Positions 1-64,000 of a stretch of 64,000 nucleotides of DNA are shown here, piece after piece. The stretch spans positions 1-64,000 of the forward strand of contig JAIOYP010000006.1 in NCBI GenBank assembly GCA_021741155.1, written 5' to 3'. Source of the stretch: Flavobacteriales bacterium. Lineage in GTDB: Bacteria > Bacteroidota > Bacteroidia > UBA10329. A program made the position numbers and the translations under genes. The notes under the pieces were generated by a model that was not told the DNA's origin, searched no databases, and was given only the letters and a program-made list of their open reading frames with translations. The stretch's first letter is position 1; each line of letters starts with the position of its first letter.

Positions 1-1015
1 GGAACGGGAATCGATCTATGTTTTTGAGTGCAATACCAGTTCCACGCGCCACTGCTCTCAATGGATCATCGGCAATGTGAACAGGAAGTTTTGTCTTCAA
101 CGAAATACGCTTATCCAAGCCACGAAGCATGGAACCACCACCAGCCAAATAAAGACCTGTTCTGTAAATATCTGCCGAAAGCTCTGGCGGAGTCATCTCC
201 AAATTGTTCAGGATGGCTGTTTCAATCTTGGTGATTGATTTATCCAAGGCGTGCGCCACTTCCTGATAAGAAACCGTGATTTCTTTTGGAATTCCTGTCA
301 TCAAATCTCTCCCGTGCACAGCGTAATCTGGTGGCGGATTGTCCAATTCGGTCAAAGCCGAACCAACCTCAATCTTGATACGCTCTGCGGAACGCTCTCC
401 AATGAGAATGTTGTGCTGTCTGCGCATGTAATCCTCGATATCAGCAGTGAAATCATCGCCCGCAGTTCGGATAGAACGATCACAAACGATTCCGCCCAAA
501 GCGATAACCGCAATCTCACTTGTACCACCACCAATGTCGATAATCATATTACCCATTGGCTCTTCAACGTCAATTCCAATTCCGATTGCCGCAGCCATTG
601 GTTCTTGAATCAAACGTACATCCTTGGCGCCAGCGTGTTCTGCCGAGTCACGTACCGCACGTTTTTCAACCTCCGTAATACCAGAAGGAATACAAATCAC
701 CATTCTAATCTGTGGTGGCAGAAAGTACTTTCGACCAGGATTAATCATCTGAATAAACCCTTTAATCATCTGCTCGGCAGCCTCAAAATCGGCAATCACT
801 CCATCCTTTAGCGGACGAATGGTTTCGATATTCTTGTGGGTTTTACCGTGCATCTGCTGGGCTTTTTTCCCAATGGCCACAATCTTCCCAGTTTGAATAT
901 CTCTCGCCACAATGGAAGGCTCATCAACCACAACCTTATCGTTGTAAATAATAAGCGTGTTGGCCGTTCCAAGGTCAATCGCAATTTCTTGTCTGAAGTA
1001 GTCAAAAAGACCCAT
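1..1015 (-). CDS. mreB: Rod shape-determining protein MreB (3' end cut by window edge)
   Basis: Actin-like ATPase that forms membrane-bound filaments and positions the lateral cell-wall synthesis machinery. The ATG at 1013-1015 opens a reading frame with the actin-fold phosphate-1 motif IDLGTANT near residue 13, the phosphate-2 motif DIGGGTSEIAV, and the adenosine-binding stretch LAGGGSMLRGL near the end. About 338 codons are visible; the family is about 340-350 residues, so only the last few residues are missing. It lies 6 bp after the purH stop on the same strand, the purH-mreB order common in Bacteroidota, with mreC/mreD expected beyond the edge. Confidence 0.96.
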   Translation of the reverse strand, partial: MGLFDYFRQEIAIDLGTANTLIIYNDKVVVDEPSIVARDIQTGKIVAIGKKAQQMHGKTHKNIETIRPLKDGVIADFEAAEQMIKGFIQMINPGRKYFLPPQIRMVICIPSGITEVEKRAVRDSAEHAGAKDVRLIQEPMAAAIGIGIDVEEPMGNMIIDIGGGTSEIAVIALGGIVCDRSIRTAGDDFTADIEDYMRRQHNILIGERSAERIKIEVGSALTELDNPPPDYAVHGRDLMTGIPKEITVSYQEVAHALDKSITKIETAILNNLEMTPPELSADIYRTGLYLAGGGSMLRGLDKRISLKTKLPVHIADDPLRAVARGTGIALKNIDRFPF

Positions 1016-1021
1016 TTCGTA

Positions 1022-2530
1022 TTAGTGTTTAAAATGTCTTACGCCTGTTACCACCATCGCCATTCCGTTACCGTTGCAGTAATCTACCGATTCCCCATCC
1101 TTAATGGATCCTCCAGGTTGAATGACCACATCAACACCTTCGTTGTGCGCAATCTCTACGCAATCTGGAAATGGGAAAAATGCATCGGATGCCATCACCG
1201 CTCCGTTAAGGTCGAAGTTAAAAGACTTTGCCTTAGTAATTGCAAATCTCAACGCATCTACTCTCGAAGTCATGCCGCAGCCGCTTGCCAACAGTTGTTT
1301 GTTCTTTGCAAGAACGATAGTATTTGACTTAGTATGCTTTACCAATTTGTTAGCAAATACTAAATCTTCAAATTCTACCCCATTTGGTTTACGGTTTGTA
1401 ACCGATTCCATGTCTGAAGCGGCTTGTGTGCTCAAATCTTTATCCTGCTCCAACACACCGTTCAGCAAAGAACGAAACTGGCGTTCTGGGAATTCGCATG
1501 GTTTCTGAATCAAAATCACGCGGTTCTTTTTCTTCTGAAGAACTACCAACGCATCCTTGCTGTAAGAAGGGGCAATCACAACCTCAAAGAACAATTCGTT
1601 CATTTCGATGGCAGTTTCCTCATCAACCTGAACATTGGTTATTAGAATTCCGCCAAAAGCGGAAACTGGATCACCGGCCAATGCAGCTTTCCAAGCATCC
1701 ACTAATTTTGGCCGACTAGCCAATCCACAAGCGTTGTTGTGCTTGAGAATAGCGAAAGTTGTTTCGTCAAAATCAGCAATCAAACTTACGGCCGCATCAA
1801 TATCCAATAGGTTATTGTAGCTCAATTCCTTGCCATGAATCTGGTCGAAAAGCGCTGAAATATCGCCATGAAAAAACCCTTGTTGATGCGGATTTTCCCC
1901 ATAACGCAACTCTTTAGTACCACTTACTTGGTGAGCAAAGCCGTTTCCAGCGAAATAACCATGAATGGCAGTATCGTAATGTGATGAAACCGCAAAAGCA
2001 GCCGTTGCAAATTGCTTGCGTTGCGCTAATGTCGTGGTTGCGGAATCTTTAAGCAAAGCCGAAAGTGGGGCGTATTGATCCTTTGACGGGACAATCACCA
2101 CATCCTTGAAATTCTTAGCCGCTGCGCGAATTAATGAGATTCCACCGATGTCAATTTTCTCAATAATATCCGCTTCAGGAGCACCGCTTGCAACGGTATC
2201 TTCAAACGGATAAAGATCAACGATGACAAGATCAATCTCTGGAATTTCGTACTCCTCTAATTGAGCCAAATCACCCTGTTCTTCTCTCCTACCCAAAATT
2301 CCACCAAAAACCTTTGGATGAAGCGTTTTCACCCTTCCACCCAAGATTGATGGGTACGAAGTCAATTCCTCCACTGGAAGAACAGCCGCACCCAATTGCT
2401 CCAAATACGTCTGCGTACCGCCTGTAGAATAAATTTTCACGCCATGCTTAACGAGTTGCTTCACAATCGGCTCCAAGCCTTCCTTATGAAAAACCGAAAT
2501 CAGTGCATTTTTAATGGTCTTAACTCCCAC
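1022..2530 (-). CDS. purH: Bifunctional AICAR formyltransferase / IMP cyclohydrolase PurH
   Basis: Catalyses the last two steps of de novo purine synthesis: formylation of AICAR and ring closure to IMP. The 502 residues have an MGS-like IMP cyclohydrolase domain (about 1-145, with ISVFHKEGLEP and YSTGGT) and an AICARFT domain with RYGENPHQ at 209-216 and the catalytic KHNNACG at 263-269. Length is normal. The start codon is GTG (2528-2530); translation from it gives the expected N-terminus (GVKTIKNALIS). It leads a purH-mreB unit and is preceded by a leader containing an intrinsic terminator with a possible antiterminator, which suggests regulation of elongation into the gene. Confidence 0.96.
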   Translation of the reverse strand: MGVKTIKNALISVFHKEGLEPIVKQLVKHGVKIYSTGGTQTYLEQLGAAVLPVEELTSYPSILGGRVKTLHPKVFGGILGRREEQGDLAQLEEYEIPEIDLVIVDLYPFEDTVASGAPEADIIEKIDIGGISLIRAAAKNFKDVVIVPSKDQYAPLSALLKDSATTTLAQRKQFATAAFAVSSHYDTAIHGYFAGNGFAHQVSGTKELRYGENPHQQGFFHGDISALFDQIHGKELSYNNLLDIDAAVSLIADFDETTFAILKHNNACGLASRPKLVDAWKAALAGDPVSAFGGILITNVQVDEETAIEMNELFFEVVIAPSYSKDALVVLQKKKNRVILIQKPCEFPERQFRSLLNGVLEQDKDLSTQAASDMESVTNRKPNGVEFEDLVFANKLVKHTKSNTIVLAKNKQLLASGCGMTSRVDALRFAITKAKSFNFDLNGAVMASDAFFPFPDCVEIAHNEGVDVVIQPGGSIKDGESVDYCNGNGMAMVVTGVRHFKH

Positions 2531-2552
2531 TCGATCCTATTAGAAAATTCAA

Positions 2553-2583
2553 CAAATAAAAAAACCGGGAAACCATTTCCCGA
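2553..2583 (-). terminator. Intrinsic terminator in the purH leader (attenuator candidate)
   Basis: On the minus strand a perfect 7-bp stem CGGGAAA/TTTCCCG with loop TGG (2566-2582) is followed by a G and seven T. It lies 23 bp upstream of the purH start, and the next gene upstream is divergent, so it does not end another gene. Upstream in the leader, ACCGAAACC (in 2611-2620) can pair with GGTTTC-CC-GGT of the terminator 3' arm, an alternative fold. Premature termination control is an inference. Confidence 0.6.
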
Positions 2584-2638
2584 AAAGGCTCTCAACTCCA
2601 ATAAAATCAAGGGTTTCGGTCGCTTTTTCCAAGCACGC

Positions 2639-2675
2639 CAAAGGTAGACTTTTTTGTACAATTCGGTTACCTTTG
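2639..2675. promoter_or_regulatory. Divergent -7 boxes between purH and the ABC permease
   Basis: TACCTTTG, matching the Bacteroidota -7 consensus TAnnTTTG, occurs on the minus strand at 2639-2646 (towards purH) and on the plus strand at 2668-2675 (towards the permease). Neither has a clear TTTG about 19 bp upstream, so the -33 half is weak. Confidence 0.4.
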
Positions 2676-2718
2676 ACCCCTTGCCAGAAGGCATTTCCAC
2701 CTAAGTTTTCAACAGAGA

Positions 2719-3966
2719 ATGATCATTTTTTTCAAGCTATTTAACGAAAGTGTCAAAATGGCTTGGAATGCGCTGGTGGCGAATAAACTTCGAACCATCC
2801 TTTCTCTTCTCGGAATCACCATCGGAATCATGGCCATAATCACGGTTTTCACCTTGGTTGATTCGATGGAAAAGAACATCAAGGACAACATTCAATCGCT
2901 TGGTGACAATACGGTTTACATTCAAAAATGGCCATGGGATACAGGCGCCATGCAGCAATGGTGGAAGTTTTGGCAACGACCTGAGGCAGATTTGAACGAT
3001 TTTAAGGAAGTACAACGAAGAAGTAATGCGGCTGATGCGGTGGTTTTCATGGCATCAAAAAGCAAGACTGTTAAGCACGGCTCCAACTCAGCGGAAAATG
3101 TCAGTGTGGTAGCCGCAACTCACGATTACAACCGGATCAAATCTTTCGACATTGTTTCTGGTCGCTATTTCACCATGGCTGAATCGAGTGTTGGAAAAAA
3201 CGTGTGTATCATAGGAATGTCGGTAGCCCAAGGGCTTTTCGGAGAAGCGGATCCAGTTGGAAAATCAGTTCTTGTCTTTGGAAGAAAATTAGTGGTGATT
3301 GGTGTTTTTGGAGTTGAGGGCGAAAGCGTGTTTGGAAATACGGTTGACAACCAAGTTTTGATGCCGATGAACTTTGGTCGACAGGTAATGCGCATTGATC
3401 GTCAAGGTTCCAACCCGCTCATCATGGTCAAAGCAAAACCTGGGGTTGAAACAGAAGAACTGATGGACGAGCTGCGCGGAATTATGCGTAGTATCAGAAG
3501 ATTGAAACCGATAGCGGACGATAATTTCGCTTTGAATGAAATTAGTCTGCTTTCAAAATCACTCGAAAGTCTTTTTCAAATTCTGAATATCGCAGGAACG
3601 ATTATCGGTGGTTTTTCCATTCTTGTTGGAGGATTCGGCATTGCCAATATCATGTTCGTTTCAGTAAAAGAACGGACTCACCTCATTGGAATTGAGAAAT
3701 CCCTTGGCGCTAAAAACTGGTTCATTATGATGGAGTTTTTGTCGGAAGCAGTTTTCCTTAGTCTGATGGGAGGAATCGCAGGGTTGATTATCGTTTATGC
3801 CTTGACTTTTTTTGCCTCAGCAGCATTTGGTGTGGATATTTATCTCACCCTTTCTAACATTATGACTGGTATTGGAATCTCCGTAACCATTGGCTTGGTT
3901 GCTGGGATTATTCCTGCCTATTTGGCTTCAAGGCTAAGCCCAGTTGAGGCTATCCGAAGCAAATGA
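2719..3966 (+). CDS. MacB/FtsX-type ABC transporter permease
   Basis: Inner-membrane subunit of a MacB-like ABC system. It shows one N-terminal membrane segment (about residues 22-45, LSLLGITIGIMAIITVFTLV), an extracytoplasmic MacB_PCD domain (about 50-270), then the FtsX domain with three membrane helices (about 285-313, 335-365, 385-408) ending in SRLSPVEAIRSK, a typical family end. Length 415 is normal. No ATPase or membrane-fusion gene is adjacent, so the partner must be encoded elsewhere. MacB-like systems act as mechanotransmission devices for lipoprotein, toxin or antibiotic export; the substrate here cannot be told. Confidence 0.88.
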   Translation: MIIFFKLFNESVKMAWNALVANKLRTILSLLGITIGIMAIITVFTLVDSMEKNIKDNIQSLGDNTVYIQKWPWDTGAMQQWWKFWQRPEADLNDFKEVQRRSNAADAVVFMASKSKTVKHGSNSAENVSVVAATHDYNRIKSFDIVSGRYFTMAESSVGKNVCIIGMSVAQGLFGEADPVGKSVLVFGRKLVVIGVFGVEGESVFGNTVDNQVLMPMNFGRQVMRIDRQGSNPLIMVKAKPGVETEELMDELRGIMRSIRRLKPIADDNFALNEISLLSKSLESLFQILNIAGTIIGGFSILVGGFGIANIMFVSVKERTHLIGIEKSLGAKNWFIMMEFLSEAVFLSLMGGIAGLIIVYALTFFASAAFGVDIYLTLSNIMTGIGISVTIGLVAGIIPAYLASRLSPVEAIRSK

Positions 3967-3994
3967 CCTTACATTTGTTCTGAAATTATTTTGA

Positions 3995-4678
3995 ATGGAA
4001 GCAGCAGGCAAATTCTCGTGGAACCGACCAATTACATCTTACACCAAGTTCCATCAACTCTACAATCGGTTCATTACACCGATTATCATCAACAAGAAAG
4101 CCTTCGTTTCCAGTAAACTAACCGAAGGTAAAGAATACCTTCAGATTGGCTGCGGCTACAACATTTATCCTGAATTCATTAACACTGACATTGAATGGAA
4201 ACCAGGTGTCATTCCTTGGGATGTTTCGGTAATCAAAAAGGACAATTACCCGATTGAAAGTGGCGTTCTTGAAGGGATTTACACGGAGCATTGTATGGAA
4301 CATATTCCATTCGAGTCTGTGAAAGATAACTTGAAGGAGTTTCATCGAATGTTGAAACCCGGTGGAGCGTTGAGGATTGCCGTGCCAGATGGCGAGCTTT
4401 TCATTGACCTTTACAATCGGCATCGAAACGGAGAAAAAGTGGACATTCCAAAACCAGATGACCGCCCTGAACCAACTCCGATGATTAGCATCAATCGCAT
4501 TGCGCGTGGGCATGGTCACCTCTTCCTATATGATTTTGAGACTTTCAAATACATGATGGAAGCAGTTGGATTCAAAGACATCAAAAAGGAAACGTTCCGC
4601 AACGGTCGAAACCCTAAACTGTTGGTTGACAGCGAGCTCCGAAGAGCTGAATCATTGTATGTTGAAGCTACCAAATAG
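3995..4678 (+). CDS. Class I SAM-dependent methyltransferase-like protein
   Basis: Probable methyltransferase with a Rossmann fold. Motif I appears as YLQIGCGYN (IGCG at 51-54), followed by the acidic FINTDIEW strand, then EHCMEHIPF (99-106) and LKPGGALRIAVPD (120-132), the post-motif-I/motif III pattern of Methyltransf_11-like proteins. Such proteins often work in cell-surface glycan or lipid modification, but the substrate cannot be read from the sequence. It starts 28 bp after the permease stop on the same strand and may be cotranscribed. An imperfect hairpin follows the stop near 4685-4703 without a T run. Confidence 0.75.
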   Translation: MEAAGKFSWNRPITSYTKFHQLYNRFITPIIINKKAFVSSKLTEGKEYLQIGCGYNIYPEFINTDIEWKPGVIPWDVSVIKKDNYPIESGVLEGIYTEHCMEHIPFESVKDNLKEFHRMLKPGGALRIAVPDGELFIDLYNRHRNGEKVDIPKPDDRPEPTPMISINRIARGHGHLFLYDFETFKYMMEAVGFKDIKKETFRNGRNPKLLVDSELRRAESLYVEATK

Positions 4679-4756
4679 GCGGCTCGGTTTCTGACGAACC
4701 GCGAAACAGTCTTCAGAATCAGTCCAAGTTTATCCTGAACAAATTATCTTGGTGGC

Positions 4757-5680
4757 ATGATTGAAATGCTGCGTACTCCTGATAGTCGATTCTATGGCCT
4801 GCCCGAATATCCTTTCAACCCTAATTATGTTGAGATTAATGGAGGTCGGCTACATTATGTGGATGAAGGTTCTGGTGAAGTAATTCTTTGCCTGCATGGC
4901 GAGCCAACTTGGAGTTATCTCTATCGAAAAATGATTTTCCCGTTGAAAAAGAATTATCGGGTAATTGCTCCTGATTTTTTTGGATTTGGACGTTCGGATA
5001 AATTCTCCAATCAAAAGGATTATTCCTTTAATATGCATTATCGAACGCTCATCAAGTTCATTGAGAAGACCGAATTGAAAGACATCACTCTTGTTGTTCA
5101 AGATTGGGGTGGATTGATTGGACTAAGTGTATTAGGAAAGCATCCGGAGCTTTTTAAGCGAGTTGTGATTATGAATACATCGCTACCAATCGGAACCCGA
5201 CCAATGCCATTGGCGTTTAAAATTTGGAGAGCTTTTTCACGCTTTTGGCCAAAATTTCCGATTGAAAAAGTGATGAAAATGGGTTGTCACAAAGAGGTGA
5301 AAAAAGAAATCCTTACTGGATACCGCGCTCCTTTTCCGACAGAGAAATATCTGGCTGGTGCGCGCGTTTGGCCTCAATTGGTGCCTACTGGAACTGAAGA
5401 CCCAGGCGTAAACCAAATGACTCGTGCCCGTGAGGTACTGAAAAACTGGACGAAACCTGCATTAGTGATGTTTTCAGATAAAGACCCAATTACCCGAGGT
5501 GCCGAAAAGTGGTTTTTGAATAATATTCCTTCCATTGAGCACGAGCCTTTTATCAGCATACCGAATGCAGGACATTTTCTTCAAGAGGATAAAGGCAAAT
5601 TAATTGCCGAGCACATTCATGAATTTATTCTCCGTTCGAATGCTCGGGTACAGGAATCTCCTGTTTCAGCGGAAGAATAG
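4757..5680 (+). CDS. Haloalkane dehalogenase-like alpha/beta hydrolase (HLD-I type)
   Basis: Alpha/beta hydrolase closely matching the signature of subfamily I haloalkane dehalogenases, which hydrolyse carbon-halogen bonds. Visible are the oxyanion-hole motif LHGEPTWSYLYRKM (HGEP 47-50), the nucleophile motif VVQDWGG with Asp116 followed by halide-binding Trp117, a candidate acid Asp243 in SDKDP and His273 in NAGHFLQED. The cap (about 145-225) carries several Trp that could supply the second halide ligand. An epoxide hydrolase or another DWGG hydrolase remains possible. Its last 56 bp overlap the 3' end of mfd on the other strand. Confidence 0.82.
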   Translation: MIEMLRTPDSRFYGLPEYPFNPNYVEINGGRLHYVDEGSGEVILCLHGEPTWSYLYRKMIFPLKKNYRVIAPDFFGFGRSDKFSNQKDYSFNMHYRTLIKFIEKTELKDITLVVQDWGGLIGLSVLGKHPELFKRVVIMNTSLPIGTRPMPLAFKIWRAFSRFWPKFPIEKVMKMGCHKEVKKEILTGYRAPFPTEKYLAGARVWPQLVPTGTEDPGVNQMTRAREVLKNWTKPALVMFSDKDPITRGAEKWFLNNIPSIEHEPFISIPNAGHFLQEDKGKLIAEHIHEFILRSNARVQESPVSAEE

Positions 5681-8600
5681 GACTCAATTTCTGAATTGCT
5701 CCACTAATCGTTGCTGTATCCTCAAATGCAAGGGTCAGCTTATCGTTCTTTTGGCGCATCACGCAAATTCTTGGATTGTTCTTCACGAACAATAGAACCT
5801 GAGAGAATACGGGACCTTGGAAATAATCACTTTCTGGATCTGAAACGAAATAGCAAATCAGTTTTTGATTCTTGAGAATCAACTTTTCAAACCCAATGGA
5901 AGCGGCCAACCACCGCAGTCGAATGGTGTCCATCAATTGAATTCCTTGCTTTGGAATCGGGCCAAAGCGGTCGATTACGCGTTTTTCGAATTCGCGCAGC
6001 TTCGTTTCATCCTGAATATCGTCCAATTCACGGTAAAGTCCCAATCGTTCGGCAATGCTATTCACGTATTGATCGGGCAATAGAATTTCTAGATCGGTAT
6101 CAATCTGACAATCCTGCACGAAAGGCTTCTTCGGCTCATCTTTGAACAGTTCTTTGAACTCCGTGTCTTTCAATTCTTGAACCGCCTCATCCAAAATCTT
6201 ATGATACATCTCAATTCCAATATCGCTGATGAATCCGCTTTGCTCAGCTCCCAACAAATCTCCCGCTCCGCGAATATCGAGGTCACGCATGGCGATATTG
6301 AATCCGCTTCCGAGGTCTGAGAACTCTTCAATTGCTTTCAACCTTTTCTTAGCATCCGCTGAGAGCATGGTGACTGGCGGGGCCAACAGATAGCAAAACG
6401 CCTTTTTATTGGAACGTCCTACTCTACCTCGCATCTGATGCAAATCACTCAATCCGAAGTGATTCGCATTATTGATGATGATGGTATTGGCGTTAGAAAT
6501 ATCGAGTCCGCTTTCTATGATCGTTGTGGCAACCAGCACGTCATACTCGCCTTCAATAAACCGCATCATTGTGTCTTCCAGCTTGGTCGGTTCCATCTGG
6601 CCGTGGCCGATGCAGACATGCACATCTGGGCAAAGTCGCCCTATCATACCAGCCACTTCCTTTATGTTTTCTACTCTATTGTTTACGAAGAAAACCTGTC
6701 CGCCACGACCAACTTCATACATGATGGCATTACGAATCAATTCCTCATTGAAGGTGTGTAATTCGGTAATTACTGGATGGCGGTTTGGTGGTGGCGTATT
6801 GATAACCGAAAGGTCACGCGCGCCCATCAATGAGAATTGAAGCGTACGCGGAATTGGCGTTGCCGTGAGCGTGAGTGTATCCACATTCACTTTCATTTTC
6901 TTCAACTTATCCTTGACAGCTACTCCGAACTTCTGTTCCTCATCAATAATTAGCAATCCGAGATCTTTGAACTGAACATCCTTACCAACAATTCGGTGCG
7001 TTCCAATCAAAATATCAACCTTACCATCGGCCAAGCGTTTAAGCGTATCGTTTTGTTGTTTTTTTGTCTTAAAGCGATTGATGTAATCCACCGTGCAGGG
7101 AAATTCCTTCAAACGTTCACGAAAAGTACGTGCGTGTTGTAACGCCAAAATAGTTGTGGGCACTAGAACAGCCACCTGTTTTCCATCACAAACAGCTTTG
7201 AATGCAGCTCGGATGGCAATCTCCGTTTTCCCGAAACCAACATCTCCACAAATCAGCCGATCCATCGGATATTCCTTCTCCATATCAGCTTTGAAAGCTT
7301 CTGTTGCTTTCTCCTGATCGGGAGTATCCTCATAAATGAAGGAGGCTTCCAATTCGGTCTGTAGATACGTGTCGTGGGTAAACGCAAAACCTTTCTGCGC
7401 TCTTCGTTGAGCATAGAGTTTTATCAAATCCTTGGCAATATCCTTGACCTGCTTTTTGGTTTTTGCCTTTAGCGCTTTCCAAACAGGCGAACCGAGTTTA
7501 TTGATTTTCGGTTCCGCACCATCCTTGCTGGAATATTTACTGATGCGATGCAGCGAATGAATGCTTACGTAGAGAATGTCGTTATCGCGATAGACCAAAC
7601 GGATGGTCTCCTGCATTTTACCGTTCACATCAATCTTTTCCAGACCGGCAAACTTGCCAACGCCATGATCGATATGCGTTACAAAATCGCCTGGGTTGAG
7701 CCCTGCAATTTCCTTCAGCGTAAGTGCTTCCTTTCCGCGTTTGTAACCTTCGCGTGGACGAAAACGGTGATAGCGTTCAAAAATCTGATGATCTGTAAAA
7801 CACGCCAGTTTTAGGCTGTTGTCCACAAATCCTTCGTGGATGGAAAGTAAAAGCGGAGTGAAAAACGGCTTCTCCATTCGAACACCGCTTGGCAGTGGAA
7901 GATCGTCAAAAATGGCCTCCAAGCGGGTGGCCTGACCCGGATTATCAACCAACATCACATTGGTATAGCCCTGCTTTTTGTTCTCAATAAGAATCTGTTG
8001 TAGCAGATGAAAATCCTTATTTACCACAGGTTGCGGTCCCATATCGAACCGAAATTCTGTTGAGTTTTGGAAATACGTTCGTTGTCCAAACTCAATTACA
8101 CGTCTTTGTTCAATTGACGCTACAATCTCCTTTGACGAAGTGTATTTATCCTCCGGTTTCGATCGATTTATAATCGATTTGAGTTCCGAAAAGGCCGTTT
8201 TTGCATCCTTAAGTTCCTTATCAACTTGCAGCTTAATATCCTCTACATCCTTCGCCCAAATGACTGTTTTTGATGAAAGGAATTCGAAGAAATTGACCTT
8301 ATCTGCAAGCAAAACTTCATCCTGAACGTTGGGAACGATGGTCGCTTTCCGCAGCGATTTTACAGACAATTGTTCCGCTGGATCAAAGGCGCGGATGCTA
8401 TCCACTTCGTCTCCAAAAAGTTCAATTCTGTACGGCAATTCTTGTGCAAACGAGAATACATCTACAATTCCACCTCGAATGGCAAATTGCCCAGGCTCAT
8501 ACACCTGATCTACCCGTTCGAAGTGATATTCATACAACATCTCGTTGATAAAATCAAGGTCCAATTCCTCGCCAACGCTGATATTAAACGTGCTTTTCTT

Positions 8601-9014
8601 GAGCGTTTTCTTTGAAATGACCTTCTCGGCCAAGGCCTGTCCGTAGGTGACAATTATCTGTTGTGATGAGCTTGACTGAAGCGCATTCAACACTTCACCT
8701 CGCTGAATGACATTGCTATTGTCCGTCTCCTCTAACTCATACGCCCTTCGGTATGACATCGGATAGAAAAGCACCTTTTTCTTTCCCGTTAAAAGTTCGA
8801 GGTCGCTCAGAAAATAAGCAGCTTCTTCCTTATCGGAAAGCACAATTAGGTGGTCCTGATCGGTATCCTTAACAAGCTTGGAAACTAGAAACGCATAGGC
8901 AGAACCTGCCACTCCACGCAATCTTATTTTGGCAGCATCAGTCTTTAATCCATGGCCGACATCAGTTAGTGTCTTCGATTGCTCAAAGAGCCCAATAAGA
9001 TCTTCTTTTGTCAT
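5625..9014 (-). CDS. mfd: Transcription-repair coupling factor Mfd
   Basis: DNA translocase that removes RNA polymerase stalled at lesions and recruits UvrA. The 1129 residues show an N-terminal UvrB-like module (about 1-330), the CarD-like RNA polymerase interaction domain (about 438-495, with GDFVTHIDHGVGKFAGL), a superfamily 2 motor with Walker A GDVGFGKTE (590-598) and DEEQ (691-694), and a C-terminal TRCF domain (about 980-1100). Length is normal. It begins 18 bp after the fbp stop, so the two are probably cotranscribed. Its 3' end is antisense to the hydrolase gene. Confidence 0.97.
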   Translation of the reverse strand: MTKEDLIGLFEQSKTLTDVGHGLKTDAAKIRLRGVAGSAYAFLVSKLVKDTDQDHLIVLSDKEEAAYFLSDLELLTGKKKVLFYPMSYRRAYELEETDNSNVIQRGEVLNALQSSSSQQIIVTYGQALAEKVISKKTLKKSTFNISVGEELDLDFINEMLYEYHFERVDQVYEPGQFAIRGGIVDVFSFAQELPYRIELFGDEVDSIRAFDPAEQLSVKSLRKATIVPNVQDEVLLADKVNFFEFLSSKTVIWAKDVEDIKLQVDKELKDAKTAFSELKSIINRSKPEDKYTSSKEIVASIEQRRVIEFGQRTYFQNSTEFRFDMGPQPVVNKDFHLLQQILIENKKQGYTNVMLVDNPGQATRLEAIFDDLPLPSGVRMEKPFFTPLLLSIHEGFVDNSLKLACFTDHQIFERYHRFRPREGYKRGKEALTLKEIAGLNPGDFVTHIDHGVGKFAGLEKIDVNGKMQETIRLVYRDNDILYVSIHSLHRISKYSSKDGAEPKINKLGSPVWKALKAKTKKQVKDIAKDLIKLYAQRRAQKGFAFTHDTYLQTELEASFIYEDTPDQEKATEAFKADMEKEYPMDRLICGDVGFGKTEIAIRAAFKAVCDGKQVAVLVPTTILALQHARTFRERLKEFPCTVDYINRFKTKKQQNDTLKRLADGKVDILIGTHRIVGKDVQFKDLGLLIIDEEQKFGVAVKDKLKKMKVNVDTLTLTATPIPRTLQFSLMGARDLSVINTPPPNRHPVITELHTFNEELIRNAIMYEVGRGGQVFFVNNRVENIKEVAGMIGRLCPDVHVCIGHGQMEPTKLEDTMMRFIEGEYDVLVATTIIESGLDISNANTIIINNANHFGLSDLHQMRGRVGRSNKKAFCYLLAPPVTMLSADAKKRLKAIEEFSDLGSGFNIAMRDLDIRGAGDLLGAEQSGFISDIGIEMYHKILDEAVQELKDTEFKELFKDEPKKPFVQDCQIDTDLEILLPDQYVNSIAERLGLYRELDDIQDETKLREFEKRVIDRFGPIPKQGIQLMDTIRLRWLAASIGFEKLILKNQKLICYFVSDPESDYFQGPVFSQVLLFVKNNPRICVMRQKNDKLTLAFEDTATISGAIQKLSPILPLKQEIPVPEHSNGE

Positions 9015-9032
9015 AATAAGCGCCTCGTTTTT

Positions 9033-10049
9033 CTATCCGACTGGCGTGTGCTCCTTCATCATATCCATAGACGTCTTCACCATATTCTCCGAGCCCATAA
9101 AAAGGGGAGTTCGCTGATGCAACGAGGTTGGTTGAATATCCAAAATGCGATTGAATCCATCCGTTGCAACACCACCTGCTTGCTCCATGAGGAATGCAAA
9201 TGGATTTGCCTCATACAGCAATCTCAATTTTCCGTTTGGAGATGAGGTAGTTGTAGGGTAAATGTAAATTCCACCCTTAATCAAATTGCGGTGAAAATCC
9301 GCCACAGCTGAACCAATGTAGCGTGATGAATAAGGTCTGTTTGTAGCAGGATCTTCTACTTGGCAATATTTGATGTACTGTTTTACTCCTTCTGGAAAGC
9401 GTGCATAGTTCCCTTCGTTGATGCTGTAAATCTTGCCATCTTTTGGGATTTTCATGTCTGGATGAGAAAGGAAAAACGCCCCGATTGATGGATCCAAAGT
9501 GAATCCATTCACCCCATTTCCGGTGGTATAAACAAGCATGGTGCTCGAACCGTAGATTACATATCCAGCAGCTACTTGTTCTGTTCCTTTTTGCATGAAA
9601 TCGTCAAACGTAGCCGGACCAGATTTCGAGGTTCTTCTGTAAATCGAGAAGATGGTTCCGATAGATACGTTCACGTCAATATTAGACGAACCATCCAATG
9701 GGTCGATGGCAACCACGTACTGTCCGCTAACGGCATAACCCGATTTGAACTCGATTACACCTTCTCTTTCTTCAGAAGCCAAACCGCAAACCTCACCACG
9801 ATCTTTTAGAGCTCGGATGAACTCCTCATCAGCATACACATCCAGCTTTTTTTGCTGTTCGCCCTGCACGTTTTCCTCGCCCACATCGCCCAAAATATCT
9901 TCCATCAACCCCGCCTTGTTCACCTCTCGGTTAACCACTCTGGCAGCAAGACCAATGGCGCTCAAAAGCCGCGATAGCTCGCCTTTGGCGTACTTAAAAT
10001 CATCTTGTCTCTCTACAACGAATTCACCCAATGAGGTTATGCTAGCCAT
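9033..10049 (-). CDS. fbp: Class I fructose-1,6-bisphosphatase
   Basis: Gluconeogenic enzyme that hydrolyses fructose 1,6-bisphosphate to fructose 6-phosphate. The metal-binding motif [17 protein letters not shown], the substrate loop [13 protein letters not shown] and the C-terminal [20 protein letters not shown] are all present, and 338 residues is the usual class I length. It heads a minus-strand pair with mfd. Upstream, the tail-collar gene ends at a terminator about 40 bp away, so fbp should have its own promoter; none matches the consensus clearly. Confidence 0.97.
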
Positions 10050-10088
10050 TCTTTCTGCAATTATTTTGTTCTATTTTTTTGAAACTGA

Positions 10089-10112
10089 AAGACCTGCTGT
10101 TTGGCAGGTCTT
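10089..10112 (-). terminator. Intrinsic terminator of the tail-collar gene
   Basis: A perfect 9-bp stem AAGACCTGC/GCAGGTCTT with a 6-nt loop lies 25 bp after the stop of the gene ending at 10137. The tract after it on the minus strand is T-rich but interrupted (TTCAGTTTC). Confidence 0.65.
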
Positions 10113-10136
10113 CAACTACTTGTTATTTCGATTCAA

Positions 10137-10754
10137 TTAGAGCTTCATGATGTAAGCCAACTTGAAAAACCGTCTATCGGGTGCTACTGTTGCCCCTGGT
10201 TCAACATCCACAAAGAAGTTTGGGACAGGTGCAGTTCCTGGATTCTCAGCTGAACTCGCTACTGAAAGAATGAACTTATCCGTAAGGTCTGGCGTTGCGT
10301 TTGAACCATCGCAGAGCGACCATCCCGCAGGAATAGAAGCAATGGTTCCAGACCACATAATGATTCCACCCGTTGGTGTACCTGCATTCGGGTTAACAGT
10401 TGATGTGGTAAGCGAAAACCAAGTTCCAAAAGGAGCGGTAGCCGGAACTGGACTATTATACTTGTAATACCAGAAATTACCATCTCCTGGATCGTAGGTA
10501 ATAAGGCCATTGGCGATGGTATCGTTGTACTGCGATTCCATTTGAATTCGCTGCAAGTTAGTGAGGTAAGGCACCAACATTCCCTTTGATCGAATTCCAA
10601 GAATGGAGTTGAAAGGGTTGGCAACCTCCAATACTGCTGTTGGGTGAGGAGTGGTTGTTCCAATCCCGACATTATTGGTTTGCGCCAATAGGTTTGTAGA
10701 AGAAATGGCTAAGGCCGAAGCAAGAATAACGCCTCCAAGTAGACCTCTAAACAT
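10137..10754 (-). CDS. Secreted protein with phage tail-collar-like domain
   Basis: Unknown function. A signal peptide (hydrophobic to about residue 24, cut after LLAQ) is followed by NVGIGTTTPHPTAVLEV, a stretch common at the start of secreted Bacteroidota proteins. Residues about 115-165 fit the tail-collar domain (GGIIMWSGTIASIPAGWSLC, then TPDLTDKFI), and the last residues FFKLAYIMKL are typical of that family's C-terminus. In phages the domain sits in tail fibres; here it is more likely an exported surface or adhesin-like protein, since no other phage genes are near. It stands alone between a terminator and a divergent gene. Confidence 0.7.
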   Translation of the reverse strand: MFRGLLGGVILASALAISSTNLLAQTNNVGIGTTTPHPTAVLEVANPFNSILGIRSKGMLVPYLTNLQRIQMESQYNDTIANGLITYDPGDGNFWYYKYNSPVPATAPFGTWFSLTTSTVNPNAGTPTGGIIMWSGTIASIPAGWSLCDGSNATPDLTDKFILSVASSAENPGTAPVPNFFVDVEPGATVAPDRRFFKLAYIMKL

Positions 10755-10877
10755 GATTATTTTGATTTGGTTGATACTACAACAACGAGTTGGTACGCCT
10801 CGTTTTTGGTCGGTTAAAGATATATTTCTTTTTTAAACCCTACGTGCTCAAAACCTAGGGTACTATAGCGCAATTTT

Positions 10878-10885
10878 TACTTTTG
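10878..10885 (+). promoter_or_regulatory. -7 box TACTTTTG just before the GNAT gene
   Basis: An exact TAnnTTTG match ends 4 bp before the ATG at 10890. If used, the transcript would start at or within a few bases of the start codon. No TTTG is found at the expected upstream distance, so support is partial. Confidence 0.3.
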
Positions 10886-10889
10886 GTGA

Positions 10890-11372
10890 ATGAATGAAAA
10901 TTCGATATTTCTCATCAGAAAAGGATCGCAGGATGATGTTCCATCTTTACTTGGTCTGATAAAAGAATTGGCGCTTTATGAAAAGGCTCCACAAGAGGTC
11001 ACCATCACCTTGGATGAGTTGCTGGCGGATGGTTTTGGGCAAAATCCCATTTATGGATTATTTGTGGCTGAACAGGAAAACGTAATTGTAGGCATTGCCC
11101 TTTACTATGAGAAATATTCTACTTGGCAGGGTCGGTGTATCTTCTTAGAAGACATTATTGTAACGGAAAGTAAACGAGGAAACGGCATTGGACATGCGCT
11201 TTTTCAGGCGGTAATAGGTGTGGCAAAAGAGCGTAATTCGGCACGCATGGAATGGCAGGTGCTAGACTGGAATGAGCCTGCCATCAATTTCTATAAAAAG
11301 TATAACGCGGGGCTTGATTCAGAATGGATTAACGGCAAACTTACCCGCAAACAGATTCAAGAATTCAAGTAA
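10890..11372 (+). CDS. GNAT acetyltransferase, diamine/spermidine N-acetyltransferase-like
   Basis: Acetyl-CoA-dependent N-acetyltransferase. The acetyl-CoA loop is RGNGIG in the LEDIIVTESKRGNGIG segment (about residues 89-104), and DWNEPAINFYKKYNA (about 129-143) matches the C-terminal signature of SSAT/SAT2-type enzymes that acetylate polyamines or thialysine. Length 160 is right for the family. The aspartate kinase ATG follows its stop codon directly with no gap, so the two are cotranscribed and probably translationally coupled. The amine substrate is inferred from family resemblance only. Confidence 0.82.
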   Translation: MNENSIFLIRKGSQDDVPSLLGLIKELALYEKAPQEVTITLDELLADGFGQNPIYGLFVAEQENVIVGIALYYEKYSTWQGRCIFLEDIIVTESKRGNGIGHALFQAVIGVAKERNSARMEWQVLDWNEPAINFYKKYNAGLDSEWINGKLTRKQIQEFK

Positions 11373-12644
11373 ATGAGAGTTTTTAAATTCGGAGGAGCAT
11401 CGGTAAAAGATGCGCCAAGTGTGCAAAATGTGCATCAAATCATCAAGCGGTTCAATACGGAGCCGTTGGTTATTGTGGTATCTGCCATGGGCAAAACCAC
11501 TAATAAGTTTGAGACCTTGGTTAATGCGCATTTTGACAAGCAGCCAACAGCCGCAATTCTCGAAGATTTGAGGAATTGCCATGGCGAAATCGTCAAAGAA
11601 TTGTTTGGAGATAAGGCGCAGCCCGTCATCGAAGACATCAACAACACCTTAGTTGAAGTGGAATGGGCGCTGGATGATCCAGATGGTCTGGATCGTCTGT
11701 TTCAATACGATCAAATTGTCTCTATTGGAGAAATGCTCTCCACGAAAATCATTTCGGCCTACCTCAAATTCCAAGGATTGGAGAATACGTGGGTTGATGC
11801 ACGTGATCTTATCCGCACAGACAACAATTACCAGGATGCAAAAATTGATTGGGACGAGACCAACATCTTGACCAACTCTACCATAAATGCCGCTTTGAAA
11901 AAAGCGAATGTGGTTGTAACGCAAGGTTTCATTGGAGGCACAAGCGAGAACTTTACCACCACGCTTGGGCGCGAGGGTTCCGACTTTACGGCAGCCATCC
12001 TTGCCCATTGTTTGAAAGCGAAGGATGTGACCATTTGGAAAGATGTTCCGGGTGTTTTGAATGCCGATCCAAAGTATTACGACAACACGGTTCTTATTCC
12101 TGAAATGTCATTTTTTGATGCGATGGAGCTGGCCTATTTCGGTACGAGTGTCATTCATCCAAAGACAATCAAACCGCTACAAAATGCCAACATTCCTCTT
12201 TACGTTAGGTCGTTTCTTGACCCCGATGCCGCAGGAACTACGGTGGCAAACAAGAGCGGTCTGAAAATCGTCCCGTCCTTCATCGTAAAGCCAAATCAAG
12301 TGTTGGTTTCGCTTACTCCAAAGGATTATTCATTCGTTACGGAAGCGCATTTCAGCCATATTTATTCTGTTCTCAGCGATATTCGCATGAAGGCAAACTG
12401 TGCGCAAAATTCGGCTGTTAATTTCTCATTCAGCACAAACAACGACTCGGTGAAGTTGAAGCAACTTCAAGAACGATTGAACGATGAATATTTCGTTGGA
12501 TTGGTGGAAGATGCCGAGTTGGTTACCATCCGATATTATGATGATGAGACCATTGCCCGAACCACAAAAGGCATGAAGGTGCTAATGGACCACCGAACAG
12601 CTACTTCCGCGCAATTGGTAGTGAAGAAGCTCGGTAACTGCTAG
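11373..12644 (+). CDS. lysC: Aspartate kinase (monofunctional)
   Basis: Phosphorylates aspartate, the first step towards lysine, threonine and methionine. FKFGGASVKDA near the N-terminus is the nucleotide-binding signature; TLGREGSDFTAA and WKDVPGVLNADPK are the substrate and ATP-site motifs. After about residue 295 two ACT-like segments follow, the usual feedback-regulation region. Length 423 is normal for a monofunctional kinase. No homoserine dehydrogenase is fused; a separate hom lies at 33143-34339. The start directly abuts the GNAT stop codon. Confidence 0.92.
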   Translation: MRVFKFGGASVKDAPSVQNVHQIIKRFNTEPLVIVVSAMGKTTNKFETLVNAHFDKQPTAAILEDLRNCHGEIVKELFGDKAQPVIEDINNTLVEVEWALDDPDGLDRLFQYDQIVSIGEMLSTKIISAYLKFQGLENTWVDARDLIRTDNNYQDAKIDWDETNILTNSTINAALKKANVVVTQGFIGGTSENFTTTLGREGSDFTAAILAHCLKAKDVTIWKDVPGVLNADPKYYDNTVLIPEMSFFDAMELAYFGTSVIHPKTIKPLQNANIPLYVRSFLDPDAAGTTVANKSGLKIVPSFIVKPNQVLVSLTPKDYSFVTEAHFSHIYSVLSDIRMKANCAQNSAVNFSFSTNNDSVKLKQLQERLNDEYFVGLVEDAELVTIRYYDDETIARTTKGMKVLMDHRTATSAQLVVKKLGNC

Positions 12645-12713
12645 AAGACTAAATTTACTAGCATCAACTACAACCGTTTAATACTAATTCCATCCACAGG
12701 AATTTTCGTTAAT

Positions 12714-13592
12714 ATGAAAAACGTAGTTCTAGTTATACTGGCCTTTGGGTTGACATATAATTCTAGCTATGGTCAAGACCTGAAGCAGCTTTTTCGAGTA
12801 CACCTCAAGAACAATATGTTCTTTACTGGAATCATTACGGAAAGGGTGGCGAATGAACATATCGTACTATTTCCTTGGGGAATGGGAGGCGAGTTGATGG
12901 AGTTAGGTTACGATAGCATTACAAGGTTTGAGCCGGTCAGAGGAAGGCTATCATTGACCGCTCAGAAACTCATTAAAGAGTTATACCCTTCTACGAACCC
13001 GCCAAAACCTCCAAAGCCTTCCAACCCATACGTGGTCTTTCATGACCATGGTTATTTTGCACTCATTCAGTATGCTACCGGATACACTCATTGGGGTGTT
13101 TCAACGGTTCACGGTTACAAGTTCAACCAATATCTGCACACCGCACTTGGGGCCGGATTTGATGGCGTAGGCCGACCTATTTCATTTAAACCAGATCGGT
13201 TTTCAGAAAAATATAAAAATGCCTCGGGGATGCACTTCCCTTTCTTTGCTTATGTAGGAGGCGACATTCTGCAAAAACGGGCAACTCCATATTACGCTCT
13301 CGAAATTGGTTACGCGTACGTAGTGCCATCTAGGTCTCTCATTGATTTGGAAACACGGGAAATCAGTCCACATGCATTTTCCGTTGCCACATCATTTGGG
13401 GTCAAGTTCAATTCGAGTAAAAGGTATCACACCAATGTTGGTTTAAAGTTGACCTATCGCGCCAGAGAAATGACATTCAGAGAAGTGATCTTCGATAAGG
13501 AGTCGAATCTATACCATTTAGAATTCAACAAGATCATGACCTCCAGCTGGTTCTTCGGACTTACCGTGGTACAGGGATTCGGAGGCCGCTAG
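12714..13592 (+). CDS. Secreted protein of unknown function
   Basis: Not recognised. It has a signal peptide (MKNVVLVILAFGLTYNSSYG, cut before QDLKQ), a short N-terminal module about 20-90 (VHLKNNMFFTGIITERVANE) that looks like a small beta unit, a proline-rich linker (PPKPPKPSNP, about 100-109), and a C-terminal half of alternating aromatic beta strands that resembles an outer-membrane barrel of PorT/OmpW size. The last bases overlap the convergent lipoprotein gene by 4 bp. Envelope location is inferred from these features. Confidence 0.65.
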   Translation: MKNVVLVILAFGLTYNSSYGQDLKQLFRVHLKNNMFFTGIITERVANEHIVLFPWGMGGELMELGYDSITRFEPVRGRLSLTAQKLIKELYPSTNPPKPPKPSNPYVVFHDHGYFALIQYATGYTHWGVSTVHGYKFNQYLHTALGAGFDGVGRPISFKPDRFSEKYKNASGMHFPFFAYVGGDILQKRATPYYALEIGYAYVVPSRSLIDLETREISPHAFSVATSFGVKFNSSKRYHTNVGLKLTYRAREMTFREVIFDKESNLYHLEFNKIMTSSWFFGLTVVQGFGGR

Positions 13593-14152
13593 TCTAAAAC
13601 CCGCTCCCAACGATATTGGTCACGGTAGCTGAACATGATTAGACCGTAATGTTGGTCAATGATAACCGAACTGACCTCACCCAAGGAATCGGTACGGGTA
13701 TTCGACCAACAATTCAGATACTGATGTCCTTGTATGGTTGTATCTATCTCTGCGCCATAGAGGCCAGATGCTCCAACCTCTTTAACCCAAAGCAAATTCT
13801 GTCGCTGCCTGAATGTCATCGATCCTTGTGCAGGTGGTAATACGATAAAATCTGCACGCGGATATTGAGCATAACCTACCGCATTCGAACATTCATTCCA
13901 ATCATCCTCAAATCGTTCATATCCCTCTTCATTCAAGAGAATCTGCAGATGATTCCCCGAGCTGTCTATGAATGTGGTGAGCTCAAACCGTGTAAGGGCT
14001 AGGTACACAGCATTCTTTTCGCTTATAATATCAGGACAGCAGGACGATAATGACAACAGCATCATCATTCCGACCACGATTTTTTGCTTCCGATCACAGT
14101 AAGTTTTCCCAAATAGAGACAGAATCCGATTGTTTATCCGTGGCAACATCAA
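13589..14152 (-). CDS. Putative lipoprotein, function unknown
   Basis: Not recognised. The likely lipobox is LSLSSC, followed by a second Cys. Starting at the first Met leaves a long charged stretch before the hydrophobic part; an internal ATG at 14066-14068 (MMMLLSLSSCC) gives a better lipoprotein signal and is a plausible true start, with a product of 159 residues. The mature part has no recognisable motif and contains VIIDQHYGLIMFSYRDQYRW at the end. It converges on the preceding gene with a 4-bp overlap. Confidence 0.6.
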   Translation of the reverse strand: MMLPRINNRILSLFGKTYCDRKQKIVVGMMMLLSLSSCCPDIISEKNAVYLALTRFELTTFIDSSGNHLQILLNEEGYERFEDDWNECSNAVGYAQYPRADFIVLPPAQGSMTFRQRQNLLWVKEVGASGLYGAEIDTTIQGHQYLNCWSNTRTDSLGEVSSVIIDQHYGLIMFSYRDQYRWERVLD

Positions 14153-14177
14153 ACTCTAAAGTAATGGTTTGATCGGC

Positions 14178-15125
14178 TCAATGAACCTCCGAATACGCCA
14201 ACTGGATTTTCTCAGCCAGCACGTGCGAAATCTTGGCGTGGCTCTCCTTTGTCCAGCCCGCCACGTGGGGTGTAAGAATCACCTTGGGAGAATCGATAAG
14301 GTATTGAAATGCAGGTGGGATTTCTTCGTTCTCAATCTGCTCAAAATTGAACTTTTCGTATTCAAGAACATCCAAACAAGCTCCGAGTACTTTTCCGCTT
14401 TCGATGGCTCGAACCAAGGCCTCTGTATCTACTACCGCTCCGCGTGATGTGTTGATGAGATAGATGGGGTAATGGAGCTTTTCGAAAAAAGCATCGTTAA
14501 CCATGTGGTAGGTCTCCAACGTGAGCGGCACATGCAAGGAGACCACTTCCGCTTCTTGATAGATGCTTTCGAGATTGGTTTCAATCACAAAATCATCGCT
14601 AAAACCTTTCTTGTACTTATCGTAGCCATACATCAACACGCCAAAACCAGCCAATCGTTTGGCAAAGGCTTGGCCCGTGTTTCCGTAACCGATAATACCG
14701 ACCGTTCTTCCCAAGAGTTCGACCCCGCGATTTTCTTCGCGCAGCCAAAGGCCTTTTCTCACCTCAATATCGGCCGTATTGATGCGGTTAAACATGCTAA
14801 GCAACATGCCTATGGCGTGCTCGGCCACCGCATCTCTGTTTCCTTCTGGCGCATTAAAACATTGGATACCTAGGGCCTTCGCGTGGTCCACATCGATGTT
14901 TTCCATTCCTGCTCCAGCACGCGCAATAAAACGAAGGTTTTTGGCAGCTTCAAGCACTTCCTTGTCCATCATTATTCTGCTGCGAATTACAACGCCTTCA
15001 AACCCTGCAATTTGCTGAATAACGGCCTCACGACTGAGGGTACTTCCATCCACACATTCGTAGTCCATACGCGTGAGATGCGAAGCAAGATGCTCATGAA
15101 CGGTATCAAGAAAAAGGATGCGCAT
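14178..15125 (-). CDS. D-2-hydroxyacid dehydrogenase, phosphoglycerate dehydrogenase-like
   Basis: NAD-dependent oxidoreductase of the D-isomer family. The nucleotide-binding motif is VGIIGYGNTGQAFAKRL, the catalytic Arg lies in NTSRGAVVDTEAL, and the catalytic His is in TPHVAGWT. The 315 residues lack a C-terminal ACT domain, so it would be the short SerA form or a related enzyme such as hydroxypyruvate reductase. 3-Phosphoglycerate is the most likely substrate, not proven. It lies between mgtE and a putative lipoprotein gene, both also on the minus strand. Confidence 0.85.
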   Translation of the reverse strand: MRILFLDTVHEHLASHLTRMDYECVDGSTLSREAVIQQIAGFEGVVIRSRIMMDKEVLEAAKNLRFIARAGAGMENIDVDHAKALGIQCFNAPEGNRDAVAEHAIGMLLSMFNRINTADIEVRKGLWLREENRGVELLGRTVGIIGYGNTGQAFAKRLAGFGVLMYGYDKYKKGFSDDFVIETNLESIYQEAEVVSLHVPLTLETYHMVNDAFFEKLHYPIYLINTSRGAVVDTEALVRAIESGKVLGACLDVLEYEKFNFEQIENEEIPPAFQYLIDSPKVILTPHVAGWTKESHAKISHVLAEKIQLAYSEVH

Positions 15126-15157
15126 TTCGGGGCGTAAAATAGAACAATCCGTTTGTA

Positions 15158-16513
15158 CTAAAAAAGCCCGTACATCAGCCTTCCAATCATGAAGTAGAAG
15201 AGGAGTCCGATAATATCGTTGCTGGTGGTAATGAACGGCCCTGTAGCCAGTGCAGGGTCAATTTTCATTCGGTTGAGCGTTAACGGCATGAAGGTTCCGA
15301 ATGCAGCGGCAAAAAGAATAACCGCCAACAGAGATGCGCCAATGGTTAAACTCAACGCCAGTGGATATCCGAAAATGAAGCTGTACGCCATCAATACGGC
15401 CGTGCAGGCGATTCCATTGATGAGTCCAACAATCAATTCTTTGAAAATTCGCTTCACCATTCCATCCTTGCTGAGGGTGTCGTTTGCCAAACCTTGCACA
15501 ATAAGTGCCGATGATTGAATGCCGACATTTCCGCCCATGGCCACAACCAAAGGGATGAAAAATGCCATCTGCGGATTAATCTGCAATTCGTGCTCATAAT
15601 TACCAATAACCATGGCGCCTCCAATACCGCCAACCATCGCAATCAGCAGCCAAGGCAAACGCGCTCGGCTCATTACAATCACGTTATCGGTGGTTTCGAT
15701 GTTCTCAGAAATACCCGACATCATCTGGTAATCCTTCGAGGTTTCCTCACGAACTACGTCCATGATGTCATCCACCGTAATACGACCCAACAGGCGGTTA
15801 TTCTCATCCACCACCGGAACGACCACTAAATCGTATTTCTCCATCAAGTTGGCCACTTCTTCGGCCATCATATTGGCCTCCACGGAACGGATTCCTTCCT
15901 TGTAAATGTCTTTGATGAGTGCCTTTGGCGAACTCAAAAGCATCTTTTTGAGCGATACAATTCCGAGTAACACATCGTTGTCATCCACCACATAAACGGT
16001 GAAAACCTGATCCACATCCTCGGCCTGCTTTCGCATTTCGCGCACGCAATTAACAATCGGCCAATTCACATTTACCTTGATGAGCTCCTTGGCCATAACA
16101 CCACCAGCGGTGTCTTCATCATAGGTAAGAAGTTGGGCAATATCGCTAGCCTGTTCGTCATCGTCAACCTCAGCCAAAACCCCACCTTGCCGATCTTCTG
16201 GAAGCTCTCCGATAATATCAGCCGCGTCATCTGTGTCGAGCTGATCAACGTATTCGGCAATTTCTTCGTTAGAAAGGGATGCGAGGAAGCGTTCTCGGAC
16301 GTCTTCGTCCAACTCAACGAGCACCTCAGAGCCCAATTCATCATCAAGCAGATTGAAAATGAATTGTGCCTCAACGAGGTTGACCTCATCAAGAATTTCG
16401 GCAATATCAACGGGATGTAGTTGTCCTACCTTGGCAGAAACGGTGTCGCTGTCAAGCCTTGCAATGTCCTCTTTTAGTAACTCGAGGAAGTCGTTCGTCA
16501 GTTCGAACTGCAT
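15158..16513 (-). CDS. mgtE: Magnesium transporter MgtE
   Basis: Mg2+-selective channel of the inner membrane. The 451 residues show the cytosolic MgtE_N superhelix (about 15-130, with LHPVDIAEILDEV and YVDQLDTDDAADIIGELPE), a CBS pair (about 135-260) acting as the Mg2+ sensor, and five C-terminal membrane helices with the pore-helix signature NVGIQSSALIVQGLA. Length is typical. Closing of the channel by Mg2+ binding to the acidic N and CBS domains is known for the family. It is separated from rsmA by 39 bp and probably cotranscribed. Confidence 0.95.
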   Translation of the reverse strand: MQFELTNDFLELLKEDIARLDSDTVSAKVGQLHPVDIAEILDEVNLVEAQFIFNLLDDELGSEVLVELDEDVRERFLASLSNEEIAEYVDQLDTDDAADIIGELPEDRQGGVLAEVDDDEQASDIAQLLTYDEDTAGGVMAKELIKVNVNWPIVNCVREMRKQAEDVDQVFTVYVVDDNDVLLGIVSLKKMLLSSPKALIKDIYKEGIRSVEANMMAEEVANLMEKYDLVVVPVVDENNRLLGRITVDDIMDVVREETSKDYQMMSGISENIETTDNVIVMSRARLPWLLIAMVGGIGGAMVIGNYEHELQINPQMAFFIPLVVAMGGNVGIQSSALIVQGLANDTLSKDGMVKRIFKELIVGLINGIACTAVLMAYSFIFGYPLALSLTIGASLLAVILFAAAFGTFMPLTLNRMKIDPALATGPFITTSNDIIGLLFYFMIGRLMYGLF

Positions 16514-16552
16514 TGTTCAAGGGCGTAGGTTTCGTTAAACTTAGCTTCGCGA

Positions 16553-17314
16553 TTAGTCGGCAAGACACTTCGTAATCTGAACAAAATCTGCAACAGAAAG
16601 CCGTTCGGCCCTAAGCGTGAGAAGATGCTCGTTTGGAGCGGTCGCGAAAGTAAGGGATTTGAGGGCATTCCTCAAGGTTTTGCGCCTTTGATTGAACGCG
16701 GTCTTCACCACTAGCTTGAATTTCTTCTCATCACAATCTAATGCCGCAACCGCATTTCGCTTGCAGCGGATTACTGCGGAGTTCACCTTCGGAGGCGGAT
16801 TAAAAACCTCTGGCGGAACGGTAAACAGATATTCTACATCATAGAACGCCTGAACGAGCACACTCAAAATACCATACGTTTTTGAACCTGGCGGAGCGGC
16901 AATTCTGTCGGCTACTTCCTTTTGCAACATGCCAATTACTTCCGGCACCTGCTCGCGATTATCCAGCACTTTGAAGAATATCTGGGAAGAAATGTTGTAG
17001 GGAAAATTACCAATCACGCACAGCGGGCCATCGGTAATTTCATTGAAATCCATTTTCAGGAAATCGCCTTCAATAAGGTTGTCCGTGAGTTGAATGAAGT
17101 TTTGATTCAGGTATGCGATGGACTCTCTGTCCATTTCAATAGCATGAAGCGAATATTCCTTTGGAAGCAAATATTGGGTGAGGACGCCTGTTCCCGGGCC
17201 GACTTCCAGCACGTGTTTGTAATCGCCATGACCCGTAAGTGCATCGGCAATATCAGAGGCAATTTTTAGGTCTTTAAGAAAATGCTGACCGAGATGTTTT
17301 TTTGGTTTTACCAA
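16553..17314 (-). CDS. rsmA: 16S rRNA dimethyladenosine transferase RsmA/KsgA, with altered start
   Basis: Dimethylates two adjacent adenines in the 3' terminal helix of 16S rRNA late in small-subunit assembly. HLGQHFLKD at the N-terminus, motif I LEVGPGTGVLTQYL and the catalytic motif IV GNFPYNISSQIFF are present; 253 residues is normal. The start codon is TTG at 17312-17314. The equivalent ATG survives as a detached copy at 18757-18759, where it overlaps the DUF4286 stop. The gene therefore seems to have been re-started at the edge of inserted DNA, and its coupling with DUF4286 has been lost. Expression may differ from that in relatives. Confidence 0.94.
   Translation of the reverse strand: MVKPKKHLGQHFLKDLKIASDIADALTGHGDYKHVLEVGPGTGVLTQYLLPKEYSLHAIEMDRESIAYLNQNFIQLTDNLIEGDFLKMDFNEITDGPLCVIGNFPYNISSQIFFKVLDNREQVPEVIGMLQKEVADRIAAPPGSKTYGILSVLVQAFYDVEYLFTVPPEVFNPPPKVNSAVIRCKRNAVAALDCDEKKFKLVVKTAFNQRRKTLRNALKSLTFATAPNEHLLTLRAERLSVADFVQITKCLAD
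17291..17313 (-). repeat. Direct repeat, rsmA-side copy of the rsmA 5' end
   Basis: This 23-nt stretch encodes residues 1-8 of RsmA (VKPKKHL core). It repeats at 18737-18758 with one base fewer in the A run (7 versus 6 A on the minus strand). The two copies bracket the two-gene module at 17388-18682. Confidence 0.85.
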
Positions 17315-17387
17315 TGGTTAAATATTTAGATTTTAGGTTGTCCCAAATCTTCTTTGGTTAATAAACTATAAACAAATAAGAAGTGTT

Positions 17388-18224
17388 CTAGGCAAGAAGA
17401 TAGCCAAGACCAATTAGAGTTGCTAAGATGACAAAAATTAGACATCCACAGCCTTCCATGGATGCCTCAGCTTCTAAATTCTGTACTGATTTATTATCAT
17501 AACCACTTTTAACGGTTCCCTTGCTTTTAATGGTGAAATCCTTATTAGTGCTTTTGATTGAAACACCTAATTCGGATTGTAAGAGATTACGGACCTCACG
17601 ATAAGCGAGAGTGTTCGTGCTTCCTCCAAAACTTTCAAATCCATTGTCGGCAATGATTTTCCCAAAAAACCTGACATCTTCTCCCCTATAATTTTCAAAT
17701 AAAGATGTTAGAAACCTTTCGTTCACAAGAAGTCTATCCGAAATTGAATAAAAGTTGCTTTTTAATGGGTGCGTATCCATATTCGCTCTTCTATCTTCAC
17801 TCGCCCAACGATACATTGAGAATACGAAGAATGCAATTCGATCCCTTTCTTCTAATTCGTCAAATACTATATTGTACAGTTCCTTTTTTCCCATGTAGCG
17901 AGAAAGCAGCATTCCCCTACCTTCCGCAAATTCCTTCAATCCTAAACTTGGGTCGCCTCCTCCTTCAAGCTTTTTTGAAATGATTGCCCTCAGGTCTTCT
18001 CTGGTAGCATCTGACGGTATCTGGGCACCAAGATCTTTTGCATAGCTTAACTGAGCTTCAGTCGGTGGTTTAGGTGGATGTCGATTGATTTCAAAAGGTT
18101 CTACCAATCCTTTAAGTTTAGCAGCTTCCAATGCTTGCTCAATAGTATATGCTTCCACGTAGACCTTCTTCCGTCTATCAGTCTTCACGTTTGTTCCCCT
18201 TATCTCAAACGTATCTGCAATCAT
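17388..18224 (-). CDS. Membrane-tailed protein of unknown function, partner of the ART-like gene
   Basis: Not recognised. Residues 5-45 (RGTNVKTDRRKKVYVEAYTI) form a small beta-rich N-terminal module; 52-85 (PPTEAQLSYAKDLGAQIPSD, then REDLRAIISKKL) look like a SAP-like helix-turn-helix; the middle is mixed; the last 22 residues (about 257-278, CGCLIFVILATLIGLGYLLA) are a single hydrophobic helix, so the protein is probably tail-anchored with its bulk in the cytoplasm. Its ATG overlaps the stop of the upstream ART-like gene by 4 bp (ATGA), which implies tight coupling. The base composition looks more AT-rich than rsmA. An immunity or sensor role is only inferred from the pairing. Confidence 0.6.
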   Translation of the reverse strand: MIADTFEIRGTNVKTDRRKKVYVEAYTIEQALEAAKLKGLVEPFEINRHPPKPPTEAQLSYAKDLGAQIPSDATREDLRAIISKKLEGGGDPSLGLKEFAEGRGMLLSRYMGKKELYNIVFDELEERDRIAFFVFSMYRWASEDRRANMDTHPLKSNFYSISDRLLVNERFLTSLFENYRGEDVRFFGKIIADNGFESFGGSTNTLAYREVRNLLQSELGVSIKSTNKDFTIKSKGTVKSGYDNKSVQNLEAEASMEGCGCLIFVILATLIGLGYLLA

Positions 18225-18682
18225 GGTTGAACCGGATTAACAGCTACGACCTTGGATACTAGGCTGAATGGAATTTCAATATCCTTTGCTGACCTAATAA
18301 TTACTTCATCATCAAAAGGCTTGTACGGTTTGGCAACAATTTTTGAAACTATGAACTCTTCAACGTAAAACTCTAAAAATCTCATTCTGTCTAGCTCGTA
18401 AACATAACCGGGTTGACCGTTGTAGGTAGCGTATTCTTTGGCAATTTGAAAGCTGAAAGATGTAGAAACTCCAGAAGTTGGATATTTGCCAGAGTCAAGT
18501 TGGTGAGCAAGAATGGCATTGGCTTGAGACTCACCTACAGTCATTGAACCGTCATATTTAAAATCACCGTTGTGAGTAAGAACCTTAAGCAACGAAGTCC
18601 CCTTCGGCTTTAAGCCATGACCTTCTTCATACATCGCTTTACTTACCCCACGATATAAAAAGCGTTGCTGAGAAAAACTCAT
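18221..18682 (-). CDS. ADP-ribosyltransferase-fold protein (R-STS-DDE signature)
   Basis: Predicted mono-ADP-ribosyltransferase. From the ATG at 18680-18682 the 153 residues carry the three parts of the R-S-E signature in order and spacing: FLYRGVS (Arg11), GVSTSFS (Ser73-Thr74-Ser75) and FDDEVII (Glu126), plus GYVYELD and a closing VSKVVAVNP typical of small ART domains. There is no signal peptide, so it would act inside the cell. A longer in-frame start at 18806-18808 overlaps DUF4286 and is less likely. It is translationally coupled to the membrane-tailed gene, and the pair sits between duplicated rsmA ends. Toxin or defence effector is inferred; an ART-fold hydrolase or inactive homologue is possible. 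Confidence 0.6.
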   Translation of the reverse strand: MSFSQQRFLYRGVSKAMYEEGHGLKPKGTSLLKVLTHNGDFKYDGSMTVGESQANAILAHQLDSGKYPTSGVSTSFSFQIAKEYATYNGQPGYVYELDRMRFLEFYVEEFIVSKIVAKPYKPFDDEVIIRSAKDIEIPFSLVSKVVAVNPVQP

Positions 18683-18736
18683 TGCAAGATTGTTTTCTGT
18701 TAATTCGATTGGTATGTACTGTGGTAAACTCCGAAA

Positions 18737-18759
18737 GAGATGTTTTTTGGTTTTACCAT
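18737..18759 (-). repeat. Direct repeat, remnant of the original rsmA start next to DUF4286
   Basis: The minus strand reads TAATGGTAAAACC, joining the DUF4286 stop TAA to an ATG that begins the rsmA coding sequence (MVKPK), then diverges after about 22 bases. One missing A shifts the frame and the ORF closes after 19 codons. It marks where rsmA originally began. Confidence 0.85.
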
Positions 18760-19064
18760 TAGTCGATGGTTTCCAGCACTGTTCTAAACGCCACGTACTT
18801 CCCGTCAAACTTCTCCTTTACATCTGCTTGCAACCGTGGCGCGTGCGAACCATGATATCTCTGAAGCTCGGACATGGAATTGCAAACGTATTGCGTTGTG
18901 TATGTAAGGCCACCTTCATCGTCAACGAGCAGCACCTTTGCAAATCGGTGTTCGAGAAACAAACCCGTGGCCATTACATCCGGAATGTGCACTTCGCGCA
19001 TCCATGCAACCCATTCGTCACTCACTTCTTTATCAATACTTACGGTTACGTTGTAGATTATCAT
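18759..19064 (-). CDS. DUF4286 family protein
   Basis: Small conserved Bacteroidota protein of unknown function, 101 residues, ferredoxin-like alpha/beta pattern. MIIYNVTVSIDKEVSDEWVA and YHGSHAPRLQADV are recognisable family stretches. In Bacteroidota it is commonly found directly before rsmA. Here its stop codon still overlaps a relic rsmA ATG, while the functional rsmA now begins 1.4 kb further on. It lies between two accessory units: the ART-like pair downstream and a restriction-modification pair upstream. Confidence 0.85.
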   Translation of the reverse strand: MIIYNVTVSIDKEVSDEWVAWMREVHIPDVMATGLFLEHRFAKVLLVDDEGGLTYTTQYVCNSMSELQRYHGSHAPRLQADVKEKFDGKYVAFRTVLETID

Positions 19065-19102
19065 GGTTTAGAATAAGGTAAAATGGGAAAGGAAAAACGT
19101 TT

Positions 19103-19729
19103 TTATATCCTGACAACCCTGCCAATTTTCTTTCTCAACTCAAGCTGATGCTGTTCAATCACAAAAGAAACAGGAGCCTCAAGACCAATAATCATAATAG
19201 GAACTGTCAGTAAATTCCGCATAGGATCTAGATGTTCTATGAATTTCTCATAAGTGCCAACGGCCGAGTCAAAGCCACCAGCATCCTTAAGTCCTTGGGT
19301 TGCACAAATAATTATACCGCCCTTTGTCTGTACAGCTTTCTGAACGTGATTCAGCTCTCCAGCAAGCACAGGCTTGATGAGATTCCAAGCTATGACAGTT
19401 GTGTGATTAAAAGCTACCTCTACGGAAAATGGAACTTTAGCAAAATCTAATCGCCAACGGTCTCCAGTATAATCTGGATTTTGAAAAATCGCGGATTCTG
19501 ATTGCCAGCCATGAGCTTCAAGTCGAGCCTTCAACAAATTATTAATTGCACGCGAAACGCTTTTCGGGATTTTCGTCTGATCATCAACACCGTAGCTCTC
19601 GTGCTCAGAAATAAGGTCATCATCTGATATGCCACTGATGGTCGAAATTATTTCTTCGTAAACCCCTCCAAATTCCTCATTCCGGAAAATACTGGAGGCA
19701 TGTCTAAATGAATGTTCAATGAAATTCAT
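19103..19729 (-). CDS. Type II restriction endonuclease, BglII/BstYI-like
   Basis: Predicted partner endonuclease of the adjacent cytosine methyltransferase. Residues 91-110 (WRLDFAKVPFSVEVAFNH) give a D-x8-E-V-x active site, Asp95 and Glu104, with the same spacing as Asp84-Glu93 of BglII. The residue matching BglII Gln95 is Ala106. The following segment (IAWNLIKPVLAGELNHV) and GGIIICAT also fit the BglII/BstYI pattern. 208 residues is in range. Its ATG overlaps the methyltransferase stop by 4 bp, as expected for a coupled pair. BglII-like enzymes cut GATC-core sites, but the recognition site here cannot be read. Confidence 0.7.
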   Translation of the reverse strand: MNFIEHSFRHASSIFRNEEFGGVYEEIISTISGISDDDLISEHESYGVDDQTKIPKSVSRAINNLLKARLEAHGWQSESAIFQNPDYTGDRWRLDFAKVPFSVEVAFNHTTVIAWNLIKPVLAGELNHVQKAVQTKGGIIICATQGLKDAGGFDSAVGTYEKFIEHLDPMRNLLTVPIMIIGLEAPVSFVIEQHQLELRKKIGRVVRI

Positions 19730-21024
19730 CCTAGTTCTGCCTGTTTTTCTAAGACAGGAATCTCTAATCCAATTTCCCGAGCTAACGAAACACCTAACTT
19801 TTCTACAATACCAACGACCAAAGCATTCCCCATGAAAAAGGCCCGTTTTTGATCCGTCACTCCGTCAAGTTTTGTATGGTTCTTGGGAAACATATTGAGT
19901 TGCTCCAACTCCTTAGGAACTAATCTTCGATGCCGCCCATCATGGAAAATGACATGCTTAAATCGAGATGGTGCTTTGCCTCCTTCACCAGTAATAATTG
20001 TTCTTGATGGAGCGTCTAGCGCATCAGGAAATACCATTCCACCTTCCGAGTAAACATATGTATGACCTTGCGAATTTGTCCTTTCAATTCTTTTCGAACC
20101 TTTCAAATACTCCCAACCCTTTTCTTTATTGAGCTCTTCGGGACTAATGAAAAACTCTTTTGGGACGTCTTCCGTTTTTTCAAGAACGTCCTTCAACATG
20201 GTTCGCGCACCATTGTATTTACTATTGGTTTTAACCGTCCAATAATTGCCGTTAATCATTACACCCGAATTCTGAAAAGGAGAATTTCCTCCTGATTTAT
20301 TGAACTCGTCTGAGACCACCTGAATATCTGCATTCACGGTGCCGATACTTACATCTCCAAAGTCATCACTTACTGGAAATTCCTTTGTAATGACACCATC
20401 AAATTTCAACCATTCTGTTTTGGATGCGGACTCTAATCGTCTATACAGCTCGGTTGATTTATGATAGCCAAGAATGAAAACTCGCCTTCTTCGCTGCGGC
20501 ATTCCATATTCTGCTGCATTAATCACACGCCATTCCACGGCATAGCCAAGTGCGTTCAATGAAGACAACATAATGGCAAAATCTCTTCCTCGTTGCTTCG
20601 CTGGAGATTTAAGCAAGCGGTCGACATTCTCCAACATGAGATACTTTGGAGCTTTAGTTCCTTTCTGTCTTAAAATGGCTTCAATACTCCACCAGAGAAC
20701 ACCTTTTTTACCGCGTAAGCCTTTTGAGTTTTTAAGACTGGTTGCTACGGAATAATCTTGACACGGAAATCCCCCTACTAACAAATCGTGATTAGGAATC
20801 TGATCAAAATCGTTTTCAATAACCTCTTCTATATTTTGGTTAGAGTGATTGGAATTTGGCCACCGGTTTTCATAAACCAAACTGGCATGTTGCAATTTGG
20901 TGCTTGGCTCCCACTGGTTACTCCACACAACACTATAAGCAGAATCTTCGGCTCTTGGATAATTCTCCAATCCAATTCTGAATCCCCCTACTCCAGCAAA
21001 AAGTTCAACTACTTTAATACTCAT
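19726..21024 (-). CDS. DNA (cytosine-5) methyltransferase of a type II R-M system
   Basis: Methylates cytosine C5 within the recognition site to protect host DNA. Motif I FAGVGGFRIGLE (9-20), catalytic motif IV GGFPCQDYS with Cys88, motif VI ENVDRLL, motif VIII QRRRRVFILG and motif X GNALVV are all present; the target-recognition region lies at about 210-340. I chose the ATG at 21022-21024 (MSIKVVELFAG), which is the usual distance from motif I; an in-frame ATG 13 codons upstream is less likely. A promoter-like box ends 5 bp before this ATG. It precedes and overlaps the endonuclease gene. Confidence 0.93.
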   Translation of the reverse strand: MSIKVVELFAGVGGFRIGLENYPRAEDSAYSVVWSNQWEPSTKLQHASLVYENRWPNSNHSNQNIEEVIENDFDQIPNHDLLVGGFPCQDYSVATSLKNSKGLRGKKGVLWWSIEAILRQKGTKAPKYLMLENVDRLLKSPAKQRGRDFAIMLSSLNALGYAVEWRVINAAEYGMPQRRRRVFILGYHKSTELYRRLESASKTEWLKFDGVITKEFPVSDDFGDVSIGTVNADIQVVSDEFNKSGGNSPFQNSGVMINGNYWTVKTNSKYNGARTMLKDVLEKTEDVPKEFFISPEELNKEKGWEYLKGSKRIERTNSQGHTYVYSEGGMVFPDALDAPSRTIITGEGGKAPSRFKHVIFHDGRHRRLVPKELEQLNMFPKNHTKLDGVTDQKRAFFMGNALVVGIVEKLGVSLAREIGLEIPVLEKQAELG

Positions 21025-21029
21025 GATTC

Positions 21030-21064
21030 CAAAGATATTATTAGTGTCCAAAGGTTTTGACAAA
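21030..21064 (-). promoter_or_regulatory. Promoter of the R-M operon, possibly leaderless
   Basis: On the minus strand TTTG (21061-21064), 23 bp, then TATCTTTG (21030-21037) matches the Bacteroidota -33/-7 pattern. The -7 box ends 5 bp before the ATG, so the mRNA may begin at the start codon. Confidence 0.5.
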
Positions 21065-21184
21065 CCGATTTCTGATTTCTGAACATGTTTTTATCAGTAT
21101 TCGGTGAAGAAACCAACGGCCAACGTAACCTAATTACGTAGTCAAACCATCAAGAACCAATCTTTCGGCCTGCGCTGCGCTTTG

Positions 21185-21286
21185 ATCGGAGTGCCGCGCT
21201 AGGGGTGGGAGCGGCATCCTTTTTTGTTTTTCACAAAAAAGATATAGCGGACGACCCGACCCCGATTTTTCATCGGGGTAGCGCCC
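21185..21286 (+). repeat. Flavobacterial intergenic element, copy 1
   Basis: Contains GCGGCATCC, then an A/T tract, GATATAGCGGACGACCCGACC and a CCCCGAT/ATCGGGG hairpin, ending GCGCCC 8 bp from the TPR gene stop. The same ordered motifs occur inverted at 23125-23226. The motif order resembles a structured element seen repeatedly in Flavobacteriia intergenic regions, perhaps the Flavo-1 RNA family; this needs a covariance-model search. The rest of 21025-21293 holds only the R-M promoter. Confidence 0.6.
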
Positions 21287-21293
21287 AAAAAAA

Positions 21294-23114
21294 TCAATTC
21301 AAAAGATCGCCACGCAGGCTTCGGTAGCGCTTTCGGGCTTCGACCGTGAAGAGGCTGCCTGGGTAATTGAGCAGGAGTTCTTGGTAGTATTCCATGGCCT
21401 TGGAGCTGCTTTTGAGCTGGTTTTCGTAGAGTTGCGCCATGCGGTAAACGGCATCATCGGCCAGTAGGTCGGTTGGGTATTCCTTCCAGACGCGGTGGTA
21501 GTTTTCTTGCGCCAGTTGGTAGTTGCCTTCTTGCTCGGCAATTTGTGCGCGTTTGTAGAGAATATCGTCTTGCAGGCTGTGGCCGGGGTAGAATTCTTCG
21601 ATGCTATCGAGGGCAATTTTGGCGCTATCGAGCTTGTTTTGGTAGAGCAGAAGATCGGCCCGCGCGAAGGTGCTGAGGGCGGCATAGGTGGTGTCCATGA
21701 TGGAATTGTCGCCAATGAGCATGGCGAGGTAGAGCGCATCGTTGGCAATGAAATCGCTGGTGGCGGCCTTGAGGATGTTGAGCTGCGCCTGCGCCCATTC
21801 AAACTGGCCTGTGTAATAAGAAAGCTTGGCGTTTTTGAGCTTGGCAATGCGGCCAATATCATCGGTTTTGAACATCTTTTCGGCCTGCGAATAAAGCAGG
21901 GTGGTTTCCCAAATTTCGCCCGTAAATAGCAGCGCATCTGCCAACTGGATTTTGGCCATGGCGAGGTCTTTTTTCTGGATGCCGGGCAGTTCTAGCACCT
22001 CGTACAAAAGGTTGATTCCCTTATCCGAATTGTGGATGTAGAAGGTGTAAAGCTCGGCCAGATTCATCATCATTTGCGCCACGTTTCCGTTGCGGCCAAA
22101 CTCATCTAAGGTGGCAAGGAAGGTCTTTTCGAGGTCGAGCAATTGCTGATCGGTGTAGGAACCGCCAGCCACGGCTTTTTCGTAAAGCGTGTTCACCAGG
22201 TCCTTCTTGCAACTCATGTAATAGTAGCTTTCGCGCCCTTTTTTGATGACGTAATCATAGGCTTCAATCGCCAGATCATACGATTCGTTGGCGCGGCAGA
22301 TATGTGCCAATTGCACGATGCGCGCTCCGTCTTCCTTGTTTCTTCTGTCAAGCGCTTTTGCCTGCGCAAACGCCTGACTGAACTTCTTCTGCTGCTCAAA
22401 ATGCCAGATCAACAACTCAGGATAAATGTCCTTTTGCGGTTGTTTCTGAATACGCCCAATCACCGCTTCCTCAAAATATTCCTGCTTGGCGTTAGTTTGG
22501 TCGGCAATAAAAAGGTCCAACAGCTCGGTTCGCACCCGTGTAATCTGCGATTCGTCCTCCGCCAACGCGTTCATGTATTCCTCCACCGCCAAATCAAACT
22601 TGCCCAGCCTGTTGTAAACAGCCGCCAACTCAAACTGATAATTGTAAACGCCATTCAGCAGCTTGCGGCCCTTTTCGTAGGTACGAACCACCTGCTCAAA
22701 CTCGCCTTTATCCGCAAAAGCATCTGCCAGCGCATCAATCTGCCGCTGAAATGGCGGCAACTCGGCAATCGCCTTCGCATAGTCCTGCTCCGCCTTTTTC
22801 CCATCACCTGCCGCCTTGTGCACGTATCCCAAATACACGTAAAGCACAGGATTCCCTTCCTTCTTTATCCGCTTCTCAACCGTCTTCTCCGCTTCCGAAA
22901 AATTCTCCAGTTTCAGCAGACAATCCACATAATACTGGAAGAAAAACTCATCGTTATACTTCTTGTAAAGCCGCTGATAATAGACCTCCGCCTTCTCATA
23001 TTCGCCATTCTTGAAATACTGCGCGGCCAATTGCTCGTCCGTGTCCGTCTGCGCCAAAAGCAACAGCGGAGCAACCAAGAGCGCAACAATCGATATGTAG
23101 TTTTTCAATTTCAT
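21294..23114 (-). CDS. Secreted/periplasmic TPR-repeat protein
   Basis: Tetratricopeptide-repeat scaffold, 606 residues. A signal peptide (ISIVALLVAPLLLLAQ) is followed by TPRs through most of the chain, for example QYFKNGEYEKAEVYYQRLY (about 32-50), VVRTYEKGRKLLNGVYNYQF and NYQLAQENYHRVWKEYPTDL near the end, the last part resembling YfgC/BamD-like repeats. It probably acts in envelope protein complexes; the partner is unknown. The coding DNA is visibly richer in GC than neighbouring genes. Inverted copies of one intergenic element lie 8 bp beyond its stop and 11 bp before its start, an unusual tight bracket. Confidence 0.85.
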   Translation of the reverse strand: MKLKNYISIVALLVAPLLLLAQTDTDEQLAAQYFKNGEYEKAEVYYQRLYKKYNDEFFFQYYVDCLLKLENFSEAEKTVEKRIKKEGNPVLYVYLGYVHKAAGDGKKAEQDYAKAIAELPPFQRQIDALADAFADKGEFEQVVRTYEKGRKLLNGVYNYQFELAAVYNRLGKFDLAVEEYMNALAEDESQITRVRTELLDLFIADQTNAKQEYFEEAVIGRIQKQPQKDIYPELLIWHFEQQKKFSQAFAQAKALDRRNKEDGARIVQLAHICRANESYDLAIEAYDYVIKKGRESYYYMSCKKDLVNTLYEKAVAGGSYTDQQLLDLEKTFLATLDEFGRNGNVAQMMMNLAELYTFYIHNSDKGINLLYEVLELPGIQKKDLAMAKIQLADALLFTGEIWETTLLYSQAEKMFKTDDIGRIAKLKNAKLSYYTGQFEWAQAQLNILKAATSDFIANDALYLAMLIGDNSIMDTTYAALSTFARADLLLYQNKLDSAKIALDSIEEFYPGHSLQDDILYKRAQIAEQEGNYQLAQENYHRVWKEYPTDLLADDAVYRMAQLYENQLKSSSKAMEYYQELLLNYPGSLFTVEARKRYRSLRGDLLN

Positions 23115-23124
23115 TTCATCATTT

Positions 23125-23226
23125 GGGCGTGCCCCTACGGGTCGGGCTTTCCGCTGTATCTTTTTTCGGCCTCGTTTCGACTTCGCTCAACGAAGCCGAA
23201 AAAAGGATGCCGCTGCAATCCCTCAC
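23125..23226 (-). repeat. Flavobacterial intergenic element, copy 2 (inverted)
   Basis: Read on the minus strand: GAGGGATTGCAGCGGCATCC, a CGGCTTCGTT...GAGGCCG hairpin, AAAAAGATACAGCGGAAAGC, CCGACCCGTAGGGGCACGCCC. It shares its order of motifs with 21185-21286 in opposite orientation and lies immediately upstream of the TPR gene. Confidence 0.6.
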
Positions 23227-23267
23227 GCAAGCCATCTGCAAACATAGCTGCTGGCCGTAGACTCTAT

Positions 23268-23343
23268 CAACTTTGTAAACTTCGTCAACTAATCAACTTC
23301 ATCAACCTTGTAAACTCTATCAACTATTCAACTTCATCAACTT
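23268..23343. repeat. Degenerate tandem TCAACTT-type repeat
   Basis: About five imperfect units of the form ATCAACTTNGTNAACT run from the intergenic space into the end of the lipoprotein gene. Related sequence occurs at 40638-40722 (AAGTTTACAGAGTTG and TATCAACTTTGTCAACC). Confidence 0.55.
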
Positions 23344-23887
23344 CTTTCCTCGGCAACGCAATTAACAAACGGTCAATTTCGTCTTTTAGTTCAGCGTAGG
23401 TCTCAAAACAACTGTTCAATTCCACCACCACTTGTTCTGTTCCTTCACTCAGACTTTCCACAAAAAGGAATTCTTGCTCAATATAAACGTTTGAGCTGTC
23501 CTTATCGGCACGCCTTTCCTTCAGGTCCGTTTTCAGGTTAAATATCTGATTCCGCGTTTGGATAACCTCCGCATCAATCAGTTCTTTTCTAGTCAAACAG
23601 CTTTGTAAATGCTCTTGCAGCGCACAGAAATTCACCAATAGCTGTGCTTGTTCCAATTCGAGTGTATCCGTCAATTCATTCTGAATCTTCTGGCACTTCT
23701 CCGCTACATCCTTCACATACTGCTTAACGAGCCTTGCATCTACTTCATTGGAAGATTGCTCCACGTTATTCAATACGCCAAGGAGGCTTTCTGCTGCGTT
23801 CAGCTCTGCGGTGAAATCCGTTCTGCAACCCATTGCAGCGACTATAATCGCCAACAGCAAAGTCGAAGAAAGAATTGAATTACGCAT
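23324..23887 (-). CDS. Putative lipoprotein with long helical body
   Basis: Not recognised. From the ATG at 23885-23887 (MRNSILSSTLLLAIIVAAMG) a lipoprotein signal ends at Cys20 (VAAMGC). The mature part is predicted to be largely alpha-helical and charged (LVKQYVKDVAEKCQKIQNEL, RNQIFNLKTDLKERRADKD), possibly coiled-coil. Its start overlaps the serS stop by 8 bp, so it is probably translated from the serS transcript. The last codons (EVDEVE) lie inside the degenerate TCAACTT repeat, so its C-terminus may have been modified by repeat growth. Confidence 0.65.
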   Translation of the reverse strand: MRNSILSSTLLLAIIVAAMGCRTDFTAELNAAESLLGVLNNVEQSSNEVDARLVKQYVKDVAEKCQKIQNELTDTLELEQAQLLVNFCALQEHLQSCLTRKELIDAEVIQTRNQIFNLKTDLKERRADKDSSNVYIEQEFLFVESLSEGTEQVVVELNSCFETYAELKDEIDRLLIALPRKEVDEVE

Positions 23888-25160
23888 CCAAACCGATACT
23901 TGTAAAACCCGTGTACTGATGCAACACCGCAGGAATCTCAATTCCGTTCTCCGTCTGATTGTTCTCAATAAGTGCCGCCATAATACGTGGCAAAGCCAAT
24001 GCACTTCCGTTCAATGTGTGCGCCAATTGTGGCTTTTCCGTTCCTTTTCGGTAACGCAACTTCAATCTGTTTGCTTGAAAAGTCTCAAAGTTGGAGACAG
24101 AGCTTACTTCTAACCAACGGTCTTGCCCGCCAGACCATACTTCCATATCGTATGTAAGTGCCGATGTAAACCCAAGGTCGCCACCACACAAACGAAGAAC
24201 GCGGTAATGCAATCCGAGTTTATCTAGCAAGCCAGTAACGTGCGCCACCATCGTATCAAGCACTTGATAGCTTGTTTCTGGTTCCACTACTTGCACCACT
24301 TCCACCTTATCAAACTGATGTAAGCGGTTCAAACCTTTCACATCTTTACCATAAGAACCCGCCTCTCTACGGAAACACGGAGAATAGGCCGTGAGTTTCT
24401 TTGGAAGTTCATCTTCCTTTAAAATCACATCTCGGAAAATGTTCGTCAACGGTACTTCAGCGGTTGGAATCAGATAGAGGTCGTCTTCGGTAGCGTGATA
24501 CATCTGACCTTCTTTATCAGGCAATTGTCCCGTACCGAAGCCAGAAGCGGCATTCACCACAAAAGGCGGAATGTACTCCTTATAACCAGCGTCTCTCGCT
24601 TCATCCAAAAAGTAATTGATAAGCGCACGCTGCAATCGTGCTCCTTTCCCAACATAAACAGGAAAACCAGCACCTGTAATCTTCACGCCAAGCTCAAAAT
24701 CAACCAAGTCGTACTTCTTTACCAAATCCCAATGAGGAACTGGTTCAAATGCAAAGCTTGGTTTTGCACCATGCGTAGAAACCACTTCGTTATCCGTATC
24801 AGCTTTTCCCTTCGGAACGCTTGCGTGCGGAAGGTTTGGAAGTTGATACAGCAGCTGATTCAGTTTGTCCTGAACTGTATTCAACGTATCCTGTAGCGCA
24901 TTAGATTGCTCCTTTAGCTCGGCTGATTTGGCTTTGGCAGCATTGGCTTCTTCTGCCTTTCCTTGCTTGAATAGTCCACCAATTTCTTTCGCCAACTGAT
25001 TGGCATCAGCCAATGTGGCATCCAACTCAGTTTGGGTAGCCTTCCGTTTGTCGTCCAAGGTGATTACCTCATCGATCTTTGCGGCAGCATCAATTCCTCT
25101 CACGGCAAGACGGTCAATGACCTCTTCTCTATTCTCCTTTATATATGTGGTCTGTAACAT
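23880..25160 (-). CDS. serS: Seryl-tRNA synthetase
   Basis: Class II synthetase that charges tRNA-Ser. The N-terminal antiparallel coiled-coil arm (about 30-105, rich in A/K/E/Q) binds the tRNA long arm; motif 2 is CFRREAGSYGKDVKGLNRLH and motif 3 is LNGSALALPRIMAALIE. The ATG at 25158-25160 (MLQTTYIKENREEVIDRLAV) gives 426 residues, the normal start and length; an in-frame extension upstream is not conserved in character. It lies downstream of rpmA but behind a terminator, and is followed by an overlapping lipoprotein gene. Confidence 0.96.
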   Translation of the reverse strand: MLQTTYIKENREEVIDRLAVRGIDAAAKIDEVITLDDKRKATQTELDATLADANQLAKEIGGLFKQGKAEEANAAKAKSAELKEQSNALQDTLNTVQDKLNQLLYQLPNLPHASVPKGKADTDNEVVSTHGAKPSFAFEPVPHWDLVKKYDLVDFELGVKITGAGFPVYVGKGARLQRALINYFLDEARDAGYKEYIPPFVVNAASGFGTGQLPDKEGQMYHATEDDLYLIPTAEVPLTNIFRDVILKEDELPKKLTAYSPCFRREAGSYGKDVKGLNRLHQFDKVEVVQVVEPETSYQVLDTMVAHVTGLLDKLGLHYRVLRLCGGDLGFTSALTYDMEVWSGGQDRWLEVSSVSNFETFQANRLKLRYRKGTEKPQLAHTLNGSALALPRIMAALIENNQTENGIEIPAVLHQYTGFTSIGLDA

Positions 25161-25251
25161 TTCAATATTTAGTGCAAATTTATTCCTTCCCACATGCTTC
25201 GATACGTTTCGATTAAAAAACCGAAACACTCAGCATGACCCAGCCTAAAAC

Positions 25252-25283
25252 AAAAAATCCCTTGAACCGAAGCACAAGGGACT
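25252..25283 (-). terminator. Intrinsic terminator of rplU-rpmA
   Basis: On the minus strand TCCCTTG/CAAGGGA (25258-25264 with 25275-25281) forms a 7-bp stem closed by a 10-nt loop and followed by TTTTTTG. It lies about 30 bp after the rpmA stop. Confidence 0.75.
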
Positions 25284-25310
25284 TTCCTTATAAAAATCTT
25301 GTCGGTTCGA

Positions 25311-25568
25311 CTAGCTCACAGGAACTACCGATACGAACGAACGATTGTCTTTCTTCTTTCTGAATTCAACAACTCCATCAGTCAATGCGAAAAGTGTGTG
25401 GTCTTTTCCAATACCTACGTTCTCTCCTGGGTGGTGTTGCGTTCCTCGTTGACGAATGATGATGTTACCAGCAATAGCAGCTTGACCTCCGAAGATTTTC
25501 ACTCCAAGTCTTTTGCTTTCTGATTCTCTTCCGTTTTTGGAACTACCGGCTCCTTTCTTATGTGCCAT
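25311..25568 (-). CDS. rpmA: 50S ribosomal protein L27
   Basis: Large-subunit protein near the peptidyl-transferase centre. [20 protein letters not shown] and [28 protein letters not shown] are full family signatures; 85 residues is normal. The N-terminus begins directly with the mature-type sequence, with no Firmicutes-like cleaved extension. It follows rplU by 23 bp and ends at a terminator. Confidence 0.98.
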
Positions 25569-25591
25569 GGTTGTTTGCTTTTAAAACTGAA

Positions 25592-25975
25592 TTATGCGTT
25601 ATCTTCTGATTTCTCTTCTGCTTTTGGTGCAGCCTCTTTCTTTTCAGCTTTTGGCGCGGCTCCTTTTGCAGAAATTCCTTCAATCAACAGTTCAGTCAAT
25701 GACTGTCTGTGACCGTTTTGTTTCTGGTATCCTTTTCTTCTCTTCTTCTTGAAAACGATAACCTTTCCGTCCTTAATGTGAGACACGATCGTGGCAGAAA
25801 CCGTAGCTCCGCTGACCGTTGGCGCACCAACAGATACTTTACCATTCTCCTCCAAAAGAAGAACCTTATCGAAAGTTACTTTAGAACCTTCCTTTCCTTC
25901 CAAACGGTGAGCGAACACTTTTGTGTCTTTCTCAACCTTAAACTGTTGGCCAGCTATATCAACAATTGCGTACAT
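25592..25975 (-). CDS. rplU: 50S ribosomal protein L21 with charged C-terminal tail
   Basis: Binds 23S rRNA near L20. Residues 1-103 are the normal L21 (MYAIVDIAGQQFKVEKDTK; FKKKRRKGYQKQNGHRQSLT). A further 24 residues form an Ala/Lys/Glu-rich tail (APKAEKKEAAPKAEEKSED) with an internal near-repeat. Such tails are common among Bacteroidota ribosomal proteins and probably disordered. It leads the rplU-rpmA operon, with a good promoter 40 bp upstream. Confidence 0.97.
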   Translation of the reverse strand: MYAIVDIAGQQFKVEKDTKVFAHRLEGKEGSKVTFDKVLLLEENGKVSVGAPTVSGATVSATIVSHIKDGKVIVFKKKRRKGYQKQNGHRQSLTELLIEGISAKGAAPKAEKKEAAPKAEEKSEDNA

Positions 25976-26015
25976 CTTAAAACAGAATTGTAATTAACTC
26001 CCTAAAACGGGGCTG

Positions 26016-26046
26016 CAAATTTAGAAAAAGAAGTGTTGTTCACAAC
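26016..26046 (-). promoter_or_regulatory. Promoter of rplU-rpmA
   Basis: On the minus strand GTTG (26043-26046), 19 bp, then TAAATTTG (26016-26023): a full match to the -33/-7 promoter pattern of Bacteroidota, 40 bp before the rplU ATG. Confidence 0.7.
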
Positions 26047-26167
26047 TTCCATAAATAATTATTTGTTCAACGGTTGAAATGAAGCAATCGATCTGAATAA
26101 ACTTTGCCATCAACAATCAGTTGAATCAAGCACAAACCGTTCATCTCCGATTAGTTAGAAGATTGCG

Positions 26168-27046
26168 CTATAAGCCATTATTTACGGATGGTCGGTTGAC
26201 CAAGTAAACCCCTGCAAGTATTACAAACACTCCGCTGATAGACCAAAGACTAACGGTTTCCCCATCTAAAGTACCCCAAATGATGGCGATGATGGGAACA
26301 ATGTAAGTAACCATCGATGCGAAAAGTGGTCCACCAGATTGTATTAATTTATTGAACATCACCACCGCCAATGTGGTACCTACAACAGCCAAAATAGCGA
26401 TGGAAGAAAATGAAATCAACGCATATTCGTGTTCAAATCTTGAAGTGAAATCGGTAGAGAAGAGATAAATAAGACACAATGGGCCAACCCACAAAAATGA
26501 CCCTGCCGTAATGAGGATAGAAGGCATTTTGGACAGGTATTTCCGCACAATATTTAGATTGAAGGCGTAACAGGTGCTTGCCAAAACCACTAGCAAAGCA
26601 TGAGGCTTAAATCCGTCTATTCCATCGGGCATAACGATGAGAAGAAGGGCACCAACAAATCCAATCATGAGGCCAACGACCTGCAAAAACCATGTTCGGA
26701 GGCCGAAAAACAGCAATCCGAAAATCATGGTAAGCAACGGAACGAGCGAATTGAGCATTCCCGTAAGAGAACTATCTATCTTGGTTTGGGCGGTGGCAAA
26801 AAGAAATGCTGGGATGGCACTTCCGAATAATCCAACAGAGAGAAGGATAAGCCATTCGCGCTTGGTGATTTCTTTGAAACGACCAATGAGAAAGGGCAAG
26901 GTAACTAGCCACGCCATTCCCATACGAAGGGCGGCAATCTGCGTATCAGCAAAAACAACCAAGCCCTTTTTCATCAGGATGAAGGAGCTTCCCCAAATCA
27001 TTCCAATGAAGATGAGAAGCAGCCAACTGCGGAGGGGATTTTGCAT
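26168..27046 (-). CDS. EamA/DMT-superfamily transporter
   Basis: Inner-membrane transporter with ten predicted helices in two EamA repeats of five; the 292 residues start at the ATG 27044-27046 (MQNPLRSWLLLIFIGMIWGS). WGSSFILMKKGL near residue 20 and the repeat-2 stretch SSIAILAVVGTTLAVVMFNK are typical. The frame is open for a further 103 codons upstream, but that part overlaps the divergent metal-binding gene and lacks family character. DMT members export metabolites or amino acids; the substrate is unknown. Confidence 0.85.
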   Translation of the reverse strand: MQNPLRSWLLLIFIGMIWGSSFILMKKGLVVFADTQIAALRMGMAWLVTLPFLIGRFKEITKREWLILLSVGLFGSAIPAFLFATAQTKIDSSLTGMLNSLVPLLTMIFGLLFFGLRTWFLQVVGLMIGFVGALLLIVMPDGIDGFKPHALLVVLASTCYAFNLNIVRKYLSKMPSILITAGSFLWVGPLCLIYLFSTDFTSRFEHEYALISFSSIAILAVVGTTLAVVMFNKLIQSGGPLFASMVTYIVPIIAIIWGTLDGETVSLWSISGVFVILAGVYLVNRPSVNNGL

Positions 27047-27170
27047 GGCGCAAAGAAACGGGTTGCGATGATGGGTTTGACGGAACGAACCTTTATTGAT
27101 GGGATGTGTTTGTGAACTGACGGCCACGATGCATTCAACCAGCGAACATGTTTTACATTTGCCCCTCGAA

Positions 27171-27389
27171 ATGAGCGAGAAAACCACCATAATAGTAGAA
27201 GGAATGAGCTGCGGCCACTGCTCGAATGCGGTGAAGAACCTGATTGAAGAGGTTGAGGGGGTTGAGTCGACAGAGGTGAATTTGGGGGCGAAAGAGGCGA
27301 ATGTATTGTTCGACCCAAACGCGACTACTACACAAGCAATAATCGATAATATCAATAGTTCAGAAACGTATAAAGCAACAGAGAAATGA
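27171..27389 (+). CDS. Heavy-metal-associated (HMA) domain protein, CopZ-like
   Basis: Small cytoplasmic metal-binding protein, 72 residues from the ATG at 27171. The signature GMSCGHC (Cys14, Cys17) and the ferredoxin-like beta-alpha-beta pattern (TTIIVEG, VKNLIEEVEGVES, ANVLFDP) are those of copper chaperones and metal ATPase N-domains. Its stop overlaps the start of the next gene by 4 bp, so the two metal-domain proteins are made together. No metal ATPase is adjacent. Copper is the most likely ligand, but zinc or mercury cannot be ruled out. Confidence 0.88.
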   Translation: MSEKTTIIVEGMSCGHCSNAVKNLIEEVEGVESTEVNLGAKEANVLFDPNATTTQAIIDNINSSETYKATEK

Positions 27390-27823
27390 AAACGAGAATC
27401 CTATCTATCGCCATTATGGCATCAGCAGCATTATTTATTGGCTGCGGACAAACATCAACAGAAACTGCATCGGAAGAAGTGACGATGATGCGTATTGATG
27501 AAATGAAAACTCCAGTTACACTAGCAGTAAAAATTGAAGGCATGAGCTGCCCTGCTGGTTGTGCAGGTCCAATTGCGAAAGAGTGTGGAAAACTGTCCGG
27601 CATGGGCAAGAGTGAAGTGAATTTTGAGGAGGGAATGGGCTATTTCACGTTTGACGCGAGCCTTCTTTCGCAGGAAGACATTTTAAAGTGTATCTCTAAC
27701 ACAAACGGTGGCGGTATTTACACAGGAACTGTTGTGGAAGATGACGCTGCGGTTGAAACGGATGAAGCCACAACTGAGGAAGCGCTTCATGAAGTGAAAC
27801 ACGAGGACGAAGCTCACAGCTAG
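27386..27823 (+). CDS. Lipoprotein with HMA-like domain (CPAGC variant)
   Basis: Envelope-anchored metal-domain protein, 145 residues. The lipobox ends at Cys20 (LFIGC). Residues 45-110 form an HMA-like domain in which the usual CxxC loop is MSCPAGC (Cys55, Cys59), a longer CxxxC spacing, with a further Cys67. The C-terminal 30 residues are strongly acidic (TDEATTEEALHEV). The CxxxC loop could still bind metal but would differ from classical chaperones. Translationally coupled to the cytosolic HMA protein upstream; together they may hand a metal across compartments or report on it (inferred). Confidence 0.78.
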   Translation: MKTRILSIAIMASAALFIGCGQTSTETASEEVTMMRIDEMKTPVTLAVKIEGMSCPAGCAGPIAKECGKLSGMGKSEVNFEEGMGYFTFDASLLSQEDILKCISNTNGGGIYTGTVVEDDAAVETDEATTEEALHEVKHEDEAHS

Positions 27824-27850
27824 TCTGGGGAAACGAAAAAGGATAAAAGG

Positions 27851-27879
27851 AAAAAGGTCGCTTCTCAGCGACCTTTTTT
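27851..27879 (+). terminator. Intrinsic terminator after the HMA pair
   Basis: AAAAAGGTCGC/GCGACCTTTTTT with loop TTCTCA: a strong stem extended by A-T pairs and a six-T tract, 28 bp after the stop at 27823. Confidence 0.85.
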
Positions 27880-27905
27880 GTTGCCAAAAAAATATCGAGT
27901 AACTG

Positions 27906-27936
27906 TTGACAATGTTTAACGGGTGAATTACATTTA
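27906..27936 (+). promoter_or_regulatory. Promoter of the 637-residue T9SS protein gene
   Basis: TTG (27906-27908), 20 bp, TACATTTA (27929-27936), one base off the TAnnTTTG consensus, 25 bp before the ATG at 27962. Confidence 0.45.
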
Positions 27937-27961
27937 TATCGTTCAATCCTAAAACATAGCC

Positions 27962-29875
27962 ATGAAACATTTTTCCTCCCTCCTCTTTCTTCTCGGATTT
28001 TATGGAATTACGCAGGCGCAGCACGCCAAAGTCACTACGAATGTTGCTGGTCAAGAACCAGAAACAAGCAGGTTTGTAAAATCTCAAGAGTTTTCTCAGC
28101 CATGCCTTGGTTCGCGAAGCATGGCAGATGTAACCAATCCGTGGATGCGAACCGTTACCTCTGGAAAAAGAATCCATGGCGCACCAAACAAAAGCGCGTT
28201 GGAACTGAGAAAGGCCGAAAAAACGCGGCTGAAGTTTGAAAACGCTAGCCGCGAGGCAAGCCCCGAAGTGAACAACCCATTGGCCACCACTCCAACCTTG
28301 GGAACCAATTTTCTAGGTAACGAATTGTTTGGCGGAACACCTTCCGATAATTCGATGGCTATCTCAAACGGTGGCATCATTGTAAGTGCCGACAACGCCA
28401 CCATGGAGGTGTATGATGGTGGAGCGCAGAATCCGTATCTCTTCACCCTTACAGGACATTCTGATTTTTTCAGCTTTTTGAATCCTGCCCCAACAGGAAA
28501 CATTTACGACCCGAAAGTGCTGTACGATTCTGGTTCAGACAGATTCATCTACATGATTTTGCACGGAACATCATCACAGCAAAGCGAATTGCTCATTTGC
28601 TTCTCGCAAACAAACAATCCTGCCACTGGAAATTGGTGGGTTTATCGCATTCAGGCCAATCAGGGGCATCCAGGTTCGTGGTTCGATTATCCAAACATCG
28701 GTGTGAGCAACAACGAACTATACATTTCGGGAAACATGTTTACCGATGCCGGGCAGAATTCTGGAAACATCGTTTTTCAGATTGAGAAAAACGCGTGCTA
28801 CAGTGGTCAAAACATCAATTATCAATATTGGTCTGATGTGCAGCATGAGAATGAGCCAGCCTTTACCATGGTGCCACTTAGCTTCGGCCAGCAAGGAAAC
28901 TACGGCCCGGGCATTTACTTGGTAGCCAACGAAACCTCTAATCCATCGGATAGGATTTTCCTTTTTGACCTTACAAACGATATGTCTTCGAACAACGAAA
29001 CGATAAACACCTATTCTGTGAACACAACTGCTTTCGATGTGGGTGGCGATGCTGCCCAAAGCGGAAGCAGTGTCCTTTTGGATGTGGGCGACAATCGCAT
29101 TCAGAACGGGTTCTACCTGAACGGATACATACACATGGTGTTTACCAGCGACATTGGGCAAGGCTGGAATGGCATCAATTACAACCGAATTAACCTGAAC
29201 AGTCTAAGTGTTTCGCGAAGCACCTACGGATTGGTGGGCAGCTACGATTATTGCTACCCAGCTGTAGCTTCTTCTGGCACATCGGTCAACGACCAATCGG
29301 TCATCATTGCATTTGTGCGTTCTGGGCAGGATATTTTTCCTGAATTCCGAGCAGTGAATTGCGACCACAGCATGCAATGGAGCAACTCGGTACAAATTAA
29401 AGCGGGCGAGGATGATGTGAATATTGGCGGCCAAAGCCCTGATAGATGGGGAGATTATACAGGAATTAGCCGCAGAAATGGCGTCAACCGCACCGTGTGG
29501 GCAGCAGGATGCTACGGTCAAAGCGGCAATAACTGGAACGTAAACAACGGCTGGAATGCGTGGATTGCCGAGCTAACCGATGGCGGACAACCTCAAGCCA
29601 TTACCGAGGCAAATGACAAAACTGCCTTGCGCGTTTATCCAAACCCAACCGTTGAACGCTTTTCTGTTGAGTTTGAAATGCTGGAGCGCATGGACATCAA
29701 CGTAAGTATTTACGACATGAAAGGAACGCTGGTAAAGGTTTTGCTAGAGGATAACCTGAAGCCGGGAATGAAAACACTTCACTTTAACCGCAACGCTCTC
29801 AGCAGCGGAACCTACATCATCAACGTGACATCAAACCAAAAAACATTGGCACATGAAAAGCTTATTATTAATTAG
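27962..29875 (+). CDS. Large secreted protein with T9SS sorting domain
   Basis: Surface or secreted protein of unknown activity, 637 residues. Signal peptide to about residue 19 (FYGITQAQ). The central part (about 110-540) is rich in Asn, Gly and aromatic residues with blade-like strands (NIYDPKVLYDSGSDRFIYMI; NWWVYRIQANQGHPGSWFDY), suggestive of a beta-propeller. The type A sorting domain starts near 557 (RVYPNPTVERFSVEF) and ends KTLAHEKLIIN. Secretion across the outer membrane by T9SS follows from this domain. The last 23 bp overlap the next lipoprotein gene. Confidence 0.85.
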   Translation: MKHFSSLLFLLGFYGITQAQHAKVTTNVAGQEPETSRFVKSQEFSQPCLGSRSMADVTNPWMRTVTSGKRIHGAPNKSALELRKAEKTRLKFENASREASPEVNNPLATTPTLGTNFLGNELFGGTPSDNSMAISNGGIIVSADNATMEVYDGGAQNPYLFTLTGHSDFFSFLNPAPTGNIYDPKVLYDSGSDRFIYMILHGTSSQQSELLICFSQTNNPATGNWWVYRIQANQGHPGSWFDYPNIGVSNNELYISGNMFTDAGQNSGNIVFQIEKNACYSGQNINYQYWSDVQHENEPAFTMVPLSFGQQGNYGPGIYLVANETSNPSDRIFLFDLTNDMSSNNETINTYSVNTTAFDVGGDAAQSGSSVLLDVGDNRIQNGFYLNGYIHMVFTSDIGQGWNGINYNRINLNSLSVSRSTYGLVGSYDYCYPAVASSGTSVNDQSVIIAFVRSGQDIFPEFRAVNCDHSMQWSNSVQIKAGEDDVNIGGQSPDRWGDYTGISRRNGVNRTVWAAGCYGQSGNNWNVNNGWNAWIAELTDGGQPQAITEANDKTALRVYPNPTVERFSVEFEMLERMDINVSIYDMKGTLVKVLLEDNLKPGMKTLHFNRNALSSGTYIINVTSNQKTLAHEKLIIN

Positions 29876-30182
29876 TCTATCGGTTCTGCTCTCGGTTTGC
29901 AACAGCAAAACCGATTCGTCTGCAACGGAAGAAGCGGAAGGTGTGCCTGCTCCAACGGAGGTGAATGCATCCAACGTAACAGAAGAGAATGCGATTATTT
30001 CTACCGAAGAACCTGTCATTGACCAAGCGGTTGATGCGGCCGAATCGAAACCCGCTTCTACCAAGCCGAAGTACGAAGGCAAAATGCCCGATACTACCGT
30101 GAAGAAGATTATTGAGCATGGCGCGCCTGATAAGGCACACAACGATTCGGTGAAGGCGGCTAAGACGAAGGGGAAGTTTTAG
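29853..30182 (+). CDS. Small acidic/Ala-rich lipoprotein
   Basis: Not recognised; 109 residues. A lipoprotein signal ends in LLSVC (Cys16). The mature part has low complexity, Thr/Glu/Ala-rich (SSATEEAEGVPAPTEVNAS) and then basic near the end (KAAKTKGKF), probably disordered. The ATG lies within the final codons of the T9SS gene in another frame, so it depends on that transcript. Function unknown. Confidence 0.6.
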   Translation: MKSLLLISLSVLLSVCNSKTDSSATEEAEGVPAPTEVNASNVTEENAIISTEEPVIDQAVDAAESKPASTKPKYEGKMPDTTVKKIIEHGAPDKAHNDSVKAAKTKGKF

Positions 30183-30214
30183 TTACTAGTTGATTAGGAA
30201 ATTAGTTGACTAGT

Positions 30215-31099
30215 TTATTGGTGCTTCACCAACTTAGCAGTTGAAATTCCATTCTCCGTCTCAATCGAGATGAGGTAAATGCCGTTGGGTTGAGAGGTGA
30301 GGTCTAATTCTGAAGTGCCATTAAGCTGGCCCTGGGTGATGATTCTTCCGAACAAATCGTAAACTCGGTAGCTTGATGCTTGGGATGTCTCTATTCTGAA
30401 AATGCCTGATGATGGGTTGGGATAAAGGGAAAATTCAGGTGGAGATACGTCTTGAGAATCAAGATATCCACATGAACTCGTACCTGGCAACACTGGCGCT
30501 CCATTTTCCCAGTAACACCTTATGGAAGATGAGTTTTCAAACTGATACAAGGATTCAAACAAACCATGCTGATGCCCAATGCCTTCTATTATCCAAACTG
30601 GTGAACCCCAGTCTTGAGAAACCCATTGCCGTACCCTGCTGCGAGTACCAATCTGAATCTCATCAATAGAATCAACCACAAATTCTTCTGTTTGAAACCT
30701 TAAGGTATCCCCAATTTCCAAGCTAAAATCATACAACACTTCCTCTCCTCCTTGCCATCCCTTATAATAAACCCCATCCTCAGCTCGTAAATAAGCTCTA
30801 ACTCCTTGTATTGGTTGAGGAGGCCAAACAGTACAAGACTGCTGTGTTTCAGGATTATCGGTGAATTGCGAATAGTGAGTTCCAGTATACGATATAGGGA
30901 AATAGGTATGTCCATTGAACGCTACTTCTGGCTCGACCTTATAGTTGTACTGTTCGCCAATCCAACAACCCTCCCCAGTCAACCAACCGTTATCAACGAA
31001 CCACTGTATATCTAGTTCCGCTGGAAACGGAGCCCAATTCTGTGCAGATGCAGAACAAATTGAAGCCAAAAGGAGAAGAAGGGAGGTTAGCCGTTTCAT
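30215..31099 (-). CDS. T9SS-sorted secreted protein, tandem paralogue 3
   Basis: Third gene of a head-to-tail array; 294 residues. Signal peptide MKRLTSLLLLLASICSASAQ followed by NWAPFP, shared by the array. The middle (about 30-215) is divergent, with repeated aromatic strands and an IEGIGHQHGLF motif that recurs in the array as VEGVGSNKGTF-like sequences. Type A sorting domain from FSLYPNPSSGIFRIET to the end (STAKLVKHQ). Overlaps its upstream neighbour by 4 bp. Ligand or activity unknown. Confidence 0.82.
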   Translation of the reverse strand: MKRLTSLLLLLASICSASAQNWAPFPAELDIQWFVDNGWLTGEGCWIGEQYNYKVEPEVAFNGHTYFPISYTGTHYSQFTDNPETQQSCTVWPPQPIQGVRAYLRAEDGVYYKGWQGGEEVLYDFSLEIGDTLRFQTEEFVVDSIDEIQIGTRSRVRQWVSQDWGSPVWIIEGIGHQHGLFESLYQFENSSSIRCYWENGAPVLPGTSSCGYLDSQDVSPPEFSLYPNPSSGIFRIETSQASSYRVYDLFGRIITQGQLNGTSELDLTSQPNGIYLISIETENGISTAKLVKHQ

Positions 31100-32200
31100 T
31101 GCTTTACCAGTTTAGAAGTTGAAATTCCGTTCTCATTCTCAACCGAGATAAGGTAAATGCCGTTGGGTTGAGATGTGATGTCTAGTTCTGAAGTGCCATT
31201 GAGATGGCCTTGGGTGATGATTCTTCCGAACAAATCGTAAACCCGATAGCTTGATGCTTGGGAAGTTTCCATTCTGAAAATGCCTGATGATGGGTTGGGG
31301 GAAATCATTGCTTCTTTTCCTAATCCAAATTGCTCAACATCGGTTATGGAACACGCAAACACATCTTCATCATTGACTAATACAGGCTGGCCAAACTCTC
31401 GATAGCATACACTTATGTTCTGTTGTGAATGAGACAGCCCTTCATGCAGCATAGTTCCATGATTGCTACCGACCGCTTCAATCAGCCAAACACCGGCCAC
31501 ACCATTAGGGCCATTGGATATCCATTGTCGAACACAATTGTGTCCATTTATATTTACCTGATCAACCGAATCAATCACATACCAAAGGCCCGGAACAGTA
31601 TCTCCTACAACTTGGTTAAAATCAGCATACACGGTTTCCGGACTAGAACCTGACTTTCGATAGTAGATACCCCCTTCTGTTCGTAGCAATGTTGGTTGAA
31701 CAAATGAAACGGGCTCCATCGTAAACAGGCATCCATAATTTCCAGTTCGATTAGTCATGCCTGAAACCGAAAACCGTAAATACGAATGACCACCAGCCTC
31801 AACAGTATCAGCTACACTATAACTATACTCTTCCTGAACGGTGCATTGGTAATGACCTCCAGAGGGATACATTCCTGATACTGGATATTGCCTATGCACC
31901 CTCCACTCCGAAGTCTCATCCAACGGAAACGGAGCCCAATTCTGTGCAGATGCAGAACCAATTGAAGCCAAAAAGAGAAGAAGGGTGGTTAGCCGTTTCA
32001 TTGCTTTACCAATTTAGAAGTTGAAATTCCATTCTCATTCTCAACCGAGATAAGGTAAATGCCGTTGGGTTGAGATGTGAGGTCTAGTTGTAAAGTGCCA
32101 TTGAGTTGGCCTTGGGTGATGATTCTTCCGAACAAATCGTAAACACGATAGCTTGATGTTTGGGAAGTTTCCATTCTGTAAATGCCTGATGATGGGTTGG
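30222..32200 (-). repeat. Three near-identical 200-bp sorting-domain segments
   Basis: Copies at about 30222-30420, 31101-31300 and 32003-32200 encode the T9SS domains and differ at only a few positions, far less than the gene bodies between them. Shorter shared stretches also cover the signal-peptide ends. This pattern fits recent duplication plus gene conversion. Confidence 0.75.
31096..32001 (-). CDS. T9SS-sorted secreted protein, tandem paralogue 2
   Basis: Middle gene of the array; 301 residues. Signal peptide near-identical to its neighbour (MKRLTTLLLFLASIGSASAQ) and then NWAPFPLDETSEWRVHRQYP. The body (about 40-220) carries IEAVGSNHGTMLHEG and several Cys. The sorting domain (about 232-301, ISPNPSSGIFRMETSQ to STSKLVKQ) is almost identical to those of the other two genes at both protein and DNA level. 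The 4-bp overlaps at both ends indicate one transcript. Confidence 0.82.
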   Translation of the reverse strand: MKRLTTLLLFLASIGSASAQNWAPFPLDETSEWRVHRQYPVSGMYPSGGHYQCTVQEEYSYSVADTVEAGGHSYLRFSVSGMTNRTGNYGCLFTMEPVSFVQPTLLRTEGGIYYRKSGSSPETVYADFNQVVGDTVPGLWYVIDSVDQVNINGHNCVRQWISNGPNGVAGVWLIEAVGSNHGTMLHEGLSHSQQNISVCYREFGQPVLVNDEDVFACSITDVEQFGLGKEAMISPNPSSGIFRMETSQASSYRVYDLFGRIITQGHLNGTSELDITSQPNGIYLISVENENGISTSKLVKQ

Positions 32201-32879
32201 GGGAAATCGCAATACTTTGCTTTTCACCGAAATACTCAACATCAGTAATTGAACAAATCTCCATGTCTACATTTTCGACATAAGCAGGCACACCGAATTC
32301 ACGATAACACATGTCTAAGTTTTGTAATCCTCCGAAAATATCATGAAGGAACGTCCCTTTATTACTTCCGACTCCCTCAATAAACCAGCACTGTGTTTCT
32401 CGTTCAAATAGTTGACGCCTACACTCACGACCGTTAATGTTTACAACGTCTATCGAATCTATTATTGATAAAGAATTTGGTATTGTATCACCAACTACCT
32501 GATTAAAATCTGCAACCACTTTCTCTGTATTTGTGCCGTTTTTCACATAATAAATCCCGTCCTCAGTTCTTAAGTAACTCCAAGAATCAAAAGACACGAA
32601 TTGCCAAGGACTTGCGCAACTATAAGCACCGCTGACCTTTCTCATTCCTCTTGCGGAAAATTCCAAATATGAAACCCCGTCAATAAGAATTGTATCATTC
32701 AAAGAAAAATCGTACTCCTCAATTACTGTGCATTGCCAACCAGTTACATCCATGTTAATGGGATAACTCCGATGCACCCTCCACTCCGAAGTCGCATCCA
32801 ACGGAAACGATGCCCAGTTCTGCGCATTTGCAGAAATAATTGAAGCCAAAAGGAGTAGAATGACGAAAAGCCTTTTCAT
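31998..32879 (-). CDS. T9SS-sorted secreted protein, tandem paralogue 1
   Basis: First gene of the array, 293 residues from the ATG at 32877-32879 (MKRLFVILLLLASIISANAQ, cut before NWASFP). An in-frame upstream extension would put 18 residues before the signal peptide and is unlikely. The body contains IEGVGSNKGTFLHDIFGG and a CxxxxYDFS-type strand; the sorting domain matches its neighbours. A promoter-like TTTG-N18-TACCTTAA lies just upstream. A more distant relative, with ENGTWTVDF and IEGIGGDNGPF, is the gene at 43344-44240. Confidence 0.82.
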   Translation of the reverse strand: MKRLFVILLLLASIISANAQNWASFPLDATSEWRVHRSYPINMDVTGWQCTVIEEYDFSLNDTILIDGVSYLEFSARGMRKVSGAYSCASPWQFVSFDSWSYLRTEDGIYYVKNGTNTEKVVADFNQVVGDTIPNSLSIIDSIDVVNINGRECRRQLFERETQCWFIEGVGSNKGTFLHDIFGGLQNLDMCYREFGVPAYVENVDMEICSITDVEYFGEKQSIAISPNPSSGIYRMETSQTSSYRVYDLFGRIITQGQLNGTLQLDLTSQPNGIYLISVENENGISTSKLVKQ

Positions 32880-32883
32880 GGTG

Positions 32884-32913
32884 TTAAGGTAGCTGATTCT
32901 TTCGTCTGGCAAA
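32884..32913 (-). promoter_or_regulatory. Promoter candidate of the T9SS array
   Basis: On the minus strand TTTG (32910-32913), 18 bp, TACCTTAA (32884-32891), which is close to TAnnTTTG. It ends 4 bp before the ATG. The rest of 32914-33110 shows nothing recognisable. Confidence 0.3.
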
Positions 32914-33110
32914 CTCCAGAAAGAGCAAAACACGAGAATTTCTGCTGATAGGTCTTAGAAAATCACTTACACAACTATGCTTTACGGGGAGTGTTCTCTG
33001 ACTTCAATTCATCATATCTGGTCGGCAAAAGACTCTATTAATCTTAGTCGTAAGCCTTATAAACTACGTTTCTCTCCGTGGCTCTAAGATAAGAACCATG
33101 CAACGAATCT

Positions 33111-33135
33111 AAAAAAGAGACCGCCTCTTTTTTTT
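33111..33135 (-). terminator. Intrinsic terminator after hom
   Basis: AAAAAAGAG/CTCTTTTTT with a 5-nt loop, 10 bp past the hom stop; T run on both strands, so it may work in both directions. Confidence 0.55.
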
Positions 33136-33142
33136 GTTCCTA

Positions 33143-34339
33143 CTAATCTGGCATCACGCATACAAACAGTTCATTCGCTCTATCGTTATAGACGTTGAAT
33201 AGCGAATTGAATTTCACATTTGCCACCACGTAGTTCAGGTTTGCCGAACGATATTCTTCTTCAATTGAAGTGATGTCAAGTTTTTTGAGGTCTTCGCGAT
33301 TATTGAAACGGATGTAGAGTTTCAATTCAAAGTCCTTGTCCAACTTTAGCTTCGGACGACCATTGCTTCGCGATTTATCCAGCTTCTTGTAAGCGTATTT
33401 GTAGTCGTAGGTGAGTGCGGAAATATCTGAAAGTACCGCGCTTCCTGTAGGATAGGACCCCGCTCCTTTTCCAGCCAACGTTTGCCGATCGGAGTATGCA
33501 CCTTCCACCTCAACCGCATTGTATTCGTAGTTGATGTTGTAGAGTGCTGTTCCTTGGTCCACAAATCGTGGTAGGACATACACCTGCACCGTATCGCCAA
33601 TCTTAGACGCTTTGGCCACCAATTTGATTCGCTTGTTTCGCTGTTTGGCAAATTGAATGTCGTCAAACGTGACGTTATTGATGCCGAGGTTCAGAATCTG
33701 ATCTGGCTTCAGAATCACGCCAAATGCATGGATGGTTAGAAGGCATATTTTGAATTTGCTATCAAAACCACCTACATCCAACCAAGGGTCGCTTTCTGCA
33801 AAACCTTTGTCTTGGGCCGCTTGCAACGCATCAGCGTAGCTCATCTTATCAAACTCCATCAACGTAGTGATGTAATTGGAAGAGCCGTTCAGAATCCCTT
33901 CCACGTGATCAAGCAATTCATTGTCGTAATACTCCTCTAAGTTTCGAATAATGGGAATGCTTCCGCCAGCAGATCCTTCGTAAAGCAACGCCACGTTGTG
34001 CTCCTTTTGTAAGGCGTACAGCGTTTCGAAATTCTCCGCCAGCATCTTCTTGTTGGCCGTTACCACATTCACGCCATTGCGCATGGCTTCGCTCACAATC
34101 TTGAATGCTTCATCTGCATCATCAATTAGCTCTACCACCACATCCAAATTATCGCGAGAAAGAATATCCGCCTTGTCGAATGTGAAATAGCTGCTGTCAA
34201 TCTTCCGCTTTTTGCTGCGGTCTTTTACACAGATTTTCTCCACGCTAGCCTCCAGTACCTGCGAGTGATTGAGTACATCGTAAAGCCCTTGCCCCACACA
34301 TCCAAAGCCAAAAAGGCCGAGTTTTATTTGTTTATCCAT
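33143..34339 (-). CDS. hom: Homoserine dehydrogenase
   Basis: NAD(P)-dependent reduction of aspartate semialdehyde to homoserine, feeding threonine and, through metX here, methionine. The nucleotide-binding motif LGLFGFGCVGQGLYDVL and the catalytic signature EGSAGGSIPIIRNLEEYYDN, followed by GILNGSSNYI, are intact. The ATG at 34337-34339 (MDKQIKLGLFGF) gives 398 residues; the open frame continues 26 codons upstream through a palindromic repeat and is not coding. No kinase or clear ACT domain is fused. It ends the metX-sulfite reductase-cobA-cysG-cysH-hom run and is followed by a terminator. Confidence 0.93.
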   Translation of the reverse strand: MDKQIKLGLFGFGCVGQGLYDVLNHSQVLEASVEKICVKDRSKKRKIDSSYFTFDKADILSRDNLDVVVELIDDADEAFKIVSEAMRNGVNVVTANKKMLAENFETLYALQKEHNVALLYEGSAGGSIPIIRNLEEYYDNELLDHVEGILNGSSNYITTLMEFDKMSYADALQAAQDKGFAESDPWLDVGGFDSKFKICLLTIHAFGVILKPDQILNLGINNVTFDDIQFAKQRNKRIKLVAKASKIGDTVQVYVLPRFVDQGTALYNINYEYNAVEVEGAYSDRQTLAGKGAGSYPTGSAVLSDISALTYDYKYAYKKLDKSRSNGRPKLKLDKDFELKLYIRFNNREDLKKLDITSIEEEYRSANLNYVVANVKFNSLFNVYNDRANELFVCVMPD

Positions 34340-34356
34340 AGTTAGTAGTCCGTTTG

Positions 34357-34427
34357 GTAGGGGCGTATGGAAATACGCCTGAACAATATTGGTTTCGCGG
34401 CAAGGGCGTATTTCCATACGCCCCTAC
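34357..34427. repeat. Perfect 23-bp inverted repeat (REP/MITE-like)
   Basis: Arms at 34357-34379 and 34405-34427 (GTAGGGGCGTATGGAAATAC... and its exact complement) around a 25-nt loop. It sits between cysH and hom, 18 bp before the hom start, and would form a very stable hairpin in the mRNA. The GGGGCGTAT-type palindrome is of a kind dispersed in Bacteroidota genomes. Confidence 0.8.
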
Positions 34428-34466
34428 TTCGCATTTTTCTATTCGTTGGTCGCTTTTCACTGTTCG

Positions 34467-35114
34467 CTATAAATGCAACCCACATTCCGTCTTCCCCGAA
34501 TTTCCCCATCGTCCGCTCCGGCCTTGTCCTTTGAAGGTGCATTGTGCACAACCAATAGAATTGTAGCCTACTTTTTCTAGCGGATGTTTCGGTAAATCAT
34601 TGTCTTCGAAATATGCCTTTTGCTGTTCGTTCGAGAGGTCAATGATAGGATGAAACTTCAACAGATTTCCCTTCTGTTCAAAGATCTTCCTCGATTTCCG
34701 TTCGGTATTCTGAAACCGCATCAAACCCGACATCCAAACCTCATAGTTTGGTTTTAGGTTGTCTAATGGTTCTACTTTATTGATGGAACAGCACAAATCG
34801 GGGTCTTTCGTCCACGTTTGGTCTTGGCGTGTAAAGGCATTTTTCCAATTTACCGGAACAACATTCTCAAGCTGAAGATTGAGCAGTTCGGTTAACCCAT
34901 TGCGGTATGCAATCGTCTCTGCAAAGTGATAGGTTGTATCAATGAAATGCACCTTTTGTTCTGGTTTTAGCTTCGAAACCAAGTGTAACAGAATAGCGGC
35001 AGAAGTTCCAAAAGAGGAAGTAAAAAGCACGGTATCGAAGTCGAGGTAAACGTTTAAAATCCGTTCCTCTACCGTCATCTTCTCGTATCGGCTATTTAGC
35101 TCCTGTAGGTTCAT
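34467..35114 (-). CDS. cysH: Adenylyl-sulfate (APS) reductase, CysH
   Basis: Reduces activated sulfate to sulfite. The 215 residues from ATG 35112-35114 contain the PP-loop-type SSFGTSAA motif, the catalytic C-terminal ECGLH, and two Cys pairs, DLCCSINKV and GCAQC. These four Cys bind a 4Fe-4S cluster in plant-type/assimilatory APS reductases and are absent from PAPS reductases, so APS is the likely substrate. The frame continues 23 codons upstream through a REP-like element that adds MTEAICLRRLPRSYLARNDE, discussed under findings. Electron donor is presumably thioredoxin. Confidence 0.92.
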   Translation of the reverse strand: MNLQELNSRYEKMTVEERILNVYLDFDTVLFTSSFGTSAAILLHLVSKLKPEQKVHFIDTTYHFAETIAYRNGLTELLNLQLENVVPVNWKNAFTRQDQTWTKDPDLCCSINKVEPLDNLKPNYEVWMSGLMRFQNTERKSRKIFEQKGNLLKFHPIIDLSNEQQKAYFEDNDLPKHPLEKVGYNSIGCAQCTFKGQGRSGRWGNSGKTECGLHL

Positions 35115-35125
35115 TTTACTATGCT

Positions 35126-35201
35126 CGTCATTGCGAGCGAGGTACGAGCGTGGCAATCTCCGCAAACAGATTGCTTCGGTCATGTTTCCCTCGAAATGAC
35201 G
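35126..35201 (-). repeat. REP-like palindromic element upstream of cysH
   Basis: 76 bp bounded by CGTCATT...AATGACG and containing GCGAGCGAGG and AGATTGCTTCGG. A second copy lies at 35849-35921. It ends 11 bp before the cysH ATG and is open in the cysH frame. Confidence 0.8.
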
Positions 35202-35237
35202 CGTTTAAGTGGGTTTTATGGCAATGCCGTGCTTGCT

Positions 35238-35834
35238 TCAATTTTCCCGTTTTGAATCAGATAGTAGGCCTGCCGTCAGTTCATTCATCCGTTTAACCTT
35301 GTACTCAAAGTCATCCTTGAGCGTAGAACGGAAAGCACGGAGGTTTCCAAGCAATTCATCCACATCATCAGGAATAACTTCTTCAAACAATTGCCGCAAG
35401 CGTTTGGCAAGTGTAGGCGATTTTCCATTGGTTGAAATGGCAATCTTCAAATCACCTTTTGTCACAATACCACCCAAGTAGAAATCGCACATGGCAGGCG
35501 TATCGGCCACGTTTGTGAGTATGCCTTTCTGCTTCGCAATAACTTTCACTTTCTCATGCAATGATGGATTATCAGTTGCTAGAATGAGCAATTGTTTCTC
35601 GTTCAAATCACTCTCTTCGAACGAGCGCTCAACTAACGAAACTGTTGGGAACTTGGAAGCCAGTTCCCGCACTTCGCTTCGGAATACTTTCGCCACAACC
35701 GTCACATTTGCATTTGGACTGCTTTTGAGCAGGAATGTGAGTTTTTCCAACGCCACATTTCCACCGCCTACAAGCAGTACTTCCAACGCATGGAGCTTTA
35801 GAAAAATAGGGAAGAGTTCGTTTTGACTTTGCAT
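35238..35834 (-). CDS. Precorrin-2 dehydrogenase (CysG N-terminal type)
   Basis: NAD-dependent oxidation of precorrin-2 to sirohydrochlorin, and possibly iron insertion, for siroheme. 198 residues from the ATG 35832-35834; NAD motif LLVGGGNVALEKLTFLL, then ILATDNPSLHEKV, and the family stretch NVADTPAMCDFYLGGIVTKG, with STNGKSPTLAKRLRQ. It pairs with the cobA/sumT gene just upstream, the split equivalent of enterobacterial CysG, and supplies the siroheme for the sulfite reductase of the same operon. As with cysH, the frame runs 23 codons upstream through a REP-like element. Confidence 0.9.
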   Translation of the reverse strand: MQSQNELFPIFLKLHALEVLLVGGGNVALEKLTFLLKSSPNANVTVVAKVFRSEVRELASKFPTVSLVERSFEESDLNEKQLLILATDNPSLHEKVKVIAKQKGILTNVADTPAMCDFYLGGIVTKGDLKIAISTNGKSPTLAKRLRQLFEEVIPDDVDELLGNLRAFRSTLKDDFEYKVKRMNELTAGLLSDSKREN

Positions 35835-35848
35835 ACGCTCATGTTTAG

Positions 35849-35921
35849 CGTCATTGCGAGCGAGGAACGAGCGCGGCAATCGGCAACGGATTGCTTCGGT
35901 CATACTTCCCTCGCAATGACG
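35849..35921 (-). repeat. REP-like palindromic element upstream of the precorrin-2 dehydrogenase gene
   Basis: 73 bp, CGTCATTGCGAGCGAGG ... TTGCTTCGG ... CGCAATGACG; same element as 35126-35201. It fills the gap between the cobA stop (35936) and the next ATG (35834). Confidence 0.8.
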
Positions 35922-35935
35922 CGGATTTTGATTCT

Positions 35936-36700
35936 CTACTTCTTCAAATAACTCGCCTCCACAAAAGCATGATTGAAATTCGGATGGTGCTTCACTACCT
36001 CACCCAAAACAATAATAGCAGGTGCACCAATCGCATTGTCAACAGCTAGTTGCTCAATGGTATCTACCGTTCCCAAAACAACCTTTTCGTTCTCCAATGA
36101 ACCATTCTGAATGATGGCTACTGGCATATCGTTCCGTCCACTGTTTCGGTATGTTTCTGCAATAAGTGCCAGTTTTTTCGTGCCCATTAGCACGATAACC
36201 GTGGCAGAACTTTGGGACGCTAAGGCTAGGTCTTTAGATAGTGCTAGGTCTTTGGTTGTTCCTGTAATTACCCAAAAGCTTTCGCTGTCGCCCCTACTTG
36301 TTACAGGAATTTTCTGCAAGCCAGGAACGCCAATAGAACTGCTAATTCCAGGTACCACTTCGGTTGGAATGTCGAATGCTTCCACGTGTTCAATTTCTTC
36401 TTGTCCACGACCAAAAACAAAGGGATCACCACCTTTCAATCGCACCACGTGTCCGTAATTCAAGGCGTATTCTACAATCAGTTTATTTATCTCATCCTGC
36501 GTGAAAGAGTGTTGTCCAGCACGCTTTCCGACAAATACTTTCGGAGCATTTGCGGGTGCGTAGTTCAATAAATCTGGATGCGTGAGTGCATCATACAATA
36601 CGGCATCGGCAGTTGCCAAAGCTTTTGCGCCTTTTACGCTTATCAAATCTGGGTCTCCTGGGCCTGCGCCTACGAGTGTTAGTTTGGGGTTATTTTTCAT
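35936..36700 (-). CDS. cobA: Uroporphyrinogen-III C-methyltransferase
   Basis: SAM-dependent double methylation of uroporphyrinogen III to precorrin-2, the branch step to siroheme. LTLVGAGPGDPDLISVKGAK, GGDPFVFGRGQEE and VVPGISSSIGVPG are the standard motifs; 254 residues, the single-domain SUMT form. Its start overlaps the sulfite reductase stop by 4 bp. With the precorrin-2 dehydrogenase it makes the prosthetic group of the sulfite reductase. The symbol sumT would fit equally. Confidence 0.95.
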   Translation of the reverse strand: MKNNPKLTLVGAGPGDPDLISVKGAKALATADAVLYDALTHPDLLNYAPANAPKVFVGKRAGQHSFTQDEINKLIVEYALNYGHVVRLKGGDPFVFGRGQEEIEHVEAFDIPTEVVPGISSSIGVPGLQKIPVTSRGDSESFWVITGTTKDLALSKDLALASQSSATVIVLMGTKKLALIAETYRNSGRNDMPVAIIQNGSLENEKVVLGTVDTIEQLAVDNAIGAPAIIVLGEVVKHHPNFNHAFVEASYLKK

Positions 36701-38799
36701 GAGTTCTTCTCGGCTTTAAGTTGTTCGTCTCTGAATATTTTGATGGTTTTAAGAAAGCTTTCCGCAGCCGCGAAATAGCTAAGAGCAAACTCCTCAGTTG
36801 CTTTATTCGATCGCATTTTTAGCACCGCTTCGGTGAATGAAACTTCAAATTGAAGTTTGCCCGTTTCTACAAACGTCTTATCGAAATCCTGTAGAATTCC
36901 AGCTTGTGTGTTGCAACGAACGTTCTCACCCAAAAGCAATCCTTTGGCGCCATTTACGTAGGCAGTATAGGTGTGATAAATGCCATCAGCAAAACGGCTC
37001 TGCTTGATGGCCTGGTCCGCCCAATCGAGTTTCTCATCCGCGTCATAGAATAAGGTTTGCACGAGGTCAATGATTACACCTGCGCATTCGCCCATACCAA
37101 TCTCAGGCTTGTACAATTCTTCCTTACCCCAATCGTAATAATCACTATCGTTCAAACTATCTAACTCTGCCAATGGTTTGAACAATTGGTAGAAATAATC
37201 AGTAGTTAGGCGGAGGTAATAATCGTTGAAATACTCGCCATCCAAACCATTTTCTTCGTAGTCCTTCAACACAAGTCGAAGCATGTCTGGTGTTCGTTTG
37301 GATGGAAGTTTGATGACTTTGTCTGCCACTGTTCCGTGGCCATTTCCGAGTGTGCCACCACCAAGCAAAACTTGCATTGCCGGCACAACTTTGCCGTCAT
37401 GTTTCATCGAGCTTCCATGAAAACCAATGTTCGCAATGCCGTGCTGTCCGCAAGAATTCATACATCCGCTAATCTTGATTTTGATATCGCGGTTGTGAAT
37501 GAGTTCTGGGAATTCTGAACGAATCACCTTCTCCAATTCCAAAGCCGTAGCTGTGCTGTTTGAGATTCCTAAGTTACACGTGTCTGTTCCCGGACAAGCA
37601 GTGATGTCTGCCACACTATCGAACCCAGGTTCTGCCAATCCGAGGTTATTCAAGCCTTCATACAAAGGCGAAAGCGCTTCTTGCGTTACGTAGCGCAACA
37701 AGTAACCTTGGTTGATGGTTACGCGAATGTCATCAGCAGCAAATTCTTTTACCACTTTGGCAAATGCCCGAGCAGTATCAGAGGAGATGTTTCCCAACGG
37801 AACGCGTACAAAAACGCCAAAGAAACCTTCTTGTTTCTGTTCAAATACGTTTGTTTTGACCCAATTGTCGTAGTGCTCGCGGTCTTTAATACGAACGGTG
37901 ACAACCGAATTCAATTTAGGTGGCTCAGCCGTGATAACTGCATTGCGATCAATCCAAACTTCTTGGTTTTTAAGTGAAGGATATTCGCCTTCAATTTGAT
38001 TCATCACTTCTTCCAAACCAACATCTTGAAGCAGGTATTTGAATCGCGCCTTGTTTCTGCGGTTTCGTTCTCCGTAACGGTCAAAATAGCGTAGTGCTGC
38101 TTCTGTAAATGGAATGATTTTTTCTTCTTCGAGAAATTCGAAAGCAGTTAGTGCTAAAAACGGTTGCGCTCCTAATCCACCACCAATCATCACTTTGAAA
38201 CCGCGTTTTTCTCCTTTCAAAACAGGAATAAAACCAAGGTCATGAATGAGCGTAAGCGAGGTGTCCTTTGCGCTAGATGCAAAGGCAATTTTGAACTTAC
38301 GCCCCATCTCTTGACAAACTGGGTTACGCAGAAAATACTCGAACATTTGATGCGCATAAGGCGATACATCGAACAATTCTTCGGGGTCAATTCCGGCCTT
38401 GTCGGAAGCAGTGATGTTACGAACCGTGTTTCCGCAAGCTTCCCGAATGGTGATTTTCGATTGCTCCAATTTGTGCCAGAGTTCGGGGGTTCGGTCCAAA
38501 CTCACATAATGGATTTGAATATCCTGACGTGTGGTGGCGTGGAGTGTGCTGCTTGCGTATTCATCAGAAATGTCTGCAATTTTAATCAGCTGTTCGCTCG
38601 TCAATCTTCCGTAAGGAATTTTGATTCGAATCATCTGCACACCTGGTTGCCGCTGTCCGTAGATTCCACGCGCCAAGCGCAGACTACGGAATTTGTCGTC
38701 ATCGACTTTGCCGTCTTTAAAAAGGGCAATCTTCTTTTCAAGATCGAGAATGTCCTTTTCTACGATGGGGTTTTCTAATTCTGTTCTAAAACTTTGCAT
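36697..38799 (-). CDS. Siroheme sulfite (nitrite) reductase with HEPN-like C-terminal domain
   Basis: Six-electron reduction of sulfite to sulfide (or nitrite to ammonia). Ferredoxin-like N domain (about 45-110) with ARGIYGQRQPGVQMIRIKIP; siroheme and 4Fe-4S ligands Cys402, Cys408, Cys446, Cys450 in ACPGTDTCNLG and SGCMNSCGQHG, the C-x5-C / C-x3-C pattern. Residues about 1-540 are the enzyme; about 570-700 form an added helical domain (LDWADQAIKQSRFADGIYHT, FALSYFAAAESFLKTIKIFR) like HEPN four-helix bundles. The operon (siroheme genes, cysH, hom) and the cysteine leader peptides argue for sulfite. The start is 86 bp below the proximal leader peptide and behind its terminator. Confidence 0.9.
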   Translation of the reverse strand: MQSFRTELENPIVEKDILDLEKKIALFKDGKVDDDKFRSLRLARGIYGQRQPGVQMIRIKIPYGRLTSEQLIKIADISDEYASSTLHATTRQDIQIHYVSLDRTPELWHKLEQSKITIREACGNTVRNITASDKAGIDPEELFDVSPYAHQMFEYFLRNPVCQEMGRKFKIAFASSAKDTSLTLIHDLGFIPVLKGEKRGFKVMIGGGLGAQPFLALTAFEFLEEEKIIPFTEAALRYFDRYGERNRRNKARFKYLLQDVGLEEVMNQIEGEYPSLKNQEVWIDRNAVITAEPPKLNSVVTVRIKDREHYDNWVKTNVFEQKQEGFFGVFVRVPLGNISSDTARAFAKVVKEFAADDIRVTINQGYLLRYVTQEALSPLYEGLNNLGLAEPGFDSVADITACPGTDTCNLGISNSTATALELEKVIRSEFPELIHNRDIKIKISGCMNSCGQHGIANIGFHGSSMKHDGKVVPAMQVLLGGGTLGNGHGTVADKVIKLPSKRTPDMLRLVLKDYEENGLDGEYFNDYYLRLTTDYFYQLFKPLAELDSLNDSDYYDWGKEELYKPEIGMGECAGVIIDLVQTLFYDADEKLDWADQAIKQSRFADGIYHTYTAYVNGAKGLLLGENVRCNTQAGILQDFDKTFVETGKLQFEVSFTEAVLKMRSNKATEEFALSYFAAAESFLKTIKIFRDEQLKAEKNS

Positions 38800-38826
38800 A
38801 TATCTGGGGTTTGTTTTTACTTCATA

Positions 38827-38862
38827 AAAAAAGCCCTTCCGCTTGTGGCAGAAGGGCTTTTA
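38827..38862 (-). terminator. Proximal attenuator terminator of the sulfite reductase operon
   Basis: On the minus strand AAAAGCCCTTC/GAAGGGCTTTT (11 bp) encloses TGCCACAAGCG and runs into a seven-T tract. It lies between the proximal cysteine leader peptide and the sulfite reductase ATG, 28 bp before the start. Confidence 0.85.
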
Positions 38863-38885
38863 CGACTAAAATGCGCATATCACCA

Positions 38886-38927
38886 CTACTCCCACCTTTC
38901 GGTAGACTTGCAGCAACAACACTTCAT
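38886..38927 (-). CDS. Cysteine-rich leader peptide, proximal (MKCCCCKSTERWE)
   Basis: A 13-codon ORF with ATG at 38925-38927 and TAG at 38886-38888 whose codons 3-6 are TGT TGT TGC TGC. Immediately after the Cys run, CTACC-GAAA-GGTGG can fold into a small GNRA-capped hairpin, and GTGG downstream of the stop is complementary to CCAC within the loop of the following terminator. Its place between a promoter and an intrinsic terminator is that of an amino-acid attenuation leader. Ribosome stalling when Cys-tRNA is scarce would favour read-through into sulfur assimilation genes. The peptide itself probably has no function. Confidence 0.75.
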   Translation of the reverse strand: MKCCCCKSTERWE

Positions 38928-38966
38928 TTTAATCCGTTCAACCATATTAACCATAATCATAATCAT

Positions 38967-38998
38967 AAAAAAAGCCCCTCAGATATCTGAGAGGCTTT
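38967..38998 (-). terminator. Distal attenuator terminator
   Basis: On the minus strand AAAGCCTCTCAGAT/ATCTGAGGGGCTTT pairs along 14 positions with one G-T wobble, followed by seven T. It lies between the distal cysteine leader peptide and the proximal one, so transcripts meet two terminators in series. ACAACA just before the stem is complementary to the TGTTGT of the distal Cys codons. Confidence 0.85.
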
Positions 38999-39032
38999 GT
39001 TGTTTCGTTTTTAAAAAATATCAATACAACAC

Positions 39033-39089
39033 TCAGCTTCTCATAGGAAATAGACAACAGCAGCAACATGCTGTGTTCATCATTTTCAT
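39033..39089 (-). CDS. Cysteine-rich leader peptide, distal (MKMMNTACCCCCLFPMRS)
   Basis: An 18-codon ORF (ATG 39087-39089, with further in-frame ATGs at 39083 and 39080; TGA 39033-39035) with five consecutive Cys codons TGT TGC TGC TGT TGT. It begins about 33 bp after a consensus promoter and is followed by an intrinsic terminator. The GCTGAG overlapping its stop codon is complementary to CTCAG of the terminator 5' arm, so a ribosome at the stop or stalled on Cys codons would alter the fold. Chance occurrence of five Cys codons here and four in the next leader is very unlikely. Confidence 0.75.
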   Translation of the reverse strand: MKMMNTACCCCCLFPMRS

Positions 39090-39121
39090 ATCGAATTGTG
39101 CGTTGGTCATTTTGATGGTGC

Positions 39122-39152
39122 CAAACCTAAGTCAAAAAAGGTTTGGTGCAAC
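39122..39152 (-). promoter_or_regulatory. Promoter of the cysteine-attenuated sulfite reductase operon
   Basis: On the minus strand GTTG (39149-39152), 19 bp, TAGGTTTG (39122-39129): a full -33/-7 match. It lies after the metX stop, giving a leader of about 300 nt with both leader peptides. CCAAACC/GGTTTGG also makes a 7-bp inverted repeat overlapping the box (39121-39146), possibly an operator. Confidence 0.6.
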
Positions 39153-39167
39153 ACGTGAAACTATTTT

Positions 39168-40187
39168 TTAATGTTGATGCCCTAAAAAGGTGGTGAGCAG
39201 ACGGTTGATTTTCTCACTCTCTACCAAAAATCCATCATGCCCAAAGGGAGATGAAATAATTTCAAATTGTGCGTTTGGAATGTTCTCAGCAATGAATTTC
39301 TGTTCGGCAACAGGACAAAGAATATCACTATCAACTCCGATAATCAATGTATTTGCGGTTATCTGGATTAGTGCGTTTTCAACTGATTTTCTTCCTCTTC
39401 CCAAGTGATGGCCATCCATTGCTTTACTGAGCAAATGATAACTCTGTGCGTTGAATCTTTTCGACAGTTTTTCACCTTGATAACGGATGTAGGAAGAGGC
39501 TTTATAGTCATCTAATTTCTCTTCGTTGTCCTCCTGCGTCTGCTTGAAAGCTTCGTAATTCCGATACGTCAGCATACCTATTCCGCGTGCAGCCTTCAGT
39601 CCGTTGGAACCAGCTTTTGCATCATCATCTTTCCAAGTTGTATCAGCTTCAATGGCCAATCGCTGCGCTTCATGAATGGCAATTTCCCAAGCCGAAGCTT
39701 TAGCACTCGTAACTAACAGACATAGGTTTTTGAAAAGGTCTTTATCAGAAATGGCCCATTCCATCAATTGATAACCGCCCATGCTACCACCCATTCCCAA
39801 TGCAATACGTTTTACTCCCAGTTGTGCTTGCAGCAATTGATGCGCTTTCACCATATCGCGAATGGTAATCATCGGAAAGGAATGGAAATACGGTTTGCCT
39901 GTTGCTGGGTTCTCTGTCAACGACCCAGAACTTCCATAACATGAACCCAGAATATTGGCACAAACGATGAAATACTTGCTTGGGTCGAATGGCCTTCTAT
40001 CTCCAAAAAGCTCACTCCACCAATCGGAAACATCCGAGTTTGCTGTGAGCGCATGGCACACCCAAATAACGTTGTCGCCAGCGGTATTCAATTCACCATA
40101 CGTATGGTACGCGATTTCTACTTTAGGCAGAATCGCACCACTTTCAAGCGGAAAAGGTTGGTTATGAATGTACTTTTGAAGGCCCAT
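39168..40187 (-). CDS. metX: Homoserine O-acetyltransferase
   Basis: Transfers an acetyl group from acetyl-CoA to homoserine, activating it for sulfhydrylation. Alpha/beta-hydrolase fold: nucleophile Ser135 in GMGGSMGGYQ, the catalytic Asp in GVDSDILCP and His in PFGHDGFLVES; ALTANSDVSDWW and GSCYGSSGSLTENPATGKPY are MetX signatures. The ATG at 40185-40187 gives 339 residues, a normal length. Divergent from an OsmC gene with 38 bp between starts. Its product is used by the MetZ-type enzyme encoded at 40748-41923. Succinyl instead of acetyl transfer cannot be fully excluded. Confidence 0.93.
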   Translation of the reverse strand: MGLQKYIHNQPFPLESGAILPKVEIAYHTYGELNTAGDNVIWVCHALTANSDVSDWWSELFGDRRPFDPSKYFIVCANILGSCYGSSGSLTENPATGKPYFHSFPMITIRDMVKAHQLLQAQLGVKRIALGMGGSMGGYQLMEWAISDKDLFKNLCLLVTSAKASAWEIAIHEAQRLAIEADTTWKDDDAKAGSNGLKAARGIGMLTYRNYEAFKQTQEDNEEKLDDYKASSYIRYQGEKLSKRFNAQSYHLLSKAMDGHHLGRGRKSVENALIQITANTLIIGVDSDILCPVAEQKFIAENIPNAQFEIISSPFGHDGFLVESEKINRLLTTFLGHQH

Positions 40188-40225
40188 ACTTACTACGGCA
40201 AATATCGCAACGGAAAACGGATAGG

Positions 40226-40639
40226 ATGAAAGTAACGCTGAAAAGACTGAATGATGATTACCACATGGAAGCCACCAACGCAACGGGCAATACCATTCAA
40301 ATGGATGGCTCGCCTGGTATTGGCGGACAAAACCTAGGTGCCCGTCCGATGGAAGTAGTGTTGATGTCGTTAGCTGGTTGTAGCAGCATTGATGTGATTT
40401 CCATCCTCAAGAAGATGAAGCAGGAAGTAACTGATTATGATGTGGAAGTAACAGCCGAGCGCAGAGACGAGATTCCATCCATCTTCACCAAAATTCACAT
40501 GAAATTCTTGGTTAAGGGAATTGACTTGGACGGGGAGAAGGTGAGACGTGCTGCTCAACTTTCTGCAGAGAAGTATTGTTCGGTTTCTAAGATTCTGGAA
40601 CCGACCGCTGAAATCACTTGGGATGTAGTTGTAGGTTGA
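40226..40639 (+). CDS. OsmC/Ohr family protein
   Basis: Small protein of the OsmC fold, usually a thiol-dependent organic hydroperoxide reductase; 137 residues. The two conserved cysteines are visible in MSLAGCSSIDVI and EKYCSVSK, the arrangement of the peroxidatic/resolving pair. GIGGQNLGARPMEVVLMSLA is characteristic of the YhfA/OsmC subgroup. It is divergent from metX and upstream of metZ. A link of thiol redox defence to sulfur amino acid supply is plausible but inferred. Confidence 0.88.
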   Translation: MKVTLKRLNDDYHMEATNATGNTIQMDGSPGIGGQNLGARPMEVVLMSLAGCSSIDVISILKKMKQEVTDYDVEVTAERRDEIPSIFTKIHMKFLVKGIDLDGEKVRRAAQLSAEKYCSVSKILEPTAEITWDVVVG

Positions 40640-40722
40640 TAAAGTTTACAGAGTTGAAAGGTTGTGCGTTCAATAGACCAGGAGAAGGTTTTAAAGGCCG
40701 TCAACTTTATCAACTTTGTCAA
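40638..40722. repeat. Dispersed TCAACTT-type repeat
   Basis: TTGATAAAGTTTACAGAGTTG and, inverted, GTCAACTTTATCAACTTTGT flank a short spacer. Related to the degenerate tandem repeat at 23268-23343. It lies between the OsmC stop and the metZ start. Confidence 0.5.
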
Positions 40723-40747
40723 CCGTTTTCTCAATAAACGAACAAGA

Positions 40748-41923
40748 ATGAAAGAGAATCAGTTTGAGACAGATGCGATAAGAACGCAAGCCGAGCGCTC
40801 GCAGCACAGAGAGCACAGCGTTCCGTTGTATCTTACTTCGAGTTTTACATACGATAGTGCCGAGCAAATGCGTTCGGTGTTTGCCGATGAAGAAGAAGGT
40901 TTCATCTACAGCAGGTTTAACAATCCTAACTTTTCGGAGTTTGTAGACAAGATGTGTAAGCTAGAAGGAGCTGAAGCTGGCTATGCAACCGCAACAGGTA
41001 TGGCGGCTGTTTATGCAGGCTTTGCGGCTTTGCTTAGTGCTGGCGATCACATTGTAAGTTGCCGTTCCATATTTGGTTCAACGCACACGGTTCTCACCAA
41101 GATTCTTCCTCGATTTGGCATCACTACCACGTATGTTGATGTGGATGATTACGAAGGTTGGGAAAAGGCCATTCAGCCAAATACCAAGATGATTTTTGTG
41201 GAGACACCTTCCAACCCTGGTTTGGATGTGATTGACATGGAATTTGTGGGTAAACTGGCCGAAAAGCATGGAATTATCTTTCATGTTGACAACTGTTTTG
41301 CAACGCCATACTTGCAACGCCCCATTGATTTTGGTGCACATTTGGTCAGTCATTCGGGCACCAAATGGCTTGATGGTCAAGGCCGCGTGATGGGTGGAAT
41401 TTTAGTTGGCGATAAGAAGCTGATTGATGCTGTTTACACGTTTTGTCGTTCAACGGGTCCTGCCATTTCGCCTTTTAATGCATGGATACTTTCTAAAAGT
41501 TTGGAAACCTTGGCCGTGCGCATGGATCGCCATTGCGACAATGCGCTGAAGCTGGCCAATTGCTTGGAACATCATCCCGAATTAGACAACGTGCGTTATC
41601 CGGGATTGATGTCGCATCCACACTACAAAGTGGCGCAAAAGCAGATGAAAAAAGGGGGCGGACTCATCACGTTTGAAGTAAAGGGTGGTATGGAACGCGG
41701 CAAGAAATTCTTGGATGCACTGCTGATGTGTTCGCTTACGGCAAACCTAGGCGATTCACGAACGATTGTAACTCATCCAGCATCAACCACACACGCCAAA
41801 CTGACGGAGGAAGAACGGCAGGCAGTGAGTATTTCTGCAGGTTTGGTGCGTGTTTCTGTTGGGTTGGAAAACATCGCAGACATCATTTCCGATATTGAGC
41901 AAGCGCTGGCAAAGTCGAGTTAA
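40748..41923 (+). CDS. metZ: O-acyl-homoserine sulfhydrylase, MetZ type
   Basis: PLP-dependent Cys/Met metabolism enzyme that joins sulfide to activated homoserine to give homocysteine. The PLP lysine is Lys206 in SHSGTKWLDGQG; IYSRFNNPNFSEFVDKMCKL and VETPSNPGLDVIDM are typical. The ATG at 40748 (MKENQFETDAIRTQAERSQH) gives 391 residues; an in-frame upstream extension runs through the repeat and is not coding. With metX nearby it likely uses O-acetylhomoserine, though the closest signature is that of O-succinylhomoserine sulfhydrylase. It takes sulfide made by the divergent operon. Confidence 0.9.
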   Translation: MKENQFETDAIRTQAERSQHREHSVPLYLTSSFTYDSAEQMRSVFADEEEGFIYSRFNNPNFSEFVDKMCKLEGAEAGYATATGMAAVYAGFAALLSAGDHIVSCRSIFGSTHTVLTKILPRFGITTTYVDVDDYEGWEKAIQPNTKMIFVETPSNPGLDVIDMEFVGKLAEKHGIIFHVDNCFATPYLQRPIDFGAHLVSHSGTKWLDGQGRVMGGILVGDKKLIDAVYTFCRSTGPAISPFNAWILSKSLETLAVRMDRHCDNALKLANCLEHHPELDNVRYPGLMSHPHYKVAQKQMKKGGGLITFEVKGGMERGKKFLDALLMCSLTANLGDSRTIVTHPASTTHAKLTEEERQAVSISAGLVRVSVGLENIADIISDIEQALAKSS

Positions 41924-42070
41924 TATTACTCGCTGGTTCTAGCATAACATGATTTGGTCGATTTAGGCAACACAATCTTTAAAATGATAAAGCAGGTGTT
42001 TTTGGCAGGATTGATGGACACAGGTAGAACTACGGCCTGACAATCGAATTCCAGTAAATTAGCAGCCACA

Positions 42071-43336
42071 ATGAAAAAGGCAGTCTCAATAATCCTCTTG
42101 TTTTTGACGCAATCCGCGTTTTCGCAGGATATGGATTACGCTCGTGAAGTGCTGAACCGATTGTGCTCGGATGAATTTGCTGGAAGAGGCTACGTTGAGG
42201 ACGGTGATAATGCAGCAGCATTTTACATCGAAGAGGAATTTAAGGCGAATGACCTCTATGCGTGGAATTTCAACTACTACCAACCGTTTACCATGGCGGT
42301 GAACTCTTTTCCAAGTACGGTTGCGCTTTCTGTTGATGGAAAACCGCTGATAGTTGGAAAAGATTTTCATGTGGAGGCCGATGCACCTTCTGTTCGAGGT
42401 AAGTACGAATTGACCTACATAAATCATCTTCCTGCGGTGGCACCTTCCGGACGTGTTATTGATAGTACGGCCAGTTACAAAGGATTCGTAGTTGTGGAGG
42501 ATAGCCTCATTGCTGCACTTCCACCTTCTATTCGAATGGCGCTGCTGCATGGTTTCAAAAAAGCGGGAGCTAAAGGAATTATCCGTTTATCCGATACGAA
42601 ACTGACTTGGTCGGTTTCCAAGCAACAAGCACCAATTGCCCAGTTTATTGTTTCACGAGGGAAATGGATTTCTGGTGCCAAATCTGTGGAGGTTGATGTG
42701 AAGGCTGAATTTGACAAGAAGCATCGAACTCAAAATGTGCTTGCCTACGTTGAGGGAAGTGAAAAACAAGATCAATTCATCGTCTTTACCGCTCATTATG
42801 ATCACTTGGGAAAAATGGGTTCTGATGTCATTTTCCGTGGTGCGAACGACAACGCAAGTGGTGTGACCATGCTTTTAAACCTCGCGAAGCATTTTGCCAA
42901 GCCCGAAAACGAGCCTAAATATTCCATTGCATTCATTGCATTTGCAGGCGAAGAAGCCGGACTGGTTGGTTCCATGAATTATGTTCAAAGCCCCATTTTC
43001 CCATTGGAGGACATTAAATTTCTCATCAATTTGGACATTCTTGGAACGGGAGATGAAGGCATAACCGTAGTAAACGGAGCGGTGCACACCAAAGAGTTCG
43101 AGTTGCTTTCCAAGATTAATGAAGAGCGAGGATATTTGACCAATGTAAAAAAGCGAGGGAAGGCAGCCATTTCAGATCATTATCCATTTTCGGAGGCCGG
43201 AGTTCCATGCTTTTATGTGTACACAATGGGTGGTATTCAGGCCTACCACGATGTATATGATGTGCCGGAAACCTTGCCGCTCACAGAGTTTGAAGACATC
43301 TTCCGATTGTTCACCGATTTTGTGGCCACCTTCTGA
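42071..43336 (+). CDS. Secreted M28-family metallopeptidase
   Basis: Zinc aminopeptidase of the M28 family, exported by a signal peptide (IILLFLTQSAFSQ). The di-zinc ligands are in FTAHYDHLGKM, GANDNASGV, AFAGEEAGLVGS, LDILGTGDEG and SDHYPFSEAGVP, so all five ligand positions are present. A PA-like insertion may occupy about 105-210. 421 residues with no T9SS domain; periplasmic location is likely. The start of the next gene is 8 bp after its stop. Confidence 0.92.
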   Translation: MKKAVSIILLFLTQSAFSQDMDYAREVLNRLCSDEFAGRGYVEDGDNAAAFYIEEEFKANDLYAWNFNYYQPFTMAVNSFPSTVALSVDGKPLIVGKDFHVEADAPSVRGKYELTYINHLPAVAPSGRVIDSTASYKGFVVVEDSLIAALPPSIRMALLHGFKKAGAKGIIRLSDTKLTWSVSKQQAPIAQFIVSRGKWISGAKSVEVDVKAEFDKKHRTQNVLAYVEGSEKQDQFIVFTAHYDHLGKMGSDVIFRGANDNASGVTMLLNLAKHFAKPENEPKYSIAFIAFAGEEAGLVGSMNYVQSPIFPLEDIKFLINLDILGTGDEGITVVNGAVHTKEFELLSKINEERGYLTNVKKRGKAAISDHYPFSEAGVPCFYVYTMGGIQAYHDVYDVPETLPLTEFEDIFRLFTDFVATF

Positions 43337-43343
43337 TGATATT

Positions 43344-44240
43344 ATGAAAGTGATTCTTTCCGCCATACTACTATTTTGTTCCTGTAGTCTTTTTGCTCAA
43401 GGGTATCAGTATGTTCCATTTTCAGAAAATGGAACATGGACAGTAGATTTTTATAGCAGTGTTGATTGTGGTATTCCTCCTGGGTTTTGTAGTCAGTATT
43501 CTTATGGTGTTACTGGCGATACGGTGATAACGGGCATTGCTTACTATATCCTGAACAGCGGAGTTTTCTTTAGAGAAGATACAACGGCTCGTCAAATAAT
43601 TGTGTACGGAGGTGGAGGTTCCAATATGTGCAACGGCCAACAAGAATGTGTGGCATACGATTTCAATCTAAATATTGGAGATAGTTTATTGGTGCCCTAC
43701 GTTATGAGCGGTGGTGGTTCGGGTTGGTATCAATGGGTAGTGGATATTGATACGGTTGATTTCAATGGTTCGCTAAGAAAGGTGTTTGGTCTTTCTGATG
43801 GAAACCACTGGATTGAAGGTATTGGAGGCGATAACGGCCCATTTCAAATGTGCGATCAGTTTGAGCGATGGACAATACTGCGTTGCTTCAGCGATGAAGA
43901 TGAGTTAATTTATTCTGAGCCACCACCATCATGGTACGAATTTGAGTATCCGAATTATCCTTATTGCGATTCCTCGGTCATGAGCATTCCATCCAACAGA
44001 AAAAGTAGAGTCCTATGGTATCCGAATCCTGTCAATGACTTGGTTTATTTCGACAATTTGGAGGAGGAAGCAATTGCGAACGTAAGCGTTTTTGACGTTA
44101 CAGGAAAGCAGATATTTCAGATTGCGTTAAAACCAGCTGACAATCGAATATCATTGAAAAGTCTTAAATCTGGAGTTTATCATCTTTATGTAGAAACTCG
44201 GAGCGGGAAGGAATTCAACTTTAAGATAATCAAGGAATAG
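43344..44240 (+). CDS. T9SS-sorted secreted protein, distant relative of the tandem array
   Basis: Secreted protein of unknown function, 298 residues from the ATG at 43344 (VILSAILLFCSCSLFAQ signal). An in-frame open stretch upstream overlaps the peptidase and is not coding. The body shares the array's pattern: FSENGTWTVDF after the signal, aromatic strands, IEGIGGDNGPF, then an SRVLWYPNPVNDLVYFD sorting domain ending in KIIKE. Sequence identity to the array is low, so it is an older duplicate. It is 4 bp before rsmI. Confidence 0.8.
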   Translation: MKVILSAILLFCSCSLFAQGYQYVPFSENGTWTVDFYSSVDCGIPPGFCSQYSYGVTGDTVITGIAYYILNSGVFFREDTTARQIIVYGGGGSNMCNGQQECVAYDFNLNIGDSLLVPYVMSGGGSGWYQWVVDIDTVDFNGSLRKVFGLSDGNHWIEGIGGDNGPFQMCDQFERWTILRCFSDEDELIYSEPPPSWYEFEYPNYPYCDSSVMSIPSNRKSRVLWYPNPVNDLVYFDNLEEEAIANVSVFDVTGKQIFQIALKPADNRISLKSLKSGVYHLYVETRSGKEFNFKIIKE

Positions 44241-44244
44241 TATC

Positions 44245-44916
44245 ATGGGAGTGCTTTATATCGTTCCTACTCCTATTGGAAACTTGGAGGACATGACCTT
44301 CCGAGCGATTCGGGTTTTGAAGGAAGCCGACCACATTTTGGCTGAGGACACACGCACTTCAGGAAAGCTGATGAAGCATTTCGAGATTGGCACGCAGATG
44401 AGTGCTTTTCATCTCAATAATGAACACAAAGTTGTAAGTCGATGGGTTGATGCAATCAGCTCAGGACAGACCATTGCTTTAATCAGCGATGCTGGAACGC
44501 CAGCCATTTCAGATCCAGGGTTTTTACTTGTTCGCGAAGCGATAAAACAAGGAAACGAAGTAATAACCTTGCCGGGTGCAACGGCTTTTGTGCCAGCCTT
44601 GGTCAACAGTGGTTTGCCGTGCGAGAAGTTCCATTACGAAGGATTTCTGCCTCATAAAAAAGGTAGAGCAACACGCATTGCCGAACTGGTAGGAAAGGAT
44701 GTGACAAGCGTGCTGTATGAAAGTCCGCATCGAATTCTAAAAACGCTGGCACAACTGCTAGAAGCAGCTGGCCCTGAACGTATTGTTTCCATTTCTCGCG
44801 AAATCAGCAAGCTGCACGAAGAGACCGTTCGCGGCACCATCCCAGAAGTGATTGAGTACTACGAGAACAATCCAATCAAAGGCGAGTTTGTGTTAGTGCT
44901 TCAGGGCAATTCCTGA
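44245..44916 (+). CDS. rsmI: 16S rRNA (cytidine-2'-O)-methyltransferase RsmI
   Basis: Tetrapyrrole-methylase-fold enzyme that 2'-O-methylates a cytidine near the decoding centre. LYIVPTPIGNLEDMTFRAIR, LAEDTRTSGKLMKHF and ALISDAGTPAISDPGFLLV are complete signatures; 223 residues, the short form without the C-terminal extension of about 50 residues found in E. coli. Starts 4 bp after the T9SS gene stop. Confidence 0.95.
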   Translation: MGVLYIVPTPIGNLEDMTFRAIRVLKEADHILAEDTRTSGKLMKHFEIGTQMSAFHLNNEHKVVSRWVDAISSGQTIALISDAGTPAISDPGFLLVREAIKQGNEVITLPGATAFVPALVNSGLPCEKFHYEGFLPHKKGRATRIAELVGKDVTSVLYESPHRILKTLAQLLEAAGPERIVSISREISKLHEETVRGTIPEVIEYYENNPIKGEFVLVLQGNS

Positions 44917-44945
44917 AACGTACCTTTGCGCACTACCATTCAATC

Positions 44946-45977
44946 TTGGAACTCAACGGAAGTATTAAAGACGGACTCAATTTTATGCGGAAGGTCACCC
45001 TTCGCAGAGCTTGGAACGCGCTAAAAGTGCTATTCAGTTTCTACTACACTAAGTGGACGGGCAAACCAACGCAATGGGGCACGCCTATCAGCGTTTCGTT
45101 TGAACCGACTACAAGTTGCAACTTGCGTTGCCCCGAATGTCCGAGCGGATTGCGACAATTCACGCGCCCAACGGGAATGTTGGATAATGGTTTCTTCCGA
45201 GAAACAGTGGAGCAATTGAAGGATGATTTGCTGTATCTCATCTTTTACTTTCAAGGTGAACCGTATTTGAATCCTGATTTCTTGGACATGGTGAAGTATG
45301 CTTCTGACCGAGGAATCTATACGGCTACAAGCACAAATGCCCATTATCTGAAAGATGAAAATGCGCGCAGAACAGTAGAAAGTGGCTTGGACAGAATGAT
45401 AATTTCCATTGATGGAACCACGCAAGAAACCTATGAGAACTACCGCATTGGTGGAAACTTAGAAAAGGTGATTGAAGGCGCGAAGAATGTGGTGAAATGG
45501 AAGAAGGAATTGAACTCAAAAACACCTCATCTCATTTTCCAATTCTTGGTTGTGAAACCGAATGAGCATCAATTAGAAGATGTGAAGAAATTGGGGAAAG
45601 AAGTTGGCGTTGATGAAGTGCGTTTTAAAACCGCGCAGATTTACGATTACGAGAACGACCCGAACAAGCTTATTCCCGATAATCAGAAATACAGTCGCTA
45701 TAAAAAGACGGCAGACGGCCACACATCGCTCAAAAATCCACTCTTAAACCATTGCTGGAAACTGTGGCATTCGTGTGTGCTCACATGGGATGGCTTGGTT
45801 GTTCCTTGCTGTTTTGATAAGGATGCCACGCATCAATTGGGCGACCTCAAAAAGAACACTTTTGAGGAAATCTGGCAGGGAGAAAAATATCAGGAATTCC
45901 GTTCATCCCTGCTTAGAAGCAGAAGTGAGATTGACATTTGCGCCAATTGCACGGAAGGGACGAAGGTTTGGGCATAA
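44946..45977 (+). CDS. Radical SAM protein with SPASM domain
   Basis: Iron-sulfur enzyme generating a 5'-deoxyadenosyl radical. The cluster motif is CNLRCPEC (Cys58, Cys62, Cys65), followed by a TIM-barrel-type core, and a C-terminal SPASM region with CWKLWHSCVLTWDGLVVPCC and ICANC for an auxiliary cluster. 343 residues if the TTG at 44946 is used; the ATG at 44985 is an alternative start that still leaves the N-terminal segment KVTLRRAWNALKV. SPASM enzymes mature peptides or modify nucleotides; the substrate is unknown and no precursor peptide is evident nearby. Confidence 0.85.
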   Translation: MELNGSIKDGLNFMRKVTLRRAWNALKVLFSFYYTKWTGKPTQWGTPISVSFEPTTSCNLRCPECPSGLRQFTRPTGMLDNGFFRETVEQLKDDLLYLIFYFQGEPYLNPDFLDMVKYASDRGIYTATSTNAHYLKDENARRTVESGLDRMIISIDGTTQETYENYRIGGNLEKVIEGAKNVVKWKKELNSKTPHLIFQFLVVKPNEHQLEDVKKLGKEVGVDEVRFKTAQIYDYENDPNKLIPDNQKYSRYKKTADGHTSLKNPLLNHCWKLWHSCVLTWDGLVVPCCFDKDATHQLGDLKKNTFEEIWQGEKYQEFRSSLLRSRSEIDICANCTEGTKVWA

Positions 45978-46052
45978 CCGTTCTACAACATTGATGCGAT
46001 TTTTGATGTCTAAAACCGCTTAACTCTTGTATTTTCGTGCCAAACAAAGCAG

Positions 46053-46895
46053 ATGAGACTGATTCCACTATTGCTTATCACTGTCTTGATTACTTCATGT
46101 AACAAACAGATGATTCAGCTTATGCAACTTGATCCTGTCGAAAATCAATTTACGGAGAAGGACAACGAATATGTTTTCGACAACGATACGGTTCGAATAA
46201 CCTACCGATTTTGGACTGACCACGGAAAGTTTGAGTTCTCCATCCAAAACAAGCTCAATGTTCCTATTTACATTGATTGGAAAAAGTCTAACCTTATTTA
46301 TAATAGTAAGCCAAACGTTTATTGGGTAGAGGAAACGGTTGTGAAATCCAGTAGCGTGACCTCTGGAATAGGCATCCGCGGAGCGTATGGTATTTCCTAT
46401 GGCTCGGCAGCTACCACTGGCGAATCTATTGTACGACCCAAAGAGCGAATAACCTTTTTGCCTCCTACTTCAACCATTGAAAGAAATGAATATTCGATTG
46501 AAAGTGCCTTTTACTATTTGATGGACTTGACCATTGAACCGAATATTGTTCCAAATGAGTCTAATCCGAAGAAGATGACCAATGTATTTACTCAGAAATT
46601 CGGAGATAATTCATCTCCCATGCACATGACCAATTTTCTCACTTTCTCAACAAAAGAGAATTTTGAGAATGAGTGGTTCATTAAGAACAACTTTTACCTA
46701 GGGGAGATAAGTGAAATGGAATTAAACCATTTCAGAGGTAAATGCAAAGGTCAAGACGATAAGGGAATCTCTATTTGTCCTCGAAAATTAAAGTCGGACA
46801 CAAAGTATTTTCTGTATGTGCCTAAAGGGTACGATTTTGTGAAGCGGAAAAAGCGAGGGATGACAGAGTATGTTGTGCCTGTTGCAAATTTTTAG
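46053..46895 (+). CDS. Putative lipoprotein of unknown function
   Basis: Not recognised; 280 residues. Lipobox LITSC (Cys16). The mature part begins with IQLMQLDPVENQFTEKDNEY and has a beta-rich body (DTVRITYRFWTDHGKFEFSI; RPKERITFLPPTSTIERNEY), with a Gly/Ser-rich loop (SGIGIRGAYGISYGSAATTG). The pattern resembles lipoproteins that carry an immunoglobulin-like fold. It stands alone in the map, ahead of the convergent orphan antitoxin-like gene. Confidence 0.7.
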   Translation: MRLIPLLLITVLITSCNKQMIQLMQLDPVENQFTEKDNEYVFDNDTVRITYRFWTDHGKFEFSIQNKLNVPIYIDWKKSNLIYNSKPNVYWVEETVVKSSSVTSGIGIRGAYGISYGSAATTGESIVRPKERITFLPPTSTIERNEYSIESAFYYLMDLTIEPNIVPNESNPKKMTNVFTQKFGDNSSPMHMTNFLTFSTKENFENEWFIKNNFYLGEISEMELNHFRGKCKGQDDKGISICPRKLKSDTKYFLYVPKGYDFVKRKKRGMTEYVVPVANF

Positions 46896-46996
46896 AGCAA
46901 TCTTCTAAGAGTATAATCAGAAGGAAATATCAGAATTTCGGAAGCGAGATGGACACTCAAGCAAACAGCACCAAGGAGATTAAGGTTCCGACTTGA

Positions 46997-47197
46997 TTAG
47001 GCACAGCCATCATCAATAATTGACTTCAATTCATCTGCTTCGGACGCTGACAGAACACCGAAAACATCTGAAAGCTTCTTACTTGGTTTGTCTTTCAAAC
47101 CAAAATCAAGAAGTGCGTTTATCGCACGAATAAGTTGAGCGTCTTCAATGGCATTGAAACGGTCAAGGAGTCTCTTTTTTTCAAGTTTAATATCCAT
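46997..47197 (-). CDS. Small antitoxin-like protein without a visible toxin
   Basis: 66 residues from the ATG at 47195-47197. MDIKLEKKRLLDRFNAIED and IRAINALLDFGL, followed by a charged tail (SASEADELKSIIDDG), resemble the helical proteins annotated as addiction-module components in Bacteroidota. The gene normally expected after it, a RelE/ParE-like toxin, is absent: the 100 bp downstream show no such ORF. It may be an orphan antitoxin, a decoy, or an unrelated small protein. A palindromic repeat lies upstream at 47250-47271. Confidence 0.55.
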   Translation of the reverse strand: MDIKLEKKRLLDRFNAIEDAQLIRAINALLDFGLKDKPSKKLSDVFGVLSASEADELKSIIDDGCA

Positions 47198-47249
47198 GCT
47201 GTTCAAAATGATGAATATAAAGGTAAGGTCAAAATTGCACAACCAATGT

Positions 47250-47271
47250 GAGACGCGATTAATTGCGTCTC
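47250..47271. repeat. Palindromic GAGACGCGATTAATTGCGTCTC element
   Basis: Near-perfect palindrome (GAGACGC...GCGTCTC, with AATT core) between the helicase stop and the antitoxin-like gene. A related wobble-paired palindrome with GCGAT/ATCGC lies at 57494-57521. Confidence 0.6.
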
Positions 47272-47275
47272 TACC

Positions 47276-49540
47276 CTACGAACGATTCAAATGCGCCTGC
47301 ACCATTCGGATTTGTCCGTAGCTGAATTTTCCATTGAGCTTGGCGTAAATCTCGCCCGAATTGGCGCTTTTGTTGTCCTTCATTACCATCTCAATCGTTT
47401 CGCGGTCATCTTCTTCCATGAATTTGTTAATGGTCAATTCCTTTTCTTGAATTCCACGGGCAATGTGGCCTTCGATGGTCGTCAGCGCCATTTCCCGTGC
47501 CTCAGCTATCTTGGCAATCGACAATCCTTGATTGGCAAGGCCGTAGGTCAGTTGATAGGTTGCACCCTTTTCAGGTTTTGAACCTTTTTCCTTTTTCTCT
47601 TTTCTCGTTTTTCCTGACTTCGTCTTGGTGTTTTTCGGGTTGTTCTCCGCCTCGGTGGCTGCCGCTGAAGTGAGTTTCCTGCGGAGAAGATTGCGTTCTG
47701 TGTCGCGTTCCAGATTTGGTTTTATCTCCCGGCCTTCAATGATGCATTGCGCCACCTGATGCGCCTTATCCATCTGTTCCCATTTCTTCATTAGAATGAG
47801 GTCGATTTCTACCAAAGCATCTAAGTAAGTCTTGGTGCGCGAAAACTGTTTTACCTCTTCAATATGCTTGAGCAGAAGGCGAAGGTTGGTTTCCACAAAT
47901 TCGATGTAATACTTGCTGCCTTTTTCAATGCGCTCAAACAGACGTTGGTGGTCGTTTTCCTGTAGGCAGAAGTGCAATTGCTGCACGAATTTTAGCGTGT
48001 TTGCTGTCTGAGCTTTCATGTTGCCCGAGAGCACATCCAAGGCAGAGCGCATTTCGGAGTCTTCAAACTGCCCAACGGTGTCGTGCTTCTGTAGGATGCG
48101 CTGAATGGTCTGCGTCACTTCGTCAAACTCAAAAGTATTTGCTAGCAAGTTTGCTAAGTAGTTGCGCTGCTCGTTTCGGAGAATGTTTGGAAGCGGTTCT
48201 TGCCGCTCTTTTGTCTTTCCAAATTCCACCACCTGTTCGTCAGTAGAGACCACGCTTGGGTCAATCTTGGTCCGCAGTACCAATCCATCCAGCGATGTCA
48301 ATCGCGAAAGCGCCACATACACCTGTCCTGGCGCAAATGCCTGTCCCACATCCACCACCGCTTTTTCAAACGTCAATCCTTGCGATTTATGCACGGTGAT
48401 GGCCCACGCCAACTTGATAGGATACTGAAAGAACTGGCCAATGACCTCTTCCTTCAGGTCTTTCACCGTTTCGTCAACCGTATATTTTTTGTTCTCCCAT
48501 TTTTCCTGTTTTAGCACGTAGGGCTCTGATGCCCCGTCCATCAGCACCTCAATTTCCTCTTCATTGATAGAAGAAACGGTTGCCAATTTCCCGTTGTAGT
48601 AGGCATCGCCTTCGGCATCGTTCTTCACAAACATGACACGCGCCCCTTTTTTCAACTCAAGACTTTCGGCCACGGGGAAAATGTGGTCGGGGAAGTCGTT
48701 CTTCACATCCGCTTGAAAGTAAAATGTTTCGCCTTCGAGCTTATCCAATGCCATGCGATTGAGGTTGTCAGCCTTGTAATTGTGTGTGGTAAGCGTGACC
48801 ACATTCTCTGGCACATCGCGCTCTTCACGATAATGCTCATTCAGGGTCTGAATGTCGTTAGAGGTGATGGTATTGTTCCTCAAATTGTTGAGGATGGCAA
48901 TAAACGCATCATCCCGCTGGCGGAAAATCTTATCCAATTCCACATAAACGAAGCCACTTTCTTTGAGCGCACGCGCCTCAAAAAAATGCTGACTGGCGTA
49001 ATAATCGCGCATCTTGCTCCACTCGTGGTCTTTCACGATGGGTGGAAGCTGATACATATCGCCAATCATCAGCAGTTGCACGCCACCAAACGGAAGGCGG
49101 TGGTTGCGTTTTACGAAGCGCAGCCGTGCATCAATGGCATCGAGTAAATCAGCACGTAACATGCTCACCTCATCAATAATAAGGAGGTCGATATTGCGCA
49201 GCACATCCCGTCTTTTACTGTTGAGCGGATGCCTGCGCACCAGCGTTTGCTGTGTGTAGAAATTGGTGCCTCCGGGCAGTTCTGCGGGTAGATTCCTATC
49301 TGGCAAATAGGTGCCAAAAGGCAGCAGGAACTGCGAATGAATGGTAACGCCATTGGCGTTGAGCGCGGCAATACCCGTTGGGGCCAGGATCACATGGCGT
49401 TTGTGCGTGGAGGCGGCCAATTGCCTCAGAAACGTGGTCTTTCCCGTTCCAGCCTTTCCTGTGAGAAAAACGTGCTTATCGGTGCTGTTGACAAACTGTG
49501 CGGCCAATGCGGCCATTTCGGTGACTTCAATCGTTTCCAT
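47276..49540 (-). CDS. Pif1/RecD2-like helicase with C-terminal helix-turn-helix domain
   Basis: Superfamily 1B 5'-3' DNA helicase. Walker A FLTGKAGTGKTT (GKAGTGKT at 28-35), DEVSMLRADLLDA, LMIGDMYQLPP, and the C-terminal UvrD_C_2-like AWAITVHKSQGLTFEKAVVD with QVYVALSR. Residues about 655-754 form a winged or RQC-like tail (LANQGLSIAKIAEAREMALT, TIEGHIARGIQEKEL), resembling HTH_40. 754 residues, the usual size for this Bacteroidota type. Likely acts on replication forks or G-quadruplex DNA. A basic, low-complexity linker precedes the tail (NPKNTKTKSGKTRKEKKEKG). Confidence 0.88.
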   Translation of the reverse strand: METIEVTEMAALAAQFVNSTDKHVFLTGKAGTGKTTFLRQLAASTHKRHVILAPTGIAALNANGVTIHSQFLLPFGTYLPDRNLPAELPGGTNFYTQQTLVRRHPLNSKRRDVLRNIDLLIIDEVSMLRADLLDAIDARLRFVKRNHRLPFGGVQLLMIGDMYQLPPIVKDHEWSKMRDYYASQHFFEARALKESGFVYVELDKIFRQRDDAFIAILNNLRNNTITSNDIQTLNEHYREERDVPENVVTLTTHNYKADNLNRMALDKLEGETFYFQADVKNDFPDHIFPVAESLELKKGARVMFVKNDAEGDAYYNGKLATVSSINEEEIEVLMDGASEPYVLKQEKWENKKYTVDETVKDLKEEVIGQFFQYPIKLAWAITVHKSQGLTFEKAVVDVGQAFAPGQVYVALSRLTSLDGLVLRTKIDPSVVSTDEQVVEFGKTKERQEPLPNILRNEQRNYLANLLANTFEFDEVTQTIQRILQKHDTVGQFEDSEMRSALDVLSGNMKAQTANTLKFVQQLHFCLQENDHQRLFERIEKGSKYYIEFVETNLRLLLKHIEEVKQFSRTKTYLDALVEIDLILMKKWEQMDKAHQVAQCIIEGREIKPNLERDTERNLLRRKLTSAAATEAENNPKNTKTKSGKTRKEKKEKGSKPEKGATYQLTYGLANQGLSIAKIAEAREMALTTIEGHIARGIQEKELTINKFMEEDDRETIEMVMKDNKSANSGEIYAKLNGKFSYGQIRMVQAHLNRS

Positions 49541-49640
49541 GATGCACGAAGTTGCGAAAAGTTAGAGAATCGGTTACCATTCTTAACGGAATCGAAATAT
49601 CAACACGGAACAGCAGTAAACGAGATTACGATATTTGGCC

Positions 49641-50903
49641 ATGCGATTATTCCTTTTGGCTATCCTTTTGGCCTCCTCCCCTGTCATCAATGGACAGGAA
49701 ATTGACCAACAGATTACCTCAAAAACAAAGCGACTTTCTGAAATTGAAGTTGAAACGGAACAAATTCTTGACGAGTTGGAAGGGTTGCGCCTGCAATGGA
49801 TTAGAAAGGAGCTTGACCAGATTGGTTATCCAAAATACACGGAGGATATTCAAATCGTGAAGCATTCTGCATTGACATTGGGCTATTCAGAAAAGCACGA
49901 ACAGGCCGCGTGGGTGCAGCACATCGTCATTCCCGAAGTGGAATTTGCAAACGTTTCTAGAACAAACGACTTCCGTATTGATTCGCTTGTTTCAACGGGC
50001 TCATCTCAAGAAGAGGATTATTTTTTGAAGAAAATTGCTGCCGATGGAACCATGGAATTTGATGGTTTTGGCTACGACCGAGGTCACTTGGCGCCATCCG
50101 CAGATTTCCGCTGGAGCCAAAAGGCGCTGAGCGAAAGCTATTTCTACAGCAATATGAGTCCGCAAAAGCCTGAGTTCAACCGCGAGCGTTGGGCAGAGTT
50201 GGAATCGTGGATCAGAACCTACGTTATTGATTTCAATGAGGCGGTGTATGTGGTCACGGGCCCAGTTCTGAAAGATGGGTTGAAGCAACAAGGCGGCAAT
50301 CAGGTTTCCATACCTGAGCTGTTCTACAAAATTGTCTTCGACCTTGGTGGAGATGAGAAAAGAGCAATCGCCTTTCTGATGCCGAACGAGCACTGCGCCT
50401 ATCCCATTTCGGGTTATGTGACCAGCGTGGATTCGATTGAGAAACTCACAGGATTAGACTTTTTCAGTTCGTTGGAAGACACAGAAGAAAACCGCCTAGA
50501 AGCCATGAATACCATGGAAGGTTGGGTGCATGAAGATAATTCGGAGTTTGGCGAAGTCGCCCCATTGAAGGCACCGCTTCCGAAAGGCCATTTTAATACA
50601 CTTCAAGCAAAATATAAGGTGGGCGAGAAGACCAAGATTTGCGGTACCGTAGTGGCAAGTAAACGCAGCCGAAAAGATGCAGTTTATCTTAATTTCGATC
50701 AGAAATATCCTCGAAATGTGTTCTACGCCAGCATTTGGAAGAACAATCAGAACAACTTCAGCTATGATCCTGAGAAGGAATTCCTAGGCAAAATTATCTG
50801 CGTAGAAGGCAAGGTTGAATTGTACAACGACCAAGCACGCATTAGCGTAAATCGGGAAGAGCAGGTTTCCTATTGGGAAGATGTAATTGGAGAAAAGGAG
50901 TGA
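49641..50903 (+). CDS. Exported DNA/RNA nuclease of the NUC1/EndoG type with C-terminal OB-like domain
   Basis: Non-specific nuclease with a beta-beta-alpha-Me fold. From ATG 49641 a signal peptide (MRLFLLAILLASSPVINGQE) is followed by a helical segment, then GYDRGHLAPSADF with DRGH at 146-149 (general base His149) and FYSNMSPQKPEFNRERW, whose Asn binds the metal. About 320-420 (GEKTKICGTVVASKRSRKDA, KIICVEGKVELY) looks like an OB fold that may bind the nucleic acid. A TTG two codons upstream is an alternative start. Its stop overlaps the next gene by 4 bp (GTGA). Confidence 0.88.
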   Translation: MRLFLLAILLASSPVINGQEIDQQITSKTKRLSEIEVETEQILDELEGLRLQWIRKELDQIGYPKYTEDIQIVKHSALTLGYSEKHEQAAWVQHIVIPEVEFANVSRTNDFRIDSLVSTGSSQEEDYFLKKIAADGTMEFDGFGYDRGHLAPSADFRWSQKALSESYFYSNMSPQKPEFNRERWAELESWIRTYVIDFNEAVYVVTGPVLKDGLKQQGGNQVSIPELFYKIVFDLGGDEKRAIAFLMPNEHCAYPISGYVTSVDSIEKLTGLDFFSSLEDTEENRLEAMNTMEGWVHEDNSEFGEVAPLKAPLPKGHFNTLQAKYKVGEKTKICGTVVASKRSRKDAVYLNFDQKYPRNVFYASIWKNNQNNFSYDPEKEFLGKIICVEGKVELYNDQARISVNREEQVSYWEDVIGEKE

Positions 50904-51787
50904 GAAGATTTACCGTCATAGCGCTTGTTTTTGTAATGTTGGGCTGCCAGCAAGACAAACTGCCGTGTCCATATAGATGTGATGATGGAGATGAACTAGG
51001 CAAAAAAGTTCTGATTATCGGACTTGACCGTTGCCGAACGGATGCATTCCAGCTTGCCAATACACCAGTAATGGATTCGCTGGCTGCGGCAGGACATCTC
51101 TACACAAGCGTCAACCGTGGCCCTCACACGGTTAGTGCTCCAGGTTGGACCGCTTTGCTTACAGGTGTTTGGAGCGATAAGCATGGCGTTACCGACAACT
51201 CGTATTCGAATGCTGATTTCGGCTCTTATCCCGATCTGTTTTCTCGTCTAAAAGAGCGGTTTCCCTGCAAGAGAATGTATTACGTCAATAGTCATCCCAT
51301 TGTGTCTAAAGGAATGTTGGGCGCTGCCGACAATGGAGAAGTGACGGGCAATGACGCTGAGGCAGCTTCGGATGCCATCCAGCAAATAAAAATGTGCCGA
51401 CCTGATGTGATGTTCATTCATTTGAATGACATTGACCACGAAGGACACGACACCGATTTTGACCCACAAAACCAACGATACATTGCACAAATTGAAGATT
51501 GCGACAGGCAAATTGGGGAAATTCTAGCAGCATTTAAGAACACATTTCCAACGCAAGAGCATCTCGTTTTTATCAATACCGATCACGGTGGGGAAGGTGG
51601 CGGCCATGCCAACCAAGACAATAACCCGAACGTGACGCATGTGTTTATGATTGGAAGTTCGAACCTCGGTCAAGCGTGGAAAGACACCCTTGCAGAACAA
51701 GTAGACCTTTACCCAAGTGTGTTACAGTTTTTTGATGTGACCATTGATTCTAGTTGGGCGTTGGATGGCAAATCTTTGCTTCAATGA
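50900..51787 (+). CDS. Lipoprotein phosphodiesterase/pyrophosphatase of the alkaline-phosphatase superfamily
   Basis: Predicted exported phosphodiesterase (type I nucleotide pyrophosphatase family). Start GTG at 50900 overlaps the nuclease stop, preceded by AAAAGGAG. Lipobox VFVMLGC (Cys16). Metal-site and nucleophile motifs: LIIGLDRCRTD, SAPGWTALLTG (Thr nucleophile candidate), HLNDIDHEGHDTDF and INTDHGGEGGGHANQ. 295 residues, shorter than many relatives. It sits between an exported nuclease and AlkD, with 4-bp overlaps at both ends; hydrolysis of nuclease products is a possible role, inferred from context. Confidence 0.83.
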   Translation: MRRFTVIALVFVMLGCQQDKLPCPYRCDDGDELGKKVLIIGLDRCRTDAFQLANTPVMDSLAAAGHLYTSVNRGPHTVSAPGWTALLTGVWSDKHGVTDNSYSNADFGSYPDLFSRLKERFPCKRMYYVNSHPIVSKGMLGAADNGEVTGNDAEAASDAIQQIKMCRPDVMFIHLNDIDHEGHDTDFDPQNQRYIAQIEDCDRQIGEILAAFKNTFPTQEHLVFINTDHGGEGGGHANQDNNPNVTHVFMIGSSNLGQAWKDTLAEQVDLYPSVLQFFDVTIDSSWALDGKSLLQ

Positions 51788-52452
51788 TCGCGTACCTCAA
51801 ACCATTTCAAGAATTATTGGAGGCGAACGCCCAAGCCGAAAATGCTGTGGCGATGAAAGCCTACATGAAAAATCGGTTTGAGTTCTACGGAATCAAATCG
51901 CCCGAAAGACGTGAACTTGAAAAGCAATTCCTTTCAGAATTTGGAATGCCTAAACCTTTTGACAAGAAGGTTTTTCGTGAATTGTGGAAAGCCAATCAAC
52001 GAGAGTTTCAACATTTCGGATTGGATATACTGAGAAAGCAGGCTAAGCAAGCAAGCGAAAAAGATTTAGCGTTGATTGAAGAACTCATCATCACCAAAAG
52101 TTGGTGGGACACGGTTGATGGGTTGGCCTCATGGATTTGCGGACCTTACTTTCTCAAGTTCCCCGAAAGGATGAAACCCGTTACTGATGCGTGGACAGTT
52201 TCTGAGAATATGTGGTTGCGCAGAACAAGCATCATCTTTCAGCTTGGATATAAGCAGAAAACGGACGTTGAAATCCTGACTGACCATATCGAAAAGAACC
52301 TCGGTTCAAAGGAATTCTTCATCAACAAGGCTATTGGTTGGGCATTGCGTGAATACGCCAAAACAGATTCAAAATTTGTGCGTGATTATGTTGAACGGAT
52401 GAAGGAAAAACTCCATCCTCTGAGCGTTCGTGAGGCGTTGAAGAATTTATAG
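51784..52452 (+). CDS. DNA alkylation repair enzyme AlkD-like
   Basis: HEAT-repeat DNA glycosylase that excises N3- and N7-alkylated bases without flipping them. 222 residues from ATG 51784, which overlaps the phosphodiesterase stop (ATGA). The active-site stretch ITKSWWDTVDGLAS places Trp108 and Asp112 where Bacillus cereus AlkD has Trp109 and Asp113, and NMWLRRTSIIFQLGY supplies the conserved Arg. It has no signal peptide, so it is intracellular, unlike its two operon partners. Confidence 0.9.
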   Translation: MIAYLKPFQELLEANAQAENAVAMKAYMKNRFEFYGIKSPERRELEKQFLSEFGMPKPFDKKVFRELWKANQREFQHFGLDILRKQAKQASEKDLALIEELIITKSWWDTVDGLASWICGPYFLKFPERMKPVTDAWTVSENMWLRRTSIIFQLGYKQKTDVEILTDHIEKNLGSKEFFINKAIGWALREYAKTDSKFVRDYVERMKEKLHPLSVREALKNL

Positions 52453-52506
52453 CGATAAAAGAACAGTTTCTGCAACAATTGAACGGGGAGAACCGAACGC
52501 GAACCC

Positions 52507-52514
52507 TACTTTTG
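52507..52514 (+). promoter_or_regulatory. -7 box TACTTTTG before the S15 peptidase
   Basis: Exact TAnnTTTG match 18 bp before the ATG at 52533, with no TTTG at the expected upstream spacing. Confidence 0.3.
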
Positions 52515-52532
52515 CGCGCTCAAACCCCAAGC

Positions 52533-54665
52533 ATGTTCAAAAGCCTCCTTTTTCCGTTTTTCCTTTTCTCTGTTTTCATCGCGCAAGCACAATACAAAGA
52601 CCCAAAAGGGTATGTGGCGTCCGATTCCAATCAGGAATCTCCAGCCAAGTACAACTGGGAAAAGACCGCCAAATTCAAAAATTACACCCGCGACAGCTAC
52701 TATTTGGTGATGCGCGATAGCATTAAAATTGCTATTGACGTTTACGTTCCGAAGGTCAAAAAGGGTGATGTGGGCAAGTTCCCAACCATTTTGCACCAAT
52801 GGCGCTACTGGAGAGATTTTGACTTGAAATGGCCTTATAGTATGCTTAGCGCCCCACCGAATGGTCCTTTGGGCAAATTCTTCAAGACCATTTTGGCAAA
52901 TGGCTATGCGCTAGTTAGTGTGGATTCGCGCGGGTCGGGTGCATCCGATGGTTGGCGTGCTCATCCTTGGACGGAGGCGGAACGTAAGGACATGACAGAG
53001 ATTGTGGATCACATCATTGCCCAATCGTGGAGCAATGGGATCGTTGGAGTGGCCGGGGTTTCCTATAGCGGAACCACAGCCGAATTCACCGCCATCGAAA
53101 ATCATCCGGCTGTAAAGGCGGTTGTGAACATGTATTCACTTTTTGATGTCTATCCAGACAATGCCTTCCCTGGCGGAATTCACAACATCGGGTTTACCCA
53201 AGTTTGGGGCGAAGCCAACATGGCTCTTGATAAGAATCAATTGCCTCCAAAGGCTGGCAAAGCAAAGAAATTCGTGAAAGGTGTAACCGTTCCGAAGAAA
53301 ATCTACGATGGCCGAAGTGCCGAGGGTGTGTTTGCAAAGGCACAAGAAGACCACAAAATGAATGCGAACGTGAACGATGGCGCTTTAACCATTGTTTACC
53401 GTGACGACAAGGCCCAAAGCAAAGCAGCGGTTGCATCAGATGTCTTCAGTCCGCACACCTTTTGGAAGGAAGAGGACGCGTGCGGAGCCGCCATTTATAA
53501 TTGGAGCGGTTGGTTTGATGGTTCCTACAACGATGCTGCAACTAAGCGTTATCTCACGCTCACCAATCCAAAGAACAAGTTGATTCTTGGCCCTTGGGAA
53601 CATGGTGGAAGTTTCAATGCGGGACACACAAACCCAGGGCATTCGGGATTTGATCACATTGGCGAGGCATTGCGCTTTTTTGATCATCACCTGAAAGGTT
53701 GGGACACCGGAATTTCGAAAGAAAAGCCAGTTCATTATTTCACCATGGTGGAAGAGAAATGGAAAGCTTCTGATGTATGGCCTCCAGCAAATACCACGTA
53801 TCAATCTGTGTTTTTTGATGAGGGAAACACGCTTACATGGAGGAACAATTATTCTACACACGAAGACTCGAAATCTGCTTTGAAACTGTGGGGCGATTCT
53901 CTCAATCACCTCAAAAGCACAGGCATGAGCCAGTTGCTTAAAAAGCTGGAAGGTGAAGGAACTGTTTCTCCAGCCGATGAGAAAAAACTAGCGGCTTACC
54001 GCGAGGTTGAAACGAACTACGAAAAAGCTTTGGCAGAACTAAATACATCTGCTGTTCAGGTAAAAGAATGGCGCGACACACCAAGCGGTTCGGATGCGTA
54101 TCAAGTCGATTCTACCACAACTATGGGAATGCACGTGAAGTTCCGTTCGGTGTCTGGTCAATTGAAAGACCCGCACACTTATACCGATCGAAATGAGAAA
54201 GATTCACTCTTGTTGGTGTATGATTCGGAGCCATTAACAGAAGACATGGAAGTGACTGGTCACGCTTTGGTGGACATTTTTGTGAGTTCAAATACCAACG
54301 ATGCACAGGTTTTCGTTTACCTCGAAGATATTGACGAGAACGGAAAAGTGCAGTACGTGACGGAAGGCGAATTGCGTGCCCTACATCGCAAAGTGAGCAA
54401 CGAGAAAGCTCCTTACAAGCAAATTGGACCTTACCATTCATTCTTGAAAGAAGATGGACAACCTTTGGCTCCGGGAGAAGTGGCAGAAATGCAGTTTAGC
54501 ATGTTGCCAATCTCTTATCTCTTCAAGAAAGGACATCGAGTGAGAATTGCCATTGCTGGAGCGGATGCGGACCAGTTCCGCAACATGACCAACGATGAAC
54601 CGAAGTACACGTTCTACCGTTCGTTCACATATCCGAGTAGGGTGGAGTTGCCGGTAATCAGGTAG
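52533..54665 (+). CDS. Exported CocE/NonD hydrolase, X-Pro dipeptidyl-peptidase (S15) family
   Basis: Serine hydrolase of the S15/CocE family, 710 residues from ATG 52533 (signal FFLFSVFIAQAQ). Triad candidates: Ser177 in AGVSYSGTTA, Asp in GWFDGSYNDA and His in GPWEHGGSF; SRGSGASDGW is a family motif. The C-terminal third is the jelly-roll PepX_C domain (EDMEVTGHALVDIFVSSNTN, FKKGHRVRIAIAGADADQFR). Substrate could be Xaa-Pro peptides, esters or acyl-amino compounds. Its 3' end is duplicated downstream at 56503-56615. Confidence 0.88.
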   Translation: MFKSLLFPFFLFSVFIAQAQYKDPKGYVASDSNQESPAKYNWEKTAKFKNYTRDSYYLVMRDSIKIAIDVYVPKVKKGDVGKFPTILHQWRYWRDFDLKWPYSMLSAPPNGPLGKFFKTILANGYALVSVDSRGSGASDGWRAHPWTEAERKDMTEIVDHIIAQSWSNGIVGVAGVSYSGTTAEFTAIENHPAVKAVVNMYSLFDVYPDNAFPGGIHNIGFTQVWGEANMALDKNQLPPKAGKAKKFVKGVTVPKKIYDGRSAEGVFAKAQEDHKMNANVNDGALTIVYRDDKAQSKAAVASDVFSPHTFWKEEDACGAAIYNWSGWFDGSYNDAATKRYLTLTNPKNKLILGPWEHGGSFNAGHTNPGHSGFDHIGEALRFFDHHLKGWDTGISKEKPVHYFTMVEEKWKASDVWPPANTTYQSVFFDEGNTLTWRNNYSTHEDSKSALKLWGDSLNHLKSTGMSQLLKKLEGEGTVSPADEKKLAAYREVETNYEKALAELNTSAVQVKEWRDTPSGSDAYQVDSTTTMGMHVKFRSVSGQLKDPHTYTDRNEKDSLLLVYDSEPLTEDMEVTGHALVDIFVSSNTNDAQVFVYLEDIDENGKVQYVTEGELRALHRKVSNEKAPYKQIGPYHSFLKEDGQPLAPGEVAEMQFSMLPISYLFKKGHRVRIAIAGADADQFRNMTNDEPKYTFYRSFTYPSRVELPVIR

Positions 54666-54692
54666 AAAGAGAAAAGGGGATAAAGAAAAATG
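54570..54692 (+). repeat. Direct repeat A: 3' end of the S15 peptidase gene
   Basis: The last 95 bases of the peptidase gene and about 27 bases beyond it recur at 56503-56615 with point changes and an 8-base deletion. The two copies bracket the PAS-SpoIIE gene. Confidence 0.85.
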
Positions 54693-54710
54693 GAGAGGTG
54701 TGTCTATGCT

Positions 54711-56324
54711 TCAAAGACATATTCCCATGATAATCATATCGTCCACCTGAGAATTGTTTCCTTTCCAATTCTGGAAAAAGTCATTCAATAATTTTCCGTG
54801 GTGCTTAAAGTCCTCCGTCTGAATTTCTTCTACGAAGTGTTCTTTTCTCTTTCGCATGATCTTACGACCCTTCTTGCCACCGAACTGATCGGCAAAACCA
54901 TCTGAGAATGCGTATATCCTATCTCCTTTATCGTAGCTGATGCTTCCAAGCTCAAACTGCTTGTCAATGCCGCTTATGACGCCACCCACCGAAAATTTAC
55001 TCTGCTTAATGCATTGCAGTTGCCCATTTGCAACATGATAGAACGGTCTGCCAGCACTTGAGAAGAAGATTTTTTGGTCGGCATGGTCAATTCTAAAAAG
55101 CACAACTTCCATTCCATCACTCACCGATTTTAAGGCACCATCCTGAGCGAGAAACCTTACCATTGAAGCATGCACCTTGTCCAAAACCTTTTTTGGGTTT
55201 CGCTTCTGTTCATATCTTAAAATGTGATGCTCTAAGAGTTGAACTGACAACATGGTCATGAGTGAGCCAGGAACCCCGTGACCGGTACAGTCTCCAAGTG
55301 CTAGATAACTGCAGTTGTTCGTTTTGTCGTAGTGGCTCCAATGAAAATCACCGCTGAGTATATCCTTGGGCTCATTGACGATAAAAGCATCTGATAACTG
55401 CAACCACGCTGGGTCGATGGCTGGCATGAAGGCCTCCTGAATACGTTTGGCATAATTGAGACTATCAATAATGTCTTTGTGTTTAGACCTTATCACATTA
55501 TACGAGAGTGCTTGTTTTTCTTGGGCCTTTTTACGAAGGGTGATATCGGATGAGATGCCCAACAGATGGCTGGGGTTTCCGTGCTCATCAAGTATTGGGA
55601 TTTTTTGCGTGTGCAACCACCGTTTTCCACGCTTTGTATCAATGGGTTCTTCAAGGATTTCCAAATAGCCTTTTTTGGCCAATACTTCAGAATCTCTCTG
55701 TGTGAACTCATCGGCCATATCCTTAGGAAAAAGATCATGGTCATTCTTCCCGATCAATTGATCTTCGGTTAGGCCAAGCAGCTCTTCTCCCGCTTTGTTC
55801 ATTTTCACGAAGCGCAGATCCTTCGCTTCCTTCACAAATACCATATCTGGTATGTTATGAAGAATGGTTTCTAAAAAGAGCTTCGATTGTTTTAGCTGAT
55901 CCTCAACGATTTTCATTTTGGATATATCCCTCGCTATCGCATATGTTTTACCTGTGTTTAGGTCTGTACTACTGCTCCACTCAAGCCACAGATAATCTCC
56001 GTTTGTTTTACGGTAACGATTTGCAAAATTGATGGTTTTGGCTCCGTTGCTCAATTTGGCCATTTCAAGCAGGGTGGCCGACAAATCGTCTGGATGAACG
56101 AAATCGAGAAAAGGTCGTTCGGTCAGTTCCTGAAGGGTGTAGCCTAGCAGTTTTTCAAATTGCGGATTCAGCCTCTCAAAATATCCTTCCGAATTGGCTA
56201 TACAGATGAGGTCATGGCAATTATTGAAGAAATACGTATACTCTTTCGCTTTGTCATCAACATTATTTGTGGCTGGTACTTTTTCTTTCAGTTCTTTTGA
56301 AATGGATTTCTTTCCTTTTTGCAT
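54711..56324 (-). CDS. PAS-PAS-SpoIIE (PP2C-type) signalling phosphatase
   Basis: Cytoplasmic sensor phosphatase of the RsbU/SpoIIE class. Two PAS domains (about 30-145, ending in LNTGKTYAIARDISKMK; about 150-270, with LLGLTEDQLIGKNDHDLF) precede a PP2C-like domain (about 320-537) with the metal motifs SGDFHWSHYD, LALGDCTGHGVPGSLM and IYAFSDGFADQFGG. 537 residues, no membrane segment. Such proteins usually dephosphorylate an anti-sigma-factor antagonist; none is encoded nearby. The gene lies antisense between two copies of the peptidase 3' end, which suggests a relatively recent insertion. Confidence 0.9.
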   Translation of the reverse strand: MQKGKKSISKELKEKVPATNNVDDKAKEYTYFFNNCHDLICIANSEGYFERLNPQFEKLLGYTLQELTERPFLDFVHPDDLSATLLEMAKLSNGAKTINFANRYRKTNGDYLWLEWSSSTDLNTGKTYAIARDISKMKIVEDQLKQSKLFLETILHNIPDMVFVKEAKDLRFVKMNKAGEELLGLTEDQLIGKNDHDLFPKDMADEFTQRDSEVLAKKGYLEILEEPIDTKRGKRWLHTQKIPILDEHGNPSHLLGISSDITLRKKAQEKQALSYNVIRSKHKDIIDSLNYAKRIQEAFMPAIDPAWLQLSDAFIVNEPKDILSGDFHWSHYDKTNNCSYLALGDCTGHGVPGSLMTMLSVQLLEHHILRYEQKRNPKKVLDKVHASMVRFLAQDGALKSVSDGMEVVLFRIDHADQKIFFSSAGRPFYHVANGQLQCIKQSKFSVGGVISGIDKQFELGSISYDKGDRIYAFSDGFADQFGGKKGRKIMRKRKEHFVEEIQTEDFKHHGKLLNDFFQNWKGNNSQVDDMIIMGICL

Positions 56325-56502
56325 ATGTCTTTTAATCTCATTCTGAGCAACTATCAGGCTCTTGGTTTATGGTAGTTGGGATGGTATCTCCTAAACAGTG
56401 GATATACCCATATAACTACTAACTGTTACAAAATGTTGTCTTGTTTTTATCGAACATACACGGCATCCATACGCATTGGGTCTTTTGTGTGGTGTTCAGC
56501 AT

Positions 56503-56615
56503 GACCAATTCTGCAACATGACCAACGATGAACCGAAGTACACTTTCGTTCACATATCCGAGTAGGGTGGAGTTGCCAGTAATCAGATAGGAAGTAAAAA
56601 GGGATAAACAAAATG
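56503..56615 (+). repeat. Direct repeat B: relic of the S15 peptidase 3' end
   Basis: Decayed copy of 54570-54692, ending exactly at the ATG of the next T9SS gene. The remainder of 56325-56502 shows no gene. Confidence 0.85.
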
Positions 56616-57424
56616 AACATGGGTTTTCAAAAATTTGCAGCCTGCATAATGCTGATCTTTACCGTTAGTGACATAAATGCGCAAACCATTTATATTCCGA
56701 TTGATTCGGCAGCCTCCAATATTCTGAACTACACCTTAGTTGGCGGTTCATTGCAGAGCTATGGGGCGAAGGATTAGATCCGACATACTGGATGTCGGGA
56801 AGTGGTAACTCAGTTACGGTAGTATTTGCGAATGCTCAAACTAATCCTTCAATCAGAATATGGGGAATGAACGATGATGATGATTCTGCAGAATTGTTTG
56901 TGAATACAGTGGCCTATCCTCTCACGGCAAATTCGGCATCCTACAATTCTAAAGTTATATGCAATACCACCTATGGTTCACCAGGACCAGATGGTGTGCT
57001 TTTTTCATCTGGTTTATTGGTAGGCGCCAATAGCAATGCCGAAGGATACTACTCCTATCAAGACGTGACTTTGCAAACCTCTAGCGTGAATTCTATCCGT
57101 ATTGCAGGTGTAAGTGGAGCAGGTTGGGGTCTTGCTGGGGTGACCATTGCGCAGGAGCCAACGGGCATCCAACCCTATCAGAACAAGGAAATGAACGTTA
57201 ACCTGTTCCCTAATCCAACCATTGATAGGGTAACCATTACTGGAATTTACGATTCTGATGTTGTTGCAGAATTATTCAATCTATTGGGCGAGCGTATTTT
57301 ACGACAAGATCAAGACAAAAATGAATCCATGACCATTGATCTTAGTCAGATTCCCCAAGGCTCATACTTCTTGAAGATTGGAACAAAGTATGGAGCAATA
57401 ACCAAAAAGGTGTGGAAACAATAA
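56613..57424 (+). pseudogene. Frameshifted T9SS-sorted secreted protein gene
   Basis: The ATG at 56613 opens a signal peptide (CIMLIFTVSDINAQ) and 54 codons that stop at TAG 56775-56777. The same protein continues in the -1 frame from about 56755 (ELWGEGLDPTYWMSGSGNSV) to the stop at 57424, with a T9SS domain (LFPNPTIDRVTITG to KVWKQ). Loss of one base around 56750-56760 explains the break; a sequencing error would look the same. No slippery heptamer precedes the stop. In the inferred ancestor it directly followed the S15 peptidase gene, and its ATG ends the decayed repeat B. Alternatively only the 210-residue 3' ORF (56792-57424) is translated, without signal peptide. Confidence 0.7.
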
Positions 57425-57834
57425 CGTTTTCCAACACCGCCAACCCAAAACAGTCCGCATCAGGCAGGGCAGTACGCCAGTCTTATCGCCACTGTACAGA
57501 TGCGATTCATCGCGTTTGTACGGTTTAAATCTAGGTTCTCTACTGGTATTTTAATGGAAAGGCGAATACGAGGTGCTGGATAGCTTTTGTGGAGCTGATA
57601 CGAAACGTGAGTTCAGCCCTACCCTCAGCTTTAGAAACTTATGACCAAATTATTGCAACCACTAAATTAGTGGTAGAACCAAATCCGTTAATCGTGGTTC
57701 CCTTCGGGCAGTTCGAATCAAGAGTTTATCCTGAGTTTTTTATCGATGGGCAGGAACTAAACCCTGTGGCGATGTAGGTGTAAAAACGATAAAAGAGAAT
57801 TGTCAGCTTGTTTATCCAAACAAGCGAACCATCA
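57425..57834. other. Gene-free stretch with palindrome and terminator
   Basis: No convincing gene in 410 bp. It contains a 28-bp wobble-paired palindrome (57494-57521, GTACAGATGCGAT with ATCGCGTTTGTAC). A 62-codon ORF at 57589-57777 starts with GTG, matches nothing known and has no conserved feature. Confidence 0.5.
57806..57825 (-). terminator. Probable terminator of the cytochrome/LOX operon
   Basis: GCTTGTTT/AAACAAGC, 8-bp stem with a 4-nt loop, 10 bp after the stop at 57835. The T run downstream is interrupted (TTCTCTTTTA). Confidence 0.5.
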
Positions 57835-58260
57835 TCAATTATTCTGCGCCCCTTGTTCTATCCAGTTTCGGATAATCTCCAAATCTTCGTTTGGTAGGAT
57901 TACATTCGGAGGCATGTTAAGACCGAACTCTCCAGAATGCACAACCTTTTTCCATAGCAGCGATTGCAGTGGCTCGAACGGAACCACCCTTGTTTCGGAA
58001 GGAAAACCGATAGACTGAACATTTACTAGCTCGCTATATGCGTTGGTTGCGCCAAGGTCAAGACCACCGTTTGGAGGATGGCAAACCCAGCATTGATCAA
58101 CAAAGATTGGTACAACATCGAGCGCAAAATACACCGTATCGTAACCGTTTATGGTATCAAGCGGAGGCGTAACGTAATAAGGGCCGCTGTCTTTGGTACA
58201 TCCTTGCGCCAGCATCATTATCACAATAAATAGGGCACCTATGGGTAATAATGCTCTCAT
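57835..58260 (-). CDS. Lipoprotein with single c-type heme site
   Basis: Small envelope cytochrome, last gene of the operon. From ATG 58258-58260 a lipoprotein signal ends at Cys20 (MMLAQGC). VDQCWVCHPPNGG carries CWVCH, a heme c attachment motif, and WKKVVHSGEFGLNMPPN supplies a candidate axial Met; the C-terminal helix is EDLEIIRNWIEQGA. 141 residues, planctomycete-cytochrome-like pattern. Its ATG overlaps the DUF5777 stop (ATGA). Confidence 0.8.
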   Translation of the reverse strand: MRALLPIGALFIVIMMLAQGCTKDSGPYYVTPPLDTINGYDTVYFALDVVPIFVDQCWVCHPPNGGLDLGATNAYSELVNVQSIGFPSETRVVPFEPLQSLLWKKVVHSGEFGLNMPPNVILPNEDLEIIRNWIEQGAQNN

Positions 58261-59168
58261 TGCTTTTTTTTCTTTGGTCGTATCCATATTGATCGCATAA
58301 TGTTGAAACCGAGAAGGAAATATCCTTTATCGTACCGCTGCGTGGGTTCGGAGTATAATCGGTTTTCCATAATCTCGTTTGTGGTGCTGAAAACGATCTG
58401 AAAAACATGTCCAACCGTAGCTATTTCGTAGCCGATAGAGAAAGGGTCGAGGTGATTAGACGGCTGTCTGCCAACAATTACGGGGGCATATTCGAAAAGG
58501 ATAGAGCTCTTTTTAGATACTTTAAAACGCCCACTTATTGGGATGGAAAAGGCAAGGTTTGAACCATAGGCAGGGGCCAGATTTCGGTAAGTAAGGATGG
58601 GCGAAAGCTGCACCGAAGCGATGTCGCCAAATTTGCGCGCAACCATGAACTGCAAGCTGTAGTTCATTCGATGTTCAAACCGATATTTGAATGGCGTAAT
58701 GCTATCCGAGAAGAACTCGCGGTCGCTCACCTTTGGGAACTCGTCTGAGTTGATGGCGATGTTGGCATAGGCCGAGATTGAGATGGGCATGTGGTTGTCC
58801 GTGGTTTGTTTCATAATGCGAAACTTACCACCTAGGTCATACATTTTGGCGGCTTTGGTACGTCCAATGTCCATCTGAAACCATTTGCAGAACGTATAAG
58901 AAAATCCGAATCGGATATTGGCAGGAAGGTCAAATCCTAAGAACTGCAAAATGGCCTGCTTGTCTGGAGTGATGGTTCCGAACCGATGCTGAATCATCAT
59001 TCCGAATCCTTTTGTTTTCGGCATCAAATCAACAGATTGAGCATTGATGATGGTTTGTCCGCTAAACGTGCGGTCTATTTCCTTGTGTTCCACCACCTCT
59101 TCTTCCTGACCCAAGGCCAGCACGGGAAAGGCGAGTAGCACAACGATTATTTTGAATAGTCTGTTCAT
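58257..59168 (-). CDS. DUF5777 family outer-membrane beta-barrel protein
   Basis: Predicted outer-membrane barrel, 303 residues from ATG 59166-59168 (signal IIVVLLAFPVLALGQ). Alternating strands and the stretch FSGQTIINAQSVDLMPKTKG, then FGMMIQHRFGTI, are typical of DUF5777; the end (GYFLLGFNIMRSIWIRPKKK) is a terminal strand plus basic tail. It lies between two cytochrome genes with 4-bp overlaps on both sides, a context often seen for DUF5777, suggesting a role in electron transfer to or across the outer membrane (inferred). Confidence 0.75.
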   Translation of the reverse strand: MNRLFKIIVVLLAFPVLALGQEEEVVEHKEIDRTFSGQTIINAQSVDLMPKTKGFGMMIQHRFGTITPDKQAILQFLGFDLPANIRFGFSYTFCKWFQMDIGRTKAAKMYDLGGKFRIMKQTTDNHMPISISAYANIAINSDEFPKVSDREFFSDSITPFKYRFEHRMNYSLQFMVARKFGDIASVQLSPILTYRNLAPAYGSNLAFSIPISGRFKVSKKSSILFEYAPVIVGRQPSNHLDPFSIGYEIATVGHVFQIVFSTTNEIMENRLYSEPTQRYDKGYFLLGFNIMRSIWIRPKKKKQ

Positions 59169-59542
59169 GGTTTTGACAGTGTACGAATGTAATTGACTAA
59201 CGCCCAACGTTGTTGTTCGGTAAGCACATCTTGATAGGGAGCCATATCGTTGCGGCCGTTACCAATTTTCCAGAAGATGGCGCCATCGGTCTGCTGTTGA
59301 ACTTGCTTTGTGGTAAGATTGGCAGGGGGCGTGTCGATGTTCGCAGAAGCGGGCCCTTTTCCGTCTGCATCATCCCCATGGCACGACCAGCAATAGCTCA
59401 GGTAGAGGTCTTCGCCTTCACTTGCAGCCTTGGCATCACCGCTTCGCGGATTTTTGAGATTATCTGCCGATTTCGGAGCCACCCAAGGCTCGGTAGCCAT
59501 GCTTGAGATGAGAAATATGGAAACGATAAGAGCTGTCTTCAT
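59165..59542 (-). CDS. Periplasmic class I c-type cytochrome
   Basis: 125 residues with a signal peptide (ALIVSIFLISSMA), heme motif CWSCHGDDADGKGP (CWSCH at about 51-55) and a candidate axial Met in NDMAPYQD, C-terminal helix ALVNYIRTL. These are standard cytochrome c features. It overlaps the DUF5777 gene by 4 bp and follows the Fe-S protein gene by 11 bp. Likely shuttles electrons in the periplasm for this operon. Confidence 0.9.
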   Translation of the reverse strand: MKTALIVSIFLISSMATEPWVAPKSADNLKNPRSGDAKAASEGEDLYLSYCWSCHGDDADGKGPASANIDTPPANLTTKQVQQQTDGAIFWKIGNGRNDMAPYQDVLTEQQRWALVNYIRTLSKP

Positions 59543-59553
59543 GTGCTTATTTT

Positions 59554-61587
59554 TTACTTGAGAACCTGGGTTGTTTTTTCGAGCATCGAAGTGTCAAGTT
59601 TTTTCAACGCACGCTCGATGGCTGGGTCTTGAGGATTGAGCTGCTTTGCCTTTTCTAGATTGGTACGTGCTGTATACAAATCTCCTTTGGCCATGGCCAA
59701 AAGTCCTATCCGATAGGGTGGTCCTGGGTCGGTTGGGGTGAGTTCGGCAAGAGCCGTTAGAAGGTCAATTGCCTGCTGGTTTCTTCCCGCCATGGCGTGT
59801 ATGGCAGCAAGGTTGTTCAGCACAACAGGTGTTTTGCCACCCAGCGCCAATGCTTGTTCGAATTGAGTTTGGGCTTCAGCATTATTGCCACTCTTGTAGG
59901 CAATATGCCCCAATACAATTCGGGGCTCAATCAACGTAGGCGATAGCTCGATAGCGCTGTTGAGATGTCGTTTTGCATCCGCCTCTTTATTACTGCTCAG
60001 GCAGTATTTTCCTAAGTTCAAATGTGTTTTGGCAAGCAGATTTGCATCATCTGTGTGAGGTTTCATCTCGCCAGCTCTTACAATGCTTTCTAGAGTAGCA
60101 ATGGCCTTGGATTTATCTCCTTGCTTTTCATACATCTCAGCCAAACGAAAACCGACCTCAATGTGTGTAGGGTCTTTTTTTAGCACTTCCTTCAAAAGGC
60201 GTGTTCCCGATTCGGTATTTCCATTCAATAGATGAAGATTGGCCAGTTCTTTCTTGCGATCAATAGGTTGAGCCAATCCAAACTGCAACAGGGTTTCATA
60301 CTTCGAAATAACGTTGCTAATCTGTTCCTTCTTGTCCGAAACGGTTCTGTCATTGGCAATTGCCAAGTTCAATTCCTTAAATTCTGAAGTAGCCTGATAC
60401 GACATTATCTGCACAGCCGAACTATGAAGAACGAACACCACAAGCAGGCAACAGAATACGTTGAAGGCAATGCCATAGGAAGTCCATTTACCGTTACTTC
60501 GGAAGGAAAGCCCACGGAGCGCAAAACTGGAAGACTGCACTGCCCGATAAAAAAGCAACATGAGCATTGCCGTGCATATAGCCATGCCAACCGATAGCAG
60601 CAATGGGATGGTGTCGTACAATCCTCTGAAGGTGAAAACCGAAAAGATGAACACCACAAAAACCAAGAGGTCTTCTTTTACTGTTAACGATTTTCTTTCG
60701 GAATAGCGCCCAAGCGGATGGCCTTTTTGGAACATTGGCGGTTTGCGAAAGGCAAAACTCAATGCCTCTTCAGGACAAACAGAAATGCAATCGAGGTCTT
60801 TTAGGCATCGCGGATTGGTAACCATTTCGTGCAGTTGCACTTCTTTGTGCACCATAATATCTGACGAACACACGGACGTGCAAATACCGCAATCGGTGCA
60901 GTTTCCTGTTAGTGCAATTCTGCCTGGGGCAAACTGATCGGCAATGCCAAACAGGGCACCGTAGGGGCAGCCCATAAAGCAGAAAGCGCGTGATCCCAGC
61001 AGAAAAACAATCAGAAAACCAACGATGAAAAAGGTGAATAACGCCACTTCAACAGGCGGAAGATTTCGCCAAGGACTGTCGGTTATGAATGATGCCCAGC
61101 CGCCAGATTCGGCAGTAACCACCCTCAGTTCATGTTCGGGCACACCATGAATGGCCGAAAGTATCTGTGGCCAAATAAACATGTAGAACATCACCAGCAT
61201 CGGCATCCAGATGAGTGTTCTCGAACGAATGGTGATTGGACGGATATGGAGTTTCTCCAAAAGTGCAGCGCTCAAATCCTGTAAAGCAAGAATATGACAG
61301 CCCCATGAGCAGAAGAACCTGCCGAAGATGAGCGTGCCTACCATAATCACCGCCATCAGAATAAATCCGGCTGTGAGAATTCCTTGATGAATGGTGTAGA
61401 GAACTTCGTTCAGCTCAAGCGGAGCGAGTGTTTGTCCTGCAAGTTTCCAATGAATAAAGTGGGAAAGGAACAGCACATGAATACCGATGAGGCTGTACAT
61501 GCGCCACTTTTCGTATGGCTTTCTCGCTATAACTGAATCTCCCTTTCTGCCAATCATGCCAACGGTTGGTTTCACATCATTTGACAA
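59554..61587 (-). CDS. NapH/NosR-like 4Fe-4S membrane protein fused to TPR repeats
   Basis: Polytopic electron-transfer protein, 677 residues. Several membrane helices (about 29-230) carry two Cys motifs, FFCSWGCH and FCFMGCP, as in NapH/NosR. A ferredoxin-like module follows (about 237-290) with CTDCGICTSVC and DCISVCPEEA, giving ligands for two 4Fe-4S clusters. After two more helix pairs (about 320-410) come C-terminal TPRs (about 450-670: LNLGKYCLSSNKEADAKRHL, NLAAIHAMAGRNQQAIDLL). The fusion to TPRs is unusual. Its start lies 11 bp inside the LOX gene. It may pass quinol electrons to the cytochromes. Confidence 0.83.
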   Translation of the reverse strand: MSNDVKPTVGMIGRKGDSVIARKPYEKWRMYSLIGIHVLFLSHFIHWKLAGQTLAPLELNEVLYTIHQGILTAGFILMAVIMVGTLIFGRFFCSWGCHILALQDLSAALLEKLHIRPITIRSRTLIWMPMLVMFYMFIWPQILSAIHGVPEHELRVVTAESGGWASFITDSPWRNLPPVEVALFTFFIVGFLIVFLLGSRAFCFMGCPYGALFGIADQFAPGRIALTGNCTDCGICTSVCSSDIMVHKEVQLHEMVTNPRCLKDLDCISVCPEEALSFAFRKPPMFQKGHPLGRYSERKSLTVKEDLLVFVVFIFSVFTFRGLYDTIPLLLSVGMAICTAMLMLLFYRAVQSSSFALRGLSFRSNGKWTSYGIAFNVFCCLLVVFVLHSSAVQIMSYQATSEFKELNLAIANDRTVSDKKEQISNVISKYETLLQFGLAQPIDRKKELANLHLLNGNTESGTRLLKEVLKKDPTHIEVGFRLAEMYEKQGDKSKAIATLESIVRAGEMKPHTDDANLLAKTHLNLGKYCLSSNKEADAKRHLNSAIELSPTLIEPRIVLGHIAYKSGNNAEAQTQFEQALALGGKTPVVLNNLAAIHAMAGRNQQAIDLLTALAELTPTDPGPPYRIGLLAMAKGDLYTARTNLEKAKQLNPQDPAIERALKKLDTSMLEKTTQVLK

Positions 61588-63640
61588 CCAACTTGCGGTA
61601 GTAGAGTCGCTGACCGACTTGAAATTTCAGTTGATATACCCCTGGTTTGAGGTCTTTCGTATCAACTGTTCGTTTCGGATTTCCAGCAAGGTTTGGCCAT
61701 TGGTACAAAGATAGCTGACGTCCTAATTGATCGTAAACGTTCAACTCTACATTGGCAGCACTTATCAGGTGCATTTCAATGGTCACGTCTTCGTTTCCTG
61801 TTGGATTTGGATAAACAGAAAGCGACCGTAGCACTTCTGGTTCGGTTATTCCAGTGCAATTGTTCACCACAACTGGCACTTCAACTAACGGGCTCAAGCA
61901 TGATCCACTTCCAATTTCTACTTCCCAATCGTAGAAATAGTAGTAGTAATTGTTTCCACTGGTAGATGAGGTGATGGTGGCCACATCCGAAATCTGATAC
62001 GGATAATTCATGTTGTTGATGTTTCGATACAGATCACACTGCCCACTAATAGACAAATGCCAGCCAGTGCCTGGTTCAATTACCATGTTCAGGTCTATGC
62101 GAGATTCTCCAAACGGAACGAGCATTGTTCTGTAATTAATCAATGCTCCCACACTGTTGTAAAGCTCAACGGTTCTAATTCCAGCACTTCCAGCATACAC
62201 TTTTACCGAGCGGAGGTTCATTTGTTCGTGCACATCGAATAACAGACCTTGCCCACCTGCATGGTATTCACCTGATCCCGTATTGTTTGCGCGACCGCCA
62301 AATGATATTGTTCCCGTATGCACATTCTCATCAGACACAAAAAACGATGTGCTAGAAAACAATGGAGGTGTGTTAAAAGCATTGCCAGTGGCCAGTATTT
62401 CTCCCTGTGCATCATACCAAACGAGGTCTTGCCCGCTAGCTGATAAGGCTGCCTGTTCTCCTTGGCAGATACTATCTCCCATGGCTGACGGGGCGTTGGG
62501 TTGCGCAAGTTCTGTAACCACAAACGGAGTGGAGGTGGCGATGCCGCAATAGGTGGTCACAGCAACGGTATAGCTTCCTGCTTTGGCCCAAATGGCATTT
62601 GAAATCTTTCCGTTTGACCAAGAGTAACTAATGCCAGCGTTTGCACGCAGAAGAACTGAATCTCCTTCACAAATAAAGGATGATCCATCTGCCAAAATTC
62701 GTGCTGTTGCAGAGCCAGAGGTCTGTTGCGTAAGCGTTATAGGAACAGCAGTATAGTTGTTGTCTTCATTTTCTTCTAAAACTATATCGAAGGGATCCAC
62801 TTCATAAACAATCCAATAATCTCCATTGCACACCTCCTGCGGAACATCAATCCACATTCCGTCTAGGTATTCACTATAAATATCAGTGTAGCCAGAAGAG
62901 ATTCCTTGTTCAACCATACTGCAACCGTAATTTCCGCCACCTAGCCCGTAGTTAGGGAAATTTGCAGCTGTAAGCGTGGTACCTTGTCCATAAACGGTAT
63001 TGTCGTCTTTACAATGATGCAAGACGGCAGCATCGGAGCAACTGTTGTAATCCATCAGGCAGAATCCGAGTTTGAATCCTGAATTGATGATGGGCCATTG
63101 CCGTGGGTCGCTAACTCCTACTTCTGGCAACCGTAAGCTATAAAGCCCCCACTGGTCGTAGTGCGTATGGCCATGATTAGGGTGATAAGTCATTCCCTGC
63201 GGCATTAACCGAGTATAAGAGGTCATTTGGCTGCCATTCTTGTGGTATATGCGCTGGAAAGTGAGTTGCTTGGCAGTGCCTCCGTTGGGACAAGAGAATG
63301 TTTGGCTACCAGATGGGTCGTTTACCGAGAAGGTATCGGTGCCACACACAAACCAACGATAACCGTCCATATCAACACCTCTAACGGTAAATGCACCATG
63401 CCCAATATTAGGGGTGGATCCGGTTACGTAAACACGATTGTTTTGCTGATTGGGGCCACTCAGGTAGTTTTCTATTCCATACCACGAAATGGTCATATCG
63501 GGAAGCAAATCGCAATCGTTCGAGCCATCTTCACAAAGACAACCCGTAGCGTTAGATGTGCTGCATTGCCCGAATAAATTAGCGGGAGCCACAATGAATA
63601 AGAAGGCAATGAAAAGTAGAGAAGTGGAAAATCGGTTCAT
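61577..63640 (-). CDS. T9SS-secreted lysyl oxidase-like copper amine oxidase
   Basis: Secreted lysyl-oxidase-family protein; such enzymes oxidise peptidyl lysine or other amines using copper and a lysine tyrosylquinone cofactor. 687 residues from ATG 63638-63640 with a signal to about residue 25. The copper motif HPNHGHTH (His156, His158, His160) matches HxHxH, Lys190 in SGFKLGFCLMD and Tyr255 in GYTDIYSEYLDGMWID align with the two residues that form the cofactor in human LOX (Lys320, Tyr355). Residues about 325-590 are Ig-like and other domains, ending in a type A sorting domain (LSVYPNPTGNEDVTIEM to KLVVK). It heads a five-gene redox operon. Confidence 0.82.
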   Translation of the reverse strand: MNRFSTSLLFIAFLFIVAPANLFGQCSTSNATGCLCEDGSNDCDLLPDMTISWYGIENYLSGPNQQNNRVYVTGSTPNIGHGAFTVRGVDMDGYRWFVCGTDTFSVNDPSGSQTFSCPNGGTAKQLTFQRIYHKNGSQMTSYTRLMPQGMTYHPNHGHTHYDQWGLYSLRLPEVGVSDPRQWPIINSGFKLGFCLMDYNSCSDAAVLHHCKDDNTVYGQGTTLTAANFPNYGLGGGNYGCSMVEQGISSGYTDIYSEYLDGMWIDVPQEVCNGDYWIVYEVDPFDIVLEENEDNNYTAVPITLTQQTSGSATARILADGSSFICEGDSVLLRANAGISYSWSNGKISNAIWAKAGSYTVAVTTYCGIATSTPFVVTELAQPNAPSAMGDSICQGEQAALSASGQDLVWYDAQGEILATGNAFNTPPLFSSTSFFVSDENVHTGTISFGGRANNTGSGEYHAGGQGLLFDVHEQMNLRSVKVYAGSAGIRTVELYNSVGALINYRTMLVPFGESRIDLNMVIEPGTGWHLSISGQCDLYRNINNMNYPYQISDVATITSSTSGNNYYYYFYDWEVEIGSGSCLSPLVEVPVVVNNCTGITEPEVLRSLSVYPNPTGNEDVTIEMHLISAANVELNVYDQLGRQLSLYQWPNLAGNPKRTVDTKDLKPGVYQLKFQVGQRLYYRKLVVK

Positions 63641-63808
63641 GAGTATCGTTTTAGATGCCCTCAAAGTAGATTGCTCTCAAGCTTAAAAAAATGATACAAA
63701 TCATAAAATGAATAAACAGATAGAAATAAATCCTGATGCTTTCCTTAAGATTAAGCACAGAAACTCAGTGTGAGAAGTACTAGCTACCTCAGTAAAATAC
63801 TGAAAGGT

Positions 63809-64000
63809 CTAGTTGTCTTCAGCAAACCATTCAGCATAGCTCGAAGGTGTTTCAACCAATTTTAACGAGTACAATTTTACCTCTTGTGGGAGCCCACTGC
63901 GGATTTTCTCCGCCATGTCTATCAACAGATTTTCGCACGTTGGTTGGTAGGGAACGTACTCCACCCGTTCAAACAAACTACTTGTTTCTGGGTCGAGTTT
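63809..64000 (-). CDS. 6-carboxytetrahydropterin synthase/6-pyruvoyl-tetrahydropterin synthase (5' end outside window)
   Basis: Only the last 63 codons are present. VEYVPYQPTCENLLIDMAEK matches the conserved PTxENL region, and VKLYSLKLVETPSSYAEWF with the family Glu-Thr-x-x-Ser-Tyr-Ala-Glu C-terminus. QueD-type (queuosine and 7-deazapurine precursor) and PTPS-type enzymes share these parts, so the exact role is open. It stops at TAG 63809-63811 and continues beyond the right edge. The 168 bp between it and the LOX start hold no gene. Confidence 0.8.
   Translation of the reverse strand, partial: KLDPETSSLFERVEYVPYQPTCENLLIDMAEKIRSGLPQEVKLYSLKLVETPSSYAEWFAEDN

Follow-up and report, generated by a model that had tools for sequence, protein, structure and literature searches.

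Does the leader of a sulfite reductase (SIR) operon in a Flavobacteriales bacterium contain two cysteine-responsive transcription attenuators, one behind the other? The question was raised by an initial annotation of the 64,000-nucleotide stretch of DNA analysed here (the window; genome G000), in which two short ORFs with runs of Cys codons, each followed by a terminator, were noticed upstream of SIR. We consider it highly probable that these two units are ribosome-mediated transcription attenuators acting in series on one leader transcript, a function that is inferred from the sequence.

Organization and conservation of the leader region

On the minus strand, the region between a metX-like gene and SIR contains, in this order, a promoter, an ORF with five Cys codons, terminator 1, an ORF with four Cys codons, and terminator 2. 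The metX-like gene (39168-40283, minus strand) lies directly upstream; Pfam assigned it only to Abhydrolase_1, and MetX is a name that we assume for it. SIR, the regulated gene (36697-38799, Pfam NIR_SIR), is accompanied downstream on the same strand by further sulfur genes identified with Pfam, which encode a tetrapyrrole methylase (35936-36700), a siroheme-synthase-like protein (35238-35903), and PAPS reductase (34467-35183). A repeat element, GTCATTGCGAG...GCAATC, occurs twice between operon genes, at 35121-35203 and 35848-35926. The pieces of this repeat are 90-94% identical, also occur inverted, and supply similar N-terminal extensions (MTEAI..RLPRS.LARND) to the ORFs starting at 35183 and 35903. 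Elsewhere in the window, two Flavo-1 RNA motifs scored above threshold (23136-23237, minus strand; 21193-21265, plus strand), flanking an ORF at 21294-23114 in opposite orientations.

The promoter consists of TTG (39149-39151, minus strand), a 19-nt spacer, and TAGGTTTG (39122-39129). It matches exactly the rule TTG-N17..23-TAnnTTTG, which we take to be the Bacteroidota -33/-7 promoter consensus; the consensus promoter annotated at 39122-39152 of the minus strand was thus found in place. A sigma-70 promoter scan missed the site at 39122-39151 and returned 2 sites, compared with 1.6 expected. Leader ORF 1, MTNAQFDMKMMNTACCCCCLFPMRS, was detected by ORF scan at 39033-39110 (minus strand) and is kept in the relatives G005 and G002. 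It had been described as an 18-codon ORF with five Cys codons at 39033-39089, which is correct for the inner ATG at 39089, a possible start; however, the ORF can begin at the ATG at 39110 and then has 25 codons, seven more than the inner version. This first ATG sits a few nucleotides past the inferred start point of transcription, so that unit 1 might be translated from a nearly leaderless start, whereas unit 2 is internal on the presumed leader transcript. Bacteroidota mRNAs generally lack Shine-Dalgarno sequences. In unit 1 the Cys run (TGT TGC TGC TGT TGT) occupies 39054-39068, and the antiterminator 5′ arm predicted by folding (39026-39043) overlaps the TGA stop (39033-39035). Terminator 1, an intrinsic terminator with a U tract at 38967-38998, was obtained by both consensus scan and folding (-18.3 kcal/mol) with a 12-bp stem at 38971-38998, in agreement with the hairpin and T run originally annotated there.

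Leader ORF 2, MKCCCCKSTERWE, was detected by ORF scan at 38886-38927 (minus strand), exactly as annotated, and is conserved in the relatives. Its four Cys codons (TGT TGT TGC TGC, 38910-38921) specify Cys in all three species, and its predicted antiterminator 5′ arm, GGTGGGAG (38889-38896), lies within the ORF. Terminator 2, with its U tract, was located by folding at 38826-38861 (-21.9 kcal/mol), where the initial annotation had put a second terminator (38827-38862). It rests on folding only and is absent from the consensus scan, which does list terminator 1; the scan probably missed it because most of the T run is paired into the stem. No Rfam family reached its gathering score in the leader region, and Phe_leader (RF01859) scored 31.1 bits against a gathering threshold of 55.

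When both strands of the whole window were scanned for ORFs of at most 60 codons in which Cys makes up four or more of six residues, ORF 1 and ORF 2 were the only ones. The genome contains 68 matches to TGYTGYTGYTGY, three of them at the leader locus. The remaining 65 are covered by 56 partly overlapping loci containing 18 Cys-dense short ORFs, and none of these 18 had a terminator within 140 nt downstream.

Searches at the genus, family, and order levels returned the identical nine genomes, among which a full SIR besides that of G000 was found only in G005 (89% identity) and G002 (87% identity); G008 has a SIR fragment, and five genomes have no SIR. The exact architecture of the window is supported by these two relatives only (three species in total). 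G005 and G002 each retain two ORFs with four Cys codons, two terminators, and a promoter of the same kind at the equivalent place (TACATTTG). An in-frame ATG occupies the position of the 39110 start of ORF 1 in both, and the start context of ORF 2, AxTAAAATGA, is conserved. Loss of the Cys runs with retention of the hairpins would have refuted the annotated attenuators; both runs and both hairpins are retained in the two full-SIR relatives. In G005 and G002, Met takes the place of the first Cys in the unit 1 run; the other eight Cys codons (four per unit), present in all three species, vary only in their third base. As a comparison of sequences, this is indicative of selection for the amino acid cysteine.

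On the opposite strand, a 125-codon ORF (38794-39171, plus strand) was weighed as a possible gene and rejected, as the longest antisense open stretches of the relatives have only 51 and 74 codons. In G008 (locus L004), a single Cys unit (CCTCC) with a perfect nine-pair antiterminator was found. The SIR match behind this intact-looking leader covers just 101 residues and contains two in-frame TAG codons; either the gene has decayed, or another gene is now under the leader.

Predicted folding with stalled and terminating ribosomes

Antiterminator formation was predicted with a simple folding model in which the folded transcript ended with the 5′ arm of the terminator and no pairing was allowed within the ribosome footprint, which began 15 nt ahead of the first base of the A-site codon and ran to 12 nt from it. 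Units from the class-wide set described below were included, and the tests on 46 units omit unit 2 of locus L090, which has masked letters. In downstream-only folding, the antiterminator probability was 0.76 with the ribosome on the last Cys codon versus 0.20 with the ribosome at the stop codon. All 46 units differed by more than 0.2, compared with a mean of 16.4 and a maximum of 24 of 46 in 20 shuffles, in which the probabilities were 0.45 (stall) and 0.31 (stop). Unit 1 of the window gave 0.72 on the last Cys codon and 0.04 at the stop, and unit 2 gave 0.76 and 0.40, respectively. The stall/stop difference of unit 1 was seen in all three species of the genus. The antiterminator of unit 2 was clearest in L002 and L003, and its pairing in G000 depends on which Cys codon the ribosome is stalled on.

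When pairing across the ribosome was permitted, the probabilities were 0.76 (stall) versus 0.47 (stop) for the 46 units; 29 units differed by more than 0.2, and one was reversed. Shuffled spacers gave 0.48 versus 0.41 under this variant, with 11.5 of 46 units differing. With longer upstream sequence, 26 of 47 units differed by more than 0.2 as expected and one of 47 was reversed. Unit 2 of the window did not discriminate when pairing across the ribosome was permitted (0.78 stall, 0.78 stop). At locus L050 (-242..-152), the antiterminator arm pairs with the terminator arm over 14 pairs and the same variant gave 1.00 in both states; this leader looks differently built.

With the exception of about five of the 47 units, full-length equilibrium folds formed the terminator about equally in the stalled and stopped states; the switch, if it operates, must therefore be kinetic. 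As the ribosome was advanced, the antiterminator probability fell from 0.75 on the last Cys codon (46 units) to 0.29 five codons later (33 units still inside the ORF), compared with 0.48 to 0.44 in shuffles. The Cys run is therefore predicted to hold a stalled ribosome at the point at which the antiterminator is only just left free.

On average, the antiterminators also fit their own terminators. The segment 12-42 nt past the last Cys codon paired with its own terminator arm at a mean of -13.6 kcal/mol versus -9.25 kcal/mol (sd 0.38) with permuted arms, and none of 5000 permutations, which disregard relatedness, was as good. Ranked against the arms of other families, the own arm was among the best tenth in 28 of 47 units and the best quarter in 36, leaving 11 outside the best quarter; four own arms (L023, L028, L051 unit 1, and L059) paired worse than the mean foreign arm. 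Covariation was examined in an alignment of 12 units picked by hand from the 47 (ten second units and two single units; L051 is partly misaligned). The antiterminator helix was paired in 84.5% of cells and the terminator in 98.1%. Double changes in the antiterminator were found in four cells versus 1.2 in shuffles (3 of 500 as high), comprising an A-U to G-C change in three of the 12 units at one pair and a G-C to A-U change in one of 12 at another. Two of five covariation measures were not above shuffles, namely double-change pairs (89/500) and pair types (494/500).

The initial annotation had named two pairs of complementary segments in support of alternative folds. TGTTGT with ACAACA does extend the unit 1 antiterminator in this genome, and the extension is not conserved in G005 and G002. 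GCTGAG with CTCAG, however, is not the predicted antiterminator, in which TGAGA.GCT (39035-39043) is base-paired to the terminator 1 5′ arm.

Cysteine leaders upstream of sulfite reductase across the class

The class was searched in 395 genomes, 105 of which had a match, and upstream DNA was analysed for 91 SIR loci. Fragments without an N-terminus were left out, as were weak partial matches and one that lay at the edge of a contig (G382), and a phylum-wide search contributed no upstream regions. An ORF with at least four Cys in six residues was present within 450 nt upstream at 18 of 91 loci, compared with none on the reverse strand and a mean of 0.1 in shuffles (n = 20); with at least three in six, the numbers were 31, 1, and 1.55. 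Cys was the commonest clustered residue upstream of SIR (22 ORFs), followed by Leu (seven). The first detection rule used Cys only and was later widened to Cys and Met, and one ORF at L044 was added by hand. Under the Cys/Met rule within 750 nt, a leader was found at 36 of 91 loci in 17 of 27 families and was not found at the other 55. An intrinsic terminator followed within 90 nt downstream of 47 of the 50 Cys(-Met) ORFs in this set (the hand-added one included); none was detected behind the first units of L054 and L075 or behind L084, and these three were excluded from folding. Leaders were found at none of 30 loci where a same-strand gene is closer than 150 nt, at 30 of 50 where it is further away, and at six of 11 where none was seen.

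A second set of 80 named loci contained such an ORF in 29 cases, 20 of them with a terminator, including Pedobacter, Mucilaginibacter, Chitinophaga, Parapedobacter, and Reichenbachiella agariperforans. The named loci partly duplicate the 91 (L159 and L022 carry the same leader), and so the two sets were not summed; the only tandem among the 80 is apparently on the same contig as L022. In Pontibacter and Botryobacter, short ORFs ending in five to six Cys codons were observed upstream of SIR (L092, -466..-358; L097, -518..-404; L098, -500..-392; L108, -367..-253) without a typical terminator downstream, the lone exception being a weak, atypical hairpin in P. ummariensis (L097). They are perhaps another kind of leader.

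Outside the Cys/Met cluster, the leader peptides vary between families. Met enrichment was retested on units chosen by Cys only because the detection rule had included Met. In these 41 units, Met accounted for 99 of 332 non-Cys residues within three residues of a Cys versus 25 of 512 elsewhere. Sulfide feeds both Cys and Met in these bacteria, and the leaders may therefore read both; that they read Cys and Met together is probable.

Full tandems, with two units that each have their own terminator, were found at 12 of 91 loci in eight families: the three species of this genus and L020, L022, L025, L036, L044, L051, L063, L080, and L090 in seven other families. L054 and L075 have two ORFs each, with the first terminator not detected. 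At 21 of the 36 leader loci, a single leader ORF is followed by a terminator. An exact promoter match precedes unit 1 at 11 of 12 tandem loci, and no match to the rule TTG-N17..23-TAnnTTTG, which is insensitive, lies between terminator 1 and the second Cys run at any of the 12. At the 23 other leader loci, the rule gave seven exact matches, two with one mismatch, and nothing at 14; since it is blind to many promoters, the absence of a match between the units is only weak evidence. The gap between terminator 1 and the second Cys run is 43-49 nt in this genus, which leaves little room for a promoter. Because promoter matches precede unit 1 in 11 tandems and separate the units in none, the tandem units most likely stand in series on one leader transcript, an arrangement proposed without transcript data. 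The two units are not copies. Between the last Cys codon and the stop codon lie 3-18 nt in eleven of the first units, whereas every one of the twelve second units has 21-51 nt there. The second tail is the longer of the two in 11 tandems, and in the remaining one (L090) the tails are equal. The initial annotation contained neither these differing tails, nor the Met residues near Cys in the relatives' leaders, nor the class-wide design.

Mechanism, alternatives, and relation to known systems

The leader has a short ORF with a run of end-product codons ahead of a biosynthetic operon and, before the structural gene is reached, an intrinsic terminator, as expected of an attenuator; an antiterminator freed by stalling and blocked at the stop is predicted by folding, unit 2 failing to discriminate in the variant that permits pairing across the ribosome. 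RNA polymerase would initiate at about 39116 with a ribosome trailing on ORF 1. If Cys-tRNA were scarce, the ribosome would stall on the Cys run, the segment just 3′ of it would pair with the terminator 1 5′ arm, and transcription would continue past the site; if Cys-tRNA were plentiful, the ribosome at the stop would mask this segment and terminator 1 would fold. Polymerases past terminator 1 would be retested at ORF 2 and terminator 2, and the operon would be transcribed only if both ribosomes stalled. The position of the start site, the translation of both ORFs, ribosome stalling, cysteine as the signal, and this series (AND) behaviour are inferred, with no expression, ribosome, or term-seq data. 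What can be read from the DNA itself is the anatomy with a single recognisable promoter, its conservation, the exclusively silent change of the shared Cys codons, the mutually exclusive predicted folds, which lie at ribosome distance, and the antiterminator fit. The attenuation logic of the initial annotation is supported by the conserved runs and hairpins, the recurrence across families, and the antiterminators that fit their own terminators.

It could be argued that only one unit works, terminator 1 being the transcript end of metX, the downstream unit regulating SIR, and the upstream ORF a relic. Terminator 1 does lie 170 nt past metX, where the scan adds only two weak hairpins inside ORF 1 on the same strand, and single leaders with one terminator are frequent (21/36). 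We nevertheless regard this as unlikely, given the exact promoter match between metX and ORF 1 in all three species, the merely silent variation of the shared unit 1 Cys codons, the stall/stop difference of unit 1 in each species, and the tandems with their own first terminator in seven other families. That the short ORFs act by another route, such as Rho-dependent termination or translational coupling, has been proposed for mycobacterial polycysteine ORFs, and those of the Mycobacterium cys operons were reported without conserved terminators (PMC1262725, available part of the paper). Three Cys ORFs of the class set likewise lack a detected terminator, as do the Pontibacter and Botryobacter ORFs apart from the weak hairpin in P. 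ummariensis. Against such a route, which we would give only a small chance, stand the intrinsic terminators behind 47 of 50 class-set Cys ORFs and the antiterminators fitting them.

Instead of serving as sensors, the leader peptides could have a function of their own as small proteins that bind, for example, metals or thiols, and Cys-dense short peptides can generally bind metals. However, the leader peptide sequences vary between families outside the Cys/Met cluster, and the codons past it share positions with antiterminator arms, which fit the terminators they belong to; we find this reading very hard to sustain. Nor does coincidence suffice: short ORFs and TGTTGT repeats are common, and there are 18 other Cys-dense short ORFs in the genome, but none of those has a terminator, the reverse strand and shuffles yield almost none upstream of SIR, and the arm-permutation and stall/stop tests already contradict chance ORFs ahead of ordinary terminators, whose probability we consider negligible. 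Two attenuators in series thus remain our preferred reading. We also lean, by a little, towards a broader one: a widespread, repeatedly tandem Cys and Met attenuator class on Bacteroidia SIR operons, in which the non-copy units would be two stages that differ in basal leak and in starvation threshold for the same signal and together make a steep switch.

Classical leader-peptide attenuators are found in the trp, his, leu, thr, phe, and ilv operons. The SIR leaders resemble these in having a short ORF with end-product codons, a predicted exclusive antiterminator and terminator, and ribosome position as the putative sensor, but they differ in using cysteine (with methionine), in belonging to Bacteroidota, and in comprising two complete serial units. 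Polycysteine short ORFs ahead of mycobacterial cys operons reportedly mediate attenuation by cysteine supply (Canestrari et al., 2020). Those predicted earlier share the Cys-codon runs ahead of sulfur assimilation genes; however, they are leaderless and, according to PMC1262725, without conserved terminator hairpins, whereas the SIR leaders, in another phylum, have strong intrinsic terminators and fitting antiterminators and do not conform to that type. The uORFC-8-2 motif before Rhodobacterales cysS likewise combines Cys codons in a short ORF with an intrinsic terminator, but it has two Cys codons, belongs to Alphaproteobacteria, and is not described as tandem in the part of the source seen (PMC8632094); the downstream gene here is SIR, with runs of five and four Cys codons, although the motif model itself was not used.

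Two short ORFs in one leader also control transcription of the Salmonella mgtCBR operon, termed a singular example; they sense two different signals, ATP and proline, and are contrasted with a leader that has two intrinsic terminators (PMC3641672, in part), whereas the SIR leader has Cys in both ORFs and a terminator for each. The tandem riboswitches of Bacillus clausii metE also combine two sensors and two intrinsic terminators in a single leader before a sulfur gene, but with metabolite-binding RNAs for two ligands and no leader peptide, according to the same excerpt (PMC3641672). Within the phylum, leader-peptide attenuation of amino acid operons has been inferred in Flavobacterium psychrophilum, with pheA, hisG, and others named (PMC9723704), and a leader-peptide-like short ORF at BT_4401 of Bacteroides thetaiotaomicron (PMC7366714); the passages available name no cysteine, sulfite reductase, or tandem. 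A 2010 survey, seen in excerpt, added Firmicutes to leader-peptide systems previously recorded only in Proteobacteria and Actinobacteria (PMC2965389). Among the literature matches listed, most subscription papers being outside the scope, neither a leader with Cys codons nor a tandem reading one signal twice was seen for Bacteroidota.

We know of no described precedent for attenuators of the same amino acid in series, and to our knowledge little is known of assimilatory sulfur control in Bacteroidota. The proposal makes several questions testable: whether a series is steeper or tighter than a single unit, whether Met is read with Cys, and whether Bacteroidota couple their polymerase to the ribosome. 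Pedobacter, Mucilaginibacter, Chitinophaga, and Reichenbachiella, which are single-unit genera, are possible test hosts. If the proposal is true, translation would closely follow transcription in Bacteroidota, and the cysteine attenuator, found at 36 of the 91 loci sampled (17 of 27 families), would be a main mode of assimilatory sulfur control in this phylum.
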